Below are positions 1-64,000 of a stretch of 64,000 nt of DNA, in pieces. A program made the position numbers and the translations under genes. Position 1 is the stretch's first letter. Each line of letters begins with the position of its first letter. The notes beneath the pieces are model-generated. The model was not told the DNA's origin. It did no database searches and saw nothing but the letters and a program-made list of their open reading frames with translations. Source of the DNA: Oceanidesulfovibrio indonesiensis (GTDB lineage Bacteria > Desulfobacterota > Desulfovibrionia > Desulfovibrionales > Desulfovibrionaceae); NCBI RefSeq assembly GCF_007625075.1, contig NZ_QMIE01000016.1, positions 1 to 64,000 on the forward strand, in the 5' to 3' direction.

Positions 1-102
1 CAGGCATACAAACTGGCTCCACCGGGTGAAAATGCGTGGTTGGCGTCCGCTGGAGTGCTTGCGTTCAAGGCGCTCAAAATCATGTCTGGGGATCAAGGAT
101 AG
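1..102 (+). CDS. C-terminal end of an unidentified protein (5' cut by window edge)
   Basis: The first frame is open from base 1 to a TAG at 100-102 and encodes about 33 residues ending in a hydrophobic stretch (WLASAGVLAFKALKIMSG). The start lies outside the window. I do not recognise the family. The following DNA is noticeably more AT-rich than the rest of the window and holds a hairpin with a T-run, which fits the end of a transcription unit, possibly of acquired DNA. Chance openness of a 100-base frame in GC-rich DNA is a real alternative. Confidence 0.35.
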   Translation, partial: QAYKLAPPGENAWLASAGVLAFKALKIMSGDQG

Positions 103-134
103 CAGTTGAGAAAGGATTGTGTTATGGTGTGCCA

Positions 135-212
135 CGTCCAAATTCTCCTTTTGTGTGAGTTGCTTAGACACCAATTCCATAGCACAAATCCTGGAGGATT
201 TGGACGTTTTTC
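135..212 (+). terminator. Possible terminator hairpin after the partial gene
   Basis: Arms at 135-148 (CGTCCAAATTCTCC) and 193-206 (GGAGGATTTGGACG) are complementary with one mismatch, and the second arm runs into five T residues. The loop is long (about 44 bases), which weakens the case for a simple intrinsic terminator. It could instead be a relic of a mobile-element end. Confidence 0.3.
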
Positions 213-425
213 TTTGGGCTTAACCGGACAGCAATGATAGAAGGATTTGTTACCGTTGACAAGCTTAAAGCCCAACCAGACATGATTTAGAAGGTTCCCC
301 CCGCCTTGCCTCCCCGTCCTTCCCTCCGCTACAAGAACTCATCCCGCGCGTGCCTTTGCAAGACCTCTCCCCTGGTGCGAGCGCCGCGCTGACACCGATT
401 TCCACCACCGGACCACGAGCCCCCC
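213..425. other. AT-rich intergenic stretch, no gene seen
   Basis: Together with 103-212 this is over 300 bases without a credible gene. It contains a small inverted repeat (TTGGGCTT near 214 and AAGCCCAA near 266). Base composition is lower in GC than the following genes up to about base 300. Short frames on both strands show no codon bias or recognisable motif. Confidence 0.4.
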
Positions 426-1757
426 ATGTCCATCGCCTCCTACCTCAACATGCAATCCGCCGTGGGACATTTGCTCTCCCTGCTCGGCAAGAAGCAGCAC
501 AACGTGCCGTTCGCGCTGCAGAACTCCGTGAACTTCATCTACGAGGACGAGGCCGGCCGCACCGGCATCGACATCCGCTCCAAGGTCCCCTCGGCCATGC
601 TGAACATCATGGCGGACAAGATCCGCCGCCACGGCGAGCATTTCGACACCTTCATCATGGTTACGCCGTACGTGCCCAACCCGCAGGAAGTGGGGCTGTT
701 CTACACGAACTACCAGGACATCGCCGGCGAGCTGAAATGGCTCACTGTGGAGGACTACGCCCGCGAAATGGGGCTGGCCGAGCAGTACGATCTCGCCTCC
801 CCCGAGTTTCAGGAGACCCTCAAGACCGCGTCCGTGGCCGCGGAGATCGCCCGGCCCCCGGAACCGGCCTCCGGAACCGCGACCAGCGGGACATCCAGCG
901 CGCTTGAGCTGCCGTCCCAGCCCGTCAAGCCGGAAGAGGTCACCCAAATCCTGGAATCCGTCCGCCAGGGCCGCACCAAGATTCCGCTGGAGTACGTGCA
1001 CATGGCGCGCAAGATGCCGCCGTCCATCATCCGTGCGCTCATGGAATCCAGGCAGGACTCGGAGGCGTTCTTCGGCATCGGCTCTTCGGCGCGGGACGCG
1101 ATTATCGTGATCACGGACATCAAGAATTTTTCCGCCCTGGTCCGGGCCGCCGCGCCGCAGGACCTCAACGAGGCGCTCTCGCGCTATTACCGCGAAGCCA
1201 AACGCCTCATCGACCAGCACGGCGGCGTGCTCGACAAGTTCATGGGCGATTCAGTGCTCGCCGTATTCAACTATCCGCTGCGCGACGAGCGCAGCTACAC
1301 CCGGGCGCTGGCCTTTGCGGCGAACATCATCCTGCTGGGCAAACAGGTTCTCGGCGACCTGCAGCAGTCCATGGACGAGAAGATAGATGTGGGCACGCGC
1401 GTGGGCGTGGCGAGCGGCGAGATATGGATTCTCAACATCGGCCTCGAGGACATCGACCTGACTTTCGTGGGCGACAAGATCAACCTCGCCGCGCGGCTCG
1501 AAAAAAATTGTGAAACCAACGGCATCCTGCTCTCCAACATCACCCGGCGCAGGCTCGCCGAGACCGCCCCGGACCTCTGCAGCCAGCTCAATCCGATCAG
1601 GCGAGTGCTGGAAAAAACGTCGGTGAAGGGCCAGGAAAGCGATATCCTCAGCTGGCAGATCAGCGAAGGCGCCTTGGGCGCTCTTGTTGGCGGCCAGAAG
1701 GAGAAGGGCCAGGCTGGCGAAAAGGTCCCCGGCGGCCAGGGGATCAGTGATTCCTGA
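426..1757 (+). CDS. Class III adenylate/guanylate cyclase with an unrecognised N-terminal region
   Basis: The 443-residue protein ends in a class III nucleotidyl cyclase domain (about residues 222-410). Visible catalytic features are the first metal Asp in ITDIKNFS (D231), the second in KFMGDSVLAVF (D275), and the Asn/Arg pair of VGDKINLAARLE (N353, R357), so it should be active. The product is probably cAMP, but the substrate-selecting residues were not resolved. The N-terminal 170 residues are soluble-looking, with no membrane segment or signal peptide, and match no sensor domain I recognise. A Pro/Ser/Thr-rich linker lies near 143-168. No good ribosome-binding site precedes the ATG at 426. 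It converges with the next gene, ending 54 bases from that gene's stop. Confidence 0.88.
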   Translation: MSIASYLNMQSAVGHLLSLLGKKQHNVPFALQNSVNFIYEDEAGRTGIDIRSKVPSAMLNIMADKIRRHGEHFDTFIMVTPYVPNPQEVGLFYTNYQDIAGELKWLTVEDYAREMGLAEQYDLASPEFQETLKTASVAAEIARPPEPASGTATSGTSSALELPSQPVKPEEVTQILESVRQGRTKIPLEYVHMARKMPPSIIRALMESRQDSEAFFGIGSSARDAIIVITDIKNFSALVRAAAPQDLNEALSRYYREAKRLIDQHGGVLDKFMGDSVLAVFNYPLRDERSYTRALAFAANIILLGKQVLGDLQQSMDEKIDVGTRVGVASGEIWILNIGLEDIDLTFVGDKINLAARLEKNCETNGILLSNITRRRLAETAPDLCSQLNPIRRVLEKTSVKGQESDILSWQISEGALGALVGGQKEKGQAGEKVPGGQGISDS

Positions 1758-1810
1758 CGGGGTGCCCGAGGGCAGCGTCCCTCGACAGCGTAAGCACTGG
1801 GCGAACCAAT

Positions 1811-3316
1811 CTACGCCACTTTCTTGACGCCTTCTTCGAGCAGGGCGAGGGCCATGGTCTCTTCGCGTGCGAGACGGTCTTTCACTGCCACGCGCACCTG
1901 GTGGGTGGAGCCGCCGAAGTTGCGTTTGCGGCGGTCGTACACGGCCTCGATGAGCCTCTTCTCGAACCCCGCTTCCTCGGGCGATCCGGCCACATGCGCT
2001 GCGCGGGCGAAGATGCGGGCCGCGCCGTTGGCGCCGTGCTGCACGGCCGTGGAGTGGAGCACCTCCTGCACGGCGTGCGAGAGTTGCGACACGTCTACTT
2101 TGGCGGAGGCCTTGATGGCTTCCAGAGCCGGTTTGTAGCTCGTCCGCATGATGAACCTTTCCTGGAGCGCCTCGAAACGGTCCGGGCTCTCGGCGGCTAT
2201 GGCCCGCCATTCCGAAGGCATCGCGCCGCGGCGGCTGCGTGTATTGGCCGGTCCGGCGTTTTCCAGCCGTTCGGCCCAGGCAGGCTCTTCGGTTTTGAGG
2301 TAGTCGATGAAGCGGGACATGGTGCCGGCGCGGGAGGATATCTGGTACTTGCCGTACGAAGTGCCGCCCATGCGGTCGTAGCCTATTGCTGCCACACCTT
2401 CCGTGCCGGACTCGAACTTTGCGGTGAGCGTGCCCAGGGTGATGTCCCGGCCGCGAGCAGCCACGTCGGCGTAGCCGATGTCCCGCAACTTGCGGCGCAC
2501 CACCTCGGACTTGTCGGCCACCATGTCGTCGAAATCCGTGGAAGAAACGTACGTGGTGCGGATGGGCATGCGCACGGACTGGCCGATGCTCTCCACCGGT
2601 GAGGGCTTGTACTCCGCAGCATGGGCCTCGGCGGGACTGAACAGGCTGCGGATGCCCCGGGAGTTTCCGGCGGTTGGCCCAGTCGATTCGTTGACGGGCC
2701 TGTTGTCGGCGATGGGCCGGCGAATCTCGGCCGGACCGCGGTCCTGCGCGATATCCATGGATTCAGAAGGCGGCGTCGAAGCCGTACGGCTGGACCGGGC
2801 GCTGTCTGGGGCGGAAATGGGCGCCGGCTTGGCCGGTCCTTCCACCGGCATGGAGAAATGGTTGGGCCGCGTGGCCATGATGGGCAACCGGACCTCGTCG
2901 AACTCCGGTTGCTGCGCCGGCGAGATGATGATGGGCTTCACCTCGGGCACGGACGGTGTCGGCCGCGCCGCCGTGATCGGCATGCGCACTTCGGTGCCGA
3001 GATTTTGTTCAGAACGATTGTCCGGCGCGTTCTCCAGCTTTTCGATGAGGGACATGGCCTTGAGATTCATGAGGCCCATGGCGCCGGTGAGGACCTGCTG
3101 CTCCGGGCCCGCCTCCGCGTCATCCATGGACGAGGAGGCGTCCTTCATGAGGGTGTCGGCCATGGAGTCGGCGTCTTTCTGCACAAGGAGGTCCTTGACG
3201 AGCGCCCGGAATTCGTGGTGCTCGGGTGTGGCGTCCTGAGCGTTGGACGACGGCCTGTGCTTCGTCCTGAAGTGGCGTTCATGGTCGATGAGAAAATCGA
3301 GTGACGTCATGGCCAT
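1811..3316 (-). CDS. Lysozyme-like domain protein with repeated VR-x-PI motifs
   Basis: The 501-residue protein has no signal peptide. The N-terminal part (about 1-100) is helical and charged. The middle (about 100-260) is Pro/Ser-rich and carries four copies of a short motif: VRMPITAARP (110), VRLPIMATRP (142), IRRPIADNRP (198) and VRMPIRTTY (248). From about residue 295 to the end a domain begins with FESGTEG and IGYDRMGGTSYGKYQIS, a pattern like phage-type lysozyme or chitosanase-like folds where a Glu follows a conserved Phe. A cell-wall hydrolase or structural role is inference. The start at 3316 has a GGGAG sequence 8-9 bases upstream; an in-frame ATG at 3310 is the alternative. It is transcribed divergently from topA. 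Confidence 0.7.
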   Translation of the reverse strand: MAMTSLDFLIDHERHFRTKHRPSSNAQDATPEHHEFRALVKDLLVQKDADSMADTLMKDASSSMDDAEAGPEQQVLTGAMGLMNLKAMSLIEKLENAPDNRSEQNLGTEVRMPITAARPTPSVPEVKPIIISPAQQPEFDEVRLPIMATRPNHFSMPVEGPAKPAPISAPDSARSSRTASTPPSESMDIAQDRGPAEIRRPIADNRPVNESTGPTAGNSRGIRSLFSPAEAHAAEYKPSPVESIGQSVRMPIRTTYVSSTDFDDMVADKSEVVRRKLRDIGYADVAARGRDITLGTLTAKFESGTEGVAAIGYDRMGGTSYGKYQISSRAGTMSRFIDYLKTEEPAWAERLENAGPANTRSRRGAMPSEWRAIAAESPDRFEALQERFIMRTSYKPALEAIKASAKVDVSQLSHAVQEVLHSTAVQHGANGAARIFARAAHVAGSPEEAGFEKRLIEAVYDRRKRNFGGSTHQVRVAVKDRLAREETMALALLEEGVKKVA

Positions 3317-3425
3317 GGAATCGCTCCCTGGAGCATTTCATTCGTCGCGTGCGTCGAATACTTCTTGCATGCTATGGTTCGTCTCGGGTACGGCCTGCAC
3401 GTGGCAGGGTGTTTTTCGCTGAAAA

Positions 3426-3454
3426 TTGACAAGCAAACCGTGTGCCATGCGCAA
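3426..3454 (+). promoter_or_regulatory. Candidate promoter for topA
   Basis: A perfect -35 hexamer TTGACA (3426-3431) is followed about 17-18 bases later by a weak -10 (CGCAAT). It sits in the 227-base divergent region between the lysozyme-like gene and topA. The -10 match is poor, so confidence is low. Confidence 0.25.
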
Positions 3455-3543
3455 TAGCGTGGCTGCCAAACCATATATATCGTCCCGCTTTTATTTGTGC
3501 GGACCTTGCCGAGTGGCGTGGGGCTGATTAGAGTCGCTAAGTT

Positions 3544-5814
3544 ATGGGAAAGAACCTGATTATCGTTGAGTCGCCGGCAAAGGTCCGGACCATCAAGAAA
3601 TTCCTGGGCAAGGACTATGAAGTCGAAGCGAGCGTGGGCCACGTCCGCGACCTGCCGCCCAACAAACTCGGCGTGGACGAGGAGCACGACTTCACGCCCG
3701 AGTACCAGGTCATCCAGGGCAAGCAGAGCGTGGTGAGCAAGCTCAAACAGGCGGCTGCGCGCTCGGACCGTGTGTTCCTGGCGCCGGACCCGGACCGCGA
3801 AGGTGAGGCCATCGCCTGGCACGTGGCCGAGCTCATCAAGGACAAGAACACGAACATCGAGCGCATCCAGTTCAACGAGATCACTCCGCGCGCCGTTCGC
3901 GAGGCCCTGGAGCATCCGCGTACGCTTGACGAGCATCTGTACGAGTCGCAGCAGGCCCGCCGCATCCTCGACCGCCTCGTGGGCTACAAGCTCTCGCCGC
4001 TCTTGTGGAAAAAGGTCAAGCGGGGCATATCCGCCGGCCGGGTGCAGTCCGTGGCGCTCAAGCTCGTGGTGGAGCGGGAGAAAGAGCGCCGCGCCTTCGT
4101 GCCGGAAGAATACTGGCTGTTCAAGGTGCAGCTCGCCCCGGATGGTCAAAAAACCGACGAAGCGGCGGCGTTCGAGGCTGAGCTCGCCAAGGTCAGGGGC
4201 AAGAAGCCCAAGATCGGATCGGCCGAGGAAGCCGAGGCCCTGGAGAAGGACAGCAAGGCGAATCCTTTCAACGTGGCGAAGGTGCAGGAAAAGGAACGCT
4301 CGCGCACGCCTCCGCCGCCGTTCATCACCTCCACCCTGCAGCAGCACGCCAACCAGCGGCTCGGGTACTCGGCCAAGAAGACCATGTCCACGGCGCAGCG
4401 CCTGTACGAGGGCGTGGACCTCGGCACCCGCGGCGCTGTTGCGCTCATCACCTACATGCGTACGGATTCCGTGCGGATATCCAAGGACGCGCAGGACGCG
4501 GCCCGCGAATATATCCTGGATGCCTTCGGCAAGGAGTATTATCCGCCCAAGCCGCGGCACTTCAAGACCAAGTCCGGCGCGCAGGACGCGCACGAGGCGA
4601 TCCGGCCCGTCGACGTGGCCATTACCCCGGACAGCGTGAAGGACGACCTGCCGCGCGACCAGCTGGCTCTGTACCGGATGATCTGGGAGCGGTTCGTGGC
4701 CTCGCAGATGGCAGCGGCCAAGTTCTGGGACACCACAGTGAGCATTGCCAACGGCGATCTGGAATGGCGCGCCAAGGGCGAGCGGTTGCTCTTCCCTGGG
4801 TTCCTCGCCGTGACCAAGGCCGGCGTCTCCAAGAGCCAGGAGTTGCCCAAGCTTTCTGAGAGCGACCTTCTCGCCCTGCTCAAGCTGAGCAAGGAGCAGA
4901 AGTTCACCCAGCCGCCGCCGCGCTTCACCGAGGCGTCTCTGGTGCGCGAGCTGGAGGAAAAGGGCATCGGCCGGCCCTCCACATATGCGGCGATCATTTC
5001 TACATTGTTGGACCGCGATTACGCCCGGCTGGAGGAGAAGCACTTCGCGCCCACGGATCTTGGCTCCATCGTAAGCGATCTGCTGGACCAGCATTTCCAG
5101 GAGCTTATGGACGTGGCTTTCACCGCCAATATGGAGGCCTCGCTGGACAAGGTCGCCGAAGGCGGCGCCAACTGGGTGGAACTGCTGAAGGACTTCACGG
5201 GCGGCTTTTACAGCACACTTGACGAGGCCAAGGAGAACATGGCCTCGGTCAAGCAGGGGCTGCCGACCGACATCATCTGCGAAGAGTGCGGCAAGCCCAT
5301 GGTCATCAAGTTCGGCAAGGCCGGGCAGTTTCTGGCCTGCACGGGCTACCCGGAGTGCCGCAACACCAAGAACTTCTACCGCGACGAGGATGGCAACATC
5401 CAGGTCGCGCCGGAAGATCTGGAAAAGCCGGAGAAGGTGGGCGAATGCCCCAAGTGCGGCTCCGACCTCGTGATCAAAAAGGCCCGCACCGGCAGCCGGT
5501 TCATCGCCTGCACGGGCTACCCCAAGTGCGACTACGCCCAGCCCTTCTCCACCGGCGTGGCCTGCCCCAAGGACGACTGCCCCGGCGAGCTGGTGGAAAA
5601 GAGCTCGCGTCGCGGCAAGGTGTTCTACGCCTGCAACCAGTATCCCAAATGCGACTACGCGGTGTGGGACTGGCCGGTGCCCGAGCCCTGCCCGCAGTGC
5701 GATTCCAAGATTCTGGTGCGCAAGACCACCAAGGCCCGCGGCGAGCACCTGGCCTGCCCGGTGAAAAGCTGCCGCTACACGCGCGAGTTGGAGGGCGAGG
5801 AAGAAGGGGTGTAG
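3544..5814 (+). CDS. topA: DNA topoisomerase I (type IA)
   Basis: The 756-residue protein relaxes negatively supercoiled DNA through a transient 5'-phosphotyrosine link. The TOPRIM domain is at the N-terminus (KNLIIVESPAKVRTIKKFLG; DPDREGEAIAWHV). The active-site tyrosine is Y304 in ALITYMRTDSVR. The C-terminus carries four zinc-ribbon units from about residue 578 onward, the first three with paired Cys (CEECG...CTGYPEC, CPKCG...CTGYPKC, CPKDDC...CNQYPKC) and a fourth ending in CPVKSC. It is somewhat shorter than the 865-residue E. coli enzyme, mainly in the C-terminal part. It is followed by 249 bases without a gene and then cimA, so it is probably transcribed on its own. Confidence 0.97.
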   Translation: MGKNLIIVESPAKVRTIKKFLGKDYEVEASVGHVRDLPPNKLGVDEEHDFTPEYQVIQGKQSVVSKLKQAAARSDRVFLAPDPDREGEAIAWHVAELIKDKNTNIERIQFNEITPRAVREALEHPRTLDEHLYESQQARRILDRLVGYKLSPLLWKKVKRGISAGRVQSVALKLVVEREKERRAFVPEEYWLFKVQLAPDGQKTDEAAAFEAELAKVRGKKPKIGSAEEAEALEKDSKANPFNVAKVQEKERSRTPPPPFITSTLQQHANQRLGYSAKKTMSTAQRLYEGVDLGTRGAVALITYMRTDSVRISKDAQDAAREYILDAFGKEYYPPKPRHFKTKSGAQDAHEAIRPVDVAITPDSVKDDLPRDQLALYRMIWERFVASQMAAAKFWDTTVSIANGDLEWRAKGERLLFPGFLAVTKAGVSKSQELPKLSESDLLALLKLSKEQKFTQPPPRFTEASLVRELEEKGIGRPSTYAAIISTLLDRDYARLEEKHFAPTDLGSIVSDLLDQHFQELMDVAFTANMEASLDKVAEGGANWVELLKDFTGGFYSTLDEAKENMASVKQGLPTDIICEECGKPMVIKFGKAGQFLACTGYPECRNTKNFYRDEDGNIQVAPEDLEKPEKVGECPKCGSDLVIKKARTGSRFIACTGYPKCDYAQPFSTGVACPKDDCPGELVEKSSRRGKVFYACNQYPKCDYAVWDWPVPEPCPQCDSKILVRKTTKARGEHLACPVKSCRYTRELEGEEEGV

Positions 5815-6063
5815 GGCAGGGGATTCGCACGGGACCATTCCGACGGCATTGGATATGCCTCCACAAACCGTTCGCGGCGCAACGCTTGATGAATGGCGGT
5901 CGACATGAGAACGCCTTGCCGGGAAAGGGTCTTTCAGTCGTCTGGCGCTTCGCATGGAAACCTGTTACGGGTTGTTCCTTTCATTCACGATGCATGATGC
6001 GCCCGGGGCGGTTCACGATGTTCCGGCGCGGGCGTTTCGGGCGAAGGCGAGGCTGTACCCACC

Positions 6064-7674
6064 ATGAAGACAATCGAGATTTACGACACCACGCTGCGTG
6101 ACGGCGTGCAGGATGTCGAGATCAACCTTTCCCTGACGGACAAGCTCCGCGTGGCCAAAGTCCTGGACGACCTCGGCGTGCACTACATCGAGGGCGGCTG
6201 GCCCGGCTCCAACCCCACGGACAAGCAGTTCTTCAAGGAAATGCAGAACTACGAGCTGAAGCACGCCAGGCTCGCGGCGTTCGGCTCCACGCACAACCCC
6301 AAGCACAAGCCGGAAAACGACGCCAACCTCAAGTCGCTCATCGAGGCCAAGCCGGCCGTGGCGACCATTTTCGGCAAAAGCTGGGATCTCCATGTGACGG
6401 ACGCTCTGCGCATCCCGCTGGAACGCAACCTGGAGATCATCAAGAACTCCATCGCCTTTCTCAAGCCCCACTTCGAAGACGTCTTCTTCGACGCCGAGCA
6501 CTTCTTCGACGGGTTCAAGGAAAATCGCGACTACGCCATGGCGGCCATCAAGGCGGCCTTCGATGCCGGCGCCGGCGTGCTCGTCCTCTGCGACACCAAC
6601 GGCGGCACCCTGCCGGACGAGCTCCGCTCCATCTGCGACGTGGTCAGGCAGGAACTGCCCGAAGCGCGCTTCGGCATCCATACGCACAACGATTCGGACA
6701 CCGCCGTGGCCAGTTCCGTCGAGGCGGTCAAGGCCGGCGCCAGCCAGGTGCAGGGAACCATAAACGGCTACGGCGAGCGCTGCGGCAACGCCAACCTCTG
6801 TTCCGTCATCCCGGCGCTGGAGCTCAAATGCGGCGGCGAGTACCGGTGCCTGCCCGAGGGCAAGCTCAGCCACCTCACCACCGTGTCGCAGTTCGTCAAC
6901 GAGGTGGCGAACCTGCGCCCCTTCCTGCGGCAACCGTACGTGGGCCGCTCGGCGTTTGCGCACAAGGGCGGCATTCACGTGAGCGCCATCCAGCGCAACA
7001 GCCGTACGTATGAGCACATCAAACCGAGCCAGGTTGGCAATGAGCAGCGCGTTCTGCTCTCGGACCTCTCGGGTCGCAGCAACATCCTGGAGAAGGCCAA
7101 GAAGTTCGGCTACAAGCTGGACCGCGAAGACGCCCTGGTGGGCGAGCTGCTCGCCGAGCTCAAGGACCGCGAGAACCGCGGCTACGAATACTCCTCGGCC
7201 GAGGCCTCGTTCGAGCTGCTGTTCTATCGCATCATGGGCTGGTCCAAGCGTTACTTCACGCCTATCAACTTCCGCGTTACCGACGCCCTGATGCAGGGCG
7301 AGGAGGTCATGAGCGAAGCCACGGTGATGGTCAAGGTGCGGGGCCAGGTGGAGCACACCGCATCCACGGGCGAAGGTCCGGTGAACGCCATGGACCGCGC
7401 CCTGCGCAAGGCTGTGGAGCGGTTCTACCCGTGCATCAGCGAGGTGCGCCTTACGGACTTCAAGGTCCGTGTGCTCAGCGGCACCACCCAGGCCAGCCCG
7501 GGCACGGCCTCCCACGTGCGGGTGCTCATCGAATCGGCGGACAAGGATTCCCGCTGGTCCACGGTCGGGGTTTCGCACAACATCATTTTCGCGAGCTGGA
7601 ATGCGCTTGTGGATTCGCTCACCTACAAGCTCTTCAAGGATGACCCGCGCAAGTGGCCCAACCACAAATCGTGA
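6064..7674 (+). CDS. cimA: (R)-citramalate synthase
   Basis: The 536-residue enzyme belongs to the isopropylmalate/homocitrate synthase family. The N-terminus YDTTLRDGVQDVEINLS and the motif HTHNDSDTAVASS are the HMGL-like metal-binding and catalytic signatures. The C-terminal part (about 400-520) is a LeuA-type allosteric domain. The truncated spacing and the GWPGSNPTDKQFF segment match the citramalate synthase group, which condenses acetyl-CoA with pyruvate and feeds isoleucine synthesis without threonine deaminase. This route is common in sulfate reducers and other anaerobes. It stands alone here, with no leu genes adjacent. Feedback inhibition by isoleucine through the C-terminal domain is expected from the family, not shown here. 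Confidence 0.93.
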   Translation: MKTIEIYDTTLRDGVQDVEINLSLTDKLRVAKVLDDLGVHYIEGGWPGSNPTDKQFFKEMQNYELKHARLAAFGSTHNPKHKPENDANLKSLIEAKPAVATIFGKSWDLHVTDALRIPLERNLEIIKNSIAFLKPHFEDVFFDAEHFFDGFKENRDYAMAAIKAAFDAGAGVLVLCDTNGGTLPDELRSICDVVRQELPEARFGIHTHNDSDTAVASSVEAVKAGASQVQGTINGYGERCGNANLCSVIPALELKCGGEYRCLPEGKLSHLTTVSQFVNEVANLRPFLRQPYVGRSAFAHKGGIHVSAIQRNSRTYEHIKPSQVGNEQRVLLSDLSGRSNILEKAKKFGYKLDREDALVGELLAELKDRENRGYEYSSAEASFELLFYRIMGWSKRYFTPINFRVTDALMQGEEVMSEATVMVKVRGQVEHTASTGEGPVNAMDRALRKAVERFYPCISEVRLTDFKVRVLSGTTQASPGTASHVRVLIESADKDSRWSTVGVSHNIIFASWNALVDSLTYKLFKDDPRKWPNHKS

Positions 7675-8018
7675 CCAGCAATCCATGTTCGCTTCTCTGT
7701 TTCGCGAACCGAATAACGATGCGAGATTAAAAGGATTCGCAAAGCCTGCGAAAGGGCTTTTCTACGGTCAGTCAACGGAGACCTGGCGGCAGACGGCCGG
7801 GAGATCTTCAAAATCCTTGAAGGCAGCTGGGGTTGCGGTGTTACCTGCCGTGATATAGTCAACGAGGGACTTAGCGGCTTCAGGGAGTTGGCCCCGACGG
7901 CGTTCTCATGGGGGCTGGCCGTTTGGAGGCGCTGGATGGGGTTTGGGCGCTCCCGGGGTTGGTGGCTGTAATCCACATTCCAAGTCATATCTCCAGCAAC
8001 AGAGACTACGCGGTCGAG
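7675..8018. other. Intergenic region between cimA and the sugar cassette
   Basis: This stretch of 344 bases holds no gene I can support. A small hairpin AAGCC-tgcgaaa-GGGCTT followed by TTCT (about 7743-7764) may end cimA transcription. In-frame start codons for the next gene exist as far up as 7908, but the extra 37 residues do not resemble the family and no ribosome-binding site is present there. The promoter of the sugar cassette is expected here, but none is clear. Confidence 0.4.
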
Positions 8019-9125
8019 ATGAAGATACCAATGAACGATCTGTCCCGGGCCTATCGGGACAGTCAGGCGATTTTCGATGATCTCCTCACGAAAGTCGGCG
8101 CCAGCGGCTATTACCTCAACGGGCCCTACAGCAAGGCATTTTCCAGAGAATTTGCCGAATACGTCGGAACACCGCATTGCCTTCTTGTCGGCAACGGTTC
8201 CGACGCGCTGGAGCTGGCCCTGCGCGCTGCAGGCGTCGAAGCCGGAGACCGTGTGGTCACGGTGGCGAACGCCGGAGGATACACGACCGTGGCCTGCAGG
8301 ATCATTGGCGCGGTTCCCGTGTACGCAGACATTGATCCCGACACCCTGCTGATGGACGTGGACGATGCGGCTTCGCTGATCGATCCGAGCGTGAGGGCCG
8401 TTGTGGTGACCCATCTGTTCGGCGCGATGGTGGATGTTGAGGCCTTGCGATCAAGGGTCGCCGCCCTCGGTAAACACTGCCCCGTGATCGTAGAGGACTG
8501 CGCCCAGGCCCACGGAGCGTCCATTCGAGGGCAGAGAGCCGGAAGCTTTGCAGAGCTGGCGACCTTCAGTTTCTACCCGACCAAAAACCTGGGAGCGTTC
8601 GGAGACGGCGGCGCGGTGCTGTGCAGAGACGGCGCCTTTATGGACCGGCTTTCTCAGTTGCACCAGTATGGATGGAGCAAAAAATACCACGTTTCCGTCC
8701 CCTTGGGTCGGAACAGCCGCATGGATGAGATTCAGGCGGCCGTCCTGTCTGCCCGTCTGCCCGGGCTGGAAGACGCCAATGCCGCGAGGCGCGCCGTCAT
8801 CGATTCCTATGCCGCTGCGGCTCCTGCTTCCGTGGCGTTTCCGAAACGTCCGGATCAGATCCCGGTGGCGCATCTCGCGGTCGTCATGGTGGAGGATAGA
8901 GACGGGTTTCGCGCTCATCTCGCAGAACAAGGGATCGGCACGGATATTCACTATCCTGTGCTTGATTGTGATCAGCCCGGCTGGGGCGAGCTTCCCCAGG
9001 TCTGCGGGCAGCTTCCCAACAGCCGACGCCGCTTGAATGAAATCGTCAGCCTGCCGTGTTTTCCGGAGCTGACCCATGCAGAAATTTCTAGAGTGGCGGA
9101 AGCACTGGCCGCCTACGCACCATGA
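8019..9125 (+). CDS. DegT/DnrJ/EryC1-family sugar aminotransferase (PLP-dependent)
   Basis: The protein is about 368 residues from the preferred ATG at 8019 (MKIPMNDLSRAYRD), which aligns with normal family N-termini; 8031 and 7908 are alternatives. PLP-fold motifs are visible: GNGSDALELALRA, VEDCAQAHGA (PLP ring Asp and neighbours), and SFYPTKNLGAFGDGG with the Schiff-base lysine in PTKN. Family members transaminate 3- or 4-keto dTDP-sugars. The FdtD/WxcM-type 3,4-ketoisomerase-acetyltransferase two genes downstream suggests it acts as a FdtB/QdtB-like C3 aminotransferase making a 3-amino-3,6-dideoxyhexose. Its stop overlaps the next start by four bases (ATGA), so the two are translationally coupled. 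The dTDP-glucose synthesis genes are not in the window. Confidence 0.9.
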   Translation: MKIPMNDLSRAYRDSQAIFDDLLTKVGASGYYLNGPYSKAFSREFAEYVGTPHCLLVGNGSDALELALRAAGVEAGDRVVTVANAGGYTTVACRIIGAVPVYADIDPDTLLMDVDDAASLIDPSVRAVVVTHLFGAMVDVEALRSRVAALGKHCPVIVEDCAQAHGASIRGQRAGSFAELATFSFYPTKNLGAFGDGGAVLCRDGAFMDRLSQLHQYGWSKKYHVSVPLGRNSRMDEIQAAVLSARLPGLEDANAARRAVIDSYAAAAPASVAFPKRPDQIPVAHLAVVMVEDRDGFRAHLAEQGIGTDIHYPVLDCDQPGWGELPQVCGQLPNSRRRLNEIVSLPCFPELTHAEISRVAEALAAYAP

Positions 9126-10099
9126 CCACAGAGCACACGCCAGAATATTCTTTGGTAATCCCCGTGTACCGCAACGCGGAAAACATTCCGCATCTGCTCC
9201 CTGTTCTGGAGGAGATGTGGGAGAACACCGGGCGGAACATGGAGGTGGTGTTCATTGTGGATGGTTCGCCGGACAACAGCTTTGAGATGTTGCGGCAGGC
9301 ATTGCCGCAAACTCCGTATCCTGCCCAGTTGCTGGAGCACAGCCGGAACTTCGGGTCCTTCGCGGCAATCCGTACAGGCATGGGCGTTGCTCGCGGCAGC
9401 TACATGGCGGCCATGGCCGCGGACCTGCAAGAGCCGCCGGAACTGGTTCTGGAGATGTTCGAAACACTGGCCAACGACAATGCCGATGTCGTTTTCGGCC
9501 AGCGTTCGGAACGAGACGACCCCTTCTTGTACAAGCTGCTTTCCCAGACGTTCTGGAAGATATACCGCAAATGGGTGATTCCTGAGATACCAGAGGGTGG
9601 CGTGGATGTTTTCGGCTGCAACCGCCGCGTGCGCGACGCTGTTCTCAGTTTGAGCGAGGCGAACAGTTCCCTCGTTGCGCAATTGTTCTGGGTCGGCTAC
9701 CGCCGGGCGTTCCTGCCCTACAAGAGGCGCAAGCGCGAGCAAGGTGTTTCTGCCTGGAGCATGCGCAAGCGGCTGAAGTACATGCTGGACAGCATCCTGT
9801 CCTTCACCAACCTGCCAATCATGATCCTGTTCTGGATCGGCCTCCTGGGTGTCACCATCAGCGCGCTGCTGGCAATTGTCGTTCTGGGGGCGTGGTTTAT
9901 GGGATCTGTAGGGGCCAAGGGATACACGCCGCTCATGCTGGCCCTGGTGTTTTTCAGTTCCCTGCAGCTTCTGGCCACAGGCATCGTGGGGTTCTATCTG
10001 TGGCGGATATTCGAAAACACCAAGTGCCGCCCAGCCACGTTCGTATCCACGGCATTGCGATTCGATCCTGAAAACAGTCGGGGAGACCATGGCCGCTGA
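9122..10099 (+). CDS. GT2 polyprenyl-phosphate glycosyltransferase with two C-terminal membrane helices
   Basis: The 325-residue protein has a GT-A domain (SLVIPVYRNAENIPHLLPVL; FIVDGSPDNSF; AADLQEPPEL with the metal-binding acidic motif) and two hydrophobic segments (about 232-262 and 268-293). That is the architecture of the GtrB/ArnC/DPM-like enzymes that put a nucleotide sugar onto undecaprenyl phosphate at the cytoplasmic face. The basic segment YKRRKREQGVSAWS before the helices is typical of this group. It overlaps the aminotransferase upstream by 4 bases and the FdtD-like gene downstream by 11, so all belong to one operon. The likely donor is the amino sugar made by its neighbours (inference). 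Confidence 0.88.
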   Translation: MTTEHTPEYSLVIPVYRNAENIPHLLPVLEEMWENTGRNMEVVFIVDGSPDNSFEMLRQALPQTPYPAQLLEHSRNFGSFAAIRTGMGVARGSYMAAMAADLQEPPELVLEMFETLANDNADVVFGQRSERDDPFLYKLLSQTFWKIYRKWVIPEIPEGGVDVFGCNRRVRDAVLSLSEANSSLVAQLFWVGYRRAFLPYKRRKREQGVSAWSMRKRLKYMLDSILSFTNLPIMILFWIGLLGVTISALLAIVVLGAWFMGSVGAKGYTPLMLALVFFSSLQLLATGIVGFYLWRIFENTKCRPATFVSTALRFDPENSRGDHGR

Positions 10100-11045
10100 T
10101 TTTTTCGTGCACGAAAAGGCGCTTTGCGAAACCGGACATGTGGGGCCTCGCACCCGGATATGGGCATTTGCTCACATCCTTCCCGGGGCCAGAATCGGAG
10201 CGGATTGCAATATCTGCGATGGCGTGTTCATCGAAAACGATGTGCAGGTCGGGGACCGCGTCACCATCAAGTGCGGCGTTCAGCTCTGGGATGGCGTGCG
10301 TCTGGGCGACGACGCTTTCGTTGGTCCCAACGCCACGTTCACCAACGACCGCTTCCCTCGTTCCCGCCAGTATCTGGATAAAGCGCTGCAAACGATCGTT
10401 GAGCCTGGTGCAAGCATCGGAGCAAACGCCACTATTCTTCCGGGATTGCGGGTGGGACGGGCCGCCATGGTCGGCGCCGGAGCGGTCGTGACGCACGATG
10501 TGCCCCATCATGCGATCGTTGCGGGAAACCCCGCCAGAATAGTGGGGTATACGTTTTCCTCCGAGGTCCGGGCGGGCTCGGCTCTGGAGTTCAGGCCGGA
10601 GGACATCGAGGGCCAGGGTGGTCCGCACGATCTCGGAGTCGGGAAAGCCCAGGTGTGGCCGCTACCGCACTTCAAGGATCTTCGCGGCGCAATCGTGCCG
10701 CTTGAGTTCCATAAGGACCTGCCCTTCGAGCCGAAGCGACACTTCTTCGTGTTCGGCGTGCCGGACAACAAGGTGCGCGGCGAGCACGCACATAAAGAAT
10801 GCCACCAGTTTCTCGTGGCCCTGCACGGCAGCCTGAACCTCGTCATGACCGATGGCGAGCACTCCACCGAAATCAGGCTGAATCGTCCGGACATCGGGGT
10901 CTACATGCCGCCGATGATCTGGGGCATACAGTACAACTTCTCCGTTGATACGGTGCTTGGCGTCTACGCATCCCATCCCTACGACAGCGCGGAGTACATC
11001 CGCGAATTCGACGAGTTCCGGCGTCTGACCCGAAAAGGAGCCTGA
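10089..11045 (+). CDS. Bifunctional sugar N-acetyltransferase / dTDP-sugar 3,4-ketoisomerase (FdtD/WxcM type)
   Basis: The 318-residue protein is a two-domain fusion. Residues about 10-170 form a left-handed beta-helix acetyltransferase (hexapeptide turns such as IGADCNICDGVFIENDV and VGAGAVVTHDVPHHAIVAGNP). Residues about 185-318 form a cupin of the WxcM/FdtA/QdtA family (DLRGAIVPLEF; GEHAHKECHQF, whose His residues match the FdtA active site; MPPMIWGIQYNFS). The same fusion order is known in Xanthomonas WxcM and Shewanella FdtD, which isomerise dTDP-4-keto-6-deoxyglucose and N-acetylate the later 3-amino sugar. Together with the aminotransferase this gives three steps of dTDP-Fuc3NAc or Qui3NAc synthesis in two genes. 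Which epimer is made cannot be told from sequence alone. Confidence 0.9.
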   Translation: MAADFFVHEKALCETGHVGPRTRIWAFAHILPGARIGADCNICDGVFIENDVQVGDRVTIKCGVQLWDGVRLGDDAFVGPNATFTNDRFPRSRQYLDKALQTIVEPGASIGANATILPGLRVGRAAMVGAGAVVTHDVPHHAIVAGNPARIVGYTFSSEVRAGSALEFRPEDIEGQGGPHDLGVGKAQVWPLPHFKDLRGAIVPLEFHKDLPFEPKRHFFVFGVPDNKVRGEHAHKECHQFLVALHGSLNLVMTDGEHSTEIRLNRPDIGVYMPPMIWGIQYNFSVDTVLGVYASHPYDSAEYIREFDEFRRLTRKGA

Positions 11046-11047
11046 GG

Positions 11048-12817
11048 TTGGCGCCGCGTTCATACTTGGGGATGCAGCAACCCCGGGATGGAGGGGGACA
11101 CTGGCCTGTGGTGCTGGCATGGTGCGGCTTTGCCGTGCTGGCCCTGTTTTTTCTGTTGTACATTACTCCACGCAAAGGCGCCTTTTTCGGGGACGAGGGC
11201 TGGTATATGTACACCGCCTTTCGAGCCCTGCGGCATGGCGAACTGGACCTTTTTCTTCCCCAGGCGCCCGCGTATCTGTTCAATACCGCCTTCATGACCA
11301 TCCTGGGCGCGGGGTATCTGCCTCTGCGCTGGGTGTACACCCTATGCAGCATGGCCGCCGGGGTCGCCATCATGACGGGAGTCGGCGGCGCGAGAGGTTA
11401 TAATAAAGTAATCATCCCCCTCGGCTTGTGCTGCATTCTCGTGGCCGGTCTATCCTCCGTGGTCAATTATCAGAATGGGCCAAGCTTGTTCCTGCTGATG
11501 GGCCTGGGGCTGTATTGGCTGTCTCGGAAAACAGTCCAGCCCGTCCTTTTCGTGGGCGGCCAGATTGCTTCCGGGCTGTGCCTGGCGTTCTCCTCCATGG
11601 TGAATTTCACCGTTGCTCCGGGGCTTGTGCTGATATGCTTGTGGTTGCTGTATACAGCCTGGCGCAGAAAAGACGTTCGCCTGGCGGTGTCCCCCCTGAG
11701 TTGCGGTGTCTTTTATTCGCTCATGCTGGGAGTGTATCTCAGTAAACTGGGCCTGGGAGAGCTGTTCAACATACCAAAGGGGCACGGATTTCACTTCGAG
11801 CGGTTGCAAGACATTCTCGCATTGGGTGCGCTTGTGCCTGCGTGTTGGGCGCTTTACTGGCTAATTGAGAGAATTGCAGGGCGCGCCGGCGCAACCTCCA
11901 AATTGCAGAACAGGTATGCGTACAATCCCGCCTCGGTAGGTCTCTTCCTGGCAACACTGGTGGCGGCGGCGTATATGGTCCGGTTTCTGTTGGTAATGGC
12001 TATGATACTGCCGCCATTCCCACTGACGCTTGTTCCTGCGGTCCATCCATTGATCATCCTGCCGCAATATGCATACGCGGTACTGTGCCTGGCGGTGTTT
12101 TACGGAGATTGGACAACTGAACTGCAGAGGCGCGGGGTTTTCTGTGTCGCGGCTCTCCTGGCGTACTGGGCCCAACAGACGTTTTATAGCGACATTCCGG
12201 TCAACATCTCCATGGTTTTTGCCTCCGGGTACTTCATGGCTCTGGGGCTGATGATGCTTTCCACTCGCACGGGCAGAGTGGGACGTGTCATTATAAGCAT
12301 TTCGGCTGTTTTTTTCGTTGCAGGATGCCTTGTGCATCTCTACTACGGTGGCTGGACAACCGAAACGCGGTTGACAGGGCCGAAGGTGGAGTTGGACAAT
12401 CCACGTTTCAGCGGCATTCTCGAGTCGCCGGAGCGGGCCGAGACGTTCACGAAAATCAAACAGGCATACGCTGAATATGGTTGCAAGGACAAGGTCCTTA
12501 TCACTTTTCGTAATACTTCGCTGATATATTACTACCTGGACCACAAGGCCCCGAAGAGATTGTCGTACATATCTCAGAACTTCGGGATGTACATGGAAGA
12601 GATACGCGCTATCCTGGAAAGCGGCCGCCCATGGTGCGTTTTCTATTCCGAGAACGTCGATTTGATTTCGAATGAAGAAGAAGAACGAGTGGTGATGGAG
12701 TTGATTGAAACGCACGCCGAGAACCGAGTGGTTCTCGGCAATGATGAGCCGCGCCACCTCTACGACGACTTCATCCTTTACACAGGACCGAAATCAAGCG
12801 GAAATCGGGCAGAGTAA
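11048..12817 (+). CDS. Polytopic membrane protein, probable GT-C (GT39/ArnT-like) glycosyltransferase
   Basis: The 589-residue protein has roughly ten to twelve hydrophobic segments up to about residue 440, then a soluble C-terminal domain of about 140 residues. The first extracytoplasmic loop has FFGDEGWYMYTA, in the place where GT-C enzymes of the protein mannosyltransferase/ArnT superfamily carry their catalytic Asp/Glu. Translation probably starts at the TTG (11048), which has AGGAG 7 bases upstream; an ATG at 11072 is the alternative. It begins 2 bases after the ketoisomerase stop. In context it may transfer the lipid-linked amino sugar made by its neighbours onto an envelope glycan or protein. 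That acceptor is unknown, and the GT-C assignment rests mainly on topology and one motif. Confidence 0.75.
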   Translation: MAPRSYLGMQQPRDGGGHWPVVLAWCGFAVLALFFLLYITPRKGAFFGDEGWYMYTAFRALRHGELDLFLPQAPAYLFNTAFMTILGAGYLPLRWVYTLCSMAAGVAIMTGVGGARGYNKVIIPLGLCCILVAGLSSVVNYQNGPSLFLLMGLGLYWLSRKTVQPVLFVGGQIASGLCLAFSSMVNFTVAPGLVLICLWLLYTAWRRKDVRLAVSPLSCGVFYSLMLGVYLSKLGLGELFNIPKGHGFHFERLQDILALGALVPACWALYWLIERIAGRAGATSKLQNRYAYNPASVGLFLATLVAAAYMVRFLLVMAMILPPFPLTLVPAVHPLIILPQYAYAVLCLAVFYGDWTTELQRRGVFCVAALLAYWAQQTFYSDIPVNISMVFASGYFMALGLMMLSTRTGRVGRVIISISAVFFVAGCLVHLYYGGWTTETRLTGPKVELDNPRFSGILESPERAETFTKIKQAYAEYGCKDKVLITFRNTSLIYYYLDHKAPKRLSYISQNFGMYMEEIRAILESGRPWCVFYSENVDLISNEEEERVVMELIETHAENRVVLGNDEPRHLYDDFILYTGPKSSGNRAE

Positions 12818-12830
12818 AATCTGCTGCGGA

Positions 12831-13562
12831 TCAGTTTCCCAGCATTTCAGCCAACGTCATTGCGTTGTTCGCCGCATAGCCGGCTTCGTCGTTGTCGAAG
12901 AAGCAATACACATCCAGACCGTCGCCGAGCCATTTGCCGAGATGCCCGGCGACGGTGCGCAGCTGCCGACGAGTGTATTCACCACGGTATTTCTCTTCGG
13001 ACGGCCCGTGCAGACGCACGTAGGCGAAGTCCGCGGTGGCGCGCCACGGCGTCCGGTACCCGGCCAGCTCGTACACGCAGAACGCGGCATTGTGAGCACG
13101 CAGAATGTCCAATCCTTCTTTGCATATCCAGCTCGCGTCGCGCATTTCCACGGCAAGCCGCAAATCATCGGGGAACGCCTGCAGAGCGTTACCCAGTCGC
13201 TCGCCGTTGAACCTCCAGTTGGGCGGAAGCTGCATCAGAATTGGACCGAGCTTGTCGTCGAACTTTCTCGCCACGTCCAATAAATTGGACACGGGACCTT
13301 CCGGGTCCTTGAGTTTCTTCATGTGCGTCAGATAGCGACTCGCCTTGACGGCGAACACGAAATCCTCAGGCACCGTATCGCGCCAATGCTCCACGCTTTC
13401 CGCATCCGGAAGCCCGTAAAAAAAGGCGTTGACCTCCACGGCTGAAAGCCGCTCAGCATATCGCGCAAGCATGTCGCCGGAAGAGGTCCCTTCGTCGTAG
13501 AAGGGACCCTTCCAGTGCGCGTACTGCCACCCGGACGTGCCAATATGAAATGTCGCACTCAA
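12831..13562 (-). CDS. DUF72 (YecE-like) TIM-barrel protein
   Basis: The 243-residue protein starts HIGTSGWQYAHWKGPFYDEG, the standard DUF72 opening, and contains EVNAFFYGLP, FAVKASRYLTHMKKL, GPILMQLPPNW, VEMRDASW and the C-terminal YCFFDNDEAGYAANNA, all recognisable DUF72 blocks. The biochemical activity of the family is not established. The start is a TTG overlapping the dodecin stop (TTGA), so it is probably coupled to dodecin translation; no ribosome-binding site is visible. It ends 13 bases from the stop of the convergent membrane transferase. Confidence 0.9.
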   Translation of the reverse strand: MSATFHIGTSGWQYAHWKGPFYDEGTSSGDMLARYAERLSAVEVNAFFYGLPDAESVEHWRDTVPEDFVFAVKASRYLTHMKKLKDPEGPVSNLLDVARKFDDKLGPILMQLPPNWRFNGERLGNALQAFPDDLRLAVEMRDASWICKEGLDILRAHNAAFCVYELAGYRTPWRATADFAYVRLHGPSEEKYRGEYTRRQLRTVAGHLGKWLGDGLDVYCFFDNDEAGYAANNAMTLAEMLGN

Positions 13563-13762
13563 CGTTCGAGCACGAACGATATTTTGGTCGTTACTCGATA
13601 GCTCACGACCTGGTTGTTCTCCACAACGGCCTGGAAGTCTTTCACATACACGGACTTGATGTTCCGTACGGTCTTGGCGGCCTCAGTCACTGCCTGCTGC
13701 ACGGCGTCTTCCCAGCCCTTGTCGGATTGCGCCAGAATCTCAATGACTTTCACGATACTCAT
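13559..13762 (-). CDS. Dodecin family flavin-binding protein
   Basis: From the ATG at 13762 the product is 67 residues (MSIVKVIEILAQSDKGWEDA...), the usual dodecin size, with the conserved pattern KVIEI-SxxxWEDAVQQAV and a C-terminal YRVTTKISFVLER strand. AAGGAG sits 6 bases upstream of that ATG, so the longer in-frame start at 13792 is rejected. Dodecins form dodecameric shells that store flavins such as riboflavin or FMN and protect against flavin-induced reactions. It is the first gene of a two-gene unit with the DUF72 protein. Confidence 0.92.
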   Translation of the reverse strand: MSIVKVIEILAQSDKGWEDAVQQAVTEAAKTVRNIKSVYVKDFQAVVENNQVVSYRVTTKISFVLER

Positions 13763-13928
13763 GGTTCGCTCCTTATCGAGTTGCAGGTTCATTACAAAAA
13801 TATGCTACGACCGCGGTCCGTTCTTCCGGTAGGGCAGAATGTGGTGAGATGTCGGCCTGCGGGGTAAATCGTCTGACGAGTTCTCACCGTTGTCAGAAAA
13901 AGCACCATGGCGTATATTTTTCAGTGCC

Positions 13929-15362
13929 ATGAAAGCCAAAGATCTGGACAAGCTGGGCCTTCCCAGAGACCGCGAGCTGCGACAGGCCGCCTCCCGTACG
14001 GCGAAGCGGATGCTCAAAAGCGGCATGGAACGCGGCGCGTTGAAGGCGCGGCTCAAGGAGATCGCGGCAGAACCTGGACCGTATCTCGATGATCCGGACT
14101 GGGCGGCGTATGCTCAGGCGGCCGCAGCCTTGCTGCCGAGGCAACTTCCGGATGGAGGGACGTCCTCTGCGCATGCGGGCGCTAAGTACGCCGGCCTGCG
14201 TAGCGAGCCCGTGCCCGTGGCAGTGTTCGCCTCGGAGGAAGCCGGTCCCGACCCCGAGGCGATGAAGCAGATGGAGAACGCGGCCCTGCTGCCCATAGCG
14301 GTGGCCGGCGCTCTCATGCCCGACGCCCACGTGGGCTACGGCCTGCCCATCGGCGGCGTTCTCGCCGTGGAAGACGCCGTAATTCCCTATGCCGTAGGCA
14401 TGGACATCGCCTGTCGCATGCGGCTTTCCGTGGTGGATGCTCCGGTCTCGTGGCTCACGTCTAAGCAACCCAAGCTGGCCAGGGCTCTGGAGCAGGAAAC
14501 ACGCTTTGGCGTCGGCGCGTCATTCAAGGAACGGCGGGAGCATCCGGTGATGGATCTGGACTGGGACGCGATCTCCATCACCAAATCCTTGAAGAACAAG
14601 GCCTGGGAGCAGCTCGGGACCAGCGGAAGCGGCAACCACTTTGCGGAGTTCGGCGCGCTGACCGTGCGTGAGGAGGGGTTGCTCGGCCTGGAGCCCGGGC
14701 AATATCTCGCGCTCCTGACCCATTCCGGAAGCCGCGGAGTGGGTGGCGAGGTTGCCAGGTACTTCTCGCGCATCGCACAGCAGAACATGCCGCAGCTGCC
14801 CAAACACATGCGGGCCCTTGCGTGGTTCCCGCTCTCCAGCGCGGAGGGCAGAGCGTACTGGGCGGCCATGCAGCTCATGGGAGAGTATTCCCACGCCAAC
14901 CACGAGATTCTGCATGCCCATGTGCTCCGCGCTCTCGGTTTTCAGGAATTGGCCGTGGTCGAAAACCACCACAACTTCGCATGGATCGAGGAGCACTTCG
15001 GCCGCGAGCTCGTGGTGCACAGAAAAGGCGCCACTCCGGCCGGTCCCGGGGCGCTCGGCGTCATACCGGGCTCCATGGCCGACCCGGGCTACGTAGTGAG
15101 GGGCAAGGGCAACCCGGAGTCGCTCCATTCCGCAGCGCATGGCGCCGGCCGGCGCATGAGCCGCAAGGAGGCCAAGGTCCGCGAGAACCGGAAGCACCTG
15201 GAGGAACTGCTTAAGGAGCGCGAGGTGACGCTGCTTTCCGGCGGTCTGGACGAAAGTCCCATCGCCTACAAGGACATTGGCGCGGTGATGCGAGCGCAGA
15301 AAGATCTGGTGGACATCCTGGCCACGTTCCAGCCGTCGCTGGTCAAGATGTCCGCAGACTGA
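13929..15362 (+). CDS. rtcB: RtcB-family RNA ligase
   Basis: The protein is about 477 residues from the ATG at 13929; a TTG at 13890 would add 13. RtcB joins 2',3'-cyclic phosphate or 3'-phosphate RNA ends to 5'-OH ends with GTP and Mn2+. Metal-site motifs are present: MPDAHVGYGLPIGGVLA, VGMDIACRM (Cys), GTSGSGNHFAEF, LLTHSGSRGVG, VENHHNF. So are the HRKGATPAGPGALGVIPGSM loop and HSAAHGAGRRMSR, which contains the His guanylylated in characterised RtcB. An N-terminal extension of roughly 90 residues precedes the core and is longer than in E. coli RtcB. No rtcA or archease gene is adjacent. No strong ribosome-binding site was seen at either start. Confidence 0.9.
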   Translation: MKAKDLDKLGLPRDRELRQAASRTAKRMLKSGMERGALKARLKEIAAEPGPYLDDPDWAAYAQAAAALLPRQLPDGGTSSAHAGAKYAGLRSEPVPVAVFASEEAGPDPEAMKQMENAALLPIAVAGALMPDAHVGYGLPIGGVLAVEDAVIPYAVGMDIACRMRLSVVDAPVSWLTSKQPKLARALEQETRFGVGASFKERREHPVMDLDWDAISITKSLKNKAWEQLGTSGSGNHFAEFGALTVREEGLLGLEPGQYLALLTHSGSRGVGGEVARYFSRIAQQNMPQLPKHMRALAWFPLSSAEGRAYWAAMQLMGEYSHANHEILHAHVLRALGFQELAVVENHHNFAWIEEHFGRELVVHRKGATPAGPGALGVIPGSMADPGYVVRGKGNPESLHSAAHGAGRRMSRKEAKVRENRKHLEELLKEREVTLLSGGLDESPIAYKDIGAVMRAQKDLVDILATFQPSLVKMSAD

Positions 15363-15467
15363 GGCCCTTGCCATCGCACCGATTCCCACGCATAGTACAC
15401 GATGTCGCAAGTCATGTATCAAACCCGAATAGTGAAATTGTCAGAGCAATAAAAGAGAGCACACTGC

Positions 15468-15680
15468 ATGGACCCGAATGCCTTTGATAACGATAGCAAC
15501 CTGAAACGCATCGCGCAGGTCTGCATCGGCCTGCGAAAGCTGGCCAATTTTTTTCAGGACAATGATCCGGAGCACCTGAGCCGTGAAGACTTCGACCAGG
15601 TGGCTGAAGAGCTTGAAGATTTGGCTGCCGTAGTCGATGATTTTCTGGAAGAGCCCCGGGGGGCTGATACGGCGGAGTAG
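15468..15680 (+). CDS. Small acidic protein of unknown function
   Basis: The 70-residue product (MDPNAFDNDSNLKRIAQ...) is strongly acidic and predicted helical, with a Glu/Asp-rich second half (EDFDQVAEELEDLAAVVDDF). GAGAG lies about 8 bases before the ATG. It has no Cys, signal peptide or membrane segment. It sits 105 bases after rtcB and 86 bases before tamA and could be transcribed with either. I do not recognise a family. It looks real by composition and ribosome-binding site, but its short length leaves doubt. Confidence 0.55.
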   Translation: MDPNAFDNDSNLKRIAQVCIGLRKLANFFQDNDPEHLSREDFDQVAEELEDLAAVVDDFLEEPRGADTAE

Positions 15681-15766
15681 CACCTGCGAATGATTCGCCT
15701 GCGGCTAGATGCGCCGTAGTCAATTTTGCCTCCAGCGCAGAATGGGAGCAAGGACAACCGATCTGA

Positions 15767-17614
15767 ATGGCAGTATCCACCGGTCGATTCGGGCAGACGA
15801 CAAGAGCAGCCGTGTTTGCCCTGGTGTTTCTCCTGCACTTAGGAGCAGGGCACGTCCGCGCTCAGGAAGCCAGTGCAACGAGCCCTGGCGAGGCCGGGGC
15901 GGGGTATGTTGTCCGCTTCCAGGGGATAGAAGGGGAACTCAGGGACCTTTTGCAGCAGGTTTCCGTTGCCGCGGACAAATCGAACGAGGCGCTTGTCTCG
16001 CGTGGAATCATTGCCCGGCGCATCCGGGAGGATAAGCAGCTCTTCAAGACGGCGCTCACCAGCAGGGGCTACATGGGCGGTGTGGTCGAAGCCAACCTGG
16101 ATACGGAATCCGCACCGCCGGTGCTTACCTACACAGTAGACACCGGGCCGCCATTCATGCTGTCCGGCATTTCGTACGAGGTTGCGGAAGGTCTGGAGGG
16201 CGACACGGTCCTGCCGGATGCCGGGGAGCTCGGGTTGGATGTGGGTGCGCGCTTCAACGCAGTGCCGGTCGTGGCCGCATCCGGCAAGGTGGTCTCCTGG
16301 CTTTCCCGCCGCGGCTACCCGTTTCCCAAGGTTTCCAAGCCACGGGTGCTGGCGGATTTCGAAAAGCATACGGTGCGCGCCGTCTATACGGTAACGCCCG
16401 GCCCCAAGGCGGATTTCGGCGAAACCACCATCCAGGGCCTGGAAAGCGTGGACGAAGGGTTCGTGCGCGCCTACATACCCTGGAAGCAGGGCCAGCAGTT
16501 CGATCGCACCGAGTTCGATACCTATTACAATCGCCTCTCCGAGCTCAATCTTTTCTCCACGATCCGTGTCGATCCCGTCTCCGAACTCGATGACCAGGGC
16601 CGGGTTCCGGTCACCGTGGAAGTCAAGGAGCGCAAGCACCGCACTGTGCGCGCCGGCCTCGGCTACTCCACGGACAAAGGCCCCCAGGCCCGCGTGGGCT
16701 GGGAGCACCGCAATCTTCTGGGCGGCGGTGAAAAGTTCGAAGCCAGGATACGTGCATCAGCCGTGGAGTCCGACGCAACAGTCAACTATATTGATCCGCG
16801 CTTTCTGGGCAAAGAGTTGGCCTTCGCCCTGGACGCCAGCTTCAAAAAATCGGACACCGACGCTTACAAAGCCGAGACCTACGAGACCGGGTTTCTCATT
16901 CAGAAGAAAGTGGCCGAGCACCTCACCGTGGGCGCGGGACCGCGGTTCCGGCACGGCGACATCCTCGAAGACGAATCCAGACCATTCGACAACCAACGCG
17001 TGTTCGATCTCGTCTCGCTGGTGTTCAGGGCCAGCTGGGACGACCGGGACTCAGTCCTCGACCCGACCAGGGGCCGCAAGATCGACCTGCGTATCGAGCC
17101 GTTTTTCGAAATCGGCGATTCGAAAATGTCGAGCCCATTTTTCCTGCAGACCGAGCTCTCGGCAACGAGCTATCTGCGCCTGCTGGAATCGCCGCGTCTG
17201 GTGCTTGCAGGGCGAGCTGCTGCAGGCGCTTCCTGGGGCGCGACGCGTGAGGAATTGCCCGCTGTCCTGCGCTACTATCCCGGCGGCGGCGGATCGGTGC
17301 GGGGCTATGGCTACCAGCTGGCAGGGCCAGTCAGCGGGGAAACGCCCCTGGGCGGAGCTGCGTACGCCGAGTTCTCTGGTGAGCTCAGGGCCATGGTCAC
17401 GGAAAAGTTCGGTATTGTTCCGTTCATCGATGCCGGATACGCGTTTGCCGATCCACTCGATCTTCAGGGTGAGCTTCTGTTCGGCGCCGGGCTGGGCATC
17501 CGTTACCACACCAGTTTCGGACCGTTGCGAGCGGATGTGGCCGTGCCTCTCAACCGTCGGAAAGGCGTGGATGATCCGGTCCAGTTTTACATCAGCATAG
17601 GGCAGGCGTTCTAG
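15767..17614 (+). CDS. tamA: TamA-like outer-membrane assembly protein (BamA/Omp85 family)
   Basis: The 615-residue protein has a signal peptide (about 1-32, ending GHVRAQ). POTRA-type domains fill about residues 45-290 (for example FGETTIQGLESVDEGFVRAYIPWKQGQQFD). A C-terminal 16-strand-type barrel of about 310 residues follows, ending in Phe as Omp85 proteins do. The lid-lock/loop 6 motif region GGGGSVRGYGYQ (VRGY) is clear. With TamB, encoded 2 bases downstream, it forms the TAM complex that helps insert certain outer-membrane proteins or move lipids between membranes. The close tamA-tamB pair makes this TamA rather than BamA. Confidence 0.93.
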   Translation: MAVSTGRFGQTTRAAVFALVFLLHLGAGHVRAQEASATSPGEAGAGYVVRFQGIEGELRDLLQQVSVAADKSNEALVSRGIIARRIREDKQLFKTALTSRGYMGGVVEANLDTESAPPVLTYTVDTGPPFMLSGISYEVAEGLEGDTVLPDAGELGLDVGARFNAVPVVAASGKVVSWLSRRGYPFPKVSKPRVLADFEKHTVRAVYTVTPGPKADFGETTIQGLESVDEGFVRAYIPWKQGQQFDRTEFDTYYNRLSELNLFSTIRVDPVSELDDQGRVPVTVEVKERKHRTVRAGLGYSTDKGPQARVGWEHRNLLGGGEKFEARIRASAVESDATVNYIDPRFLGKELAFALDASFKKSDTDAYKAETYETGFLIQKKVAEHLTVGAGPRFRHGDILEDESRPFDNQRVFDLVSLVFRASWDDRDSVLDPTRGRKIDLRIEPFFEIGDSKMSSPFFLQTELSATSYLRLLESPRLVLAGRAAAGASWGATREELPAVLRYYPGGGGSVRGYGYQLAGPVSGETPLGGAAYAEFSGELRAMVTEKFGIVPFIDAGYAFADPLDLQGELLFGAGLGIRYHTSFGPLRADVAVPLNRRKGVDDPVQFYISIGQAF

Positions 17615-17616
17615 CC

Positions 17617-20600
17617 ATGGCGAGTCGTCGTGTGCGCATCATGCTCAAGGCTCTGCTGGCCGCGGTCGTTCTTGTGATTCTGCTCTTGGGCGGAGTCTTT
17701 CTGGCCGTGCAGACCGGTCCGGTCAAGCGGGCCATTGCTGCATACGCGTCGAAGGCGGCTGGCGACGATATGCACCTGACCATCGAGGGGCTGTCCGGGT
17801 TATTGCCGCTGTCCATACAAATAGACAGAGTCGCCATCGCCCAGTCCAAAGATGCGGAGCCGTGGCTCGTTGCCAGGGGGCTGGTCCTGGAGTGGTCGCT
17901 GTGGGAGCTCCTCTTCGGCACGATCCATGTGAACCAGGTGGGCGCGGAGGACGTGATGCTCGCCGATCTGCCGCCCGCAAGTGACGAGCCTGAGCCGAAA
18001 GAGCCTGAGCCGGTGTGGCCCCCGCCTTCGCTCTCGTTGCCTGGGGTGCAGGTGGACAGGCTGTGGGTAGGGCGCTTCGACATGGGGGAGGCAGTGCTCG
18101 GCCAGGCGGCAGCGTACATCGTGCTCGGCAATGCGCGACTCGGCGGCGGCATGGCTGACGTGGACCTTGAAATCACCCGGATCGACGGACCGGAATCCGC
18201 TCTGAAGGCGATGATAAACACCCGGGGGGTGGATACGGCGCACCCCGAGCTCGAAGTGGACATCACCCTGCATGAGCCGCCTGGCGGTCTGCTCGCCACG
18301 GCCACGGACATGCCCCAGACGTCGCCGCTCAACCTGGCGCTAAAAGGGCAGGGGCCGCTTTCCGGCTGGTCCGGCGCCTTGAGCCTGATGCACGGGAAAG
18401 AGCCCATCGCCATGCTTGACCTCTCATTCGGGGCGACAGAGGAGTCCCTGTCCTTTGGCATGGAAGGCGGCATATTCACCAGGGAACTGGCCGGCTCCGG
18501 CGATGCGCCGGGGCTCCTCGGCTGCGTATTGTCGGATCAGGAGTGCGGCGCAGTCCGGGAGCTGGGCGAGCGGTTCGACCTCGCGTTGGACGGACGAGCG
18601 CTGATGGATGAAGACGGCGAGGTGCGCGGCCTGGAGCTTGCCAGGATCGACCTGACGGCGGAAAGCCTGGGCGTGGAGGCTGCGGGCCGCATCGGCCGGA
18701 GCCTGGACGATGTCGAGCTGGACGTCCTGGCGCACATCGAGGATCTTTCGTTTGTGAATGCGCTGGTGGGGCAGTCCTTTCATGGCGCGCTGGTGCTTTC
18801 CGCCGCCTTGGCCGCACATGACGAGGCGTTGCAGGGACATATCGATCTTTCGCTGGAAAGCTTCGCGTATGAGGAATATCGGGCCGCGAACGCCACGCTC
18901 GCCTTGACTCTCGATCCGCTGGACGGCGGGGGCTGGGCTTTCGGCGGTGATGACGATCCCCTGCCGCCGGTGCGCGCCGACCTGGTGGTGGACGTGAACG
19001 GACTCGCCGTGCCGCCAGGCATGCAGGCCGCTGTGGCCGCTGTGGGCGATTCTCCGAGGATCACGGGCTCGTTCAGAACTCTGGACAGCCGCACGGTGCG
19101 CATCGAACGGTTGGGACTCGGCGCCATCGCAGCCGTTCTGAACCTGAGCGGCCAGGTGTCTTTGGATGGTCCGGCCGAGGCGCGTCTTGAACTCACGGCC
19201 GCCGACCTGGAAAATGCGACGCGGGCGCTCGGCATAACGGATGCCGGCCTCCACGGCAGCATGACACTGACTGTGGATGGCGACGGCGACTGGAGCGATC
19301 CGTCCGGCCGGGTTGCCTTTGATGTACGGACTGAGGGGTTGGTGGTGGATGCGCCGGGCGTCACGGAAGGGGCCTTGCCATCGGGAGCCCTCGGGCCTGT
19401 GCTTGGCAGCGATCCCAGATTTTCTGGAGAGGCCGTGCTCGATCCGTCCGGCGCGCTTCGGGTGAACGACCTTTCGGCTACGGCGCAGGCCTTCTCCCTT
19501 GCCGGTTCTGCCCAGGCGCACCTGCAGGATTCCCAGGCCCCGTTATCGGTGGATCTTGACCTGACGGCGGAGTCCCTGGAGCCGTTCTCGGCCCTTGCCG
19601 GCGTGGAGCTCGGCGGCGCGTTGCATGCCACGGTGCAGGGCAATGGAGATATGGACGCGCCGGACATGGGGCTGAACCTGACCATCGATAGACCGCGCCT
19701 GGCCGAGCAGACGTTTGACAGGCTCGGCGTGGAGGTCAGCGGCTCAGGTCCCTTGGAATCCTGGTCCGGCAAGGCTGCGGTGACTCTTGCCGCAACCGTG
19801 GACGGGCAATCTGCTGTCCTGGATGTGGATGCGCAGTTCGCGCTGGGACAGGAGCAGGTGTCGCTGCCGAGCCTCACCATTCGCGGCCCGGGCGTCTCGC
19901 TGGATGGCGATGTAACGATGCACAGCACTACGGGCTTGGTGACCGGGACGCTGGAGGGCGGGGCCGAGGATCTGAATAAGCTGGGTGCGTTCGCAGGAAT
20001 GGACCTCGCCGGGGCGCTGCAAACCAGAATCGTGCTCAAGGAAGAAGACGGGGGCCAGGCTTTGGACCTTACAGCTTCATTGAGCGACGTGCAGGCGCCG
20101 GGCGCTGCCGTCGGGAACGCGCAGATAATGGCGCAGTTGTCCAACCTTACGGCCACGCCGCGAGGTACGGCGCAGGTGGAAGCCACAGGTATAGCGACGG
20201 ACGGTTTTGAGGCCGACACACTGATTCTGAACGCGGTCGGCGGTGAAGCCGGGATGGACATCACCCTGAACGTGGACGGCAGCATCGCGGCCGGTCCGGA
20301 ACCCGCGCCGCTGGAGCTTATACTTGGAGGAAGACTCCAGCCGCCGGGCGAAAAACCGCTGACGTTCAGGCTCACGGAGCTGGCCGGTTCGCTGAATGAT
20401 CTTCCCCTCAGCCTGGAGCGGCCCGGAGCCGTGACAGTGGACGGCGGCGACCTCGCCATAGATCCGCTGGAAATAGGCTGGGGCCAGGCGAGGCTGGCCA
20501 TGCAGGGCGGATGGGACGCCAGCCGGGCCGATCTCTCGCTGAGCATTTCCGAACTCACGGCGGACAGCGTTATGCTGCTTACCGGCAACGAACCGGTTGG

Positions 20601-22245
20601 TCCTGAGACAGTGCTTTCCCTGGACCTGGGGGTGACGGGCTCCAAGGCCAGCCCGACGGGCACAGTCACTGCGTCTGTCCAGGGCGTGCGGCTGCATGTG
20701 GAGGAGGATTCTCCCCTGAGCGCAATGGACGCGTTTACGTTGAACGTCGAGGCTCGCGTGGGAGACGGTTCTCTGGAGGCCGCGGCAACCACAGAGGGAA
20801 TGCGGGACAGCCAGGTGCGCGTTGAGGCGAGTCTGCCCGCGACGTTTTCGCTGGAGCCGTTCGCATTCGAGTTGCCGTCGGACGGTCCCCTTTCCGGCGC
20901 GTTGCTCGCCGATGCGAAGCTCGAAAGCTTTGAATCGATCCTGGCCTTTTACGGAGTCCAGGTTTCTGGTCAGTTCGACGCAGATTTCACTCTGAGCGGC
21001 ACGCTCTCGGCGCCAAAGGCGGACGGCAAAGCCACGATCAGCAACGGCCGCATCGAGTATGTGGAGACGGGCACCGTCATTACCGGGCTCGATCTGGAGT
21101 TCGTGGCCGCGCAGTCGACGGAGAGCGACAGTCCCCGACTCATTGTCAACCTCACGGCAGGCGACGGCGAGAAGGGCTCGGTGCAGATGAGCGGCTGGAT
21201 TGACGTTGATCCGCAGCGGTCCACGCCGTTCCGCATCAACGTGGCCCTGGCAAGGTTCACCGCAGTGCGCATGGATGTGCTCCGGTTCGCGGCTACGGGT
21301 GACGCCGCCCTGGAGGGGAATATGGATGAAAGCCGGATCGTGGGTGGGATATCCCTTGACCCGGTCCAGGTCTGGCTGCCGGACACGCTGCCACCCGACG
21401 TGGTTGAAGTGGAAGTCGTGGACGTGCGTACGCTGAAGGTGGTTCCCGAAGGCGAAACCGGCGGGAAGGAGATCATCCGCGAGTCGGGCGAGCCTGTCCC
21501 ATCGGACGAGGACACATCCGAGCCGGCTCCTTTCGATCCCACGCTTGAGTTGGGTGTGGAGGTCAGGGAAGGCATGCGAGTGCAGGGCCTGGGCGTGGAC
21601 ACCACCTGGAAAGGCCGTCTCGATGTGAGCGGCCGCCTTACCGAGCCCAGGCTCACGGGCAATGTCGAGATAACCGAAGGCGATATCGAGTTTCTGGGCA
21701 AGCGGTTCAACATCCGGAAAGGCGTCCTGAACTTCTGGGGGCAGTCGCCGCCCTCGCCGCGCGTGGAGGTGGAGGCGACTACGGATGCCGGGGACGTCAT
21801 GGCCATCGTACGGGTGTACGGACAGGCGAACTCTCCGCAATTTTCCCTGGCTTCGGAACCCAGCCGGCCGCGGGACGAGGTGCTTTCCTACATATTGTTC
21901 GGCCGGGACCTCAACCGCATCAGCCCGGTGCAGGCGGTGAAGATCGCCCAGACGGCAGCCATGCTCGCTTCGGGCTCGGACTTCCTGTCCATCCAGCGCA
22001 CCGCATCCAAGATCCCGTTGCTGGGCGGCCTGGACATCGGCCTGGCCGACACGGCAGGCGGCGGCGCCGTGGAGGTTGGTGCGGAAGTGATCAAAGACGT
22101 GCATGTGAGCGTTGCGGAGGGGCTTGGCGAGTCGTCCACGCAGGTGGAGGTTGAAGTGGACCTTACCAAACAATTCAGCGTACGCGGCACCGTGGACGAT
22201 AAAGGCGACCAAAGCGTGGGCTTTGACTGGCGCCTGGACTATTGA
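17617..22245 (+). CDS. tamB: TamB-like translocation and assembly module protein
   Basis: The very long 1542-residue protein has one N-terminal membrane anchor (about 9-31) and then repetitive beta-rich AsmA/TamB sequence, with long runs of alternating hydrophobic residues and repeated turns such as L-x-G-x-L-x-L. The C-terminal domain (DUF490), from about residue 1330, has TGNVEITEGDIEFLGKRFNI, SPRVEVEATTDAGDV and DEVLSYILFGRDLNRI, which are diagnostic. The protein is expected to bridge inner and outer membranes as a hydrophobic groove. An acidic Pro/Glu-rich insert lies near residues 123-135 (DEPEPKEPEPVWPPP). The gene starts 2 bases after tamA. Confidence 0.95.
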   Translation: MASRRVRIMLKALLAAVVLVILLLGGVFLAVQTGPVKRAIAAYASKAAGDDMHLTIEGLSGLLPLSIQIDRVAIAQSKDAEPWLVARGLVLEWSLWELLFGTIHVNQVGAEDVMLADLPPASDEPEPKEPEPVWPPPSLSLPGVQVDRLWVGRFDMGEAVLGQAAAYIVLGNARLGGGMADVDLEITRIDGPESALKAMINTRGVDTAHPELEVDITLHEPPGGLLATATDMPQTSPLNLALKGQGPLSGWSGALSLMHGKEPIAMLDLSFGATEESLSFGMEGGIFTRELAGSGDAPGLLGCVLSDQECGAVRELGERFDLALDGRALMDEDGEVRGLELARIDLTAESLGVEAAGRIGRSLDDVELDVLAHIEDLSFVNALVGQSFHGALVLSAALAAHDEALQGHIDLSLESFAYEEYRAANATLALTLDPLDGGGWAFGGDDDPLPPVRADLVVDVNGLAVPPGMQAAVAAVGDSPRITGSFRTLDSRTVRIERLGLGAIAAVLNLSGQVSLDGPAEARLELTAADLENATRALGITDAGLHGSMTLTVDGDGDWSDPSGRVAFDVRTEGLVVDAPGVTEGALPSGALGPVLGSDPRFSGEAVLDPSGALRVNDLSATAQAFSLAGSAQAHLQDSQAPLSVDLDLTAESLEPFSALAGVELGGALHATVQGNGDMDAPDMGLNLTIDRPRLAEQTFDRLGVEVSGSGPLESWSGKAAVTLAATVDGQSAVLDVDAQFALGQEQVSLPSLTIRGPGVSLDGDVTMHSTTGLVTGTLEGGAEDLNKLGAFAGMDLAGALQTRIVLKEEDGGQALDLTASLSDVQAPGAAVGNAQIMAQLSNLTATPRGTAQVEATGIATDGFEADTLILNAVGGEAGMDITLNVDGSIAAGPEPAPLELILGGRLQPPGEKPLTFRLTELAGSLNDLPLSLERPGAVTVDGGDLAIDPLEIGWGQARLAMQGGWDASRADLSLSISELTADSVMLLTGNEPVGPETVLSLDLGVTGSKASPTGTVTASVQGVRLHVEEDSPLSAMDAFTLNVEARVGDGSLEAAATTEGMRDSQVRVEASLPATFSLEPFAFELPSDGPLSGALLADAKLESFESILAFYGVQVSGQFDADFTLSGTLSAPKADGKATISNGRIEYVETGTVITGLDLEFVAAQSTESDSPRLIVNLTAGDGEKGSVQMSGWIDVDPQRSTPFRINVALARFTAVRMDVLRFAATGDAALEGNMDESRIVGGISLDPVQVWLPDTLPPDVVEVEVVDVRTLKVVPEGETGGKEIIRESGEPVPSDEDTSEPAPFDPTLELGVEVREGMRVQGLGVDTTWKGRLDVSGRLTEPRLTGNVEITEGDIEFLGKRFNIRKGVLNFWGQSPPSPRVEVEATTDAGDVMAIVRVYGQANSPQFSLASEPSRPRDEVLSYILFGRDLNRISPVQAVKIAQTAAMLASGSDFLSIQRTASKIPLLGGLDIGLADTAGGGAVEVGAEVIKDVHVSVAEGLGESSTQVEVEVDLTKQFSVRGTVDDKGDQSVGFDWRLDY

Positions 22246-22470
22246 TGTTCCAACATGCAGGGACGGCGGCCTTCCAGCTTGATTCTTGTTGCCGAACAGT
22301 CTAGATGTGCTTACTATTAATAAACAGACGGATAGACGTGACGTTTCCTCGCAACATGCCGCCGGCGCATGTATTCGTCCGGCGCCTGCATACAGTTCCG
22401 CTCCATCCCCGCACAGCGCAACATTACCCGTCTAGCCGCGTCCGGACATGCTTCCGGCAGGACCCGAGCT

Positions 22471-23331
22471 ATGCGTAAGCTACCGATCATTCTTTCCCTT
22501 GTATGCCTTCTCCTCGTGGGGGGGTATTTTGGCGCGTGGTACGCGGCCAACAAAATGGCCGACACGAAACTGCGCGAGGCTCTTGCCAGGACGCAGGACA
22601 AGGCCGACGTGCAGTACGACTCCGTGTCCGTAAGCCTGCTCAAGCAGAATCTCGCCATTTCGGGTATGGAAGTGCAGCTCAGGAACGGCGCGCACTTCAC
22701 GGTAGGCGAGGTGGTGGTGCACGACTACGACATCAAGCACCCCAGACGTCCACAGTACGCCACGTTCAAGGTGCACGACATGGCCATTCCTGTGGAGGAG
22801 GCAAACTTCCGAGGCGAGACCGAAGCCGTCAAGGAACTTGGGTTCGAAACCATCGTGGCGGATGTCTTTGTTACTTACCGCTGGAATCCTTCGAACAAAG
22901 GCCTCGTCATCGATCCTCTGGAAGTGAATGTCGAGAATGTGGGCTCATTCCATCTGGCATCGGAACTCAGGCACCTGGATGTCAGCAAGCTGCGCGCACT
23001 GGAGCTCGACGAGCTCGCTGTGGATCGTTTGCACCTCAAGTATAACGATGTCGTTTTCATGCAAGCCATGATGGAAAACACGCGCGAGAACGAAGAAGAA
23101 CTCGTGCGCTACGTTTCCGAAGGCATTGAAGAGGAAATAGTGAAAGCCAGGCTAGAGGGCCGCGACAACGCCGCGGTCTCGCTCACGGAGCTCGGCAGAT
23201 ATGTGGACGACCCCGGCAAGCTCACTGTCGCGGTCACACTGGACAAGCCGATGCTGGTCTCGGAAATCCTGGAAATGCGCAAGGTCACCGAGATCATCAA
23301 GCTCTTCACCATCAGCATCACCCAGCAATGA
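22471..23331 (+). CDS. Membrane-anchored periplasmic protein of unknown function
   Basis: From the ATG at 22471 the product is 286 residues with an N-terminal signal anchor (RKLPIILSLVCLLLVGGYFG) and a soluble remainder with many beta-like segments (VSVSLLKQNLAISGMEVQL; GLVIDPLEVNVENVGSF), reminiscent of the AsmA-like fold of its neighbour TamB. A further in-frame ATG at 22369 would put the anchor 34 residues inside, so I prefer 22471. It lies 225 bases after tamB and overlaps the penicillin-binding protein start by four bases (ATGA). A role in envelope assembly or peptidoglycan synthesis is inferred from context only. Confidence 0.7.
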   Translation: MRKLPIILSLVCLLLVGGYFGAWYAANKMADTKLREALARTQDKADVQYDSVSVSLLKQNLAISGMEVQLRNGAHFTVGEVVVHDYDIKHPRRPQYATFKVHDMAIPVEEANFRGETEAVKELGFETIVADVFVTYRWNPSNKGLVIDPLEVNVENVGSFHLASELRHLDVSKLRALELDELAVDRLHLKYNDVVFMQAMMENTRENEEELVRYVSEGIEEEIVKARLEGRDNAAVSLTELGRYVDDPGKLTVAVTLDKPMLVSEILEMRKVTEIIKLFTISITQQ

Positions 23332-25823
23332 TCATGCTTACCCGCACCGGCATACTGCTTCTTGTTCTCGCGGTCCTTGTGGCAGCGTCTCACCCCGCGT
23401 TCGCCCGGCCCTCTTTCCGCATCGACAGCGCCAACGCATCCCTGGAGGGTGTGCCCGATTTCAAAGAGATAATGAACTACAAGCCGGCGCTCACCACAAC
23501 CGTGTACACTCGCGACGGCAGGGTGCTCGGCTACCTTTATCGGGAAAAGCGCTTTCTCGTTCCGCTTTCCGAGATGCCGGAGCACCTCGTGCAGGCTTTC
23601 CTTGCGTCCGAGGACGCCAGCTTTTACGAGCACGAGGGCATCGACCTCGCAGCCATCTTCCGCGCCTTCTCCAGGAACGTGGCTGCCGGAGGCGTGGTGC
23701 AGGGCGGCTCCACCATCACGCAGCAGATCGTCAAACGGTTGCTCCTCTCCACGGAAAAGACGTACGTGCGCAAGGCCAAGGAGGCGATACTCTCCTATCG
23801 CCTGGAGCGGCATCTTTCCAAAAGGGATATCCTGGCGATATACCTGAACGACATCTTTCTGGGGGCGGAAGCCTACGGCGTAGAGGCCGGGGCGCGGACC
23901 TACTTTGGCAAGCACGTGCAGGATCTCAACCTTGCAGAGGCCGCCATTCTGGCCGGACTGCCCAAGGCGCCTACCAAATACAATCCCTACCGCCGGCCCG
24001 ATGAAGCCAAAGCAAGGCAAACGTATGTGCTCGGCCGGATGCTCGAACTGGAATGGATCACGCAGGAGCAGCACGACGAGGCTCTGGCGCAGCCGCTCGT
24101 GTACAAGCAGATGGCGGACCCGTCCTGGAAGCTCGGCGCCTATTACCTGGAAGAGGTTCGGCGCTGGCTTATCGAGTACTTCTCGCCCGATAATTTGAAT
24201 GAAGAAGGCGTCGCTCTGGATCGCACAGGCGAAGATGCCGTGTACGAGGGCGGGCTGCATGTGTTTACGGCCATCGACCTGGAGCATCAGGCTGCGGCAG
24301 AGAAAGCCCTGCGCGAGGGCCTGCGCGCTTCGAGCAAGCGCCGCGGCTGGCGCGGCCCTATCCGCACTCTGGAGCAGGATCAGATCGAAACATACATCGC
24401 AGCAAACAATCCGGGCGAAGAAAAGCTGAAAAGCCTGCTCCGGGGGGAGTGGCTCAAGGTGGTCGTCACCAAGGTGGAGCAGGACAAGGCCCTGGTCCGA
24501 GCCGGTGAACACGAGGGCGTCATCCCGGTGGAAACGCTCCACTGGTGCCGTACGCCCAACCTGGATCGGCCCACAGAAGTGGTCCCGGCCGTGAAAGATG
24601 CGCGGCAGGTCCTCAAACCAGGCGACGTGGTCTGGGCATCCTACCTGCCCTTGAACTTCGATTCGCGCATTCACAGCCTGCTCATGTTCTCGGAGTGGGA
24701 CAAGCAACTGCCGTCCGATCCCGAGTATCCGGTCAATCTTCCCGAGGAAGGCCCCATACCGCTACGGCTGGAGCAGATGCCGGCGGTGCAGGGAGGGCTT
24801 GTCTCCATGGAGCCGCCCACCGGCGAGGTCGTAGCACTCGTAGGCGGGTACGATTTTCAGTGGAGCCATTTCAACCGCGCCACCCAGGCGCATCGCCAGC
24901 CGGGCTCGGCGTTTAAGCCCATCGTCTACTCCGCGGCCATGGACAATGGATTTTCCCCAGCATCCGTTGTGGAGGATCGGGCCATCGAATACTGGGATCC
25001 GGTCACCAAAAAGCTCTGGAAGCCAAAAAACTATAAGGAAGAGTTCTTTGGTTCAACACTGCTGCGCACGGCTCTGGCCAAGTCCCGGAACATCGTCACA
25101 GTGCAGGTGGCGGAGCATGTCGGTATCGACAAGATCATAGCCCGCGCCAAAGCCATGGGCCTGGAGCCGGATTTTCCGCCATATCTTTCCATCGCGCTCG
25201 GCTCGCAGGTGGTTCGGCCCATCAACCTGTGCAAGGCTTACACCGCTTTCGCGCGCGGCGGCACCACAGTGGAGCCACGGCTCGTGCTGTCCATCAACTC
25301 CTCGCGCGGCCGCGAGATTTACCATTCCGCGCCGGAGGTCAACGAGGCCATCTCACCGCAGAACGCATACGTCATGACCACGTTGCTCAAACACGTGGTG
25401 CAGACAGGCACTGGGACCAAAGCCAAGCTGCTGAATCGTCCTGTTGCAGGAAAGACGGGGACCACCAACGATCAAAGGGACGCGTGGTTCATGGGCTTTA
25501 CGCCATATCTGCTCACAGGCGTCTACGTTGGCTTCGACGATTTCTCCCCCATGGGCGACAAGGAGACCGGCTCCCGCGCAGCACTTCCCATCTGGGTGAA
25601 GTACCGCATGAAGGTGGAGGAAGGCTATCCGGAAGAAGACTTCAGCACGCCGGGCGGAATCGTGTTTGAGGAAGTGGCGGACGTGGGTGAAATGGCCGGA
25701 TACAGTTGGTCGCTGCCATTCATCGCCGGTACCCAGCCCAGTGTATCCGGCACGCACTGGGTCATGCAGAATTCGCCCGTCGAAGAGCAGGAGGATTTTC
25801 TGCTCAAGCAGATGTTTTATTGA
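23328..25823 (+). CDS. Class A penicillin-binding protein (PBP1a type)
   Basis: The 831-residue bifunctional peptidoglycan synthase has an N-terminal signal anchor (about 4-26). The GT51 glycosyltransferase domain carries EDASFYEHEGID (catalytic Glu about E95), GGSTITQQIVKRLL and IYLNDIFLGAEAYGVEAGA. An insert of about 200 residues follows, and then the transpeptidase domain: SxxK in QPGSAFKP (S527/K530), SRN in AKSRNIVTVQ, and KTGTT in VAGKTGTTNDQRDAWF. It polymerises and cross-links peptidoglycan in the periplasm. Its start overlaps the stop of the upstream membrane-anchored unknown, suggesting the two are made together. A hairpin pair follows 4 bases after the stop. Confidence 0.95.
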   Translation: MIMLTRTGILLLVLAVLVAASHPAFARPSFRIDSANASLEGVPDFKEIMNYKPALTTTVYTRDGRVLGYLYREKRFLVPLSEMPEHLVQAFLASEDASFYEHEGIDLAAIFRAFSRNVAAGGVVQGGSTITQQIVKRLLLSTEKTYVRKAKEAILSYRLERHLSKRDILAIYLNDIFLGAEAYGVEAGARTYFGKHVQDLNLAEAAILAGLPKAPTKYNPYRRPDEAKARQTYVLGRMLELEWITQEQHDEALAQPLVYKQMADPSWKLGAYYLEEVRRWLIEYFSPDNLNEEGVALDRTGEDAVYEGGLHVFTAIDLEHQAAAEKALREGLRASSKRRGWRGPIRTLEQDQIETYIAANNPGEEKLKSLLRGEWLKVVVTKVEQDKALVRAGEHEGVIPVETLHWCRTPNLDRPTEVVPAVKDARQVLKPGDVVWASYLPLNFDSRIHSLLMFSEWDKQLPSDPEYPVNLPEEGPIPLRLEQMPAVQGGLVSMEPPTGEVVALVGGYDFQWSHFNRATQAHRQPGSAFKPIVYSAAMDNGFSPASVVEDRAIEYWDPVTKKLWKPKNYKEEFFGSTLLRTALAKSRNIVTVQVAEHVGIDKIIARAKAMGLEPDFPPYLSIALGSQVVRPINLCKAYTAFARGGTTVEPRLVLSINSSRGREIYHSAPEVNEAISPQNAYVMTTLLKHVVQTGTGTKAKLLNRPVAGKTGTTNDQRDAWFMGFTPYLLTGVYVGFDDFSPMGDKETGSRAALPIWVKYRMKVEEGYPEEDFSTPGGIVFEEVADVGEMAGYSWSLPFIAGTQPSVSGTHWVMQNSPVEEQEDFLLKQMFY

Positions 25824-25826
25824 AAG

Positions 25827-25882
25827 CAGCAGTGTAGTAATGACACTGCTGGAAAAGCGCCTCCATGCGGGGCGCTTTTTTT
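25827..25882 (+). terminator. Double hairpin terminator after the PBP gene
   Basis: A first perfect stem CAGCAGTGT/ACACTGCTG (25827-25835 and 25843-25851) is followed directly by AAAAGCGCC/GGGCGCTTTT (25853-25882) ending in seven T residues. The second is a classical intrinsic terminator for the envelope operon. Confidence 0.85.
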
Positions 25883-25894
25883 GGCGAGAGCGGG

Positions 25895-26030
25895 AGCTTA
25901 TTACTGGGAGCAAGAAATTTTAAACTTCTTGCTCCCGCGGCGTTCGCCGCGTGGCCCCGCCTGGAGCGTGGCCGTCCTTATAACTGGGGCGCGAAAATGT
26001 AAGAATTTTCTGCTCCCAGTTATAACAACG
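25895..26030. repeat. Palindromic repeat cluster (REP/MITE-like)
   Basis: Two nested inverted repeats share one core. The first has arms GGGAGCAAGAA (25906-25916) and TTCTTGCTCCC (25926-25936), followed by CGCGGCG/CGCCGCG (about 25936-25951). The second has arms 25978-25998 (TTATAACTGGGGCGCGAAAA) and 26004-26025 (TTTTCTGCTCCCAGTTATAA). The phrase TTAT-ACTGGGAGCA-GAAA recurs in both, so these look like copies of one short element rather than a simple terminator. No reading frame is inside. Confidence 0.6.
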
Positions 26031-26132
26031 CGTTACAGCCAGTCGCTGTGACCTTCGATTTCGAGAACACCGCGCCAGCCTCCAGTAAGAAGCGCTGTGC
26101 TGCGGCGCGAATAGTGGGCGCGGCGCTCGGGG

Positions 26133-26912
26133 TCAGCCGATTTTTTTAATCAGCTTTTTGGCTTTTGCAGAAAGTGGGTCGATGTCCAGCGCCTTGGCAG
26201 CCGCTGCCTTGGCAGTCTTAATTTTGCCGGCAGCCAGGGCAGATTCGGCAAAAAGCAGAGCCATGTCCAGGGAAGGGCGGTCAAGCTGCCGCCATGCATT
26301 CTGAAGTATCACGCAGGCCTGATCCGGCTCGCCCAGAGCCATTCTGGCGCGGGCCAGGGCAAGGTATGCATTGTCGTTGTTGTCATCCACCTGTATCGCC
26401 TTGCTCAGAAAAGTAATGGCCGGTTTGTAAAGGCCGGCGTCCACAAGGCGGGTGCCGATGATGGTGAAAAGCACGTGCTCGTCCACATATAGGGCGGCAG
26501 CTTCCCTGAAGGATTCAAGGGCTTCTTTGACATTCTTGGTCTGTAGCTGCCTGGTGCCGCGGATGAGCAGCCTGTCTATCTGAAGCTTGCGCGCTTCGGT
26601 TTCCTTTTCAGAAGCCCGCGCGGCTTCATCCTGTAGCTTTTTAAGCAGCTGTACAACGGCAATGAAGAGCGTTTTCTCGTTGCCGCTGGAGTATTCCAAT
26701 CCTCCGGGGTGATGGGTGCGCACTTCGTCCGTGCGATTGAGGAGCTGTACGATCTCCTGGGCCTGGCCGGTAAAACGCATCTTTTCCGTGCCGAACATCG
26801 AGCTGTCCGTGGCCTGTTTGAGGCCCTGCGCAAACACAGCCATGGCCCGAAGAATGTCGTGCCGATGGTAGTAGCCCTTGGCGCGGGCGAGGTTTTCGAA
26901 AGCCTCTTTCAT
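26133..26912 (-). CDS. Tetratricopeptide repeat protein
   Basis: The 259-residue cytoplasmic-looking protein has no signal peptide or membrane segment. It has TPR-like helical pairs, clearest at about 135-155 (ESFREAAALYVDEHVLFTIIG), 160-195 (LYKPAITFLSKAIQVDDNNDNAYLALARARMALGEP) and 210-250 (ALLFAESALAAGKIKTAKAAAAKALDIDPLSAKA). The N-terminal 100 residues (FENLARAKGYYHRHDILRAM...) are helical and could be further degenerate repeats. TPR proteins are scaffolds; the partner is unknown. It is transcribed away from the nuo operon. Confidence 0.8.
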   Translation of the reverse strand: MKEAFENLARAKGYYHRHDILRAMAVFAQGLKQATDSSMFGTEKMRFTGQAQEIVQLLNRTDEVRTHHPGGLEYSSGNEKTLFIAVVQLLKKLQDEAARASEKETEARKLQIDRLLIRGTRQLQTKNVKEALESFREAAALYVDEHVLFTIIGTRLVDAGLYKPAITFLSKAIQVDDNNDNAYLALARARMALGEPDQACVILQNAWRQLDRPSLDMALLFAESALAAGKIKTAKAAAAKALDIDPLSAKAKKLIKKIG

Positions 26913-27268
26913 CGCGATGTCGCTTGGAGCAATTGAACCATATGCGCAACATGATTTACGCGCTTGCAGCTGTTTGCGTCAAGAAGGAAGACCTGCCGTG
27001 CAGAACAGCCGTGGAAGCACGCGAGCAGCTCCACAGTCACAATCAAAAAAATTAAGAGGAAACGCGAAAATATAAATCAAGCACATAAAAGTAAAATTAA
27101 AACATGGAACGGCTGTTGTAGTGCGTGCAAAAATAAAACAGAATAGACTCAATGCTCCTGCAAGTATAACAAAGGAACAATGGAATATGAACCAAAAGGG
27201 GTCAGAGAAGGCGTTGTGGCAAAAAAAACTCCTTGATACTGCTTGATGAAAAGGAAGGGGGCGACAAA

Positions 27269-27367
27269 ATGGCCGCTTCAATTATACCGGAAAGGTATAT
27301 TATAATGTTTTACATGGGCGGCGACGCAGGGGCGCAGGGGATTATCTTTGCGGCAATGCGCTTGTGA
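27269..27367 (+). CDS. Candidate 32-residue small ORF upstream of nuoA
   Basis: An ATG at 27269 preceded by GGAAGGGGG (spacing about 7) opens a 32-codon frame ending in TGA (27365-27367). The peptide begins MAASIIPERYIIMFYMGG and is mildly hydrophobic. It lies in an otherwise non-coding AT-rich stretch 136 bases before nuoA. It could be a leader peptide or a chance frame; only the good ribosome-binding site argues for it. Confidence 0.25.
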   Translation: MAASIIPERYIIMFYMGGDAGAQGIIFAAMRL

Positions 27368-27391
27368 AAATCAGAACTTTTCAAATGCGTC

Positions 27392-27420
27392 TTGACTTCG
27401 GTTTGTTAATTATGTTTTAG
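27392..27420 (+). promoter_or_regulatory. Candidate promoter for the nuo operon
   Basis: TTGACT (27392-27397) is followed at 17 bases by TTTTAG, with an AT-rich spacer (GGTTTGTTAATTATG). The -35 is good and the -10 weak. The position, about 85 bases before nuoA, is reasonable. Confidence 0.3.
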
Positions 27421-27503
27421 ACTCAAAAGCCTTCAAAAACCCACAGCCATGGCAACGAGTCTGGACCGCCTCAGCGGCGGACAGCTCAAAAAGGAGCACC
27501 GCA

Positions 27504-27881
27504 ATGGTCTTCACCTGGCTCAACGTGGCAATTCTCATCTGCCTCATTACCGGCATCCTCTTTGCCGCTGGACCCCTCCTGGGGGCCTTGCTTCTGGCTC
27601 CCAAAACGAAAGGCGGCGACTACGGCATGCCGTATGAGTGCGGTGTGCCGCCACACGGTTCTTCCTGGGTCCGTTTCGGTATCAACTACTATTTCTACGC
27701 ACTGCTGTTCCTCGCTTTCGACGTGGATGTGCTCTACCTGTTTCCGGTTGCAGCGCACTATCCGGACAGCGAGGGGATCGTGCCGTTCATCAAGGTGCTG
27801 ATCTTCCTCGTCGCGTTAGGGCTCGGCTGCGTATACTTCTGGAGGAAAGGGGTCTTCGAATGGCCGAAGAAAGCGTTTTGA
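27504..27881 (+). CDS. nuoA: NADH-quinone oxidoreductase-like subunit A
   Basis: The 125-residue membrane subunit has three hydrophobic helices (about 6-28, 63-82, 95-115). The conserved subunit A motifs [11 protein letters not shown] (first matrix-side loop) and [15 protein letters not shown] are present. It packs next to the quinone channel with NuoH, J and K. AAGGAG lies about 8 bases upstream of the ATG. It is the first gene of the operon and overlaps nuoB by 22 bases. Confidence 0.95.
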
Positions 27882-28405
27882 GACCGGCGGTCACCGACCA
27901 GGACAAGGCGCTGATCTCCTGGTCGCTGCCGCAGAAGATCTTCGACGTCGCTCGCGCGATGTCCTTGTGGCCCATGACTTTCGGCCTTGCCTGCTGCGCC
28001 ATCGAGATGATGGCCGTGGGCATGGCGCGGTTCGACATTTCGAGGTTCGGCGCGGAAGTCTTCCGCCCCTCGCCGCGCCAGTCCGATCTGATGATCGTTG
28101 CCGGCACGGTGTCCAACAAGATGGCTCCGGCGCTGGTTCGCCTGTACGAGCAGATGCCTGCCCCCAAATATGTCATGGCTCTGGGCAACTGCGCCATCGC
28201 CGGCGGGCCTTTCGTGTTCAAAGATCAGTACGGCATCGTAGAGGGTGTGGACAAGCTGGTGCCCGTGGATGTCTATGTGCCGGGCTGTCCCCCGCGGCCG
28301 GAAGGTCTGCTCGAAGGACTGTTCCAGATCCAGGAAAAAATGACGGGTCGTCGCTGGTGGCCCGAAGCGCCCATAGAACCTGGCCCAGGCGAAGCGGGCA
28401 AATAA
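27860..28405 (+). CDS. nuoB: NADH-quinone oxidoreductase-like subunit B
   Basis: The 181-residue subunit carries the terminal [4Fe-4S] cluster N2. All four ligands are visible: the tandem C45-C46 of [10 protein letters not shown]111 in GNCAIAGG and C143 in [10 protein letters not shown]. The ATG at 27860 with GGAGGA about 12 bases upstream is preferred; the frame stays open further upstream, but that stretch overlaps nuoA and is not conserved in character. The C-terminal tail after WWPEAP is short. Confidence 0.95.
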
Positions 28406-28423
28406 GCAGACGAGGAGCATGAG

Positions 28424-29068
28424 GTGGCCGAGCGTAGTGATTTTTCATTTCTCGACGAGGCCGAAGCGACCTGCCGCCTGGCCATGGACCCGGCGGCGAC
28501 CGGTATCGACCTCTGCCTGATCCTCGAGCGCGACGCGCTCCTGCCGGCTGTGGAATCCATAGACGCGGCCGGGTTCTTTATCGAAGACGTCGCGGTCCTG
28601 GACGTGGCCGAAGGATACCAGGCGCGCTACCACTTCCGCCGTTTCGACACCAAGGGGCGTATCGAACTGCGCGTGACCGCGCCGCACGACGATCCGCATA
28701 TTCCTTCCATCGCCAACATCTTCCAGGGTGCCGAATGGCACGAACGGGAGTCCATGGACTTCTACGGCGTCACCTTCGACGGCAACCCCAACCCCGCACG
28801 GCTCCTGCTGCCCGAGGACGCCACGATCAAGCCCCTGGAAAAGGACGAGAAGTCCCGAAAATCGTATCTCGACCTCATGCCGGAATTCACTATCGTGGAA
28901 TGCGCCGAAGGCCATCCCATAGAGGAGCTCGCGGCCAAACGTCAGGCCGAGCGCGAAGAAGCCGAGCGCAAAGCCGCCGAAGAGGCGAAGAAGGCCGAGG
29001 AAGAGGCGAAAAAGGCGGCGGAGGAAGAAGCCGCGAAACAATCCGAGGAAGCCGGCGAAGCCGGTTAG
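28424..29068 (+). CDS. nuoC: NADH-quinone oxidoreductase-like subunit C
   Basis: The 214-residue protein starts at a GTG with GAGGAG upstream. The 30-kDa-subunit signature is clear in FQGAEWHERESMDFYGVTFDGNPNPARLLLPED. Residues about 167-214 form a Lys/Glu/Ala-rich low-complexity tail (KRQAEREEAERKAAEEAKKAEEEA) likely to be a single charged helix, an addition to the normal fold. It sits in the hydrophilic arm with NuoB, D and I. The gene is separate from nuoD, as in non-enterobacterial complexes. Confidence 0.93.
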   Translation: MAERSDFSFLDEAEATCRLAMDPAATGIDLCLILERDALLPAVESIDAAGFFIEDVAVLDVAEGYQARYHFRRFDTKGRIELRVTAPHDDPHIPSIANIFQGAEWHERESMDFYGVTFDGNPNPARLLLPEDATIKPLEKDEKSRKSYLDLMPEFTIVECAEGHPIEELAAKRQAEREEAERKAAEEAKKAEEEAKKAAEEEAAKQSEEAGEAG

Positions 29069-29077
29069 GGAATCACC

Positions 29078-30319
29078 ATGTCCGACGAGCAGAACGACAT
29101 GACCACGGAACAGATTCTGACGCCCGAGGATCCTTCGAAGATCAAGGCCAGCGGCTTCGACCCCGGCATCCTCGAAGTCGGCGACAGCTACACACGGCAC
29201 TTCCAGGAAGGACCCACCGAGGACACCCTGATCATCAATATGGGGCCGCAGCACCCGTCCACCCACGGCGTTCTGCGCATCGTCCTCGAGCTCGACGGCG
29301 AATACATCAAGAAGGCCGAGCCGGTGCTGGGCTACGTCCACCGGATGCACGAAAAAATGGGCGAAAACCGCTCCGCCGCACAGTTCTACCCGAACACCGG
29401 CCGGGCGGACTACCTGCACGCCATAGCCTGGAACTGGGTATGGTGCGGCGCCGTGGAGAAGCTGGGCGGCATCGAGGTGCCGGAACGCGCGGAGTACATC
29501 CGCGTGCTTACCAACGAGCTCAACCGCATCTCCTCGCACCTGTTGTGGTGGGGCGCGTACCTGCTGGACCTCGGCGCATTCACGCCCATCATGTACGCGT
29601 TCCAGGACCGCGAATACATCATGGACCTGTTGCAGCGCTGCACGGGATCGCGGCTGACCTACTGCTACTTCCGCTTCGGTGGCGTCTCCCACGACCTGGA
29701 CGACGTATTCATGGACGGCGTTCGCGAGTTCGTTCCTTACTTCCGCAATCGGCTGCCCATGTTCAAGGCGCTTGTCACCGATAATATCATTCTGCGCAAA
29801 CGCGTGGAGGACGTCGGCCATTTCGACCAGGACCTCTGCCGACGTTACGGCGCGACCGGCCCGGTCTGCCGCGGTTCGGCCATTCCATACGACGTCCGCC
29901 GGGCCGAGCCTTTCTCGGTGTACGACAAACTCGACTTCGAAATCCCCCACTACGAGGAAGGCGACGCCATGGCGCGCTACCTCGTTCGCATGGACGAGAT
30001 CGAAGAAAGCCTCAAGATCATCGAGCAATGCCTTGAGCGGCTGCCGTCGGCCAAGGGCAAGCACATCGTGGACAAGGCGCCCAAGCCCACCTACAAGGCG
30101 CCGGCCGGTGAAGTCTACTACGCCGTGGAAGCCGCACGCGGCGAGGTGAGCGTACTGCTCTCCTCGGACGGCGGCGCCAACCCCTACCGGGTCAAGCTGC
30201 GCGCGCCAAGCTACTGCAACCTGAGCCTCTTCGCCGAGGCCGCCCAGGGCGTACTGCTGGGAGACGCCGTCTCCATCCTGGGCAGCCTGGACCTCGTCAT
30301 CCCGGAGATTGACCGGTGA
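29078..30319 (+). CDS. nuoD: NADH-quinone oxidoreductase-like subunit D
   Basis: The 413-residue 49-kDa-type subunit lines the quinone pocket together with NuoB. Typical blocks are MGPQHPSTHGVLRIVLELDGE (quinone-site His), GYVHRMHEKMGENR, ELNRISSHLLWWG and the C-terminal GDAVSILGSLDLVIPEIDR, whose final Arg is conserved. It starts 9 bases after nuoC and overlaps nuoH by 4 (GTGA). The first 35 residues (DEQNDMTTEQILTPEDPSK) are an acidic extension. Confidence 0.96.
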   Translation: MSDEQNDMTTEQILTPEDPSKIKASGFDPGILEVGDSYTRHFQEGPTEDTLIINMGPQHPSTHGVLRIVLELDGEYIKKAEPVLGYVHRMHEKMGENRSAAQFYPNTGRADYLHAIAWNWVWCGAVEKLGGIEVPERAEYIRVLTNELNRISSHLLWWGAYLLDLGAFTPIMYAFQDREYIMDLLQRCTGSRLTYCYFRFGGVSHDLDDVFMDGVREFVPYFRNRLPMFKALVTDNIILRKRVEDVGHFDQDLCRRYGATGPVCRGSAIPYDVRRAEPFSVYDKLDFEIPHYEEGDAMARYLVRMDEIEESLKIIEQCLERLPSAKGKHIVDKAPKPTYKAPAGEVYYAVEAARGEVSVLLSSDGGANPYRVKLRAPSYCNLSLFAEAAQGVLLGDAVSILGSLDLVIPEIDR

Positions 30320-31299
30320 ACGAACTTATCAATAGCATCCCGCCGGAACTGGTGCGCCTCAGCCTCGCGCTCATGGCGCTTGCGGCCTTCGTGGGTCTCA
30401 ACGGTCTGGTACTCGTGTACCTGGAACGGAAAGTGGCCGGCCACGTGCAGCGGCGTCCCGGCCCGTTCGAGGTCGGCCCGCATGGCATCATCCAGCCGTT
30501 GGCCGATGCGCTCAAGCTCGTGGGCAAGCAGCTCTTCACCCCGCCCAGGGGCGACAAACTGCTGTTCTGGCTCGCGCCGATCCTCTCCTTCACACCCATT
30601 TTCGTGCTCTTCATCCCCATCGAGTTCGGGCCGGGTCTCTACGGCATCGACATGGACCTGGGCCTGCTGCTGATTCTGGCCTTTGCCGGGTTCAACGTGC
30701 TGGCCCTTTGTCTGGCCGGCTGGGGCTCCAACAACAAATGGGGTCTGCTCGGCGCAGCCCGCGCGGTGTCCCAGTCCGTTGCCTACGAAATTCCGCTGCT
30801 GCTCTCAGTGCTCGCCATCAGCTTCATGGCCGGCTCGCTCCACCTGGGCGAAATCACGGCGCAACAGGGTTCCTGGCCGTGGCAGTGGAACATCGTCACC
30901 CAGCCGGTGGCGTTCCTCATCTTCCTGATCTGCGGCGTGGCAGAGACCAACCGCGCGCCCTTCGACCTGCCCGAGGCGGAAAGCGAGCTCACAGCCGGCT
31001 TCCACACCGAATACTCGGGCATGGGCTTCGGCTTGTTCTTTCTTGCCGAGTACGCCGAGATGATCGTCATCAGCGCCGTGGCCGCCGTGCTTTTTCTGGG
31101 CGGCTGGAAAGGCCCGATCGTGGACGGCGTATGGTGGTTCCTCATCAAGATATACGCGCTATTGCTTCTCATGATGTGGTTCCGCTGGACGTACCCGCGC
31201 GTGCGGTTCGACCAGATCCTCAACATCTGCTGGAAGTGGCTCATCCCCCTGGCGCTTGTAAACCTGCTGGTCACGGCCCTGGTGATGAAACTCGTCTAG
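30316..31299 (+). CDS. nuoH: NADH-quinone oxidoreductase-like subunit H
   Basis: The 327-residue protein has eight hydrophobic helices. The conserved loop segments are VYLERKVAGHVQRRPGPFEVGPHGIIQPLADALKL (shown in parts: YLERKVAGHVQRR, GPFEVGPHGI) and TNRAPFDLPEAESELTAGF with its Glu/Asp quinone-channel residues. It links the hydrophilic arm to the antiporter-like subunits. It uses a GTG start overlapping the nuoD stop. Confidence 0.96.
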   Translation: MNELINSIPPELVRLSLALMALAAFVGLNGLVLVYLERKVAGHVQRRPGPFEVGPHGIIQPLADALKLVGKQLFTPPRGDKLLFWLAPILSFTPIFVLFIPIEFGPGLYGIDMDLGLLLILAFAGFNVLALCLAGWGSNNKWGLLGAARAVSQSVAYEIPLLLSVLAISFMAGSLHLGEITAQQGSWPWQWNIVTQPVAFLIFLICGVAETNRAPFDLPEAESELTAGFHTEYSGMGFGLFFLAEYAEMIVISAVAAVLFLGGWKGPIVDGVWWFLIKIYALLLLMMWFRWTYPRVRFDQILNICWKWLIPLALVNLLVTALVMKLV

Positions 31300-31320
31300 C
31301 TGGAGCATCGGAAAGGAATC

Positions 31321-31914
31321 ATGAAACGCACCTATCAAGTACGGCACTACAAGAAGCAGGGCCCCCAGAGTGTCGCGGCCGTGGTCGCCGATTTCTTCTC
31401 CGGACTGTGGAGCCTTGTGGTGGGCCTCCGCGTGACGGGGCGCAACTTCGCGTCCTCCCAGGTCACGGTCCACTATCCGCGCCAGGACGTGGGCGAAGAA
31501 CAGCTTGAGGGCTACCGCGGCCATATCGAGCTGGTTCCCAAGCCCAAGGATCCTTTCACGCCCAAGTGCATCCTGTGCATGATGTGCGCGCGCGTGTGCC
31601 CTTCCGGCTGCATCACCGTGAAGATGAAGAAGCAGCCCAAGGAGGAACCGGCGGAAGAGGGCGCCAAGCCGAAAAAGGCGCCAAAGGAAGTGGAGAAGTT
31701 CCACCTCAACTACAACCTCTGCAGCCTGTGCTCCCTGTGCGTGCAAAGCTGTCCGGTAAGCTCGCTGCGACACAGCAGGAACGTCTACATTTCAGGGTTC
31801 CGGAAGGAGGACTTCGAAATGGACCTTCTGGCGCGCCTCCACAGACAGGCCGAGGCTGCGCCGAAGAAACCCGCACCGGAAAAAGAGGCCGAGACGGCCG
31901 AGGCCGCCGGCTAA
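31321..31914 (+). CDS. nuoI: NADH-quinone oxidoreductase-like subunit I (two [4Fe-4S])
   Basis: The 197-residue ferredoxin-like subunit has two CxxCxxCxxxC groups: C83-C86-C89-C93 (CILCMMCARVCPSG) and C134-C137-C140-C144 (CSLCSLCVQSCPVS), which ligate clusters N6a and N6b. A basic/Glu-Pro-rich linker (about 103-125) separates them, and an Ala/Glu/Lys tail follows. With no nuoE/F/G in the operon, this is the most exposed electron entry point and could accept electrons directly from a soluble donor such as ferredoxin (inference). Confidence 0.95.
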   Translation: MKRTYQVRHYKKQGPQSVAAVVADFFSGLWSLVVGLRVTGRNFASSQVTVHYPRQDVGEEQLEGYRGHIELVPKPKDPFTPKCILCMMCARVCPSGCITVKMKKQPKEEPAEEGAKPKKAPKEVEKFHLNYNLCSLCSLCVQSCPVSSLRHSRNVYISGFRKEDFEMDLLARLHRQAEAAPKKPAPEKEAETAEAAG

Positions 31915-31932
31915 GCCCGGGTCGAGGATATC

Positions 31933-32454
31933 ATGGATACCCAGAGTGCAGCCCACTTGCTCTTCATCGTTTACGCCATCGTTGTTCTCGGCGGCGGCAT
32001 CATGGCGGTTGTCGCCAAGAGCCTGGTGCGCGCCCTCGTGGGCCTCGTGCTCACGCTCTTCGGCGTCGCCGGCATGTACCTGCTGATGGCCGCGCCATTC
32101 ATGGCTCTCATGCAGATCCTCATCTACGTGGGAGCCGTGGTCGTGCTCATCTTCTTCTCGATAATGCTGACCAATGCGACTTCCCGGGGCGACGAAGCCA
32201 AGCCGCGCTCGGGTTTGCGAATATTCCTGGCCCTGGTGGCCGCCGCCATCCCGGCTGGCCTGCTGGCCCTTGTTGCCTGGACGCAGTCCACGGCCACGGA
32301 TGCGGTGCAGACGCCGGTTGAAATCTCCATCGACCAGCTCGGCAAGGCATTGCTCAACGAATACGTGCTCGCATTCGAGCTCATCTCGGTGGTGCTGTTC
32401 GTGGCCATGGCCGGGGCCGTGTTGCTGGGATTCGAAAGGAGGAAGTCCAAGTGA
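31933..32454 (+). CDS. nuoJ: NADH-quinone oxidoreductase-like subunit J
   Basis: The 173-residue protein has five hydrophobic helices. The conserved third helix segment reads FMALMQILIYVGAVVVLIFFSIML, which in complex I contains the pi-bulge involved in coupling. It is preceded by GAGGA. Its stop overlaps the nuoK GTG start by four bases. Confidence 0.94.
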   Translation: MDTQSAAHLLFIVYAIVVLGGGIMAVVAKSLVRALVGLVLTLFGVAGMYLLMAAPFMALMQILIYVGAVVVLIFFSIMLTNATSRGDEAKPRSGLRIFLALVAAAIPAGLLALVAWTQSTATDAVQTPVEISIDQLGKALLNEYVLAFELISVVLFVAMAGAVLLGFERRKSK

Positions 32455-32762
32455 GCGAGCCGCTCTTTCTCTACCAAGCCGTCGCCCTGCTGCTCCTGTT
32501 CCTGGGCATATTCGGCATCATCACACGCAAGAGCCTGGTGGGCATGATCATCGCAGTGGAGCTGATGCTCAACGGCGCCGGCCTCGCCATAGTCGCCTCC
32601 GGGCAATTGACGGGCGCACCGGCAGACCTGGCCCAGCTTTCGTCGCTTCTCGTCATGGGGCTCGCCGCGGCCGAAGCGACCCTGGTGCTCGCCATAATCC
32701 TTGTGGTCGCCAAGCGGTTCGGCACCGTGGAAACAGATCGCGTTTCGGAGCTCGAGGGATAA
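32451..32762 (+). CDS. nuoK: NADH-quinone oxidoreductase-like subunit K
   Basis: The 103-residue protein has three membrane helices with the two conserved buried Glu residues (VGMIIAVELMLNGAGL and LAAAEATLVLAIILVV). It relates to MrpC and passes the proton path from NuoJ to the antiporter-like subunits. It uses a GTG start coupled to nuoJ. The next gene starts 4 bases downstream. Confidence 0.95.
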   Translation: MSEPLFLYQAVALLLLFLGIFGIITRKSLVGMIIAVELMLNGAGLAIVASGQLTGAPADLAQLSSLLVMGLAAAEATLVLAIILVVAKRFGTVETDRVSELEG

Positions 32763-32766
32763 ACCC

Positions 32767-34248
32767 ATGCCAGAGATAATCACAACGAGCCGCGTGCTCA
32801 TCCCCCTCGCCCTAACGTTCCTTGCACCGTTCTTCATCTGGTTGCTGCGGCGCAATATCAACACGCGCGAAGCCGTGAGCTTCACTGCCGCCATCCTCAC
32901 CACGGGCTCCATGCTCCAGTTCGTTCCCGGCGTGCTGGAGGGCAAGATCTACGTCATCACGGTATTCACCCTGCTGGACGGCATCACCGTGAAGTTCTGC
33001 GTGGACGGTCTGGCGCTCATCTTCGGGCTCATCGCGCCGTTTTTGTGGATCCTGGTCACGAGCTACAATATCGGCTACATGCGCGGGCTCTCGGAACACG
33101 CCCAGACGCGCTACTACTTCTGCTTCGCGGTGGCCATATTCGGCGCCGTGGGCGTGGCCACGGCCGCGAACATCTTCACCTTGTATCTTTTCTACGAGAT
33201 CATTTCGCTGTTCACGTACCCGCTCGTCGCACACCACGAGGACGACGAAGCCTTCATCGGCGCGCGCAAGTACTTCGTGTATCTCATGGGTACGTCCAAA
33301 CTGTTCTTCCTGCCGGCCATGGTGCTCACCTACGTGCTGGCCGGCACCCTGGACTTCAAACTGGGCGACTTCGTGCACGGCATCTTCCCGGCCGACGCGG
33401 ACCGCACCCTGGTGACGCTCACCTACGTGCTGTACATCGCTGGCCTGGCCAAGGCCGCGATCATGCCGTTCCATAACTGGCTGCCCTCAGCCATGGTCGC
33501 GCCCACGCCGGTCTCCGCGTTGCTGCACGCAGTGGCGGTGGTCAAAGCCGGCGTCTTCTCCGTGTGCCGGATGATACTTTCCGGTTTCGGCCTGGAGACC
33601 ATGGACCAGTACTTCCTGGGCATACCAACGGCTTACGTGGCGGCGTTCACCATCGTGGTGGCGTCGTTCATCGCGCTCACCAAGGACGACATCAAGGCGC
33701 GGCTCGCCTACTCCACGGTCAGCCAGCTCTCCTACGTGGTCATAGGCGTGGCCATGCTAACGCCGCTGGCGGTGCAGGGCGGGCTCATGCACATTGCCCA
33801 CCACGCCTTCAGCAAGATCACACTCTTTATGGGCGCCGGCGCCATCTACGTGGCCACGCACACCAAGAAGATAAGCATGATGCACGGCATGGGCCGGCGC
33901 ATGCCGTGGACTTTCGGCGCATTCTCCATAGCCGCCTTGTCCATGATCGGCGTGCCGCCGGTGTGCGGATTCGTCTCCAAGTGGTATATGGTTCGCGGTG
34001 CGGTGACCATTCACGAGAATATCTTGCTCATCGCACTTTTGGGCTCTACGCTGCTAAACGCCGGGTACTTCGGCCCCATCATCTACAAGGCATTCTTCCT
34101 GCCCGCCTCGCCCGGAGTGCGGCTGGAAGAGTACCGCGAGGCCTCGGCCGTGATGGTGGTGCCATTGGTTATCACTGCGACGATCAGCGTGATACTCGGC
34201 TTGTATCCGGAGATTTTCCTCAACTTTATCAAGACGTTTTCTTTCTGA
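32767..34248 (+). CDS. First antiporter-like subunit (NuoL/MrpD family, short form)
   Basis: The 493-residue protein has about 14 hydrophobic helices. It has the family Glu in FYEIISLFTYPLV, the broken-helix lysine in GLAKAAIMPFHNWLPSAM, HAVAVVKAGVFS and the later HHAFSKITLFMGAG. It lacks the long C-terminal lateral helix of true NuoL and resembles MrpD-type antiporter subunits. The ATG at 32767 has GAGGGA upstream, inside the end of nuoK; a frame upstream of it overlaps nuoK and is rejected. It is one of four antiporter-like subunits in this operon, each expected to translocate one proton or Na+. Confidence 0.92.
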   Translation: MPEIITTSRVLIPLALTFLAPFFIWLLRRNINTREAVSFTAAILTTGSMLQFVPGVLEGKIYVITVFTLLDGITVKFCVDGLALIFGLIAPFLWILVTSYNIGYMRGLSEHAQTRYYFCFAVAIFGAVGVATAANIFTLYLFYEIISLFTYPLVAHHEDDEAFIGARKYFVYLMGTSKLFFLPAMVLTYVLAGTLDFKLGDFVHGIFPADADRTLVTLTYVLYIAGLAKAAIMPFHNWLPSAMVAPTPVSALLHAVAVVKAGVFSVCRMILSGFGLETMDQYFLGIPTAYVAAFTIVVASFIALTKDDIKARLAYSTVSQLSYVVIGVAMLTPLAVQGGLMHIAHHAFSKITLFMGAGAIYVATHTKKISMMHGMGRRMPWTFGAFSIAALSMIGVPPVCGFVSKWYMVRGAVTIHENILLIALLGSTLLNAGYFGPIIYKAFFLPASPGVRLEEYREASAVMVVPLVITATISVILGLYPEIFLNFIKTFSF

Positions 34249-34259
34249 GGTAGTAACGC

Positions 34260-34697
34260 ATGTTCACAGACACGTTGGGTGATTGGCTAGAGTTGCAGCG
34301 GAGGCGCGCAGACTTCTGGAAGAAACTGTTCTTCCTCGCGCTCATCCTTTTGTTGTTGGGGAACGTCATCGTTAAGCCGAAGCCGTACGAACATGAGATT
34401 CACCCCGCAGGGCGCGTCGAAAACGGCGCATTGCTTGATGAGCATGGAGCGGCGGACACGCATGGAGAAGCCGTCACTCACGACGCCCATGGAGCAGCCG
34501 ATACGCACGGCGCGGCGGATGAACACGGCGGCAAAGCGAAAGGATTCTTCGACGTCGACGCTCCTCACTTCGTTCTCGACAAGTGGCCTGGTTTCTGGCC
34601 GGCCTTCAGTCTTCTCGCATCGGTCGGCATGATTCTGGTTCTCAAGAAAGTCGTCGCCAAAGTGCTCGGCAGAAAAGAGGACTTCTATGCTGAATAG
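34260..34697 (+). CDS. His-rich two-helix membrane protein of unknown function
   Basis: The 145-residue protein has two hydrophobic helices (about 20-38 and 111-129). The loop between them holds His 45, 48, 62, 68, 74, 77, 83 and 89. Near-identical units HGAADTHG (62-69, 77-84) and HGAADEHG (83-90) show it grew by tandem duplication. It is not a canonical complex I subunit. It lies between the two NuoL-like genes, 11 bases after the first and overlapping the second by 11, with GAGG before its ATG. It is therefore co-expressed and may be an accessory subunit; metal binding by the loop is a guess. Confidence 0.8.
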   Translation: MFTDTLGDWLELQRRRADFWKKLFFLALILLLLGNVIVKPKPYEHEIHPAGRVENGALLDEHGAADTHGEAVTHDAHGAADTHGAADEHGGKAKGFFDVDAPHFVLDKWPGFWPAFSLLASVGMILVLKKVVAKVLGRKEDFYAE

Positions 34698-36498
34698 CTT
34701 CTTCCATCCGGCAGCGTTGTTCATACCGGCGGCTTTGCTGGCGCCGTTCATTCCACGCAGCATCGTGCGCTGGATCACCCTTGTCGTGCCCGTGGCGGCG
34801 CTGGCGGCGGTGTACTCCATGGACAACGGCGCCCATTGGGAGGTCAGCTATCTTGGGCTGGATCTGACGTTCGGACGCGTGGACCAGCTTTCGATCATCT
34901 TCGCGCACGTGTTCGCTATCCAGTCCTTCCTCGGCTTTCTCTTCGCCTTCCACCTTAAGAGCAGGCTGCAGCATATAGCGGCTCTGCTCTATGTGGGCGG
35001 CGCATTCGGAGCCGTCTTCGCCGGGGATTATCTGACCCTGTTCATCTTCTGGGAACTCATGAGCGTGGCGTCCACGTTCCTGGTGCTCTTCAACCGCCAG
35101 AACAAGCTCGCTGCCGGGGCTGCGTTCCGCTACTTCCTGTTCCACACACTGGGCGGACTCTTCCTGCTGGGCGGCTTGCTGCTACGGTCCCAGGCGCTGG
35201 GCACCTTCGCCTTCCTGCCTACAGACCCAGCCGGCCTGCAGCTCTACGACTACCTCATCATGCTCGGCTTCTGCGTGAACGCCGCCGTGGTGCCGCTGCA
35301 CGCCTGGCTTCCGGACACCTACCCGGAAGCCACGGTGACGGGCGCGGTGTTCATGTCCGCGTTCACCACCAAGACCGCAGTCTACGTTCTGGCGCGGGGC
35401 TTCGCCGGCGCCGAGGTGCTGGCGGTGATGGGCACGGTGATGGCTGTCTACGGTGTTTTCTACGCGACCATCGAGAACAATGCGCGGCGCATCCTCTCCT
35501 ACCACATCGTTTCACAGGTGGGGTACATGGTTGCCGGCGTGGGCATAGGCACGGCCATGACGGTGAACGGCGCCTGCGCGCACGCTTACGCGCACATCCT
35601 GTACAAAGGCCTGCTCTTCATGGGCGCGGGCTGCCTGCTGTACGCTGCCGGCACGGCCAAGCTCACGGAGCTTGGCGGCCTGGTGCGGCGTCTGCCCCTG
35701 GTGTTCATCTTCTATATGGTCGCGGCTCTCTCCATCTCGGGCATGCCGTTCTTCAACGGATTCGTGTCCAAGACCATGACCATAGCCGGAGCGGCCAACG
35801 CGCACCATACGTGGCTCGCGCTCGGCCTGGAGCTCGCAGCGGTGGGTACGTTCCTTTCGGTTGGCCTGAAGCTCCCGTACTTCGCATTCTACGCCAAGCC
35901 GGAGAATAAGATGCCGCTCAAGAAGATCCCCGCCAACATGTACATCGCCATGGCGCTGGGCTCTTTCTTGTGCATTCTCACAGGCCTGTGGCCGAGCCTG
36001 CTGTATCAACTGCTGCCATTCCAGCATGGCCTGGAGTCGTACAGCCCTTATGTGCTGATGACATCCTTCGACTACACGCCCTACACGCTGTGGCACATCC
36101 TGCAAGCGTTCATGATTCTGGGCTTCACGGGTCTCGGCTTCTACCTGATGCGCAAAGTGGTGGTGCCGCACGCGCAACGCAACCTGGATTTCGAGTACCT
36201 GTACCGGATCGTGGGGCGCGCGTTCATGATGGTTGTCACCAGGCCGGCCGCGGCCATCGACGCGGTATGGGGCGAGGTCTACCGGACCATTGGCCTTGCC
36301 TTCCTCCTGATAACGGCCAAGCTGACGTCGATTTTCGACCGCAAAGGAATCGACGGCGTTCTAGACGGAAGTGTCTATGGCGTGGGACGCGGCGGACATG
36401 CCCTGGCCCGCACGCAAACCGGCAAACTCCAAGGCTACCTCGCAGCGGCGCTGATCATCGGCCTTCTCGTCTTCGCTGCAGCGTGGTTCACGGGCTAA
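34687..36498 (+). CDS. Second antiporter-like subunit with C-terminal extension (NuoL/MrpD-like)
   Basis: The 603-residue protein has about 14 core helices with FIFWELMSVASTFLVLF (Glu), VPLHAWLPDTYPEATVTGAVFMSAFTTK (Lys) and HAYAHILYKGLLFMGAG. After about residue 480 an extension of 120 residues (RNLDFEYLYRIVGRAFMM...) ends in a membrane segment following QTGKLQGYLAAAL. That pattern resembles the lateral helix and last helix of true NuoL, so this is the best candidate for the distal NuoL. Annotations in relatives often call it Na+/H+ antiporter subunit D. The start overlaps the His-rich gene. Confidence 0.9.
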   Translation: MLNSFFHPAALFIPAALLAPFIPRSIVRWITLVVPVAALAAVYSMDNGAHWEVSYLGLDLTFGRVDQLSIIFAHVFAIQSFLGFLFAFHLKSRLQHIAALLYVGGAFGAVFAGDYLTLFIFWELMSVASTFLVLFNRQNKLAAGAAFRYFLFHTLGGLFLLGGLLLRSQALGTFAFLPTDPAGLQLYDYLIMLGFCVNAAVVPLHAWLPDTYPEATVTGAVFMSAFTTKTAVYVLARGFAGAEVLAVMGTVMAVYGVFYATIENNARRILSYHIVSQVGYMVAGVGIGTAMTVNGACAHAYAHILYKGLLFMGAGCLLYAAGTAKLTELGGLVRRLPLVFIFYMVAALSISGMPFFNGFVSKTMTIAGAANAHHTWLALGLELAAVGTFLSVGLKLPYFAFYAKPENKMPLKKIPANMYIAMALGSFLCILTGLWPSLLYQLLPFQHGLESYSPYVLMTSFDYTPYTLWHILQAFMILGFTGLGFYLMRKVVVPHAQRNLDFEYLYRIVGRAFMMVVTRPAAAIDAVWGEVYRTIGLAFLLITAKLTSIFDRKGIDGVLDGSVYGVGRGGHALARTQTGKLQGYLAAALIIGLLVFAAAWFTG

Positions 36499-36513
36499 CG
36501 GGAGCTTAAGGAT

Positions 36514-38118
36514 ATGCAGGAGACCGGATTTCCAGTTCTTTCCTTGCTCATCTTCTTCCCGCTCGCGGCGGCGGCTGTACTCATGCTGTCCAGAGCAGGC
36601 GGCTTTGCTGCGCGGATGTTCACCCTGTGCGCCGGATTCATCGAGATCGCCCTGGCGATTCCTCTGGTGACCAGGTTCGAGCTCGGCAATCCCGGCTGGC
36701 AGTTCGCGGAGCATGCTGAATGGGTGCCGCGTCTGGGGCTGTCGTACCACCTCGCGGTGGACGGCGTGAGCTACCTCATGGTCTTGCTTACGGTTCTCCT
36801 GCTCCCGCTGTGCGTGCTCTGCTCATGGACGTACATCACCAGGCGGATCAAAGAGTTCCATGTCAATCTCCTGTTCATGACGGCGGCGTGCGTGGGCGTG
36901 TTCACGGCGCTGGACTTCGTACTCTTCTACGTTTTCTGGGAAGCGATGCTGGTGCCCATGTACCTGCTCATCGCGATCTGGGGCGGCGACGAGAGGCGCT
37001 ACGCCTCGCTCAAGTTCTTCCTGTATACGCTGGCGGGCTCCACGCTCTTCCTCGCGGCCATCGTGGCATTCTATGCGCAGACCGGGACCTTCTCCATTCC
37101 CGAGTTGATGAACAGCGAGTTCTCCCGGACCTTCCAGTACTGGACCTTCGGCGCCATGGCCCTGGCATTCGCCATCAAGGTGCCCATGTTCCCATTCCAC
37201 ACCTGGCTTCCGGCGGCGCATGTGCAGGCGCCATCGGCAGGCTCTGTGGTGCTGGCGTCGGTGTTGCTGAAGATGGGAACCTACGGATTCCTGCGGTTCT
37301 GCCTGCCGATCACGCCGTTGGCGGCCGACTACTTCGCCCCGCTCATGATCGCCATCTCGATCGTCTCGATCATCTACGGTGGATTCGTGGCGCTCGGCCA
37401 GAAGGACATGAAGAAGCTGATCGCCTACAGTTCTGTTGCGCACATGGGCTTCGTCACTCTGGGTATTTTCATCTTCAACCAGCGGGGCCTCGAAGGCGCG
37501 CTGTTCGTGATGCTCAACCACGGCATCGTCACCGGCGCGCTCTTTATGATGGTCGGCGCTATCTACGAACGCAGTCACAGCCGCGAGATTTCCGAGAACC
37601 TGGGTCTGGGCAAGTATCTGCCGGCGTTCATGGGGTTCTTCGGACTGTTCGCCGTGGCCTCGTTCGGCTTCCCGGGACTGAACAGCTTCGTGGGTGAGGC
37701 GCTGGTGCTCATCGGCGCGTTCCAGGACAACCTGCTTATCGGGTTGCTCGCCATACCAGGCGCCATGCTCGCCGCCGCTTACATGCTGCGGCTGGGGCTC
37801 AAGATGGCCTGGGGCCAGCCTGCATCGCCCAAGAACAGGGGCTGGGCCGACCTCAACCTGCGCGAGTGGGTGTACCTTGCGCCGCTGGCCATCCTCACCG
37901 TGTACCTTGGACTTGCTCCGGGCATCGTCATGAAGGTCGTGAGCCCGTCGGTAGGCAAGGTTCTGGCGGACTACAACGCCAAGCTCGAACGCGCGGGAGT
38001 GCTGGCAGAGGACGAGGCGACGCCCCGGGATATGGCAGCGACGCAGTTGAGCGCGGCCGGTCTCTCGCTCGAAGAAACATCCAACGACCTGGACGCCGCC
38101 CTCGCGGCGCACAGGTAG
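36514..38118 (+). CDS. nuoM: NADH-quinone oxidoreductase-like subunit M
   Basis: The 534-residue antiporter-like subunit has diagnostic NuoM segments YHLAVDGVSYLMVLLT, FWEAMLVPMYLLIAIWG, MFPFHTWLPAAHVQAPSAGSVVLA and KKLIAYSSVAHMGFV. The catalytic Glu and Lys are in place. The C-terminal 50 residues are an unusual hydrophilic Ala/Glu-rich tail (EDEATPRDMAATQLSAAGLS). AAGGA precedes the ATG. It is followed 19 bases later by nuoN. Confidence 0.96.
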   Translation: MQETGFPVLSLLIFFPLAAAAVLMLSRAGGFAARMFTLCAGFIEIALAIPLVTRFELGNPGWQFAEHAEWVPRLGLSYHLAVDGVSYLMVLLTVLLLPLCVLCSWTYITRRIKEFHVNLLFMTAACVGVFTALDFVLFYVFWEAMLVPMYLLIAIWGGDERRYASLKFFLYTLAGSTLFLAAIVAFYAQTGTFSIPELMNSEFSRTFQYWTFGAMALAFAIKVPMFPFHTWLPAAHVQAPSAGSVVLASVLLKMGTYGFLRFCLPITPLAADYFAPLMIAISIVSIIYGGFVALGQKDMKKLIAYSSVAHMGFVTLGIFIFNQRGLEGALFVMLNHGIVTGALFMMVGAIYERSHSREISENLGLGKYLPAFMGFFGLFAVASFGFPGLNSFVGEALVLIGAFQDNLLIGLLAIPGAMLAAAYMLRLGLKMAWGQPASPKNRGWADLNLREWVYLAPLAILTVYLGLAPGIVMKVVSPSVGKVLADYNAKLERAGVLAEDEATPRDMAATQLSAAGLSLEETSNDLDAALAAHR

Positions 38119-38137
38119 CCACACGCGGAGAACGACT

Positions 38138-39568
38138 GTGAATCCCGAATATCGGTTCGATCTCTGTTGGCCGGAGCTGTATCAGCTCGCCATCATCGCG
38201 TTGCTCTTCATACAGACTTTGGCCAAAGGGGAGCGCCCCAGGAACGTTGACTGGGTGCCTTATGCAGCGGCCGGCGGCATCTTCATCGCCGTGGTTTCGC
38301 TGGGCTTCTCAGGTACTTTCTTCTACGGCGCCTACGCTGTCGACAAACTCTCGCAGTTCTTTAAGCTCGCCGTGGCCGTAGGTTTCGCCATCGCGAGCCT
38401 CAACGCCGCCAAGCCGCCGGATATCGAAGGCAGCAAGCGTTCGGACTACATGCTCTTCCTCGCCTTCTCGGCGTGGGGGCTCATGCTGCTTTCCTCGGCC
38501 GTGGAACTCATCACCATCTACGTGGCGCTCGAAGTAGCGTCCTACAGCCTCTATGCGCTGATTCCCCTGCGCGCGCAGGACCGACGCGCGGCGGAAGGCG
38601 GCATCAAGTACATCATGTTCGGCGCTGTGGCCACGGCCGTGGCGCTGTTCGGCTACGCGTACGTCCTGGCAGGGGCGAACACCAGCTACATTGTCGATCT
38701 CCAGGGCCTCGAGCTGACCTACCAGGCCCAGCCCTGGGTCGTTGTCGGTCTTTCTCTCTTCCTGGTCGGCTTTCTGTTCAAGCTCGCTCTCTTCCCGTTC
38801 CACTTCTGGTGTCCGGATGTGTACGAAGGCACGGCCAACGAGACGGCCGCCTTTGTGGCCACACTGCCCAAGCTCGGCGCCGCTGTGGTGCTGGTGCGCT
38901 TTGCTGCGCTGCTGACTCCGGGTTGGCCTATTACCACGGTTCTGGCCGTGTTCGGCGCGATCTCCATGACCTTCGGCAACCTCGCCGCCCTGGCGCAACG
39001 GGACCTGAAACGACTGCTCGGATACTCGTCAATCGCGCACGCCGGGTACATCATGATGGGGCTGGTCTCGGGCACGGCGGAAGGCCTGGCCGCTGCGAGT
39101 TTCTATGCTCTGGTCTACGTGCTTATGAACCTCACCTGCTTCTGGGTGATCTGCCGCATTTCGCACACAGGCAAGAACATCACCCTGGACGACCTGGACG
39201 GCCTCGCGCAACGAGAGCCGGCGCTTGCCGTGGTGCTTGCCGTGGCCGCCTTCGCCCTGGTTGGCCTGCCGCCTACAGCGGGTTTCATGGGCAAGCTGTT
39301 CCTGCTTCAATCCCTGTGGGACAACGGCTACAACTGGCTGGTCATCGTGGCGGTGCTCAATACCGCCATTGCGATCTACTACTACCTGAGTATGGTTCGT
39401 CACGCCTACACGCACGAAAAGGAAGTGCATCCAAGCACCCGCAGCGCCACATCCGTTTCGGCGCAGGTCTGGGGCACGGTGTTCGCCATCGTGCTGCTCG
39501 TGCTCGGCGCCATGCCGGCTCCGGTGTTCGACCTTGCCATGGCCGCCGGGGTCGCGCTCATTCCGTAG
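38138..39568 (+). CDS. nuoN: NADH-quinone oxidoreductase-like subunit N
   Basis: The 476-residue antiporter-like subunit starts at GTG with GGAG upstream. Motifs are TIYVALEVASYSLYALIPL, FLFKLALFPFHFWCPDVYEG and KRLLGYSSIAHAGYIMMGL. It is the proximal antiporter-like unit in complex I, next to NuoK. It is the last gene of the operon; a strong terminator lies 27 bases after its stop. Confidence 0.96.
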   Translation: MNPEYRFDLCWPELYQLAIIALLFIQTLAKGERPRNVDWVPYAAAGGIFIAVVSLGFSGTFFYGAYAVDKLSQFFKLAVAVGFAIASLNAAKPPDIEGSKRSDYMLFLAFSAWGLMLLSSAVELITIYVALEVASYSLYALIPLRAQDRRAAEGGIKYIMFGAVATAVALFGYAYVLAGANTSYIVDLQGLELTYQAQPWVVVGLSLFLVGFLFKLALFPFHFWCPDVYEGTANETAAFVATLPKLGAAVVLVRFAALLTPGWPITTVLAVFGAISMTFGNLAALAQRDLKRLLGYSSIAHAGYIMMGLVSGTAEGLAAASFYALVYVLMNLTCFWVICRISHTGKNITLDDLDGLAQREPALAVVLAVAAFALVGLPPTAGFMGKLFLLQSLWDNGYNWLVIVAVLNTAIAIYYYLSMVRHAYTHEKEVHPSTRSATSVSAQVWGTVFAIVLLVLGAMPAPVFDLAMAAGVALIP

Positions 39569-39593
39569 TCTCTCGAATCTTCATGCATAATGT

Positions 39594-39634
39594 TGGCCGG
39601 GCCGTATCCTCCTTTGGATGCGGCCCGGTTCTTT
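39594..39634 (+). terminator. Intrinsic terminator of the nuo operon
   Basis: The GC-rich stem CCGGGCCGTATCC / GGATGCGGCCCGG (about 39596-39608 and 39615-39627, one mismatch pair) is followed by TTCTTTT. The stem is strong and the position right after nuoN is as expected. Confidence 0.9.
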
Positions 39635-39698
39635 TGATTGCCTTTGCGGATTCTGGCTAGCAGGAGTATTCTGTGCGCAGAAATCCTGGAGACAGCCG

Positions 39699-40313
39699 AT
39701 GCACGATATCAGTCTTGGGCACACCATAGAGGACTACCTGACGGGCGAGGCAGTGGAGGCGACCACGTACGAGGATCTGCGCCAGGCTCTGGCCAGACTG
39801 CTGGTGGAAGAGCGGGGGTGGCCGGCGGAGCGTCTTATTCCACGCCATCCCATACGCGCGGAAGTAGACGGCAGAGAGTACACCAGACTCGTGGATATCG
39901 CCGGCTTTGATGCGGATGGCAGGCCGCTTCTCCTGGTGCTCTTCGCGCCTGGAGAGGTGACGACCTACGAGAGGGAAAGCCTGGCCGCAGCGAGGCTTGT
40001 GGAAAACGGGCCGGCTCCGCTGGTGGCGGTGACGGATTCGAAAGACGCCGTGCTGCTTGCCGTAAAGAGCGGCGAGAGGCTGGAGCAGGGCATGCAGGCG
40101 CTGCCCTCGCCAGGAAGGGCGCTTGCGCTTTCGGAACAATACCCGATACACCCGCTCGACCGGGAACGGCGTTGCAGGGAGTCCAGAATTTTATACGCGT
40201 ACAGCGAGTCGTTGTATGATTGCTGCGGCGGTGCGGCGTGCGCTGCCGAAGGACGGGGGGCGCGTTTTACCGAAAAGAGACCTGAGGAAAATTCCGACGG
40301 GGGCGAGGGCTGA
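39699..40313 (+). CDS. Orphan HsdR N-terminal domain-like protein (HSDR_N_2 type)
   Basis: The product is 204 residues from the ATG at 39699 (TGGAG upstream). Residues about 20-140 resemble the type I restriction enzyme R-subunit N-terminal nuclease fold (EDLRQALARLLVEERGWPAERLIPRHPIRAEVDGREYTRLVDIAGFDADGRPLLLV in pieces such as LVDIAGFDADGRPLLLV, then LAAARLVENGPAPLVAVTD). No helicase part and no hsdM/hsdS are nearby, so it is not a working restriction system by itself. The C-terminal 40 residues (YDCCGGAACAAEGRG) are odd and may reflect a frameshifted or recently lost stop. Confidence 0.72.
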   Translation: MHDISLGHTIEDYLTGEAVEATTYEDLRQALARLLVEERGWPAERLIPRHPIRAEVDGREYTRLVDIAGFDADGRPLLLVLFAPGEVTTYERESLAAARLVENGPAPLVAVTDSKDAVLLAVKSGERLEQGMQALPSPGRALALSEQYPIHPLDRERRCRESRILYAYSESLYDCCGGAACAAEGRGARFTEKRPEENSDGGEG

Positions 40314-40317
40314 CGGA

Positions 40318-40578
40318 CTACTTGAGGCCGAGCAAGGCCTTTGCCACTCCGAGGTCGTACAGGGCCAGCGGGTCGCGATCGGGCTTGTCGTAGAGCTTGG
40401 CGGCCTCGATCACCACGTCGCGGTTCAGCCACGGGTGACGCTCCCATATTTCCGGATTATCGGAGGAGAACAGACGAAACTCGATTTCGCCGGGGGAGTC
40501 CGGACACTCGCGCACATACATGCGCACCTTCTTGTCAGCGGGATTGGGGTAGTAATAATGGCCTTTATCGTCGTGCAT
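40318..40578 (-). CDS. Small conserved-looking hypothetical protein
   Basis: From the ATG at 40578 (GAGGTG upstream) the product is 86 residues (MHDDKGHYYYPNPADKKVRMYVRE...). An upstream in-frame start at 40626 lacks a ribosome-binding site. It is soluble, rich in Tyr, Pro and charged residues, with no Cys. I do not recognise it. It ends 4 bases from the stop of the convergent HsdR-N-like gene. Confidence 0.65.
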   Translation of the reverse strand: MHDDKGHYYYPNPADKKVRMYVRECPDSPGEIEFRLFSSDNPEIWERHPWLNRDVVIEAAKLYDKPDRDPLALYDLGVAKALLGLK

Positions 40579-40626
40579 AGATTCACCTCGGACAAGGGAC
40601 ATGACTGAAGCAGACGCAGGAGTCAA

Positions 40627-41018
40627 GACTGTTGCGGCAGGCGGTGCTTCGAAATTTCCCGCCGCAAAATGCTGTTAACTTTTGATCTTTCAGGGGTTCC
40701 TTGTCCGAGTTGGGGGTGTGGGGGCACTCCGCTAGAAGTTTGTGAGCCTGTATTCGGATGAAAATGGCTGTCGACGGTCATTGAGGGGTTGTGAAGAAAG
40801 GCGCGTAAGGGCCGTTTTCGGTTGACAAAGACCCTGAATACTTCTAGCGTGTGCATCTGCCATAGGCCGATAAACTAAGAGTTCAAGCGCCCTCACGGGT
40901 ATGCCCCGGGCATTCCGTCAGAGCGCAGACCCCGCTCTCGAGGCCTAACCGTGCGTCTCCCCGGAGCGGGAGCGTGTGATGATGCTGTTCAACCAACCAA
41001 GCATGTGGAGGTAAGGCA
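40627..41018. other. dsr upstream region with leader
   Basis: This 392-base region has no gene I can support. It carries the candidate dsr promoter (40822-40850) and then a leader of about 160 bases containing a possible stem CCCGCTC/GAGCGGG (about 40931 and 40964). The ribosome-binding site GGAGG lies about 8 bases before the dsrA ATG. Confidence 0.5.
40822..40850 (+). promoter_or_regulatory. Candidate dsrABD promoter
   Basis: A perfect TTGACA (40822-40827), a 17-base spacer and TAGCGT (40845-40850) make a sigma70-like promoter directed at dsrA. Transcription would start near 40857, giving a 5' leader of about 160 bases. Confidence 0.5.
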
Positions 41019-42332
41019 ATGGCGAAACATCCAACTCCAATGTTGGACCAGCTCGAAAGTGGGCCCTGGCCCAGCTTCGTGTCCGACATCAAACAGGAGG
41101 CTGAAGCCCGCGCCAAGAATGAGAAGGGCCTGGACTACCAGATTCCTGTGGATTGTCCTGAGGACCTGCTCGGCGTTCTGGAGCTCACCTATCACGACCA
41201 GGAAACCCACTGGAAGCACGGCGGCATCGTCGGCGTGTTCGGTTACGGCGGCGGCGTTATCGGCCGTTACTGCGACCAGCCCGAGCAGTTCCCCGGCGTG
41301 GCGCACTTCCACACCGTGCGCGTCAACCAGCCCTCGGGCAAGTACTACACCAGCGAATACCTCCGCCAGATCTGCGATCTGTGGGACCTTCGCGGCTCCG
41401 GTCTGACCAACATGCACGGCTCCACCGGTGACATCGTGCTGCTCGGTACGACCACCCCGCAGCTCGAAGAAATCTTCTATGAGCTGACCCACAAGCTGAA
41501 CACCGACCTCGGTGGCTCCGGCTCCAACCTGCGTACCCCGGCCGCGTGCCTCGGCAAGTCCCGCTGCGAGTATGCCTGCTACGACTCCCAGCTGCTCTGC
41601 CACACGATGACCAACGAGTATCAGGACGAGTTGCACCGTCCGGCATTCCCCTACAAGTTCAAATTCAAGTTCGACGCCTGCCCGAACGGCTGCGTTGCCT
41701 CCATCGCCCGCTCCGACTTCTCGGTCATCGGCATGTGGAAGGACGACATCAAGATCGACCAGGAAAAGGTCAAGGCGTACGTGGGCGGCGAGTTCGCTCC
41801 CAACGCCGGCGCCCATGCCGGTCGCGACTGGGGCAAGTTCGACATTGAGGCCGAGGTCGTTGCGCTCTGCCCGACCAAGTGCATGACCTGGGACGGCCAG
41901 ACCCTGAAGATCGACAACGCCGAGTGCGTTCGCTGCATGCACTGCATCAACGTCATGCCTCGCGCCCTCAAGATCGGTGACGAGACCGGCGCCTCCATCT
42001 GCTGCGGCGCCAAAGCTCCGATCCTCGATGGCGCTCAGATGGGCTCGCTGCTCGTGCCCTTCATCCCGGCCGAAGAACCCTTCGACGAGATCAAGGAAGT
42101 GGTCGAGAACATCTGGGATTGGTGGATGGAAGAGGGCAAGAACCGCGAGCGTCTCGGCGAGACCATGAAGCGCATGGGCTTCCAGAAACTGCTCGAGGTT
42201 ACCGGCATTGAGGCTATGCCGCAGCACGTGTCCGAACCGCGGAACAACCCCTACATCTTCTTCAAGGAAGAAGAGGTTCCCGGCGGCTGGACTCGCGACA
42301 TCGCAGATTACCGCTCTCGTCACCAGAGATAA
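41019..42332 (+). CDS. dsrA: Dissimilatory sulfite reductase alpha subunit
   Basis: The 437-residue subunit reduces sulfite in the last steps of sulfate respiration, as part of a DsrA2B2 complex bound to siroheme and [4Fe-4S] clusters. Siroheme-cluster cysteine motifs are CLGKSRCEYAC and later CPNGC; an inserted ferredoxin domain has CPTKC and CVRCMHCINVMP. The YTSEYLRQICDLWDLRGSGLTNMHGSTGD stretch is typical DsrA. Codon use is strongly biased to C-ending codons, as expected for a very highly expressed gene. GGAGG precedes the ATG. Confidence 0.98.
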   Translation: MAKHPTPMLDQLESGPWPSFVSDIKQEAEARAKNEKGLDYQIPVDCPEDLLGVLELTYHDQETHWKHGGIVGVFGYGGGVIGRYCDQPEQFPGVAHFHTVRVNQPSGKYYTSEYLRQICDLWDLRGSGLTNMHGSTGDIVLLGTTTPQLEEIFYELTHKLNTDLGGSGSNLRTPAACLGKSRCEYACYDSQLLCHTMTNEYQDELHRPAFPYKFKFKFDACPNGCVASIARSDFSVIGMWKDDIKIDQEKVKAYVGGEFAPNAGAHAGRDWGKFDIEAEVVALCPTKCMTWDGQTLKIDNAECVRCMHCINVMPRALKIGDETGASICCGAKAPILDGAQMGSLLVPFIPAEEPFDEIKEVVENIWDWWMEEGKNRERLGETMKRMGFQKLLEVTGIEAMPQHVSEPRNNPYIFFKEEEVPGGWTRDIADYRSRHQR

Positions 42333-42350
42333 CCCTAGGAGGAACGAGAA

Positions 42351-43511
42351 ATGGCTTTCATTTCTTCCGGATACAATCCGGACAAGCCGATGGAAGATCG
42401 GATTACCGACATCGGCCCCCGGAAATACGACGAATTCCTGCCCCCCGTCATCAAGAAGAACTTTGGCGAGTGGGACTACCATGAGATTCTCGAGCCCGGC
42501 GTGCTGGTCCACGTGGCCAAGAGCGGCGACAAGGTCTTCACCGTCCGTGTTGGCGCCGCCCGCCTGATGTCCACCACCATGATCCGTGAAATGCTCGAGA
42601 TCGCCGACAAGCATTGCGACGGTCACCTGCGCTTCACCACGCGTAACAACGTGGAATTCATGGTGGACGACGAGTCCAAACTCGCGGGCCTCAAGGAAGA
42701 CCTCCTGTCCCGCAAGTTCGCCGGCGGTTCCTACAAGTTCCCCATCGGCGGCACCGGCGCCAGCATCACCAACATCGTGCACACCCAGGGCTGGGTCCAT
42801 TGCCACACCCCGGCTACCGATGCCTCCGGTCCGGTCAAAGCTATCATGGACGAGTGCTTCGAGCATTTCTCCAAGATGGATCTGCCGGCTCCGCTGCGCA
42901 TCTCCCTGGCCTGCTGCCTGAACATGTGCGGCGCCGTGCATGCTTCCGACATCGGCTTGGTGGGCATCCACCGCAAGCCGCCCATCATCGACCACGCGGT
43001 CCTGGACAACGTCTGCGAGATTCCGCTCGCCGTCGCGTCCTGCCCCCTGGGCGCCATCAAGCCCACCAAGACCGAGGTCAAGGGCGAGAAGGTCAACACC
43101 GTGGCCGTCAACGAAGATCGCTGCATGTACTGCGGCAACTGCTACACCATGTGTCCTGCGCTTCCGCTCGCCGACAAGGAAGGCGACGGCATCGCGATCA
43201 TGGTGGGTGGCAAGATCTCCAACCGCATCTCCGAACCGAAGTTCTCGAAGGTTGTGGTTGCGTACGTGCCCAACGAGACCCCCCGTTGGCCCACCCTCAC
43301 CAAGATGGTGAAGAACATCGTCGAAGTGTACTCCAAGAACGCCCGCAAGTACGAGCGCCTGGGCGACTGGGCCGAGCGTATCGGCTGGGAGAAGTTCTTC
43401 GAAGTCACCGGCATTCCCTTCACCCAGCACTGCATCGACGACTTCCGCGATCCGGCGTACTACACCTGGAGGCAGTCCACGCAGTTCAAGTTCACCAGCC
43501 ACGTCAAGTAG
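42351..43511 (+). CDS. dsrB: Dissimilatory sulfite reductase beta subunit
   Basis: The 386-residue partner of DsrA has siroheme/[4Fe-4S] motifs in [15 protein letters not shown] and a ferredoxin-type group [30 protein letters not shown] and [21 protein letters not shown] are typical DsrB sequences. AGGAGG lies about 8 bases upstream of the ATG. It starts 18 bases after dsrA. DsrB carries the functional siroheme, and a channel to the surface lets DsrC receive the sulfur (family knowledge). dsrC is not in this window. Confidence 0.98.
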
Positions 43512-43531
43512 CTGGCGATCTGAGCATTATA

Positions 43532-43561
43532 CCCGGGCGCGGCTGCATGGCCGCGCCCGGT
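43532..43561 (+). promoter_or_regulatory. Strong hairpin between dsrB and dsrD
   Basis: A perfect 11-pair stem CCGGGCGCGGC/GCCGCGCCCGG (43533-43543, 43550-43560) with a TGCATG loop lies in the 78-base dsrB-dsrD gap. No T-run follows, so it looks more like an mRNA 3'-end stabiliser or partial attenuator that makes dsrAB mRNA more abundant than dsrD than a full terminator. Confidence 0.7.
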
Positions 43562-43589
43562 CAACCTTTCAGCCAGAAGGGGTTACGAC

Positions 43590-43811
43590 ATGGATGAAGA
43601 TAAACAGAAAATTATCGAGTTCCTCGAAAGCAAAAAGGGCAAAACCAAGTTCTATTTCAACGACTTCGCCAAGGCGCTGCCGGATAAAAAGCCTCGCGAA
43701 CTCAAGAAGGTGCTGACTGCTCTCGTGAACGACGGCAAGCTCGTGTTCTGGTCTTCCGGCTCCACGACCATGTATGGTCTCGCGGGCGCCGGCAAGCAGG
43801 AAGAAGGCTAG
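43590..43811 (+). CDS. dsrD: DsrD, small winged-helix protein of the dsr operon
   Basis: The 73-residue protein begins MDEDKQKIIEFLESKKGKTKFYFND, close to the DsrD family (about 78 residues), with the winged-helix segment KPRELKKVLTALVNDGKLVFWSSGSTTMYGL. DsrD is found in reductive sulfate reducers and has been reported to activate DsrAB allosterically. It supports a reducing rather than sulfur-oxidising physiology. AAGGGG precedes its ATG. Confidence 0.95.
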   Translation: MDEDKQKIIEFLESKKGKTKFYFNDFAKALPDKKPRELKKVLTALVNDGKLVFWSSGSTTMYGLAGAGKQEEG

Positions 43812-43907
43812 CCGAGACCACGGTCTTCACGAAGAATGAGTGGTGGCCGGCGGATGTTTCCATTCGTCTATTCGTCTCGGTCCAGCTGAGTCGCCACGGA
43901 AGACCGT

Positions 43908-45347
43908 ATGAACTCGCCGACTACGTCCGAGGTCGTGACTCTGCCGCGGGTCATCGTTTCCGGCCTCTCCGGAGGTGCGGGAAAAACCCTCGTCTCCCTC
44001 GGCCTCTGCCGCGCTTGGGCGCGAGCCGGCTCAATAGTTCAGCCTTTCAAGAAGGGTCCGGACTACATCGACGCCGCATGGCTCGCCATTGCAAGCCGTA
44101 ATCCGGCAACGAATCTGGACCCTTTTCTTTTTCCCCGAACTTCCCTCCTTTCTCTGTTTTTCCATGCCTCCAAAGGCCGCGACATAGCCGTCATCGAGGG
44201 CAATCGCGGGCTTTTCGACGGCAAAGACGAAGACGGTTCCGCATCCACTGCTGAGCTTGCGCGCCAGTTGCGTTGCCCGCTCGTGCTCGTCATGGACATC
44301 ACCAAGATGACCAGGACTGCCGCCGCCGTGGTGGCCGGCGTCAAAGCGTTCGAGAAAGACCTCCCCCTTGCCGGCGTCATCCTCAATCGCGTGGCTGGCG
44401 AACGGCACAAGAGTCTTGCTACACGCTGCATTGAGCGCGATACAGGCGTGCCCGTTCTCGGCGCTTTGCCCAAGATACCCGACAATCCTATTCCCGAGCG
44501 CCATATGGGCCTTGTCGGGGACCGCGATCTCTCTTCGGCCGAAGCGATTCTCGACAGACTCGCAGACATCGTGGAAGAGCACTGCGATGTGCAGCGCATT
44601 CGCGAGGCGGCCGAAGCTGCCGATCCCATGGAAAAGCCGGCCGAACCGTTCTTCCTGGAGTCCGAGCCGGCGGGCAGCAAGGTCCGAATCGGCGTGGTCA
44701 AGGACGAGGCTTTCTGGTTCTACTATCCAGAAAATCTCAAGGCGTTGGAGCTCGCCGGAGCCAGGCTCGTGGAAGTCGATCTGCTGCGAACTGCGGATTG
44801 GCCCGATCTGCATGGCCTCTATATCGGTGGTGGGTTTCCGGAGCTCAAGGCGCAGGAGCTCGCCTCCAACAACACCATCCGGCAACGCGTACGCGCCCTA
44901 GCCGAGATGGAACTGCCAATCTACGCCGAATGCGGCGGGTTCATGTACCTGTGCCGGAGCCTCGTTGTTGACGGGCAGGAATTTCCCATGGCCGGGGTAT
45001 TCCCGGTCCGCACGGAACTGTGCGTCAAGCCGCAGGGTCTTGGTTACGTAGAAGGCACGGTGGTGGCCGCCAATCCGTTCCACCCCGAAGGCAGTACGAT
45101 AATAGGCCATGAGTTCCACTACTCCGTATGCAGCGCGGCGGATGGATCGGTGCTCAATTTCGCGCTCAAGATGAATCGCGGACAAGGCATTCTTGCAGGG
45201 CTGGACGGCCTCGTTTACAAGAACACCTGGGCTTCGTACACGCACATCCATGTGGTGGGCGAGCCGCAGTGGGCCGCGCGATTCGTGGCCGCAGCCATCG
45301 AGTACCGCCGGGCAATAGAGCGCAAGCCAGCCGGTCGAAGCGTCTAG
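43908..45347 (+). CDS. dsrN: DsrN / CbiA-type siroheme amidase
   Basis: The 479-residue protein is homologous to cobyrinic acid a,c-diamide synthase. It has an N-terminal P-loop domain (VSGLSGGAGKTLVSLGL; KGPDYIDAAW) and a C-terminal class I glutamine amidotransferase-like domain with the Cys nucleophile in YAECGGFMYLC and GHEFHYS. Following dsrABD, it is expected to amidate siroheme to the siro-amide used by DsrAB. A role in cobalamin synthesis is the alternative, but no other cob/cbi gene is near. It starts 96 bases after dsrD. Confidence 0.9.
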   Translation: MNSPTTSEVVTLPRVIVSGLSGGAGKTLVSLGLCRAWARAGSIVQPFKKGPDYIDAAWLAIASRNPATNLDPFLFPRTSLLSLFFHASKGRDIAVIEGNRGLFDGKDEDGSASTAELARQLRCPLVLVMDITKMTRTAAAVVAGVKAFEKDLPLAGVILNRVAGERHKSLATRCIERDTGVPVLGALPKIPDNPIPERHMGLVGDRDLSSAEAILDRLADIVEEHCDVQRIREAAEAADPMEKPAEPFFLESEPAGSKVRIGVVKDEAFWFYYPENLKALELAGARLVEVDLLRTADWPDLHGLYIGGGFPELKAQELASNNTIRQRVRALAEMELPIYAECGGFMYLCRSLVVDGQEFPMAGVFPVRTELCVKPQGLGYVEGTVVAANPFHPEGSTIIGHEFHYSVCSAADGSVLNFALKMNRGQGILAGLDGLVYKNTWASYTHIHVVGEPQWAARFVAAAIEYRRAIERKPAGRSV

Positions 45348-45384
45348 CTATACACGTCCAGCCTTCCTTTGCTATGCATGGCCG

Positions 45385-46107
45385 ATGTTGATCGCCGTGC
45401 TTTCGGACATCCACGCGAATCTGACGGCATTCGAGGCCGTGCTCGCCGATATCGATACGTCACAGGTAGGCGCCGTCTACTCCCTGGGTGACAATGTGGG
45501 CTACGGTCCTGAGCCGGAGGCCGTTGTCCGGTTGCTGGGCCGGCAGCGCATCGAGTCTGTGCTCGGCAACCACGAGTTGGGGCTGCTGCACGCGGACCAG
45601 CGGAACTGGTTCAACCACCATGCCCGGCGAGCCCTGTCGCGCACACGGGAGCTCTTGTCAGAGGCGGCCATCAAAGATATCCGGCACATGCCCCTCGCCA
45701 TGGTGCGGCATGGCTGCCGCATGGTGCATGGTTACCCGCCTGAGTCGGCGCTCACTTATCTGTGCGCCATGGATGATTCGGATCTCGCCGCCACATTCCG
45801 TCGCATGCGTGAGCATATCTGCTTCGTGGGCCATACCCATGATCTGGAACTCGTATCCTGGGACGGCAAGCATGTGGAACGCGGTCTTCTGCCCGAGACG
45901 ATGCGATTCGAGCTGTGGCGGCAGTACATAGTAAACATCGGCAGCGTGGGCCAGCCGCGGGACGGAGACAATCGCGCAAAGTACGTTCTCTACGACACGG
46001 TGCGGCGCGAACTGACGCTGCGGCGCATACCCTACGACATCAAGACAACGGCGGAGTCCATCGTGGAGAAGGGACTCCCCAGGCAATACGCCGACAGGCT
46101 TTGGTGA
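45385..46107 (+). CDS. Metallophosphoesterase (calcineurin-like)
   Basis: The 240-residue cytoplasmic protein has all metal-site motifs: SDIHANL (D-x-H), LGDNVGYG (GD), VLGNHE (GNHE), a His in MVHGYPP and GHTHDLE (GHTH), followed by NIGSVGQPRDGD. This is the YfcE/PrpE-like branch, whose members act on phosphodiesters, Ap4A or phosphoproteins. Its stop overlaps a possible GTG start of the protein kinase gene, so a kinase/phosphatase pair is plausible. It lies 37 bases after dsrN. Confidence 0.92.
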   Translation: MLIAVLSDIHANLTAFEAVLADIDTSQVGAVYSLGDNVGYGPEPEAVVRLLGRQRIESVLGNHELGLLHADQRNWFNHHARRALSRTRELLSEAAIKDIRHMPLAMVRHGCRMVHGYPPESALTYLCAMDDSDLAATFRRMREHICFVGHTHDLELVSWDGKHVERGLLPETMRFELWRQYIVNIGSVGQPRDGDNRAKYVLYDTVRRELTLRRIPYDIKTTAESIVEKGLPRQYADRLW

Positions 46108-46112
46108 ACCCC

Positions 46113-47543
46113 ATGCAGATAGGACGATACGAGATACTTGGCCTCTTGGGCAAAGGAGGCATGGGCGCCGTGTACAAGGCCCGGTTGCCGGAATTGGGAA
46201 AAATCGTGGCGCTCAAGCTGCTGGATCCCGTGGAGCACATGGTGGACCTCCTGGGCATGGACGCCGTGAAACAGCAGTTTGTGGAAGAGGCGCGGCTCAT
46301 GGCGCGGCTCAGTCACCCCAATCTGAGCGCCGTGTGGGACCTGGACGAGGACGAGACGGGACGGCCCTACTTCGTGCTCGAGTACGCCTGCCACAACCTT
46401 GGCGGCGTCATGGGCGAGAGCTACCGCGTAGAGGAGCCGAGCCGCAGACTGCGGGCGGAGAAGGCCTTCCGCTACATGCGCCAGACGCTGCGCGGTCTCG
46501 CTCGAATGCACTACGCCGGCGTGGTGCACCGGGATATCAAGCCGTTCAACCTGCTGCTCTCGGACCAGGACACGGTGAAGATCATCGACTTCGGCCTCTC
46601 AAAGCTGCGCGGCGAAGTGGACGCCGACCACCCAGCCGGTATGAAAATCGGCTCCCCATACTATGCCTCCCCGGAACAGGAAGACGACCCGAGTGCGGCA
46701 GGCCCGCCGGCCGACCTCTACGCCGTGGGCGTCACGCTCTATCGCATGCTCTCAGGCCGGCTGCCGCACGGCGATGTGGGGCGCTGCGGGTTCGGTCTGC
46801 CGCAGGGCCAGGAGCCGGACGCCGGAGACGAGGATGGCCTTTCGCGGGAAGCGCCACTGAAGCAGGAGGTTCTCAGCGACGCCCTGTACAGCCAGTGCGA
46901 GGAGTTCTTCCGCCTGGCGCTGGCGCCGGACCCGAAAGACCGGTTCCAGTCCGCCGACTCGATGCTCGGAGCCCTCGATGCGTTTGAAGTCAGGTGGCGT
47001 CAGGAGGTGGAAGCCATCTGCTCCGTGCCAGAAAGCTGGCTGGAGGAGCCCGAGCAGGCTGCTGAGTCGACAACCGTGCGCAGCGCACCGGTGAAGACCG
47101 GGCCGCGTGCAGCCTTGGAGTCCTTCGGCCTGGACCATCTTGGACGGCCGCAGGTCACGCAGCGTCCCCTGTTCGAGCCAAAGGCCGACATCGTGCGCGA
47201 CCCGGCGGCAGGGCTCGTGTGGCAGCGCGCTGGCTCGCCATTTCCAGTCAGTTGGGACGAAGCCCAGGAGTACGCGGCAATGCTCGATGTATCGCGCTTC
47301 GCCGGCTTGCGCGGCTGGAGGCTGCCCACTGTCCCGGAACTGATGCGGCTGCTGGATCGGGCCGGAGAGTTGCGCGACTACTGCATGGACCCGCTGTTCG
47401 ATCATGAGCAGCGTTATCTCTGGAGCGCGGACCGCAGGACCTTCACTCAGGCCTGGATGGTCAACGCAGCCATGGGCTACGTGGACCGCGCTGACATGAC
47501 ATGCCGGCTCTGGGTCAGGGCCGTTTGCACGGAGAATGCTTGA
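46113..47543 (+). CDS. Hanks-type Ser/Thr protein kinase with C-terminal DUF1566-like domain
   Basis: The 476-residue protein starts MQIGRYEILGLLGKGGMGAVYKA (Gly-rich loop). It has VALK (K35), HRDIKPFN (D141) and DFG (D159), a complete active site. Residues about 300-355 are a linker, and about 355-470 match the Lcl/DUF1566 pattern (GLVWQRAG, W-DEAQEYA, WRLPTVPELMRLLD, LWSADR, RLWVRAV). No transmembrane helix is present, unlike the PASTA kinases, so it acts in the cytoplasm. The ATG at 46113 is 5 bases after the phosphoesterase stop, and a GTG at 46104 overlapping that stop is the alternative. The next gene overlaps its stop. Confidence 0.92.
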   Translation: MQIGRYEILGLLGKGGMGAVYKARLPELGKIVALKLLDPVEHMVDLLGMDAVKQQFVEEARLMARLSHPNLSAVWDLDEDETGRPYFVLEYACHNLGGVMGESYRVEEPSRRLRAEKAFRYMRQTLRGLARMHYAGVVHRDIKPFNLLLSDQDTVKIIDFGLSKLRGEVDADHPAGMKIGSPYYASPEQEDDPSAAGPPADLYAVGVTLYRMLSGRLPHGDVGRCGFGLPQGQEPDAGDEDGLSREAPLKQEVLSDALYSQCEEFFRLALAPDPKDRFQSADSMLGALDAFEVRWRQEVEAICSVPESWLEEPEQAAESTTVRSAPVKTGPRAALESFGLDHLGRPQVTQRPLFEPKADIVRDPAAGLVWQRAGSPFPVSWDEAQEYAAMLDVSRFAGLRGWRLPTVPELMRLLDRAGELRDYCMDPLFDHEQRYLWSADRRTFTQAWMVNAAMGYVDRADMTCRLWVRAVCTENA

Positions 47544-48256
47544 TGGCTGGAGAATGCGACCGCTGTGGCGAGTGCTGCCGGCGCTCCACACCGGCGCTGC
47601 ATGAAGAGGATCTGAAGCTCATCGGCGAATCTGGCGGACTCGATCTCGTCCACCTCGTCACCTTTCGCCGTGGCGAGCTGGTGCACGACCAGGTCCGCGG
47701 CGTACTCGCGCCCCTGCATGAGGAAGTGGTCAAGCTGCGGTCACGGCCGCACAGCTGGGAGTGCTTCTTTCTGAATGAGGACAGCGGAGACGGCGCCGGC
47801 TGTGGCCGATATGAACAGCGACCCCTGGAATGCAAGCTGCTGCTCTGCAAGAATCCGGCTCCCCTGGCCGAGGCTTATGCCACGGGTCGCATCACCAGAC
47901 TCGACATCGTGGGCGGACACGGCGCCGTGGCAGAGCTCATCGCGGCCCACGAGGATCAGTGCGGTTACGAAGAACTCGCAGCCTGGGCGCGGCGTCTTCA
48001 TCTGGATGCTTCGAACAGGGAAGCGGCAGAAACCATCCTTGCAGCCGTACATTTCGACGCGCGAGCGCGTGAGATTTTGACAGGGCGGCTGCCGGAAATG
48101 AATGAAGAGGACCGCGCTGCCGTGGCCGCCTGCTGTCTGGGCCGTCCCCTTGCTGAAACCCTTTCCATGTTCGGCCTCTCCATTGCCCGTCAGGAGGACG
48201 GCGCGATCCGCCTCTCGGCAAGCGGGACCATCCACCATCCGGCCGCTCGGCCGTAA
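47543..48256 (+). CDS. YkgJ-family cysteine-cluster protein
   Basis: The 237-residue protein opens with CDRCGECCRRS (Cys 5, 8, 11 and 12) and has later Cys in WECFFL, GAGCGRYEQRPLECKLLLC, a pattern likely to bind an Fe-S cluster or zinc. The family is broadly annotated as YkgJ/UPF0153 without a settled function. Residues 140-237 form a helical C-terminal region. Its ATG overlaps the kinase stop (TGATG), so it is translationally coupled and may work with the kinase. Confidence 0.88.
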   Translation: MAGECDRCGECCRRSTPALHEEDLKLIGESGGLDLVHLVTFRRGELVHDQVRGVLAPLHEEVVKLRSRPHSWECFFLNEDSGDGAGCGRYEQRPLECKLLLCKNPAPLAEAYATGRITRLDIVGGHGAVAELIAAHEDQCGYEELAAWARRLHLDASNREAAETILAAVHFDARAREILTGRLPEMNEEDRAAVAACCLGRPLAETLSMFGLSIARQEDGAIRLSASGTIHHPAARP

Positions 48257-48283
48257 CCCATACATACACAGCGAGGAATCGCC

Positions 48284-49258
48284 ATGTACATAGTCACAGG
48301 AGGCGCGGGATTTCTGGGCAGCGCCATGGTCTGGCAACTCAACCGGATGGGCGTCCGCGACATCATCGTGGTGGACAACCTGGGCGAGTCCGGCAAGTGG
48401 CGCAACCTGAGAAATCTCAACTATACGGACTATTTCCACAAAGACGCGTTCATGGAGATGGTCCTCCACGGCGACGAGCCGTGGGAAACAACGGAAGCTG
48501 TCATCCACATGGGCGCCTGCTCCTCCACAACGATGCAGGACATGGACTACCTGTGGGAGAACAATCTGCGCTACTCCCAGAGCCTTTGCGCCTGGGCCAT
48601 GGAGCGCGGCGTACGGTTCATCAACGCGTCCAGCGCCGCCACCTACGGCGACGGCTCCGGCGGATTCGACGACGACCCGGACCGCCTCGACGAACTGCGG
48701 CCCCTCAACCCCTACGGCTATTCCAAACACCGCTTTGACCTCTGGGCCAGGGACCAGGGCTTGCTCGAAGGTATCGTGAGCCTCAAATTCTTCAATGTCT
48801 TCGGGCCGAACGAGTATCACAAAGGCGAGATGCGCTCCATGGTCTGCAAGGCGTACGAGCAGATCACGGGGGATGGTTCGCTCAGACTTTTCAAATCCCA
48901 TCGTGAGGAGTTCCGCGACGGCGGCCAGATGCGCGACTTCGTTTACGTCAGGGATTGCACGGCGCTCATGGCTTGGTTCCTGGAAAACCCGGGGGTCAAC
49001 GGCCTGTTCAACGTGGGCACGGGCACGGCGCGGACCTGGAACGATTTGGCGGCGGCCGTGTTCGCGGCAATGGGCGCGGAGAAGCGCATCGAGTACATCC
49101 CCATGCCGGAGACCATCCGCCACAGCTACCAGTACCACACCGAGGCGAAGATGGACCGCCTCGCCGCCATAGGCGCGCCAGTACCCTCAACCACGCTGGA
49201 AGACGCTGTGGCCGAGTATGTGCGGAAGTATCTGGCGGGAAAGGACTCGTACCTATAG
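48284..49258 (+). CDS. hldD: ADP-L-glycero-D-manno-heptose 6-epimerase
   Basis: The 324-residue extended short-chain dehydrogenase makes ADP-L-glycero-D-manno-heptose for the LPS inner core. It has the NADP-binding loop GGAGFLGS, SSAATYGDG and the catalytic YxxxK in NPYGYSKHRFD; KFFNVFGPNEYHKG is specific for the HldD/RfaD family. GAGGAA precedes the ATG. It follows the YkgJ gene by 27 bases, so it may share its transcript, and ends before a strong hairpin. Confidence 0.95.
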   Translation: MYIVTGGAGFLGSAMVWQLNRMGVRDIIVVDNLGESGKWRNLRNLNYTDYFHKDAFMEMVLHGDEPWETTEAVIHMGACSSTTMQDMDYLWENNLRYSQSLCAWAMERGVRFINASSAATYGDGSGGFDDDPDRLDELRPLNPYGYSKHRFDLWARDQGLLEGIVSLKFFNVFGPNEYHKGEMRSMVCKAYEQITGDGSLRLFKSHREEFRDGGQMRDFVYVRDCTALMAWFLENPGVNGLFNVGTGTARTWNDLAAAVFAAMGAEKRIEYIPMPETIRHSYQYHTEAKMDRLAAIGAPVPSTTLEDAVAEYVRKYLAGKDSYL

Positions 49259-49359
49259 AGATTAAGACCGTAGAAAATCGAAGCAGGTTGTGCAAATTGA
49301 GCTGCGCCTCTCCAGAAAAAATGACATCCAGCAGCGGAAAGTCTTTGGAAAGAGAGCAC

Positions 49360-49404
49360 GGGGGAAGAGCCTTTGTGAAAGGTTCTTCCCCCACTAATTT
49401 TGGC
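49360..49404 (+). terminator. Terminator after hldD
   Basis: A long stem GGGGGAAGA-CCTTT / AAAGG-TCTTCCCCC (49360-49375 and 49378-49392, one bulge/mismatch) with a GTG loop is followed by ACTAATTTT. It lies between the convergent hldD and mutL and may serve both. Confidence 0.8.
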
Positions 49405-49412
49405 GAGCGCAG

Positions 49413-51311
49413 CTAGCCGCGGCGCTTGAAGAGTTTTGCCAGATCGTCCGGGCTCCAGGAGATGAGCACCGGCCGGCCGTGCGGGCAGTAGTCTCGGTCT
49501 TCGCAGCCGGCCCACGCTTCGAGCAGGGCCATGGCTTCGTCCGGCGCCAGGGATTCGCCAGCCTTCAGCGCCATGCGGCAGGAGAGCATGGCCCAGACCG
49601 ATGAGAGATCGTCGACCCGTTCCGCCAGACATGATTGCAGAAATTCGCGCGCCTTGGCCGGAGAGAGCCCGCCTGGCACGGCGTGGATCGAGAGCCTGGC
49701 GCCCTCCGAGACCAGGGAGAAGCCGAGGCGTTCAAGCTCCACCGCGAGGTCCATGAGCCGTTGCGCCTCGGACGGGTGGAGGTTGAGCTCCAGAGGGACA
49801 GCCAGGGGCCGGGAGCCGGCATCACGTGAGTTGCGCAGCTTGTCGAAGAGCACGCGCTCATGGGCGGCGTGCTGGTCGAGGATGGCGAGCCCGCCGTGAT
49901 CGAGCCGCAGCAGCAGATAGGTGGAAGCCACCTGCCCGAGATACTCGAATCCGCGGCCGGCAGTGGATGGTCCCGTGTGGCTGACGTCGCGGACCGGGGA
50001 ATCTGCTCGCGGCGAAGGTCCTTCGCCAGCAGGGGCGAATGGCAGCGGGGCTTGCGACACATCAGTTGCAGAAATGCCTGGGTGCGCCAATGGCTCAGGC
50101 GCGCGGCTCCTTGGCATGGGCGGCGGTTCCGGCGTGGTCAGGGCGCCGGCATACGCGCCGGTGGACTCGTGGAACGCGTCGGGCCGGGCCGTTGTTGAAC
50201 GCGTCGGCGCAGTGGTCTCGCGGGGTGGCTCCGGCGCCGAAGGCTGCGACGTACTGTCGGTGATGCGCTCGTCAGGTCGGCCGTGCAGAGCGGCGCCAGG
50301 CAGAGAGCCTTCCAGGCCGTGCACAATGGCCCGCCGCACCAGGGAGAATATGGCCCGCTCGTCGCGGAAGCGCACCTCCGCCTTGGCCGGATGCACGTTG
50401 ACGTCAACCTCTTCGGGGTCGATGTCCAGAAAGAGGGCCACCTGTGGATGCTCGCGCGAGAGCAGCCTGCCGGAGTAGGCCTCGCGCACCGCCCTGAGCA
50501 ACAGCTTGTCCTGCACGGGCCTGCCGTTCACGGCGAAGAGGATGCGGTCCGGCCGGCCCTGGGCCGATGCGGGATGGCCAATGAGGCCGTAGACTCGGCG
50601 TTCGCCGGCAGATTCATGCACCTGAATGAGTGATTCCGTAATGGCTGGCGGCCAGACCACGGCGAGCCGCTCTCGTAGCGTCTGCCCTGCAAGAAAACGC
50701 AGCACTTCGCGGCCGCCGGATTCCAATCTGAAGTCCACCTGCGGACGGGTCAGGGCGAGCCGCGTGAATATTTCGGTGCAGCGACGGTTCTCCGTGGCCG
50801 GGGTCTTGAGGAACTTGAGCCGCGCCGGCACGTTGGCAAAGAGGTCGCGCACAGTGATCCTCGTGCCTCGGGGCAGCGCCGCTGGTTTTGTGGATTCGAG
50901 CTGGCCGTGGACGACCTCCAGGGCGTGGCCGGCTTCTCCGTCCGGACTGGAAGCGATGGTGAAGGACGACACCGAGGCGATGGAGGCGAGGGCCTCGCCA
51001 CGGAACCCGTAGCTGCCAACGGCGAGCAGTTCCTCGAACGTGGCGACCTTGCTCGTGGCGTGTCGCATCACGGCAAGCTCAAGCTCGTCCGCGTCCATGC
51101 CGTGGCCGTCGTCCTGGACATCGAGAAGGCCCTGTCCCCCACGGTCGAGGACGGCGGTGATGCGCGAGGCCCCGGCGTCCAGGCTGTTTTCCACCAGCTC
51201 TTTGAGCACGCTGGCCGAACGCTCCACCACTTCGCCCGCGGCGATCTGGTTGCGTAGCGCGGCCGAAAGCTCTCGGATGGGGCGGCGTGTGGGAATGGTG
51301 TCGTGCGTCAT
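49413..51311 (-). CDS. mutL: DNA mismatch repair protein MutL
   Basis: The product is about 632 residues from the ATG at 51311 (MTHDTIPTRRPIRELSAAL); a GTG at 51353 is possible but less likely. The GHKL ATPase domain has ENSLDAGASRI, DDGHGMD and GFRGEALASIASVS. The C-terminal domain has ILDQHAAHERVLFDK, which matches the DQHAxxE endonuclease motif of MutL proteins that nick DNA themselves, as in bacteria without MutH. A Pro/Ser/Thr-rich linker (about 340-450) joins the halves. mutS is not in the window. It is transcribed divergently from the ABC ATPase. Confidence 0.95.
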   Translation of the reverse strand: MTHDTIPTRRPIRELSAALRNQIAAGEVVERSASVLKELVENSLDAGASRITAVLDRGGQGLLDVQDDGHGMDADELELAVMRHATSKVATFEELLAVGSYGFRGEALASIASVSSFTIASSPDGEAGHALEVVHGQLESTKPAALPRGTRITVRDLFANVPARLKFLKTPATENRRCTEIFTRLALTRPQVDFRLESGGREVLRFLAGQTLRERLAVVWPPAITESLIQVHESAGERRVYGLIGHPASAQGRPDRILFAVNGRPVQDKLLLRAVREAYSGRLLSREHPQVALFLDIDPEEVDVNVHPAKAEVRFRDERAIFSLVRRAIVHGLEGSLPGAALHGRPDERITDSTSQPSAPEPPRETTAPTRSTTARPDAFHESTGAYAGALTTPEPPPMPRSRAPEPLAHPGISATDVSQAPLPFAPAGEGPSPRADSPVRDVSHTGPSTAGRGFEYLGQVASTYLLLRLDHGGLAILDQHAAHERVLFDKLRNSRDAGSRPLAVPLELNLHPSEAQRLMDLAVELERLGFSLVSEGARLSIHAVPGGLSPAKAREFLQSCLAERVDDLSSVWAMLSCRMALKAGESLAPDEAMALLEAWAGCEDRDYCPHGRPVLISWSPDDLAKLFKRRG

Positions 51312-51422
51312 GGAAGCGTCCGAAAAATGTCTGCGTATGCAAGACGATTTCACGGGCGATCGGGGGTGTCAAGACTGGGCTGGCGATTGTGCGCAGTCCC
51401 ACAGCCGTGCTAGGTGACATGG

Positions 51423-52106
51423 ATGCAGACAAATGGAACGTTGCTTGCGCTGGAGGGGGCGCACTTCACCTACCCGGGCGGGGGCACCGTGTTCGCGGAC
51501 GTGGATTTTGCCGTGGAAGGCGGAGAATTCGCCTTGATTACAGGGCCGTCCGGCGGCGGCAAGTCCAGCCTGCTGCGGCTGCTCAGCCTGCTTGATGCGC
51601 CGAGCGCGGGCAGGTTGCTGATGGCGGGTGAAGACGCGGCCGCGATGAAGCCTGAAGTGTTCCGCCGCAGGGTGAACCTCTTGCAGCAGACGCCGGTCCT
51701 GCAGGAAGATACCATCCGCCGCAATCTGCTGTTGCCGTTCGACTTCGCCGTCTCGCGAACCGAGGGGCCAAAGCCTCCGGGCGAGGCGGCCATGCGCCAG
51801 GCATTGGACAGGTTCCTGCTCCATGAGCTCGGCCTGGACCAGAACGCTATGGACTGCTCCGTGGGCCAGCGGCAGCGGTTGTGTCTGCTGCGTTCATTGT
51901 TGCTGCGGCCGAAGGTGCTGCTGCTCGATGAGCCGGTCTCGGCTCTTGATTCGGAATCGGCGCGGGTGGTGATGGGAGAAGTGGAGCGGGTCAACCAGGA
52001 AGAAGGCGTGGCTGTCGTCTGCGTGACTCACCACGGCTATGAGCCGCCGGCAGGCGCTTCGCGCTGGGAGGTGGCTGCCGGAACGGTGCGCAGACTCGTC
52101 TCGTGA
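51423..52106 (+). CDS. ABC transporter ATP-binding protein without adjacent permease
   Basis: The 227-residue ATPase has Walker A GPSGGGKSS, signature CSVGQRQRLCLL (S-x-G-Q form), Walker B VLLLDEPVSALDS and the switch His in VTHHGYEP. AGGTGA lies 5 bases before the ATG at 51423; a GTG at 51414 is the alternative. It resembles the YbbL/FetA and LolD-like ATPases. No permease gene is adjacent on either side, so its partner must be elsewhere or it has another role. Confidence 0.88.
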   Translation: MQTNGTLLALEGAHFTYPGGGTVFADVDFAVEGGEFALITGPSGGGKSSLLRLLSLLDAPSAGRLLMAGEDAAAMKPEVFRRRVNLLQQTPVLQEDTIRRNLLLPFDFAVSRTEGPKPPGEAAMRQALDRFLLHELGLDQNAMDCSVGQRQRLCLLRSLLLRPKVLLLDEPVSALDSESARVVMGEVERVNQEEGVAVVCVTHHGYEPPAGASRWEVAAGTVRRLVS

Positions 52107-52183
52107 TCGTGTCCGGGCCTGAACCGAAGGGCCGCAGGCAAAATAAGCACCCAGTGCTTCTGGCCGTTGGGAAAGTCGTTTTC

Positions 52184-52316
52184 GCAGGCTGCTCAATAAG
52201 GTTCGAGTGCAAAGCGCCAAAAAAGATCAAGGCTGAAGCGCACTTCCGGTACGTGAAGGGCTGATGTTTCTGGAACAATACAGCAAGCGGGCGTTTTCCA
52301 ACACCCTGTTAAGGTC
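52184..52316 (-). repeat. Dispersed repeat copy 1 (minus orientation)
   Basis: Read on the minus strand this opens CAGGGTGTTGGAAAACG and continues through a TTGATCTTTTTTGGCG core to CACTCGAACC and AGCAGCCTGC. It aligns along its length with the copy at 56150-56285 read on the plus strand (CAGGTTGTTGAAAAATG ... TGATCTTTTTTCCC ... CACTCGAACA). Ends are partly inverted-complementary. There is no coding frame inside. It fills most of the gap 52107-52399. Confidence 0.65.
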
Positions 52317-52399
52317 TCGCCGATGCGGCCGATACAGTGGTAACGGGTCGCACATGAGACGCGCGGCCCGAAACAATGCAACGAGCTGCAGGAGTCGCC

Positions 52400-52702
52400 A
52401 TGGAAGCCCGCATGGATATCCGCCGCGTCGCCCGGATCCTGGTCGTCGGGCGCAGACGCTTCGATCCCGAACTGCTCTACGTGGAGTGCCTGCAATGCGG
52501 CCGGCCTGTTCTGTGGCGGCCGACCCGCACCCGCAGCCTCATCGAGGCCTCGGGACTTCTCCCGGAAGAGCTCGATCACTCCTGCCTCATCGGCACCGAC
52601 GGATGCCCCGTGTGCTCGCCGGAGCTCGGCAGCTTCAAGACCATACTTGTGCGGGTCGAATCATACGCCGACAGCGAAGGACCCGCAGCCGGTACGGCAT
52701 AG
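52400..52702 (+). CDS. Small Cys-rich (zinc-ribbon-like) protein
   Basis: From the ATG at 52400 (GCAGGAG upstream) the product is 100 residues; an ATG at 52376 lacks a good site. Cys pairs CLQCGRP and C-x-x-G-x-D-GCPVC suggest a zinc-binding fold. It is basic at the N-terminus (RRVARILVVGRRR). The function is unknown to me. It ends just before a hairpin shared with the convergent purE. Confidence 0.6.
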   Translation: MEARMDIRRVARILVVGRRRFDPELLYVECLQCGRPVLWRPTRTRSLIEASGLLPEELDHSCLIGTDGCPVCSPELGSFKTILVRVESYADSEGPAAGTA

Positions 52703-52724
52703 CCCAGACTCGATGCAGACAGAG

Positions 52725-52761
52725 GATTTCGGGCGGGCGCGGTGCGGTCCGCCCGAAAATC
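52725..52761. terminator. Stem-loop between convergent genes
   Basis: TTCGGGCGG (52728-52736) pairs with CCGCCCGAA (52749-52757) between the Cys-rich gene and purE. No clear T-run is present on either strand, so termination is likely but not certain. Confidence 0.45.
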
Positions 52762-52764
52762 GCG

Positions 52765-53262
52765 TCAGATGGAACCGTTCTCCAGATTGAAGGCGGCTTC
52801 CTCCACCCCTTCCTTGAACCCTTCGCGCACATCCTTGAGTCGTTCTGCAATGGTCTTGTCCGTGAGGGCGAGTATCTGCGCCGCGAGCCACGCAGCGTTG
52901 CGCGCGCCGGAGCGGTCCAGGGCCACTGTGGCCACCGGAAACCCCTGTGGCATCTGGACGGTGGAGAGCAAAGCGTCCATGCCGCCCAGGGGAGAAGCAG
53001 CGAGCGGAACGCCGATGACCGGCTTGATGGTTCGGGCAGCCACGGCTCCGGCCAGATGCGCGGCCATGCCGGCGCCGCAGATGAAGACTTCGCAGCCATC
53101 CGCCTCCAGCTCGCGGATAAGCTTTTCGGTCCGCTCCGGGGTGCGGTGGGCCGAGGTGATGGTGAAACGGTGGTTGATCTCCAGCGAATCGAGAATGTCG
53201 GCGCATGGGCGCATGAGTTCCTCGTCCGAGGCACTGCCCATGAAAACGGCTACCTTGATCAT
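52765..53262 (-). CDS. purE: N5-carboxyaminoimidazole ribonucleotide mutase
   Basis: The 165-residue protein has FMGSASDEELMRPCADIL, SAHRTPERT and GGMDALLSTVQMPQGFPVATVA, the class I PurE phosphate and substrate-binding blocks. It converts N5-CAIR to CAIR in purine synthesis. GGAGG sits 5 bases before the ATG. It lies 109 bases downstream of purD on the same strand, so the two are probably an operon. purK is not in the window. Confidence 0.95.
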   Translation of the reverse strand: MIKVAVFMGSASDEELMRPCADILDSLEINHRFTITSAHRTPERTEKLIRELEADGCEVFICGAGMAAHLAGAVAARTIKPVIGVPLAASPLGGMDALLSTVQMPQGFPVATVALDRSGARNAAWLAAQILALTDKTIAERLKDVREGFKEGVEEAAFNLENGSI

Positions 53263-53371
53263 TTATCCTCCGGGATTGTGCGCCGGTCTCCGCGGTATGC
53301 GGGACGGAACGGCGCCGTGGAAGGAGCTCCATGCCGACCGGCTTATCGGGCCGGAACAGCATGCGTCGGGT

Positions 53372-54643
53372 TCAGCGAGCGAGCCCCTTGTCGCCGATGT
53401 CGCGACGTACGTAACTGCCTTCGAACGATATGCGGTCCACGGCCTGGTAGGCCAGTGTTTGCGCGGATTTCAGGTCATCCCCCAGAGCGGTGACGCCCAG
53501 GACCCGGCCGCCCGAGGTGACGATGCGCCCGGCTTCCAGCCTGGTGCCGGCATGGAACACCGTGACGCCTTCCAGGTCTTCGGCCTTCTCGATGCCCTCG
53601 ATGACCTTGCCCGTGGCGTATGAGCCGGGGTATCCGCGGCTGGCCATGACCACGCAGCAACTGGACTGCGGTTTCCACCGTATCATGGAAGGGTCGAGCC
53701 GTCCTTCCACGCAGGCGAGCATGAGCTCGGCCAGGTCGGAGTCGAGCCGTGCCAGCAAGGGCTGGCATTCCGGGTCGCCGAATCGGACGTTGTACTCGAG
53801 AACTTTGTACGCGCCATCCTTAACCATGAGTCCGGCGTAGAGGACGCCCTTGAACGGGTGGCCCGAGGCGGCCATGGCCCGCACGATGGGCCTGGCCACG
53901 AGGTCGCAGACTTTTTCCAGCTCGGATTCCGGCAGGATGGGGGCCGGACTGTAGGCGCCCATGCCGCCGGTGTTGGGGCCGGTGTCGCCCTCGCCGATGG
54001 GTTTGTGGTCCTGGGAAGAGGCCAGGGGCACTACGGTCTCGCCGTCGCACAGGGCCAAAAAGGATGCTTCCTCGCCTTCCAGCGCCTCCTCGATGACGAC
54101 TCGTTCGCCGGCCATGCCGAAGGACTGCTTGCGCATGCACATGTCCAGGGCCTTTTCGGCTTCCTCGCGCGTCCTGGCCACGGTAACGCCTTTGCCGGCG
54201 GCCAGCCCGTCGGCCTTGATGACCACGGGAACAGGGTGGTCGTCGAGATACGCCTTGGCGGACTCGTAGTCGTCGAATGTTCCGGACCGGGCCGTGGGCA
54301 CGCCGGTCTGCTCCATCACGAGCTTGGCGAAGGACTTGCTGCCCTCCAGCTGCGCGGCGTAGGCATCCGGACCGAAGCAGGGAATGCCCTGCTTGGCCAT
54401 GGCGTTGGACAGGCCGAGGACCAGCGGCACCTCCGGGCCCACCACGGCGAGGTCCACCCCGCGCTCCTTGGCGAAGCGGGCCAGGGCTGGGACATGACTG
54501 TCCGGGATGGCAATGTTCTCGGCGATGGCGGCGGTGCCGCCGTTGCCGGGGGCCACGAAAATTTCGTCAACCGTGGGGCTCTGGGCGAGCTTCCAGGCAA
54601 GGGCGTGCTCACGGCCGCCCGAGCCGACGATCATTATCTTCAC
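53372..54643 (-). CDS. purD: Phosphoribosylamine-glycine ligase
   Basis: The product is 423 residues from a GTG at 54643 with AGGAGG about 8 bases upstream. The frame is open further up, but the family begins KIMIVGSGGREHALAWKL, so longer starts are rejected. ATP-grasp features include GVTVARTREEAEKAL, GEEASFLALCDGE, HKPIGEGDTGPNTGGMGAYSPAP and LEYNVRFGDPECQPLL. It makes glycinamide ribonucleotide, step two of purine synthesis. It is divergent from the ligase gene at 54861. Confidence 0.96.
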   Translation of the reverse strand: MKIMIVGSGGREHALAWKLAQSPTVDEIFVAPGNGGTAAIAENIAIPDSHVPALARFAKERGVDLAVVGPEVPLVLGLSNAMAKQGIPCFGPDAYAAQLEGSKSFAKLVMEQTGVPTARSGTFDDYESAKAYLDDHPVPVVIKADGLAAGKGVTVARTREEAEKALDMCMRKQSFGMAGERVVIEEALEGEEASFLALCDGETVVPLASSQDHKPIGEGDTGPNTGGMGAYSPAPILPESELEKVCDLVARPIVRAMAASGHPFKGVLYAGLMVKDGAYKVLEYNVRFGDPECQPLLARLDSDLAELMLACVEGRLDPSMIRWKPQSSCCVVMASRGYPGSYATGKVIEGIEKAEDLEGVTVFHAGTRLEAGRIVTSGGRVLGVTALGDDLKSAQTLAYQAVDRISFEGSYVRRDIGDKGLAR

Positions 54644-54860
54644 GAAGAATCCTCCTCGGGGGTATCCCGCAGCGGCGTACGACTTTTCCGCCGGGGCCAT
54701 ACGTGCTAGGAAAAGCTCCTCCCCGACGACGGGGAACGATCGAAACAGGCTAAAGAATTTTTCACCGGGAAACAAGACGGCGTCCCCGGGCCGTCCGTGC
54801 GCCACATGCGGCGCGTTTTCCGAATGTCACGAGCACCCCGCGCCTCCGGAGGCGTTTGCC

Positions 54861-56150
54861 ATGAGCAAGACCCCATCCTTCATTCCATCCCTTTCCGCCG
54901 ACGAAATCGCCGCCAGACAGACCGAGGGCCTCATCTGGACAGTGCGCCACGCCTATGAAAACAGCCCCCATTACCGGACCAAGCTCGACGCAGCCGGCGT
55001 GCAGCCGGGCGACATACGCAGCCTGGACGACCTGGCGAAACTGCCCTTCACGTCGGTGGAGGATCTGCGCGACGGGTACCCGCTGCCGCTCCTGAGCGTT
55101 CCGGAAGAGGACGTCGTGCGTATCCACGCCTCGTCCGGCACAACAGGCAAGCGCAAGATTCTCGCCTACACGCAGAACGACATCGACACCTGGAAGGAGA
55201 TGTTTGCTCGTTGCTACGAACTGGCCGGGCTCACGCGGCTGGACCGTGTTCAGATATCCGTGGGTTACGGCCTGTGGACGGCCGGCGCCGGCTTCCAACT
55301 GGGGTGCGAACGCTTCGGGGCCATGGCAGTCCCGGTGGGGCCGGGCAATCTGGAGATGCAGCTCGCCCTGGCCGAGGACGTGCAGGCCACCTGCCTGTGC
55401 TCCACGGCGTCCATGGCGCTGCTTATGGGCGAAGAAGCGGAAAAACGCGGCATGGTGGACCGGCTCGCCCTCAAACGCTGCATTTTCGGCGCGGAGACGC
55501 ACAGCAGAAAGATGCGCGAGTCCTTCACTGAAAAGCTGGGCCTTGAGGACAGCTTCGACATAGCAGGCCTGACAGAGCTCTACGGCCCGGGATCGGCCCT
55601 GGAATGCAGCGCCCACGAAGGGCTGCACTACTGGGCGGATATCTTCATCCTGGAGATTGTCGACCCGCAGACATTGCAGCCGGTGGAGCCGGGCGATGTG
55701 GGCGAGATGGTGGTGACCACCCTCAAGAAGGAAGCTGCACCGCTGATCCGCTACCGCACCAGGGACCTGAGCCGTCTGCTGCCCGGAGCGTGCTCCTGCG
55801 GCGTGACCATGCCGCGGCATGCTCCGATCATGGGCCGCTCCGACGACATGATCATCTACCGCGGGGTGAACATCTACCCGGGACAGATAGCCGACGTGCT
55901 CGAACAATTTCCGCAGCTGTCATCGGAGTACAGGATTTTCCTGGAGCGTCGCGAGGGCAGAGACACCATGGCAATCAAGGTGGAGCGCAAGGCCGGGGTG
56001 GATGCTGCCGGCGACGAGGAGTGTGCGGACAGATTCGCAATAACCCTGCGTGACAAGCTCCTGGCGCGTGCGTCCGTGGAAATCCTGGAACCGGGCGAGC
56101 TGCCCCGGTCCTTTGCCAAGTCCAAACGGGTAGTGGACGATCGAGATTAG
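54861..56150 (+). CDS. Phenylacetate-CoA ligase family adenylate-forming enzyme
   Basis: The product is 429 residues from the ATG at 54861 (GGAGG upstream). ANL-superfamily motifs are HASSGTTGKRKILAYT (P-loop), ELYGPGSALEC, LIRYRTRDLSRLLPGACSCG and GRSDDMIIYRGVNIYPGQI. The length and the CxCG motif match the PaaK group. In anaerobic sulfate reducers PaaK-like enzymes often activate aryl acids formed from amino acid oxidation; the substrate here is unproven. It stands alone, and its stop coincides with the start of a dispersed repeat. Confidence 0.9.
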   Translation: MSKTPSFIPSLSADEIAARQTEGLIWTVRHAYENSPHYRTKLDAAGVQPGDIRSLDDLAKLPFTSVEDLRDGYPLPLLSVPEEDVVRIHASSGTTGKRKILAYTQNDIDTWKEMFARCYELAGLTRLDRVQISVGYGLWTAGAGFQLGCERFGAMAVPVGPGNLEMQLALAEDVQATCLCSTASMALLMGEEAEKRGMVDRLALKRCIFGAETHSRKMRESFTEKLGLEDSFDIAGLTELYGPGSALECSAHEGLHYWADIFILEIVDPQTLQPVEPGDVGEMVVTTLKKEAAPLIRYRTRDLSRLLPGACSCGVTMPRHAPIMGRSDDMIIYRGVNIYPGQIADVLEQFPQLSSEYRIFLERREGRDTMAIKVERKAGVDAAGDEECADRFAITLRDKLLARASVEILEPGELPRSFAKSKRVVDDRD

Positions 56151-56285
56151 CAGGTTGTTGAAAAATGTCCGACTGCTGCGTTGCTTAAAAAAAGATCAAG
56201 CGCGATGTACTGGAAGCACTCTTCGGCCGTGATCTTTTTTCCCAGCCGTGCACTCGAACAATATCTTTACGGCCAGCAGCATCTT
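56150..56285 (+). repeat. Dispersed repeat copy 2 (plus orientation), may also terminate
   Basis: It begins at the stop of the ligase gene with CAGGTTGTTGAAAAATG. Inside, AAAAAAAGATCA (56187-56198) pairs with TGATCTTTTTT (56230-56240), so the element may act as a bidirectional terminator. It is the partner of 52184-52316 in inverted orientation. Confidence 0.7.
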
Positions 56286-56403
56286 TTCAAAGGCTCGATG
56301 GGAGCTCCCCAAGGATAAAACCATGTCAGCGGGGAGGCGGTTCGACTACCTGCAAGAGAACTGAAGCTGGCGTGGGCAAGCCGTCAGGCGGATCGGAGCC
56401 CTG

Positions 56404-57780
56404 TCAGGACTTCACGTGCTCGGAGAGCTCCACCATCTGCCTGGCCCAGGCCGTGGCCCGTGCGTGAGAGGCCGCAGCGGTTTGCGGGTCGAGCTCAGAG
56501 TGTTCCAGCTCTTCGAGCGCATCGTCCCACATGCCGCCGTCCAGAGAATCGAGCAGCAAGAACCAGCTGGCGTATACCGACTCCTTGCCAAGGAGCGCGT
56601 CCTTGATGGCAGTCTCCAGGGGCAGATCGGCTATGGCGTTCTCCATGGTCGTGCCCAGAAGCACGTCCAGCATGGAGAAAAGCCCGACAAGGAACATGGA
56701 TTCCCCGGAGCCGGGCGGATTTTCCATGGCGTTGGAGACCATCTCCATGAACTTGGCGCGGCGAACGGAGAGGAAGGCGAGTTCCTTGCCCAGGGGGCCT
56801 GGCTCCAACTCCGTGAGCACAGCCGCCATGATCCACTGCCGCAAGGCGTCGCTGCCCAGCAGGCTCACCGCCTGCTGGAGGGACGATATCTTGCGTGAGA
56901 GGCCGTAATAGGCGGAGTTGATGTGCCGCAACAGACGATAGCTCAGGGACACGTCCGTGGCGATGAGCTGCGCAAGCTCTGAAACCTCGAAGTCCTTGGA
57001 GGACAGCTTGCTCAGCATGCGCAGCTTGGCGAGCTTGCTCGACGGCAGGGAGCGGCCCGAGATGAGACGCGGGCGCATGAGCCTGTTGCCCTGGAAGAGG
57101 TCGTAGCACAAGGCCTGCGCGAGCTGGAGGCTCTTGGCGTCGGCTATCTTTTCGGCAAGCATGGTGAACGTACCGCTCTGGCGGAGTTTCTGGGTGGCCT
57201 TGATGAGGTCCACGTGCTCGAATTCCATGAAATCCACCTTGACGATGTCCACCAGAGGCAGGAACGGTTCGAGCTGCGGCTGCCCGGAGTAATCATCCAG
57301 CGCGAACGTGTATCCGGCTTCCCTGTATCGCTTGATGGCCTCGATCACTTCGTCCGTGGCGGGCGTGTACTCCAGTATCTCGGCGATTATACGCTCGGGC
57401 GGCAGGGCGTACAGGGCGTCCCGCACCAGGAGGTCGTGCGTGAAGTTTATGCAGAACTTACGCGATTTCTCCGAAGGACCGGCGGCCAGGGAAAGTCCAT
57501 CGGCGATAATCCTGGATGTGGCGACATCGGGGTCTTCAAATGTTGCAACCTGTGATTCCGCACAGCTGCGAAACAAGAGCTCATAGCCCCAGATATGCCC
57601 GGCGCGGTCGAAAATGGGCTGCCGCGCGACGAAGATGGAGCAGTGCGGGGGGAGGTCGAACGGCGAGGCGACCCCGGTATTGCACGAGACGTCGCCTTCC
57701 TCGGATGGTTTTGCCTCTGAGCCGACAGCGGCGTTCTCGTTTGATTCACCCTTGCGCAGACTGAAAAACCGTTTCGGCAC
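56404..57780 (-). CDS. EAL-HDOD domain signalling protein (YuxH type)
   Basis: The product is 458 residues from a GTG at 57780 (GGGAGGGA upstream); a longer frame to 57885 lacks a ribosome-binding site. An N-terminal EAL-like domain (about 45-235) has IFVARQPIFDRAGHIWGYELLFRS, KFCINFTHDLL, LDDYSGQPQLEPFL and VKVDFMEF. The EAL signature reads GYELL and DDFG reads DDYS, so c-di-GMP cleavage is doubtful. An HDOD domain follows (SKLAKLRMLSKLSSKDFEVSEL; RLLRHINSAYYGLSRKISSLQQAV). Such proteins usually act in signalling through protein contacts. No partner is adjacent. Confidence 0.9.
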   Translation of the reverse strand: MPKRFFSLRKGESNENAAVGSEAKPSEEGDVSCNTGVASPFDLPPHCSIFVARQPIFDRAGHIWGYELLFRSCAESQVATFEDPDVATSRIIADGLSLAAGPSEKSRKFCINFTHDLLVRDALYALPPERIIAEILEYTPATDEVIEAIKRYREAGYTFALDDYSGQPQLEPFLPLVDIVKVDFMEFEHVDLIKATQKLRQSGTFTMLAEKIADAKSLQLAQALCYDLFQGNRLMRPRLISGRSLPSSKLAKLRMLSKLSSKDFEVSELAQLIATDVSLSYRLLRHINSAYYGLSRKISSLQQAVSLLGSDALRQWIMAAVLTELEPGPLGKELAFLSVRRAKFMEMVSNAMENPPGSGESMFLVGLFSMLDVLLGTTMENAIADLPLETAIKDALLGKESVYASWFLLLDSLDGGMWDDALEELEHSELDPQTAAASHARATAWARQMVELSEHVKS

Positions 57781-57975
57781 ACTCCCTCCCGGATCATGGC
57801 GCGGGGCAAACGTGCGGTGGTGGCGCGCAACGGCAATACAAACGACGAGCCAGACCGCGGCGAACCGCCCCCCAAGGCGCCGCATGGAACGTCTTCATCG
57901 AGTGGCTTTAATGCGCCATCGATATGCAGGAACCCGCATACTAGGCATCGACTCGGCGGGTACGCAAGGAAAAAA

Positions 57976-59037
57976 TCATGGCATGAGAGGGGGCATGGAA
58001 AGTCCCTCGGCCAGGGGCAGGCCGCTCATGAGGTTGGCGCAGGCCACGGCCTGGCCAGAGGCCCCCCGGCAGAGATTGTCGATGGCGGAGACCACCACAG
58101 CGCGGTTCGTGCGCGGGTCGCAGACCAGGCCGATGTCGCAGTACATTGTGCCGCGCACCCAGCGCGTTTCCGGCAGCCGGCCCGGCGGCAGAACCCGGAC
58201 GAACTCGTGTTTGGCATATGTTTCCGCATAAATATCGTACAGCGCCTCAACCGTGGGCGTCTCATCGATGAATCGCGCGTAAAGCGTGGAAAGGATGCCC
58301 CGGTTGATTGGCAGCAGGTGCGGGTTGAAGGATACGGCGAGCGGGATCCCAGCAAGCCTCGACAGTTCCTGCTCGATCTCCGGGGTGTGGCGGTGGCGTC
58401 CCAGATTGTACGCGCGGAAGGAGTCCGCGACCTCACAGAACAGCGTGCCCACGGCGGCTTTGCGGCCCGCGCCTGTGGCGCCGGATTTGGAGTCGGCCAC
58501 GATAGTGTCCGTCTCCACCAGACCGTTTCGCAGCAGGGGCAGCAGGCCCAGTATAACGGATGTGGGATAGCAGCCCGGATTGGCCACGAGCCGCGTCCTG
58601 GCGATAGCGTCGGCATACAGCTCCGGCAGGCCATAGACCGCCTCCCTGACCAGGGCGGCGTGGCGGTGCTCCAGGCCGTACCACTGGGCGTAGGAGTCCG
58701 TGTCGCGCAGGCGGAAATCCGCCGAGAGGTCCACCACTTTCACGTCCCGGGCGAGGAGATCCGCCGCCATGTCCATGGCCGCGCCGTGGGGCACGGCGAG
58801 AAAGACCAGGGAGCACTTCGCGGCGATCTGGTCGGGATCGGGCTGGCTGATCTCGACAGCGCCGATGTCCATCCCCAGGAGAAACGGATAGACGTCAGCG
58901 AGTTTGCGTCCGGCTTCAGCTCGGGAAGTGGCGGCCACAAGATCGAACGAGGGGTGGCGCGCAAGAATGCGCGCGAGCTCCATGCCGGTATAGCCCGTCA
59001 CGCCCACGAGGCCGACGGGGATGCGCTCGGTGCTCAT
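57976..59037 (-). CDS. argC: N-acetyl-gamma-glutamyl-phosphate reductase
   Basis: The 353-residue protein has the NADP-binding start VGLVGVTGYTGMELARIL and the catalytic Cys in LVANPGCYPTS (about C156), plus SGATGAGRKAAVG and HRHTPEIEQEL. It is the third step of arginine synthesis. Its ATG (59037) is 9 bases after the DUF1844 gene and has AGGA upstream. It is the last gene of a minus-strand run amidase-polA-DUF1844-argC. Confidence 0.96.
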   Translation of the reverse strand: MSTERIPVGLVGVTGYTGMELARILARHPSFDLVAATSRAEAGRKLADVYPFLLGMDIGAVEISQPDPDQIAAKCSLVFLAVPHGAAMDMAADLLARDVKVVDLSADFRLRDTDSYAQWYGLEHRHAALVREAVYGLPELYADAIARTRLVANPGCYPTSVILGLLPLLRNGLVETDTIVADSKSGATGAGRKAAVGTLFCEVADSFRAYNLGRHRHTPEIEQELSRLAGIPLAVSFNPHLLPINRGILSTLYARFIDETPTVEALYDIYAETYAKHEFVRVLPPGRLPETRWVRGTMYCDIGLVCDPRTNRAVVVSAIDNLCRGASGQAVACANLMSGLPLAEGLSMPPLMP

Positions 59038-59046
59038 CAAAAATCC

Positions 59047-59385
59047 TTACTTGCGATGCATGACGTACTTCATGCGCAGTTCGTAGAGAATGCCGTCGAG
59101 CAACTGGGTCTCGTCGGCGTCCAGGCAGGCGTTGGTCTTCTCCTTGAGCATGGCGAGGATGTCTATGGTGTGCTTCGCCAGCGGCAGGTTCTCCTGGATC
59201 TGGCCGGTTTCCGGCTCGGGAACCTCGCCGAGGTGGACCAGGGCCGAGGAGCTCAGGGAAAGGATGAAGGTGGAGAAGGTGACCTGTGGGTAGGGGCAAT
59301 CCGGCTGGCCGGCGCATTGCTTTTCGCCGGTCCGCGGCGCGCCTTCCGGAGTTTCGCCTTTGGCGGTGGAAGTTTCGTCTGCCAT
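59047..59385 (-). CDS. DUF1844 protein
   Basis: The 112-residue protein has the DUF1844 core: FSTFILSLSSSALVHLGEVPEPETGQIQENLPLAKHTIDIL in parts, then LKEKTNACLDADETQLLDGILYELRMKYV. The N-terminus (1-35) is low-complexity and has two Cys (CAGQPDC). The function of the family is unknown. It sits between polA (37 bases) and argC (9 bases). Confidence 0.9.
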   Translation of the reverse strand: MADETSTAKGETPEGAPRTGEKQCAGQPDCPYPQVTFSTFILSLSSSALVHLGEVPEPETGQIQENLPLAKHTIDILAMLKEKTNACLDADETQLLDGILYELRMKYVMHRK

Positions 59386-59422
59386 AAAACAGCTCCTGAA
59401 CGTTGGATTCGTCTCTAGTTTT

Positions 59423-62050
59423 CTAGTGGGCGGCGGCCCAGTCGCGGCCTACTCCCCATTCCACGAGAAGCGGCACATCGAGATCTACCACGCCGGCCAT
59501 GAGCGTTTCGAGCCTGGTTCCGGCCTCGCGGGCTTTGGCGTCGGATTCTCCTTCGCCGGCAGGGACTTCGAGAAGCAACTCGTCATGTACCTGAAGGATA
59601 AGACGTGCATCGAGGCTTTGCAAGGCATCGTCACGAGCAACGGCGAGCATGGCCAGCTTGATAATGTCTGCCGCGCTGCCCTGGACCACGGTGTTGATGG
59701 CCTGACGGCGCGCCTGACTCTGCAGCTGCGTGTTGCGGGAGTACAGATCCGGCAGGAGTCGGCGTCGTTTCGCCAGGGTGGTGACGTAGCCCTGCTCGCG
59801 TGCAGTTTCCTCGATGCTCTCGTAGAAGTCGCGCAGCACTGAAAGCCGGGAAAAGTAGCGTTCGATGAAGGCTTTGGCGTCCTTGAGCGAGACCGAAAGC
59901 TCCTGGGCGAGCTTCTGCGGGCCCATGCCGTAGATGAGGCCGAAGTTGATGGTCTTGGCGCTGCGGCGCTCGTCGGCCGAGACCTGGTCCGGCGACCTGT
60001 CGAAAAGCAGCCCGGCCGTGCGCGAGTGGATGTCCTCGTTCTTGCGGAAAGCCTCCAGCAACGTGGGGTCCTGGGACATGTGCGCCAGCACACGCAACTC
60101 GATCTGCGAGTAGTCCGCGGCCACAAGCAGGTGTCCGGGGCCGGCGATGAAGCACGAGCGCATGCGGCTGCCTAGGGGGCCGCGGATGGGAATGTTCTGG
60201 AGGTTCGGACTGGACGAGGATAGCCGTCCTGTGGCCGTGGAGGTCTGGTTGAACGTGGTGTGGATACGGCCGTCCTTTGGGTCCAGCAGCTTGGGCAGCG
60301 GCTCCAGGTAGGTGGAGCGCAGCTTTTCCATCTTTCTGTACTCCAGGATGGTGGAGATGATGGGATGCTTGTCGGCCATGCGCTCCAGCACAGCCTGGGA
60401 GGTGGAGGCCGAGCCGCCGGGCGTCTTGCCGGCAGGCTTGAGCCCAAGATCGGTGAACAGCACTTCGGCGAGCTGTTGGCTGGAGCGAGGGTTGAACTCT
60501 TTGCCAGCGAGTTCCATTATGGTGTTGTGCAGTGTCTGGGTTTCGGTCGTGACCTCGTCGAGGAACTCGGCAAAAGCTTTCAGGTCGATGGCGACGCCGC
60601 ACCGCTCCATGGCCGCGAGCACGGTGACCAGCGGCATCTCCAGATCGCGGAAAAGCTCGGGCATCTGCGCCGCCTCGAGGCGTTGATCCAGGAGCCTGCC
60701 GAGATCCAGTCCGCCGCGGGCAAGGTCCTGCGGCCGAGTGGGCAGCTCCGGCTCGTAGCGTTGCAGAAGGTGCGGCAGGGAGTAGTCCCGTTCTTCAGGC
60801 TCCAGCAGGTAGGCGGCCACGGACAGATCGGACCAGCGGTCGGTCTCCACGGCTTCGAACTCGGGGTGGGCGCGCAGCAACTCCTTGAGCACCGGGCAGA
60901 AGACTCGGTCGGCCGCGGCGAGCATGTCCGCCAGGGGTGCGACCGGACCTGTGTAGATGCATGCGGCATGGGCGCCGGGTTCATCCCCGGACACAGCCAG
61001 GAGCACGCTTTTTTTGCCGTCGTTCTGCGGCACGAGGCAGACCTCGCGGCCGGCCATGCGGGGCAGCGCTTCGGGATCGCCAATCTTGTCGAGAGTATCG
61101 GACTCGTGGTCAGCCGGTTTGGCCCCGAACAGGGGCAACTCCTCGGCATGCACACGCACGGCCTTTTCCCTGGGCATCTCGCGCAGCAGGGAGCGGAATT
61201 CGTACTCTTCCAGGAAGCGCGCCAGGCCTTTGATGTTCGGATCGGAGTTCTTCAGCGCAGACGGATCGACATCCACGCACTCAGGATCGAGGCTGGTGAG
61301 CTTTCTGTACAGGAAGACGTCCTCGGCATGGTCCTTGAGCTTGTTGCGTTCGACCTTGGTGAGATCGCCGCCGCCCTGGAGCGCCTGAACCAGATCTTCA
61401 AGCTTGGGGAAACGCTTCAGCAGTTTCTCCGCCGTCTTGGGACCCACGCCGGGTACGCCGGGGATGTTGTCCGAGGAATCGCCGATCAGGGCCTGGTAGT
61501 CGGGCCACTGGTCGGGCCGCAGGCCGGTTTCTTCGGTGAAGCTTTCCAGCGTGACGAGCTTTTCCTGCTTGCCTCCCGGATCCCACATGAGGACGTTTGG
61601 CGTGAGCAGTTGGCGCAGATCCTTGTCCGCGCCCACAATGACCACGGGGCGGTCCTCCTGGATCTTGCGGGCCACGGCGGCGATAACGTCATCCGCTTCG
61701 CACCCTTCCGAGATCACCACGGGGCAGCCGAGCAGGCCGAGGGCCTCTTTGATGGGATCGAGCTGGGCCTTGAGGTTCTCCGGCATGGCCATGCGGTGGG
61801 CCTTGTAGTCCTCGAAAAGCTCGTGGCGGAAGTTGGGGCCGGGGCCGTCCAGGACGAAAACCATGTGCCGCGGCTCTTCCTCGCGCAGCAGCTTGAGCAT
61901 GAGCCGCATGACGATGAACAGCGCATTGGTGGGAAAGCCGTCTGCGCGTTGCAGGTCCGGAAAAGCGTAGAACGCACGGTAAACGTACGTGGAGCCGTCG
62001 ATCAGGTAGAGAGGGTCCTTGGCGAGCCCGAGCCGTTCTTTGAGTGACAT
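59423..62050 (-). CDS. polA: DNA polymerase I, proofreading domain apparently degenerate
   Basis: The 875-residue protein has an N-terminal 5'-3' nuclease (about 1-295; YLIDGSTYVYRAFYAF, GADKDLRQLL, GDSSDNIPGVPGVGPKTA). The polymerase domain has motif A AADYSQIELR (D646), motif B RRSAKTINFGLIYG (K699) and motif C VHDELLLEV (D823). In the 3'-5' exonuclease-like region (about 310-480) the first DxE motif is missing (REVCLVPQNDGKKS in its place), so proofreading is probably lost, as in Taq polymerase. TATAAT lies 8 bases before the ATG on this strand and no ribosome-binding site is visible, which allows a leaderless transcript. The amidase gene ends 50 bases upstream. Confidence 0.95.
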   Translation of the reverse strand: MSLKERLGLAKDPLYLIDGSTYVYRAFYAFPDLQRADGFPTNALFIVMRLMLKLLREEEPRHMVFVLDGPGPNFRHELFEDYKAHRMAMPENLKAQLDPIKEALGLLGCPVVISEGCEADDVIAAVARKIQEDRPVVIVGADKDLRQLLTPNVLMWDPGGKQEKLVTLESFTEETGLRPDQWPDYQALIGDSSDNIPGVPGVGPKTAEKLLKRFPKLEDLVQALQGGGDLTKVERNKLKDHAEDVFLYRKLTSLDPECVDVDPSALKNSDPNIKGLARFLEEYEFRSLLREMPREKAVRVHAEELPLFGAKPADHESDTLDKIGDPEALPRMAGREVCLVPQNDGKKSVLLAVSGDEPGAHAACIYTGPVAPLADMLAAADRVFCPVLKELLRAHPEFEAVETDRWSDLSVAAYLLEPEERDYSLPHLLQRYEPELPTRPQDLARGGLDLGRLLDQRLEAAQMPELFRDLEMPLVTVLAAMERCGVAIDLKAFAEFLDEVTTETQTLHNTIMELAGKEFNPRSSQQLAEVLFTDLGLKPAGKTPGGSASTSQAVLERMADKHPIISTILEYRKMEKLRSTYLEPLPKLLDPKDGRIHTTFNQTSTATGRLSSSSPNLQNIPIRGPLGSRMRSCFIAGPGHLLVAADYSQIELRVLAHMSQDPTLLEAFRKNEDIHSRTAGLLFDRSPDQVSADERRSAKTINFGLIYGMGPQKLAQELSVSLKDAKAFIERYFSRLSVLRDFYESIEETAREQGYVTTLAKRRRLLPDLYSRNTQLQSQARRQAINTVVQGSAADIIKLAMLAVARDDALQSLDARLILQVHDELLLEVPAGEGESDAKAREAGTRLETLMAGVVDLDVPLLVEWGVGRDWAAAH

Positions 62051-62100
62051 GGGCCGGGATTATACGGGTTTGGCTCGGAAAAGGCCAGCTATGGCAGGGA

Positions 62101-64000
62101 TCAGAGGCTGGCGAACCGCTCGATGGACTTCTTGTAGTCGGCGATGCCGGCGGCGATGCCGGCGGCCTGCCGTTGCAGATACGTATCGGACTTGAGACGG
62201 CCGGCTTCCGTGGCGTGAGTCAGGTAGCCGAGTTCCACAAGCACGGAGGGCATGCGCGCGCCCATGAGCACGTAGAATGGCGCCGAGCGCACCCCGAGGT
62301 CGCGGACCTTGTAGTTCTTGCGCAGGTTGTTGATGGCGGAATTGTGCACGGACTTGGCCAATTCCCGGGATTCTTTCATCTTGGAGGACAACATGAGGTC
62401 CGTGAGGATAAACTGGAGATCGGATATCTTTTTCGTGGACACGGCGTTTTCCCGCGCGGCCACGCGCACGGCGTCGTCCGAGGTGGCGAGGTCCAGGTAG
62501 TACGTCTCCATGCCGCTGATCTTGGCCGTTGGGAAGGCGTTGCAGTGTATGGAGATGAAGAGGTCGGCCTTCTTGACGTTGGCCAGAGCGGTGCGTTCCT
62601 CCAGCGGCATGAACACGTCCGATTCCCTGGTATAAAGCACTTCGAAGCCTTTGCTTTTCAGCTCTTTGCCGAGCAGCTTGGCGAATCGGAGATTGACGTC
62701 CTTTTCGATGAGGCCGTGGGCCATGGCGCCGGGGTCTTTGCCGCCGTGGCCTGGATCGAGCATGATGGTGCCGATGGTCAGCCCGAGTTGTTCAACGAGC
62801 TGGTCGGCATGCTTTTTGTGGTCCGGCGTTAGGTCGTAGTTGACGGGAGCGGGCGTGCCGGACTCCTCGGGCTCGTCCTTGGGCGCCTTGGCCGCGGTAT
62901 CCTTCTTGGTCGGCTCGCTTACGGCTCGCTTGACCGGCTTCATGGGGTTGGCGTCGTCCACGGGCTCGCGAGCGGCCAGAGCGGCTGCCTGAGCTGCGGC
63001 CTTGAGCGCCTCTTCCTTCGTCTGGGCGGCGTCGAGATTGGCCTCGGGCGAAGAGACATCGATCAGCAGACGGTAGTCTTCGCCGCTTTCCATGGCGAAG
63101 ATCTTGTACTTGCGAATGTCCTGGAAATCGAGGACTACACGAGCCTTGTCAGGCGTGTTCTGCCCGGCGCGTACACGGCGCAGAATGCCGTCGGCAATCG
63201 CGAGGTCATGAGTCACGCCCGGGGCCAGGCGTGTTTCCGCGAAGTCCACGTAGAGGCGGTGCGGTTTCTGGGCCTCCACATTGGGGCCCAGCACGTTATA
63301 GGTGTAGGCCGCTTCCTTGTTCAGGATGACGACGACGCGAGTGTATTCATCCGAGGACTGGTAACGCACGTCCACAAGCTGCGCCTTGCCGGGGGGCACG
63401 GGTTTTTTGGCCTGCTTCGGCGATTCGTCGACCGGCTTGGCCCCGGACTCGGCGGTCGTCTCCACAGATTCTTCGTATGCATCATCTTTCGTTTGGGCGA
63501 TGACTGCGTGGTTTCCCCCCACGATCTCAGCGCGCAGGGCTTTGGCGCGCTCAACCATGTCGCCTTCCGGGTAGGTGGCGATCTGCGCATCGAGCACGTC
63601 CACGGCCTTGGCCGGGTTCTTGAGGTGCTGATACTCGATGATTGCCATGTGGTAGAACGCGTCGTCCGACCAGGAGTGGCCCGGATATCGCGAGGCCACG
63701 CGCTGGAAGTAGTCCGCCGCCACGCGGAAGTCGGTCTTCAGATAGGAACGCTTGCCGAGTTCGTAGTTGACCCGGCCTACGTAAAACAAGGACTTAGGCG
63801 CATACGAACCCTCGGGGGCTTCCTTGAATGCGGCGAGGAAGCGGGTCTCCAGAGCCTGCCAGTGCGAACGGTACTGCGCCCGCTTGTCGTCCTCGCGCAG
63901 GGCGTGGAAATCCTTCCATGCCGACTTGAACTCGGCTTCGGCGGAAGCCGACGCCGGGCATATCCACAGCACCGTCAGGGCGCATGCGACGAGTATGGTC
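62101..64000 (-). CDS. N-acetylmuramoyl-L-alanine amidase (5' end outside window)
   Basis: The frame is open through the window edge at 64000. The first visible residues (TILVACALTVLWICPASASA) are a signal peptide that ends near 63940, so little is missing. TPR-like tool-repeat helices (about residues 15-150 of the visible part, DAFYHMAIIEYQHLKNPAKAVDVLDAQI) come first. An AMIN domain follows (QLVDVRYQSSDEYTRVVVIL ... YRLLIDV). A charged linker leads to a zinc Amidase_3 domain with IMLDPGHGGKDPGA, IEKDVNL, SIHCNAF and VLVELGYLTHA. It cleaves stem peptides from glycan strands during cell separation. TPR plus AMIN plus amidase is longer than E. coli AmiC. Confidence 0.92.
   Translation of the reverse strand, partial: TILVACALTVLWICPASASAEAEFKSAWKDFHALREDDKRAQYRSHWQALETRFLAAFKEAPEGSYAPKSLFYVGRVNYELGKRSYLKTDFRVAADYFQRVASRYPGHSWSDDAFYHMAIIEYQHLKNPAKAVDVLDAQIATYPEGDMVERAKALRAEIVGGNHAVIAQTKDDAYEESVETTAESGAKPVDESPKQAKKPVPPGKAQLVDVRYQSSDEYTRVVVILNKEAAYTYNVLGPNVEAQKPHRLYVDFAETRLAPGVTHDLAIADGILRRVRAGQNTPDKARVVLDFQDIRKYKIFAMESGEDYRLLIDVSSPEANLDAAQTKEEALKAAAQAAALAAREPVDDANPMKPVKRAVSEPTKKDTAAKAPKDEPEESGTPAPVNYDLTPDHKKHADQLVEQLGLTIGTIMLDPGHGGKDPGAMAHGLIEKDVNLRFAKLLGKELKSKGFEVLYTRESDVFMPLEERTALANVKKADLFISIHCNAFPTAKISGMETYYLDLATSDDAVRVAARENAVSTKKISDLQFILTDLMLSSKMKESRELAKSVHNSAINNLRKNYKVRDLGVRSAPFYVLMGARMPSVLVELGYLTHATEAGRLKSDTYLQRQAAGIAAGIADYKKSIERFASL

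Follow-up and report, generated by a model that had tools for sequence, protein, structure and literature searches.

A small membrane protein encoded between two antiporter-like genes of a nuo operon in Oceanidesulfovibrio indonesiensis is probably an accessory subunit of an alternative complex I, in which it would belong with the extra antiporter. The window analysed here is the whole stretch of 64,000 nucleotides (contig NZ_QMIE01000016.1, positions 1 to 64,000). The small protein, S, lies between A and B, two antiporter-like proteins that would together replace NuoL, and we put the probability of the subunit reading at roughly two in three. S would form a hairpin of two membrane helices with cytoplasmic ends and a short, His-containing periplasmic turn, and would accompany A, most likely in contact with A and/or B within the distal membrane arm. 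The reading draws on the constant neighbourhood of S with A and B, the occurrence of S in rhizobia, selection on the S core, a conserved Lys129, the long lateral helix of B and the His of the turn.

The gene for S (34260-34697, plus strand; open reading frame, family alignments and structure model) starts with ATG, encodes 145 amino acids and overlaps at its 3' end the start of B (34687) by 11 bases. In the predicted structure (mean pLDDT, 68; pTM, 0.36; modest confidence), a helix at residues 2-15 is followed by TM1 (residues 17-37; 34308-34370, plus strand) and by TM2 (residues 112-136, containing Lys129; 34593-34667, plus strand; placed with the model and an alignment of 110 S proteins), with residues 38-104 lacking regular structure. 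Each end carries five Lys/Arg, and residues 39-106 hold 13 Asp/Glu against 5 Lys/Arg and 9 His; by the positive-inside rule for membrane protein topology, both termini would be cytoplasmic and the loop or turn periplasmic. The nine His are residues 45, 48, 62, 68, 74, 77, 83, 89 and 103, eight of them within an inserted stretch and one in a conserved PHF motif. The window protein shows the family features of a two-helix core, a P-H-F turn end, F112, Lys129 and a C-terminal E-D-x-Y. Conserved residues in the 110-protein alignment lie in both helices and the C-terminus, and Lys129 (K in 108 of 110) was the most conserved of those counted.

S is unlike known complex I subunits, as a preliminary description of this DNA had stated: no Pfam or NCBIfam model passed its cut-off against it, and the same held for two further S proteins against Pfam. 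The search of solved structures by sequence gave no S relative (best match, a lysophosphatidic acid receptor at the chance-level E value of 0.065). Kinship with the His-Xaa-Ser repeat protein HxsA4 (13.7 bits against a cut-off of 55; E, 0.089) or with the Plasmodium HRP model (13.4 bits against 45.8; E, 0.069) was rejected, as both scores fall far under the cut-offs and the matches look compositional.

Upstream in the same operon lie nuoA, B, C, D, H, I, J and K (27504-32762, plus strand), of which nuoD, I, J and K were named by comparison with family models (I under the cut-offs) and nuoA, B, C and H from reading of the open reading frames. These are followed on the same strand by the MrpD-like antiporter subunit A (32770-34248; NCBIfam PRK08375.1-1, 772 bits against a cut-off of 663), S, the NuoL-like/MrpD-like subunit B (34687-36498; PRK12668.1, 705 bits against 564), nuoM (36514-38118) and nuoN (38138-39568), the last two named with family models. 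Among the matches listed, none of the operon's four antiporter-like proteins reached the NuoL cut-off; one passed that for NuoM (TIGR01972). The open reading frames adjoining the operon include no nuoE, nuoF or nuoG. About 1.5 kb 3' of nuoN are genes read from their open reading frames as dsrA/dsrB-like (41019-43511), in the same order in a congener (genome G001).

Judged by its alignments, S is a conserved two-helix family of sulfate reducers and rhizobia. When the window protein was searched against 99 relatives (its own genome included), 47 matched, nearly all over one or both helices. A profile built from 21 aligned S proteins gave matches in 63 of the 99 relatives and, among 395 genomes sampled from the phylum, in 166, counts that include weak matches taken without individual checking. 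At least one of the 47 protein matches was false: that in genome G014 (L028:1408-2223) is the His-rich N-terminal part of an ATP synthase subunit b, in which HGDA-type repeats precede the membrane helix. A search of genome contigs with the window protein confirmed nothing. The S protein of one other genome found no match in plasmids by tblastn, though the profile matches the rhizobial S proteins; pairwise search is therefore too weak for this family.

S keeps its place between A and B. In the first 20 loci fetched (19 nuo loci from 19 genomes and one Mrp-type locus) it lay between them in all 20, and 18 of the 19 nuo loci had the order A-D, H-K, A-S-B-M-N, one of these (L033) without a nuoC match. 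The nuo operon of genome G025 (L037) reads J-K-A-S-B-M-N and then A-B-C-D-H-I, which resembles the rhizobial order. A further 20 loci (19 nuo-type, 1 Mrp-type) had A-S-B throughout, with the first genes reordered in two (L125 and L126). For 103 distinct S segments (window excluded), neighbours were scored against seven antiporter/NuoK gene classes: the nearest class upstream was A or its Mrp-type counterpart in all 103, and the nearest downstream was B or its counterpart in 97. B was seen in five of the remaining six, and the contig of the sixth ends 143 bp after S. Conversely, 34 loci were fetched from named records by A alone, and S followed within about 250 bases in 32, the other two being cut by contig ends. 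A scored above the family cut-off in 57 of 99 relatives. The genomes of 55 of these also gave an S match, and in the other two (G084 and G063) a divergent S lies between A and B. Five relatives (G072, G088, G091, G095 and G098) encode A-like proteins of about 400 bits, under the cut-off, and gave no S match. The 110 S proteins aligned comprise the window protein, the 103 segments, three rhizobial proteins and three divergent ones, these last picked by hand; before alignment, the S of G063 was trimmed to its first 75 residues and the first 58 were removed from the Mrp-type S of the window's genome. A natural fusion of A and S, suggested by S matches in open reading frames of about 580 amino acids, was rejected as a matter of shadow frames, S and A being in different frames; a second hint of fusion, the greater length of NCBIfam PRK07234.1-1 (569 positions), was likewise rejected, the three haloarchaeal members inspected having a long acidic/His-rich insertion towards the C-terminus and no S match.

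These results bear out much of the preliminary description. It had described a His-rich protein with two membrane helices, encoded inside the nuo operon, whose gene overlaps the antiporter-like gene that follows and is too integrated to be incidental; the gene is there, with its overlap, and its kept position across relatives makes it integral to the operon. In the loci read, neither absence of the gene nor a broken frame was found at this position. Nor is the gene restricted to this operon: homologues also occur between the corresponding genes of Mrp-type operons (of the window's genome and a congener) and with rhizobial green complex I. The kept gene order is also compatible with S being a factor that helps to assemble the A-B end of the membrane arm and is missing from the mature complex. 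S is small, strictly co-located with A and B, and overlaps the B start in the window. Set against such a role are the conserved residues in both helices and the C-terminus, as in a packed subunit, and the lateral helix of B, whose extra length of about one antiporter unit would provide a structural context for an additional small subunit. Neither point is decisive; an assembly factor seems an unlikely alternative.

In the structure predicted for B, TM15 occupies residues 468-490 and is followed by a long helix at 503-574 (low pLDDT, block means 45-71) and a last helix at 581-602, an arrangement resembling the lateral helix and TM16 of NuoL; searching structures with this model gave the expected Mrp and complex I antiporter subunits. 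From a (F/V)DxxY anchor to a QTG anchor, the lateral helix spans 75 amino acids in all 22 measurable B proteins (of 31), and also in S. meliloti B (counted by eye from the sequence). In canonical NuoL of the same phylum the span is 50 in 10 of 16 measured (of 20) and 50 or 51 in the other six, whose raw values of 55-59 came from an upstream pattern match and whose anchors were corrected by eye. The same span is 46 in E. coli NuoL.

B also lacks a Lys in TM7. All 34 B and all 6 mB proteins compared have Asn at this position (mA and mB being the counterparts in Mrp-type operons; Asn198 in window B), whereas the Lys is kept in A (37/37), mA (6/6), M (28/28), N (21/21), MrpD (6/6) and canonical NuoL (21/21). 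B retains the TM5 Glu, TM8 Lys and TM12 Lys, which, with the TM7 Lys, we take from the complex I literature to serve the proton path. The second MrpD-like subunit, B, may thus not be a full pump: with its long lateral helix and without the TM7 Lys it would act more as cap and clamp, and an A-S-B complex I would then have no more complete antiporter channels than ordinary complex I, at odds with the pumping numbers proposed in PMC9040806. The TM7 Lys loss and the lateral helix are, like the S family, its constant neighbours and its two-helix core, read directly from sequence; we infer the physical membership of S in the complex, its place at the A/B contact and its topology.

Might Lys129 of S stand in for the lost Lys, so that B and S together make a working proton channel? 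K in 108 of 110 S proteins, together with Asn at TM7 in 34/34 B and 6/6 mB, would favour such a substitution. Haloarchaeal B, however, has Asn at TM7 in three of three cases without an encoded S, so that TM7 Lys loss does not need S, and we regard the substitution as very improbable. In the three haloarchaeal Mrp operons examined, A and B are adjacent with no S between them, and S is therefore not obligatory for the A-B pair. Together with the five relatives that have an A-like protein of about 400 bits and no S, this counts against the subunit reading, as do the modest model of S and the lack of a solved relative. Two haloarchaeal Mrp A proteins (L224:3983-5854 and L226:3893-5851) carry a long acidic, His-containing insertion near the C-terminus.

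The preliminary description had called the protein built from tandem HGAAD units. Its count is accurate: eight His lie in the loop (the ninth is that of the PHF motif), five of them (62, 68, 77, 83 and 89) in two HGAADTHG and one HGAADEHG, with exact HGAAD units at residues 62, 77 and 83. In 200,000 composition-preserving shuffles of the loop, at least one HGAAD arose in 774 and two in none; with unselected motifs (20,000 shuffles), a 5-mer occurred three times in 0 and a 4-mer three times in 19. The three units differ pairwise at 10 nucleotides, all in third codon positions and synonymous. The window's genome contains 18 copies of a degenerate 15-mer coding for HGAAD, against 2 of the reversed control pattern, and only the three copies in S cluster; congener G001 has 30 such 15-mers and none in its S gene. 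The repeats are thus beyond chance, and a genome-wide repeat element was rejected as their source, there being no clustering outside S.

The stretch between the helices, however, measures 66 amino acids in the window S, 78 in that of G001 and at most 9 (median, 7) in the other 108 of 110. The His-rich loop (residues 39-94; 34374-34541, plus strand; alignment and structure model) is therefore an insertion, seen only in the two genomes that represent this genus in the relatives set, and the function of the gene cannot rest on it or on its repeats. The short turns are themselves rich in His (fraction 0.336, against 0.011 elsewhere in S; at least one His in 106 of 108). The long loop thus appears to be a disordered periplasmic expansion, confined to this lineage, of a turn that is rich in His family-wide. 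Between the window protein and that of G001, the S core is under purifying selection (65/89 identical; dN/dS, 0.23). The loop is identical at 21/54 positions, with A at 461/492, B at 532/603, and A, B and M at about 88-94%. Loop composition is alike in the two congeners (His, 8/56 residues in the window and 9/68 in G001; His+Asp+Glu fraction, 0.34 and 0.35), made up of His, Asp/Glu, Ala and Gly, and the sequence is unlike, as would suit a solvent-exposed, low-complexity segment under weak constraint.

A parallel was found in Mrp-type operons, which in the relatives read end in mA-S-mB. Those of Desulfovibrionales Na+/H+ antiporters (L032, L114 and L197) have mA-S-mB after E-F-G-DUF4040-B-C-D, as the nuo operon has A-S-B, but differ from it in having no redox module among the genes read, and their S is divergent (80 amino acids in G001; E, 6e-4 in the window's own genome). 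In a Mrp-type operon of G063 (L199:6933-7424), the S homologue and a Biotin_lipoyl domain (Pfam E, 6e-8) are joined in one protein. MrpC has His-rich insertions in what we take to be its helix 2-3 loop, of 95 amino acids with 13 His in the window's genome, 66 with 9 in G001 and 72 with 10 in G014 (His/Ala-rich insertions at L197:7342-8214, L032:12694-13254 and L200:11248-11877). The other seven distinct MrpC loops found by pattern have 14-22 amino acids and 1-5 His; MrpC was matched in 19 of 59 relatives, and the pattern located the loop in some but not all of them. NuoK/MrpC (PF00420) resembles S as a small membrane subunit of the same complexes, here also with a His-rich loop, but is recognised by Pfam and has three helices against the two predicted in S.

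Three explanations of the loop were scored against each other and concern the loop alone. A neutral, low-complexity expansion, functionless by itself, comes closest to an even chance while staying below it: the loop is confined to one genus, predicted as disordered, and far less conserved (21/54) than A, B and M. The similar His content and charge in both congeners, the restriction of HGAAD differences to third codon positions and the presence of a His-rich expansion in MrpC of the same two genomes speak the other way. An alternative role as an antenna that collects protons or buffers pH at the periplasmic face of the antiporter-like subunits is unlikely. It accords with the 13 Asp/Glu, 9 His and 5 Lys/Arg of residues 39-106, with the turn His seen family-wide (106 of 108 short turns) and the same trend in MrpC loops, and with the argument, in the excerpts of a Mrp structure paper, that negative periplasmic charge helps to gather protons (PMC7419157); the long loop is, however, missing from 108 of 110 S proteins. 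Slightly less probable still is periplasmic binding or buffering of metal (Zn, Ni, Cu or Fe), a role that S would have gained in this genus. The loops with 8 His in 56 and 9 in 68 residues, the separate His-rich MrpC expansions in three genomes and the purely synonymous differences among HGAAD units would favour it; the expansion is nevertheless seen in one genus, its sequence is poorly conserved, no metal gene is among the operon genes named, and the HxsA4 and HRP matches look compositional. The loop is possibly neutral, or may have a weak buffering or metal-holding effect. Of the three roles floated in the preliminary description (an assembly factor, a metal or proton buffer, or a spacer between antiporter modules), the spacer would come closest to what we propose.

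A bolder version of the subunit reading is doubtful as a whole. In it, S would be a stoichiometric, unnamed subunit of a widespread four-antiporter complex I; S and A would be an insertable unit common to Mrp antiporters and complex I; Lys129 and the His turn would help to move protons at the A/B end; B would be a lysine-less cap; and the loop of this genus would serve as a proton or metal antenna. Excerpts of PMC9040806 discuss alternative complex I with extra antiporter-like subunits as pumping more protons per electron pair and suggest 5 to 6 pumped protons for such complexes. If S did move protons and B were a cap, an extra antiporter would not simply add one pumped proton, contrary to that 5 to 6 (PMC9040806). 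Should a conserved small subunit accompany A, with B uniformly lacking its TM7 Lys, both the number of pumping sites and the arrangement of the distal arm would have to be revised. Sinorhizobium meliloti 1021, in which B and S are present, and culturable sulfate reducers would allow a test of both. For annotation, S offers a definable family for a gene called 'hypothetical protein' in the three rhizobial records read. No description of S was recognised in the literature searched, a scope outside which Degli Esposti and Martinez Romero 2016 and Chadwick et al. 2018 fall, and we make no claim of its absence from print.

The nearest known system is the rhizobial 'green complex I', reportedly treated by Degli Esposti and Martinez Romero in 2016. 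Between the two MrpD-like genes, the plasmid regions read from S. meliloti (pSymA), Rhizobium lentis and Phyllobacterium zundukense (3/3) each encode an 84-amino-acid 'hypothetical protein'. All three proteins match the S profile, with E values from 2e-13 to 2e-12 at Z=1000 and better ones with a wider profile. Window A is 53% identical to its S. meliloti counterpart over 460 amino acids, and B 48% over 601. According to excerpts of two papers, green complex I has NuoL replaced by two MrpD-like subunits (PMC9040806, PMC7415380), and excerpts of one of them report symbiosis-linked expression (PMC7415380). The window operon shares with it the two MrpD-like subunits after nuoK and before nuoM-nuoN, with S between them. 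Rhizobial S has a short turn and 84 amino acids in total, as against the long loop of window S. The three rhizobial operons read have the order J-K-A-S-B-M-N-A-(B)-C-D-E-F (nuoB absent from the pSymA table; regions read ending in nuoF), unlike the A-B-C-D-H-I-J-K-A-S-B-M-N of the window, which has no adjoining nuoE/F/G. Since the order differs and these genes do not adjoin, the window operon has the subunit layout of green complex I and is not of the rhizobial operon type.

The 2M complex I of Nitrospira and Complex_I_3 of Ca. Manganitrophaceae, as presented in excerpts of PMC9040806, likewise exceed three antiporter-like subunits and, compared with canonical NuoL, have a lengthened lateral helix. 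Those excerpts link a 26-amino-acid insertion in the lateral helix to accommodating an extra ion-pumping subunit, and the surplus in B (75 against 50 amino acids) is similar. They also report that the insertion is absent from rhizobial green complex I, although the rhizobial B measured here has the 75 amino acids (PMC9040806). By the features of 2M complex I, the window operon has no second NuoM but does have a lateral helix longer by about 26 amino acids, on B; where 2M complex I has its second NuoM as the extra subunit, the window operon has the MrpD-like A, plus S.
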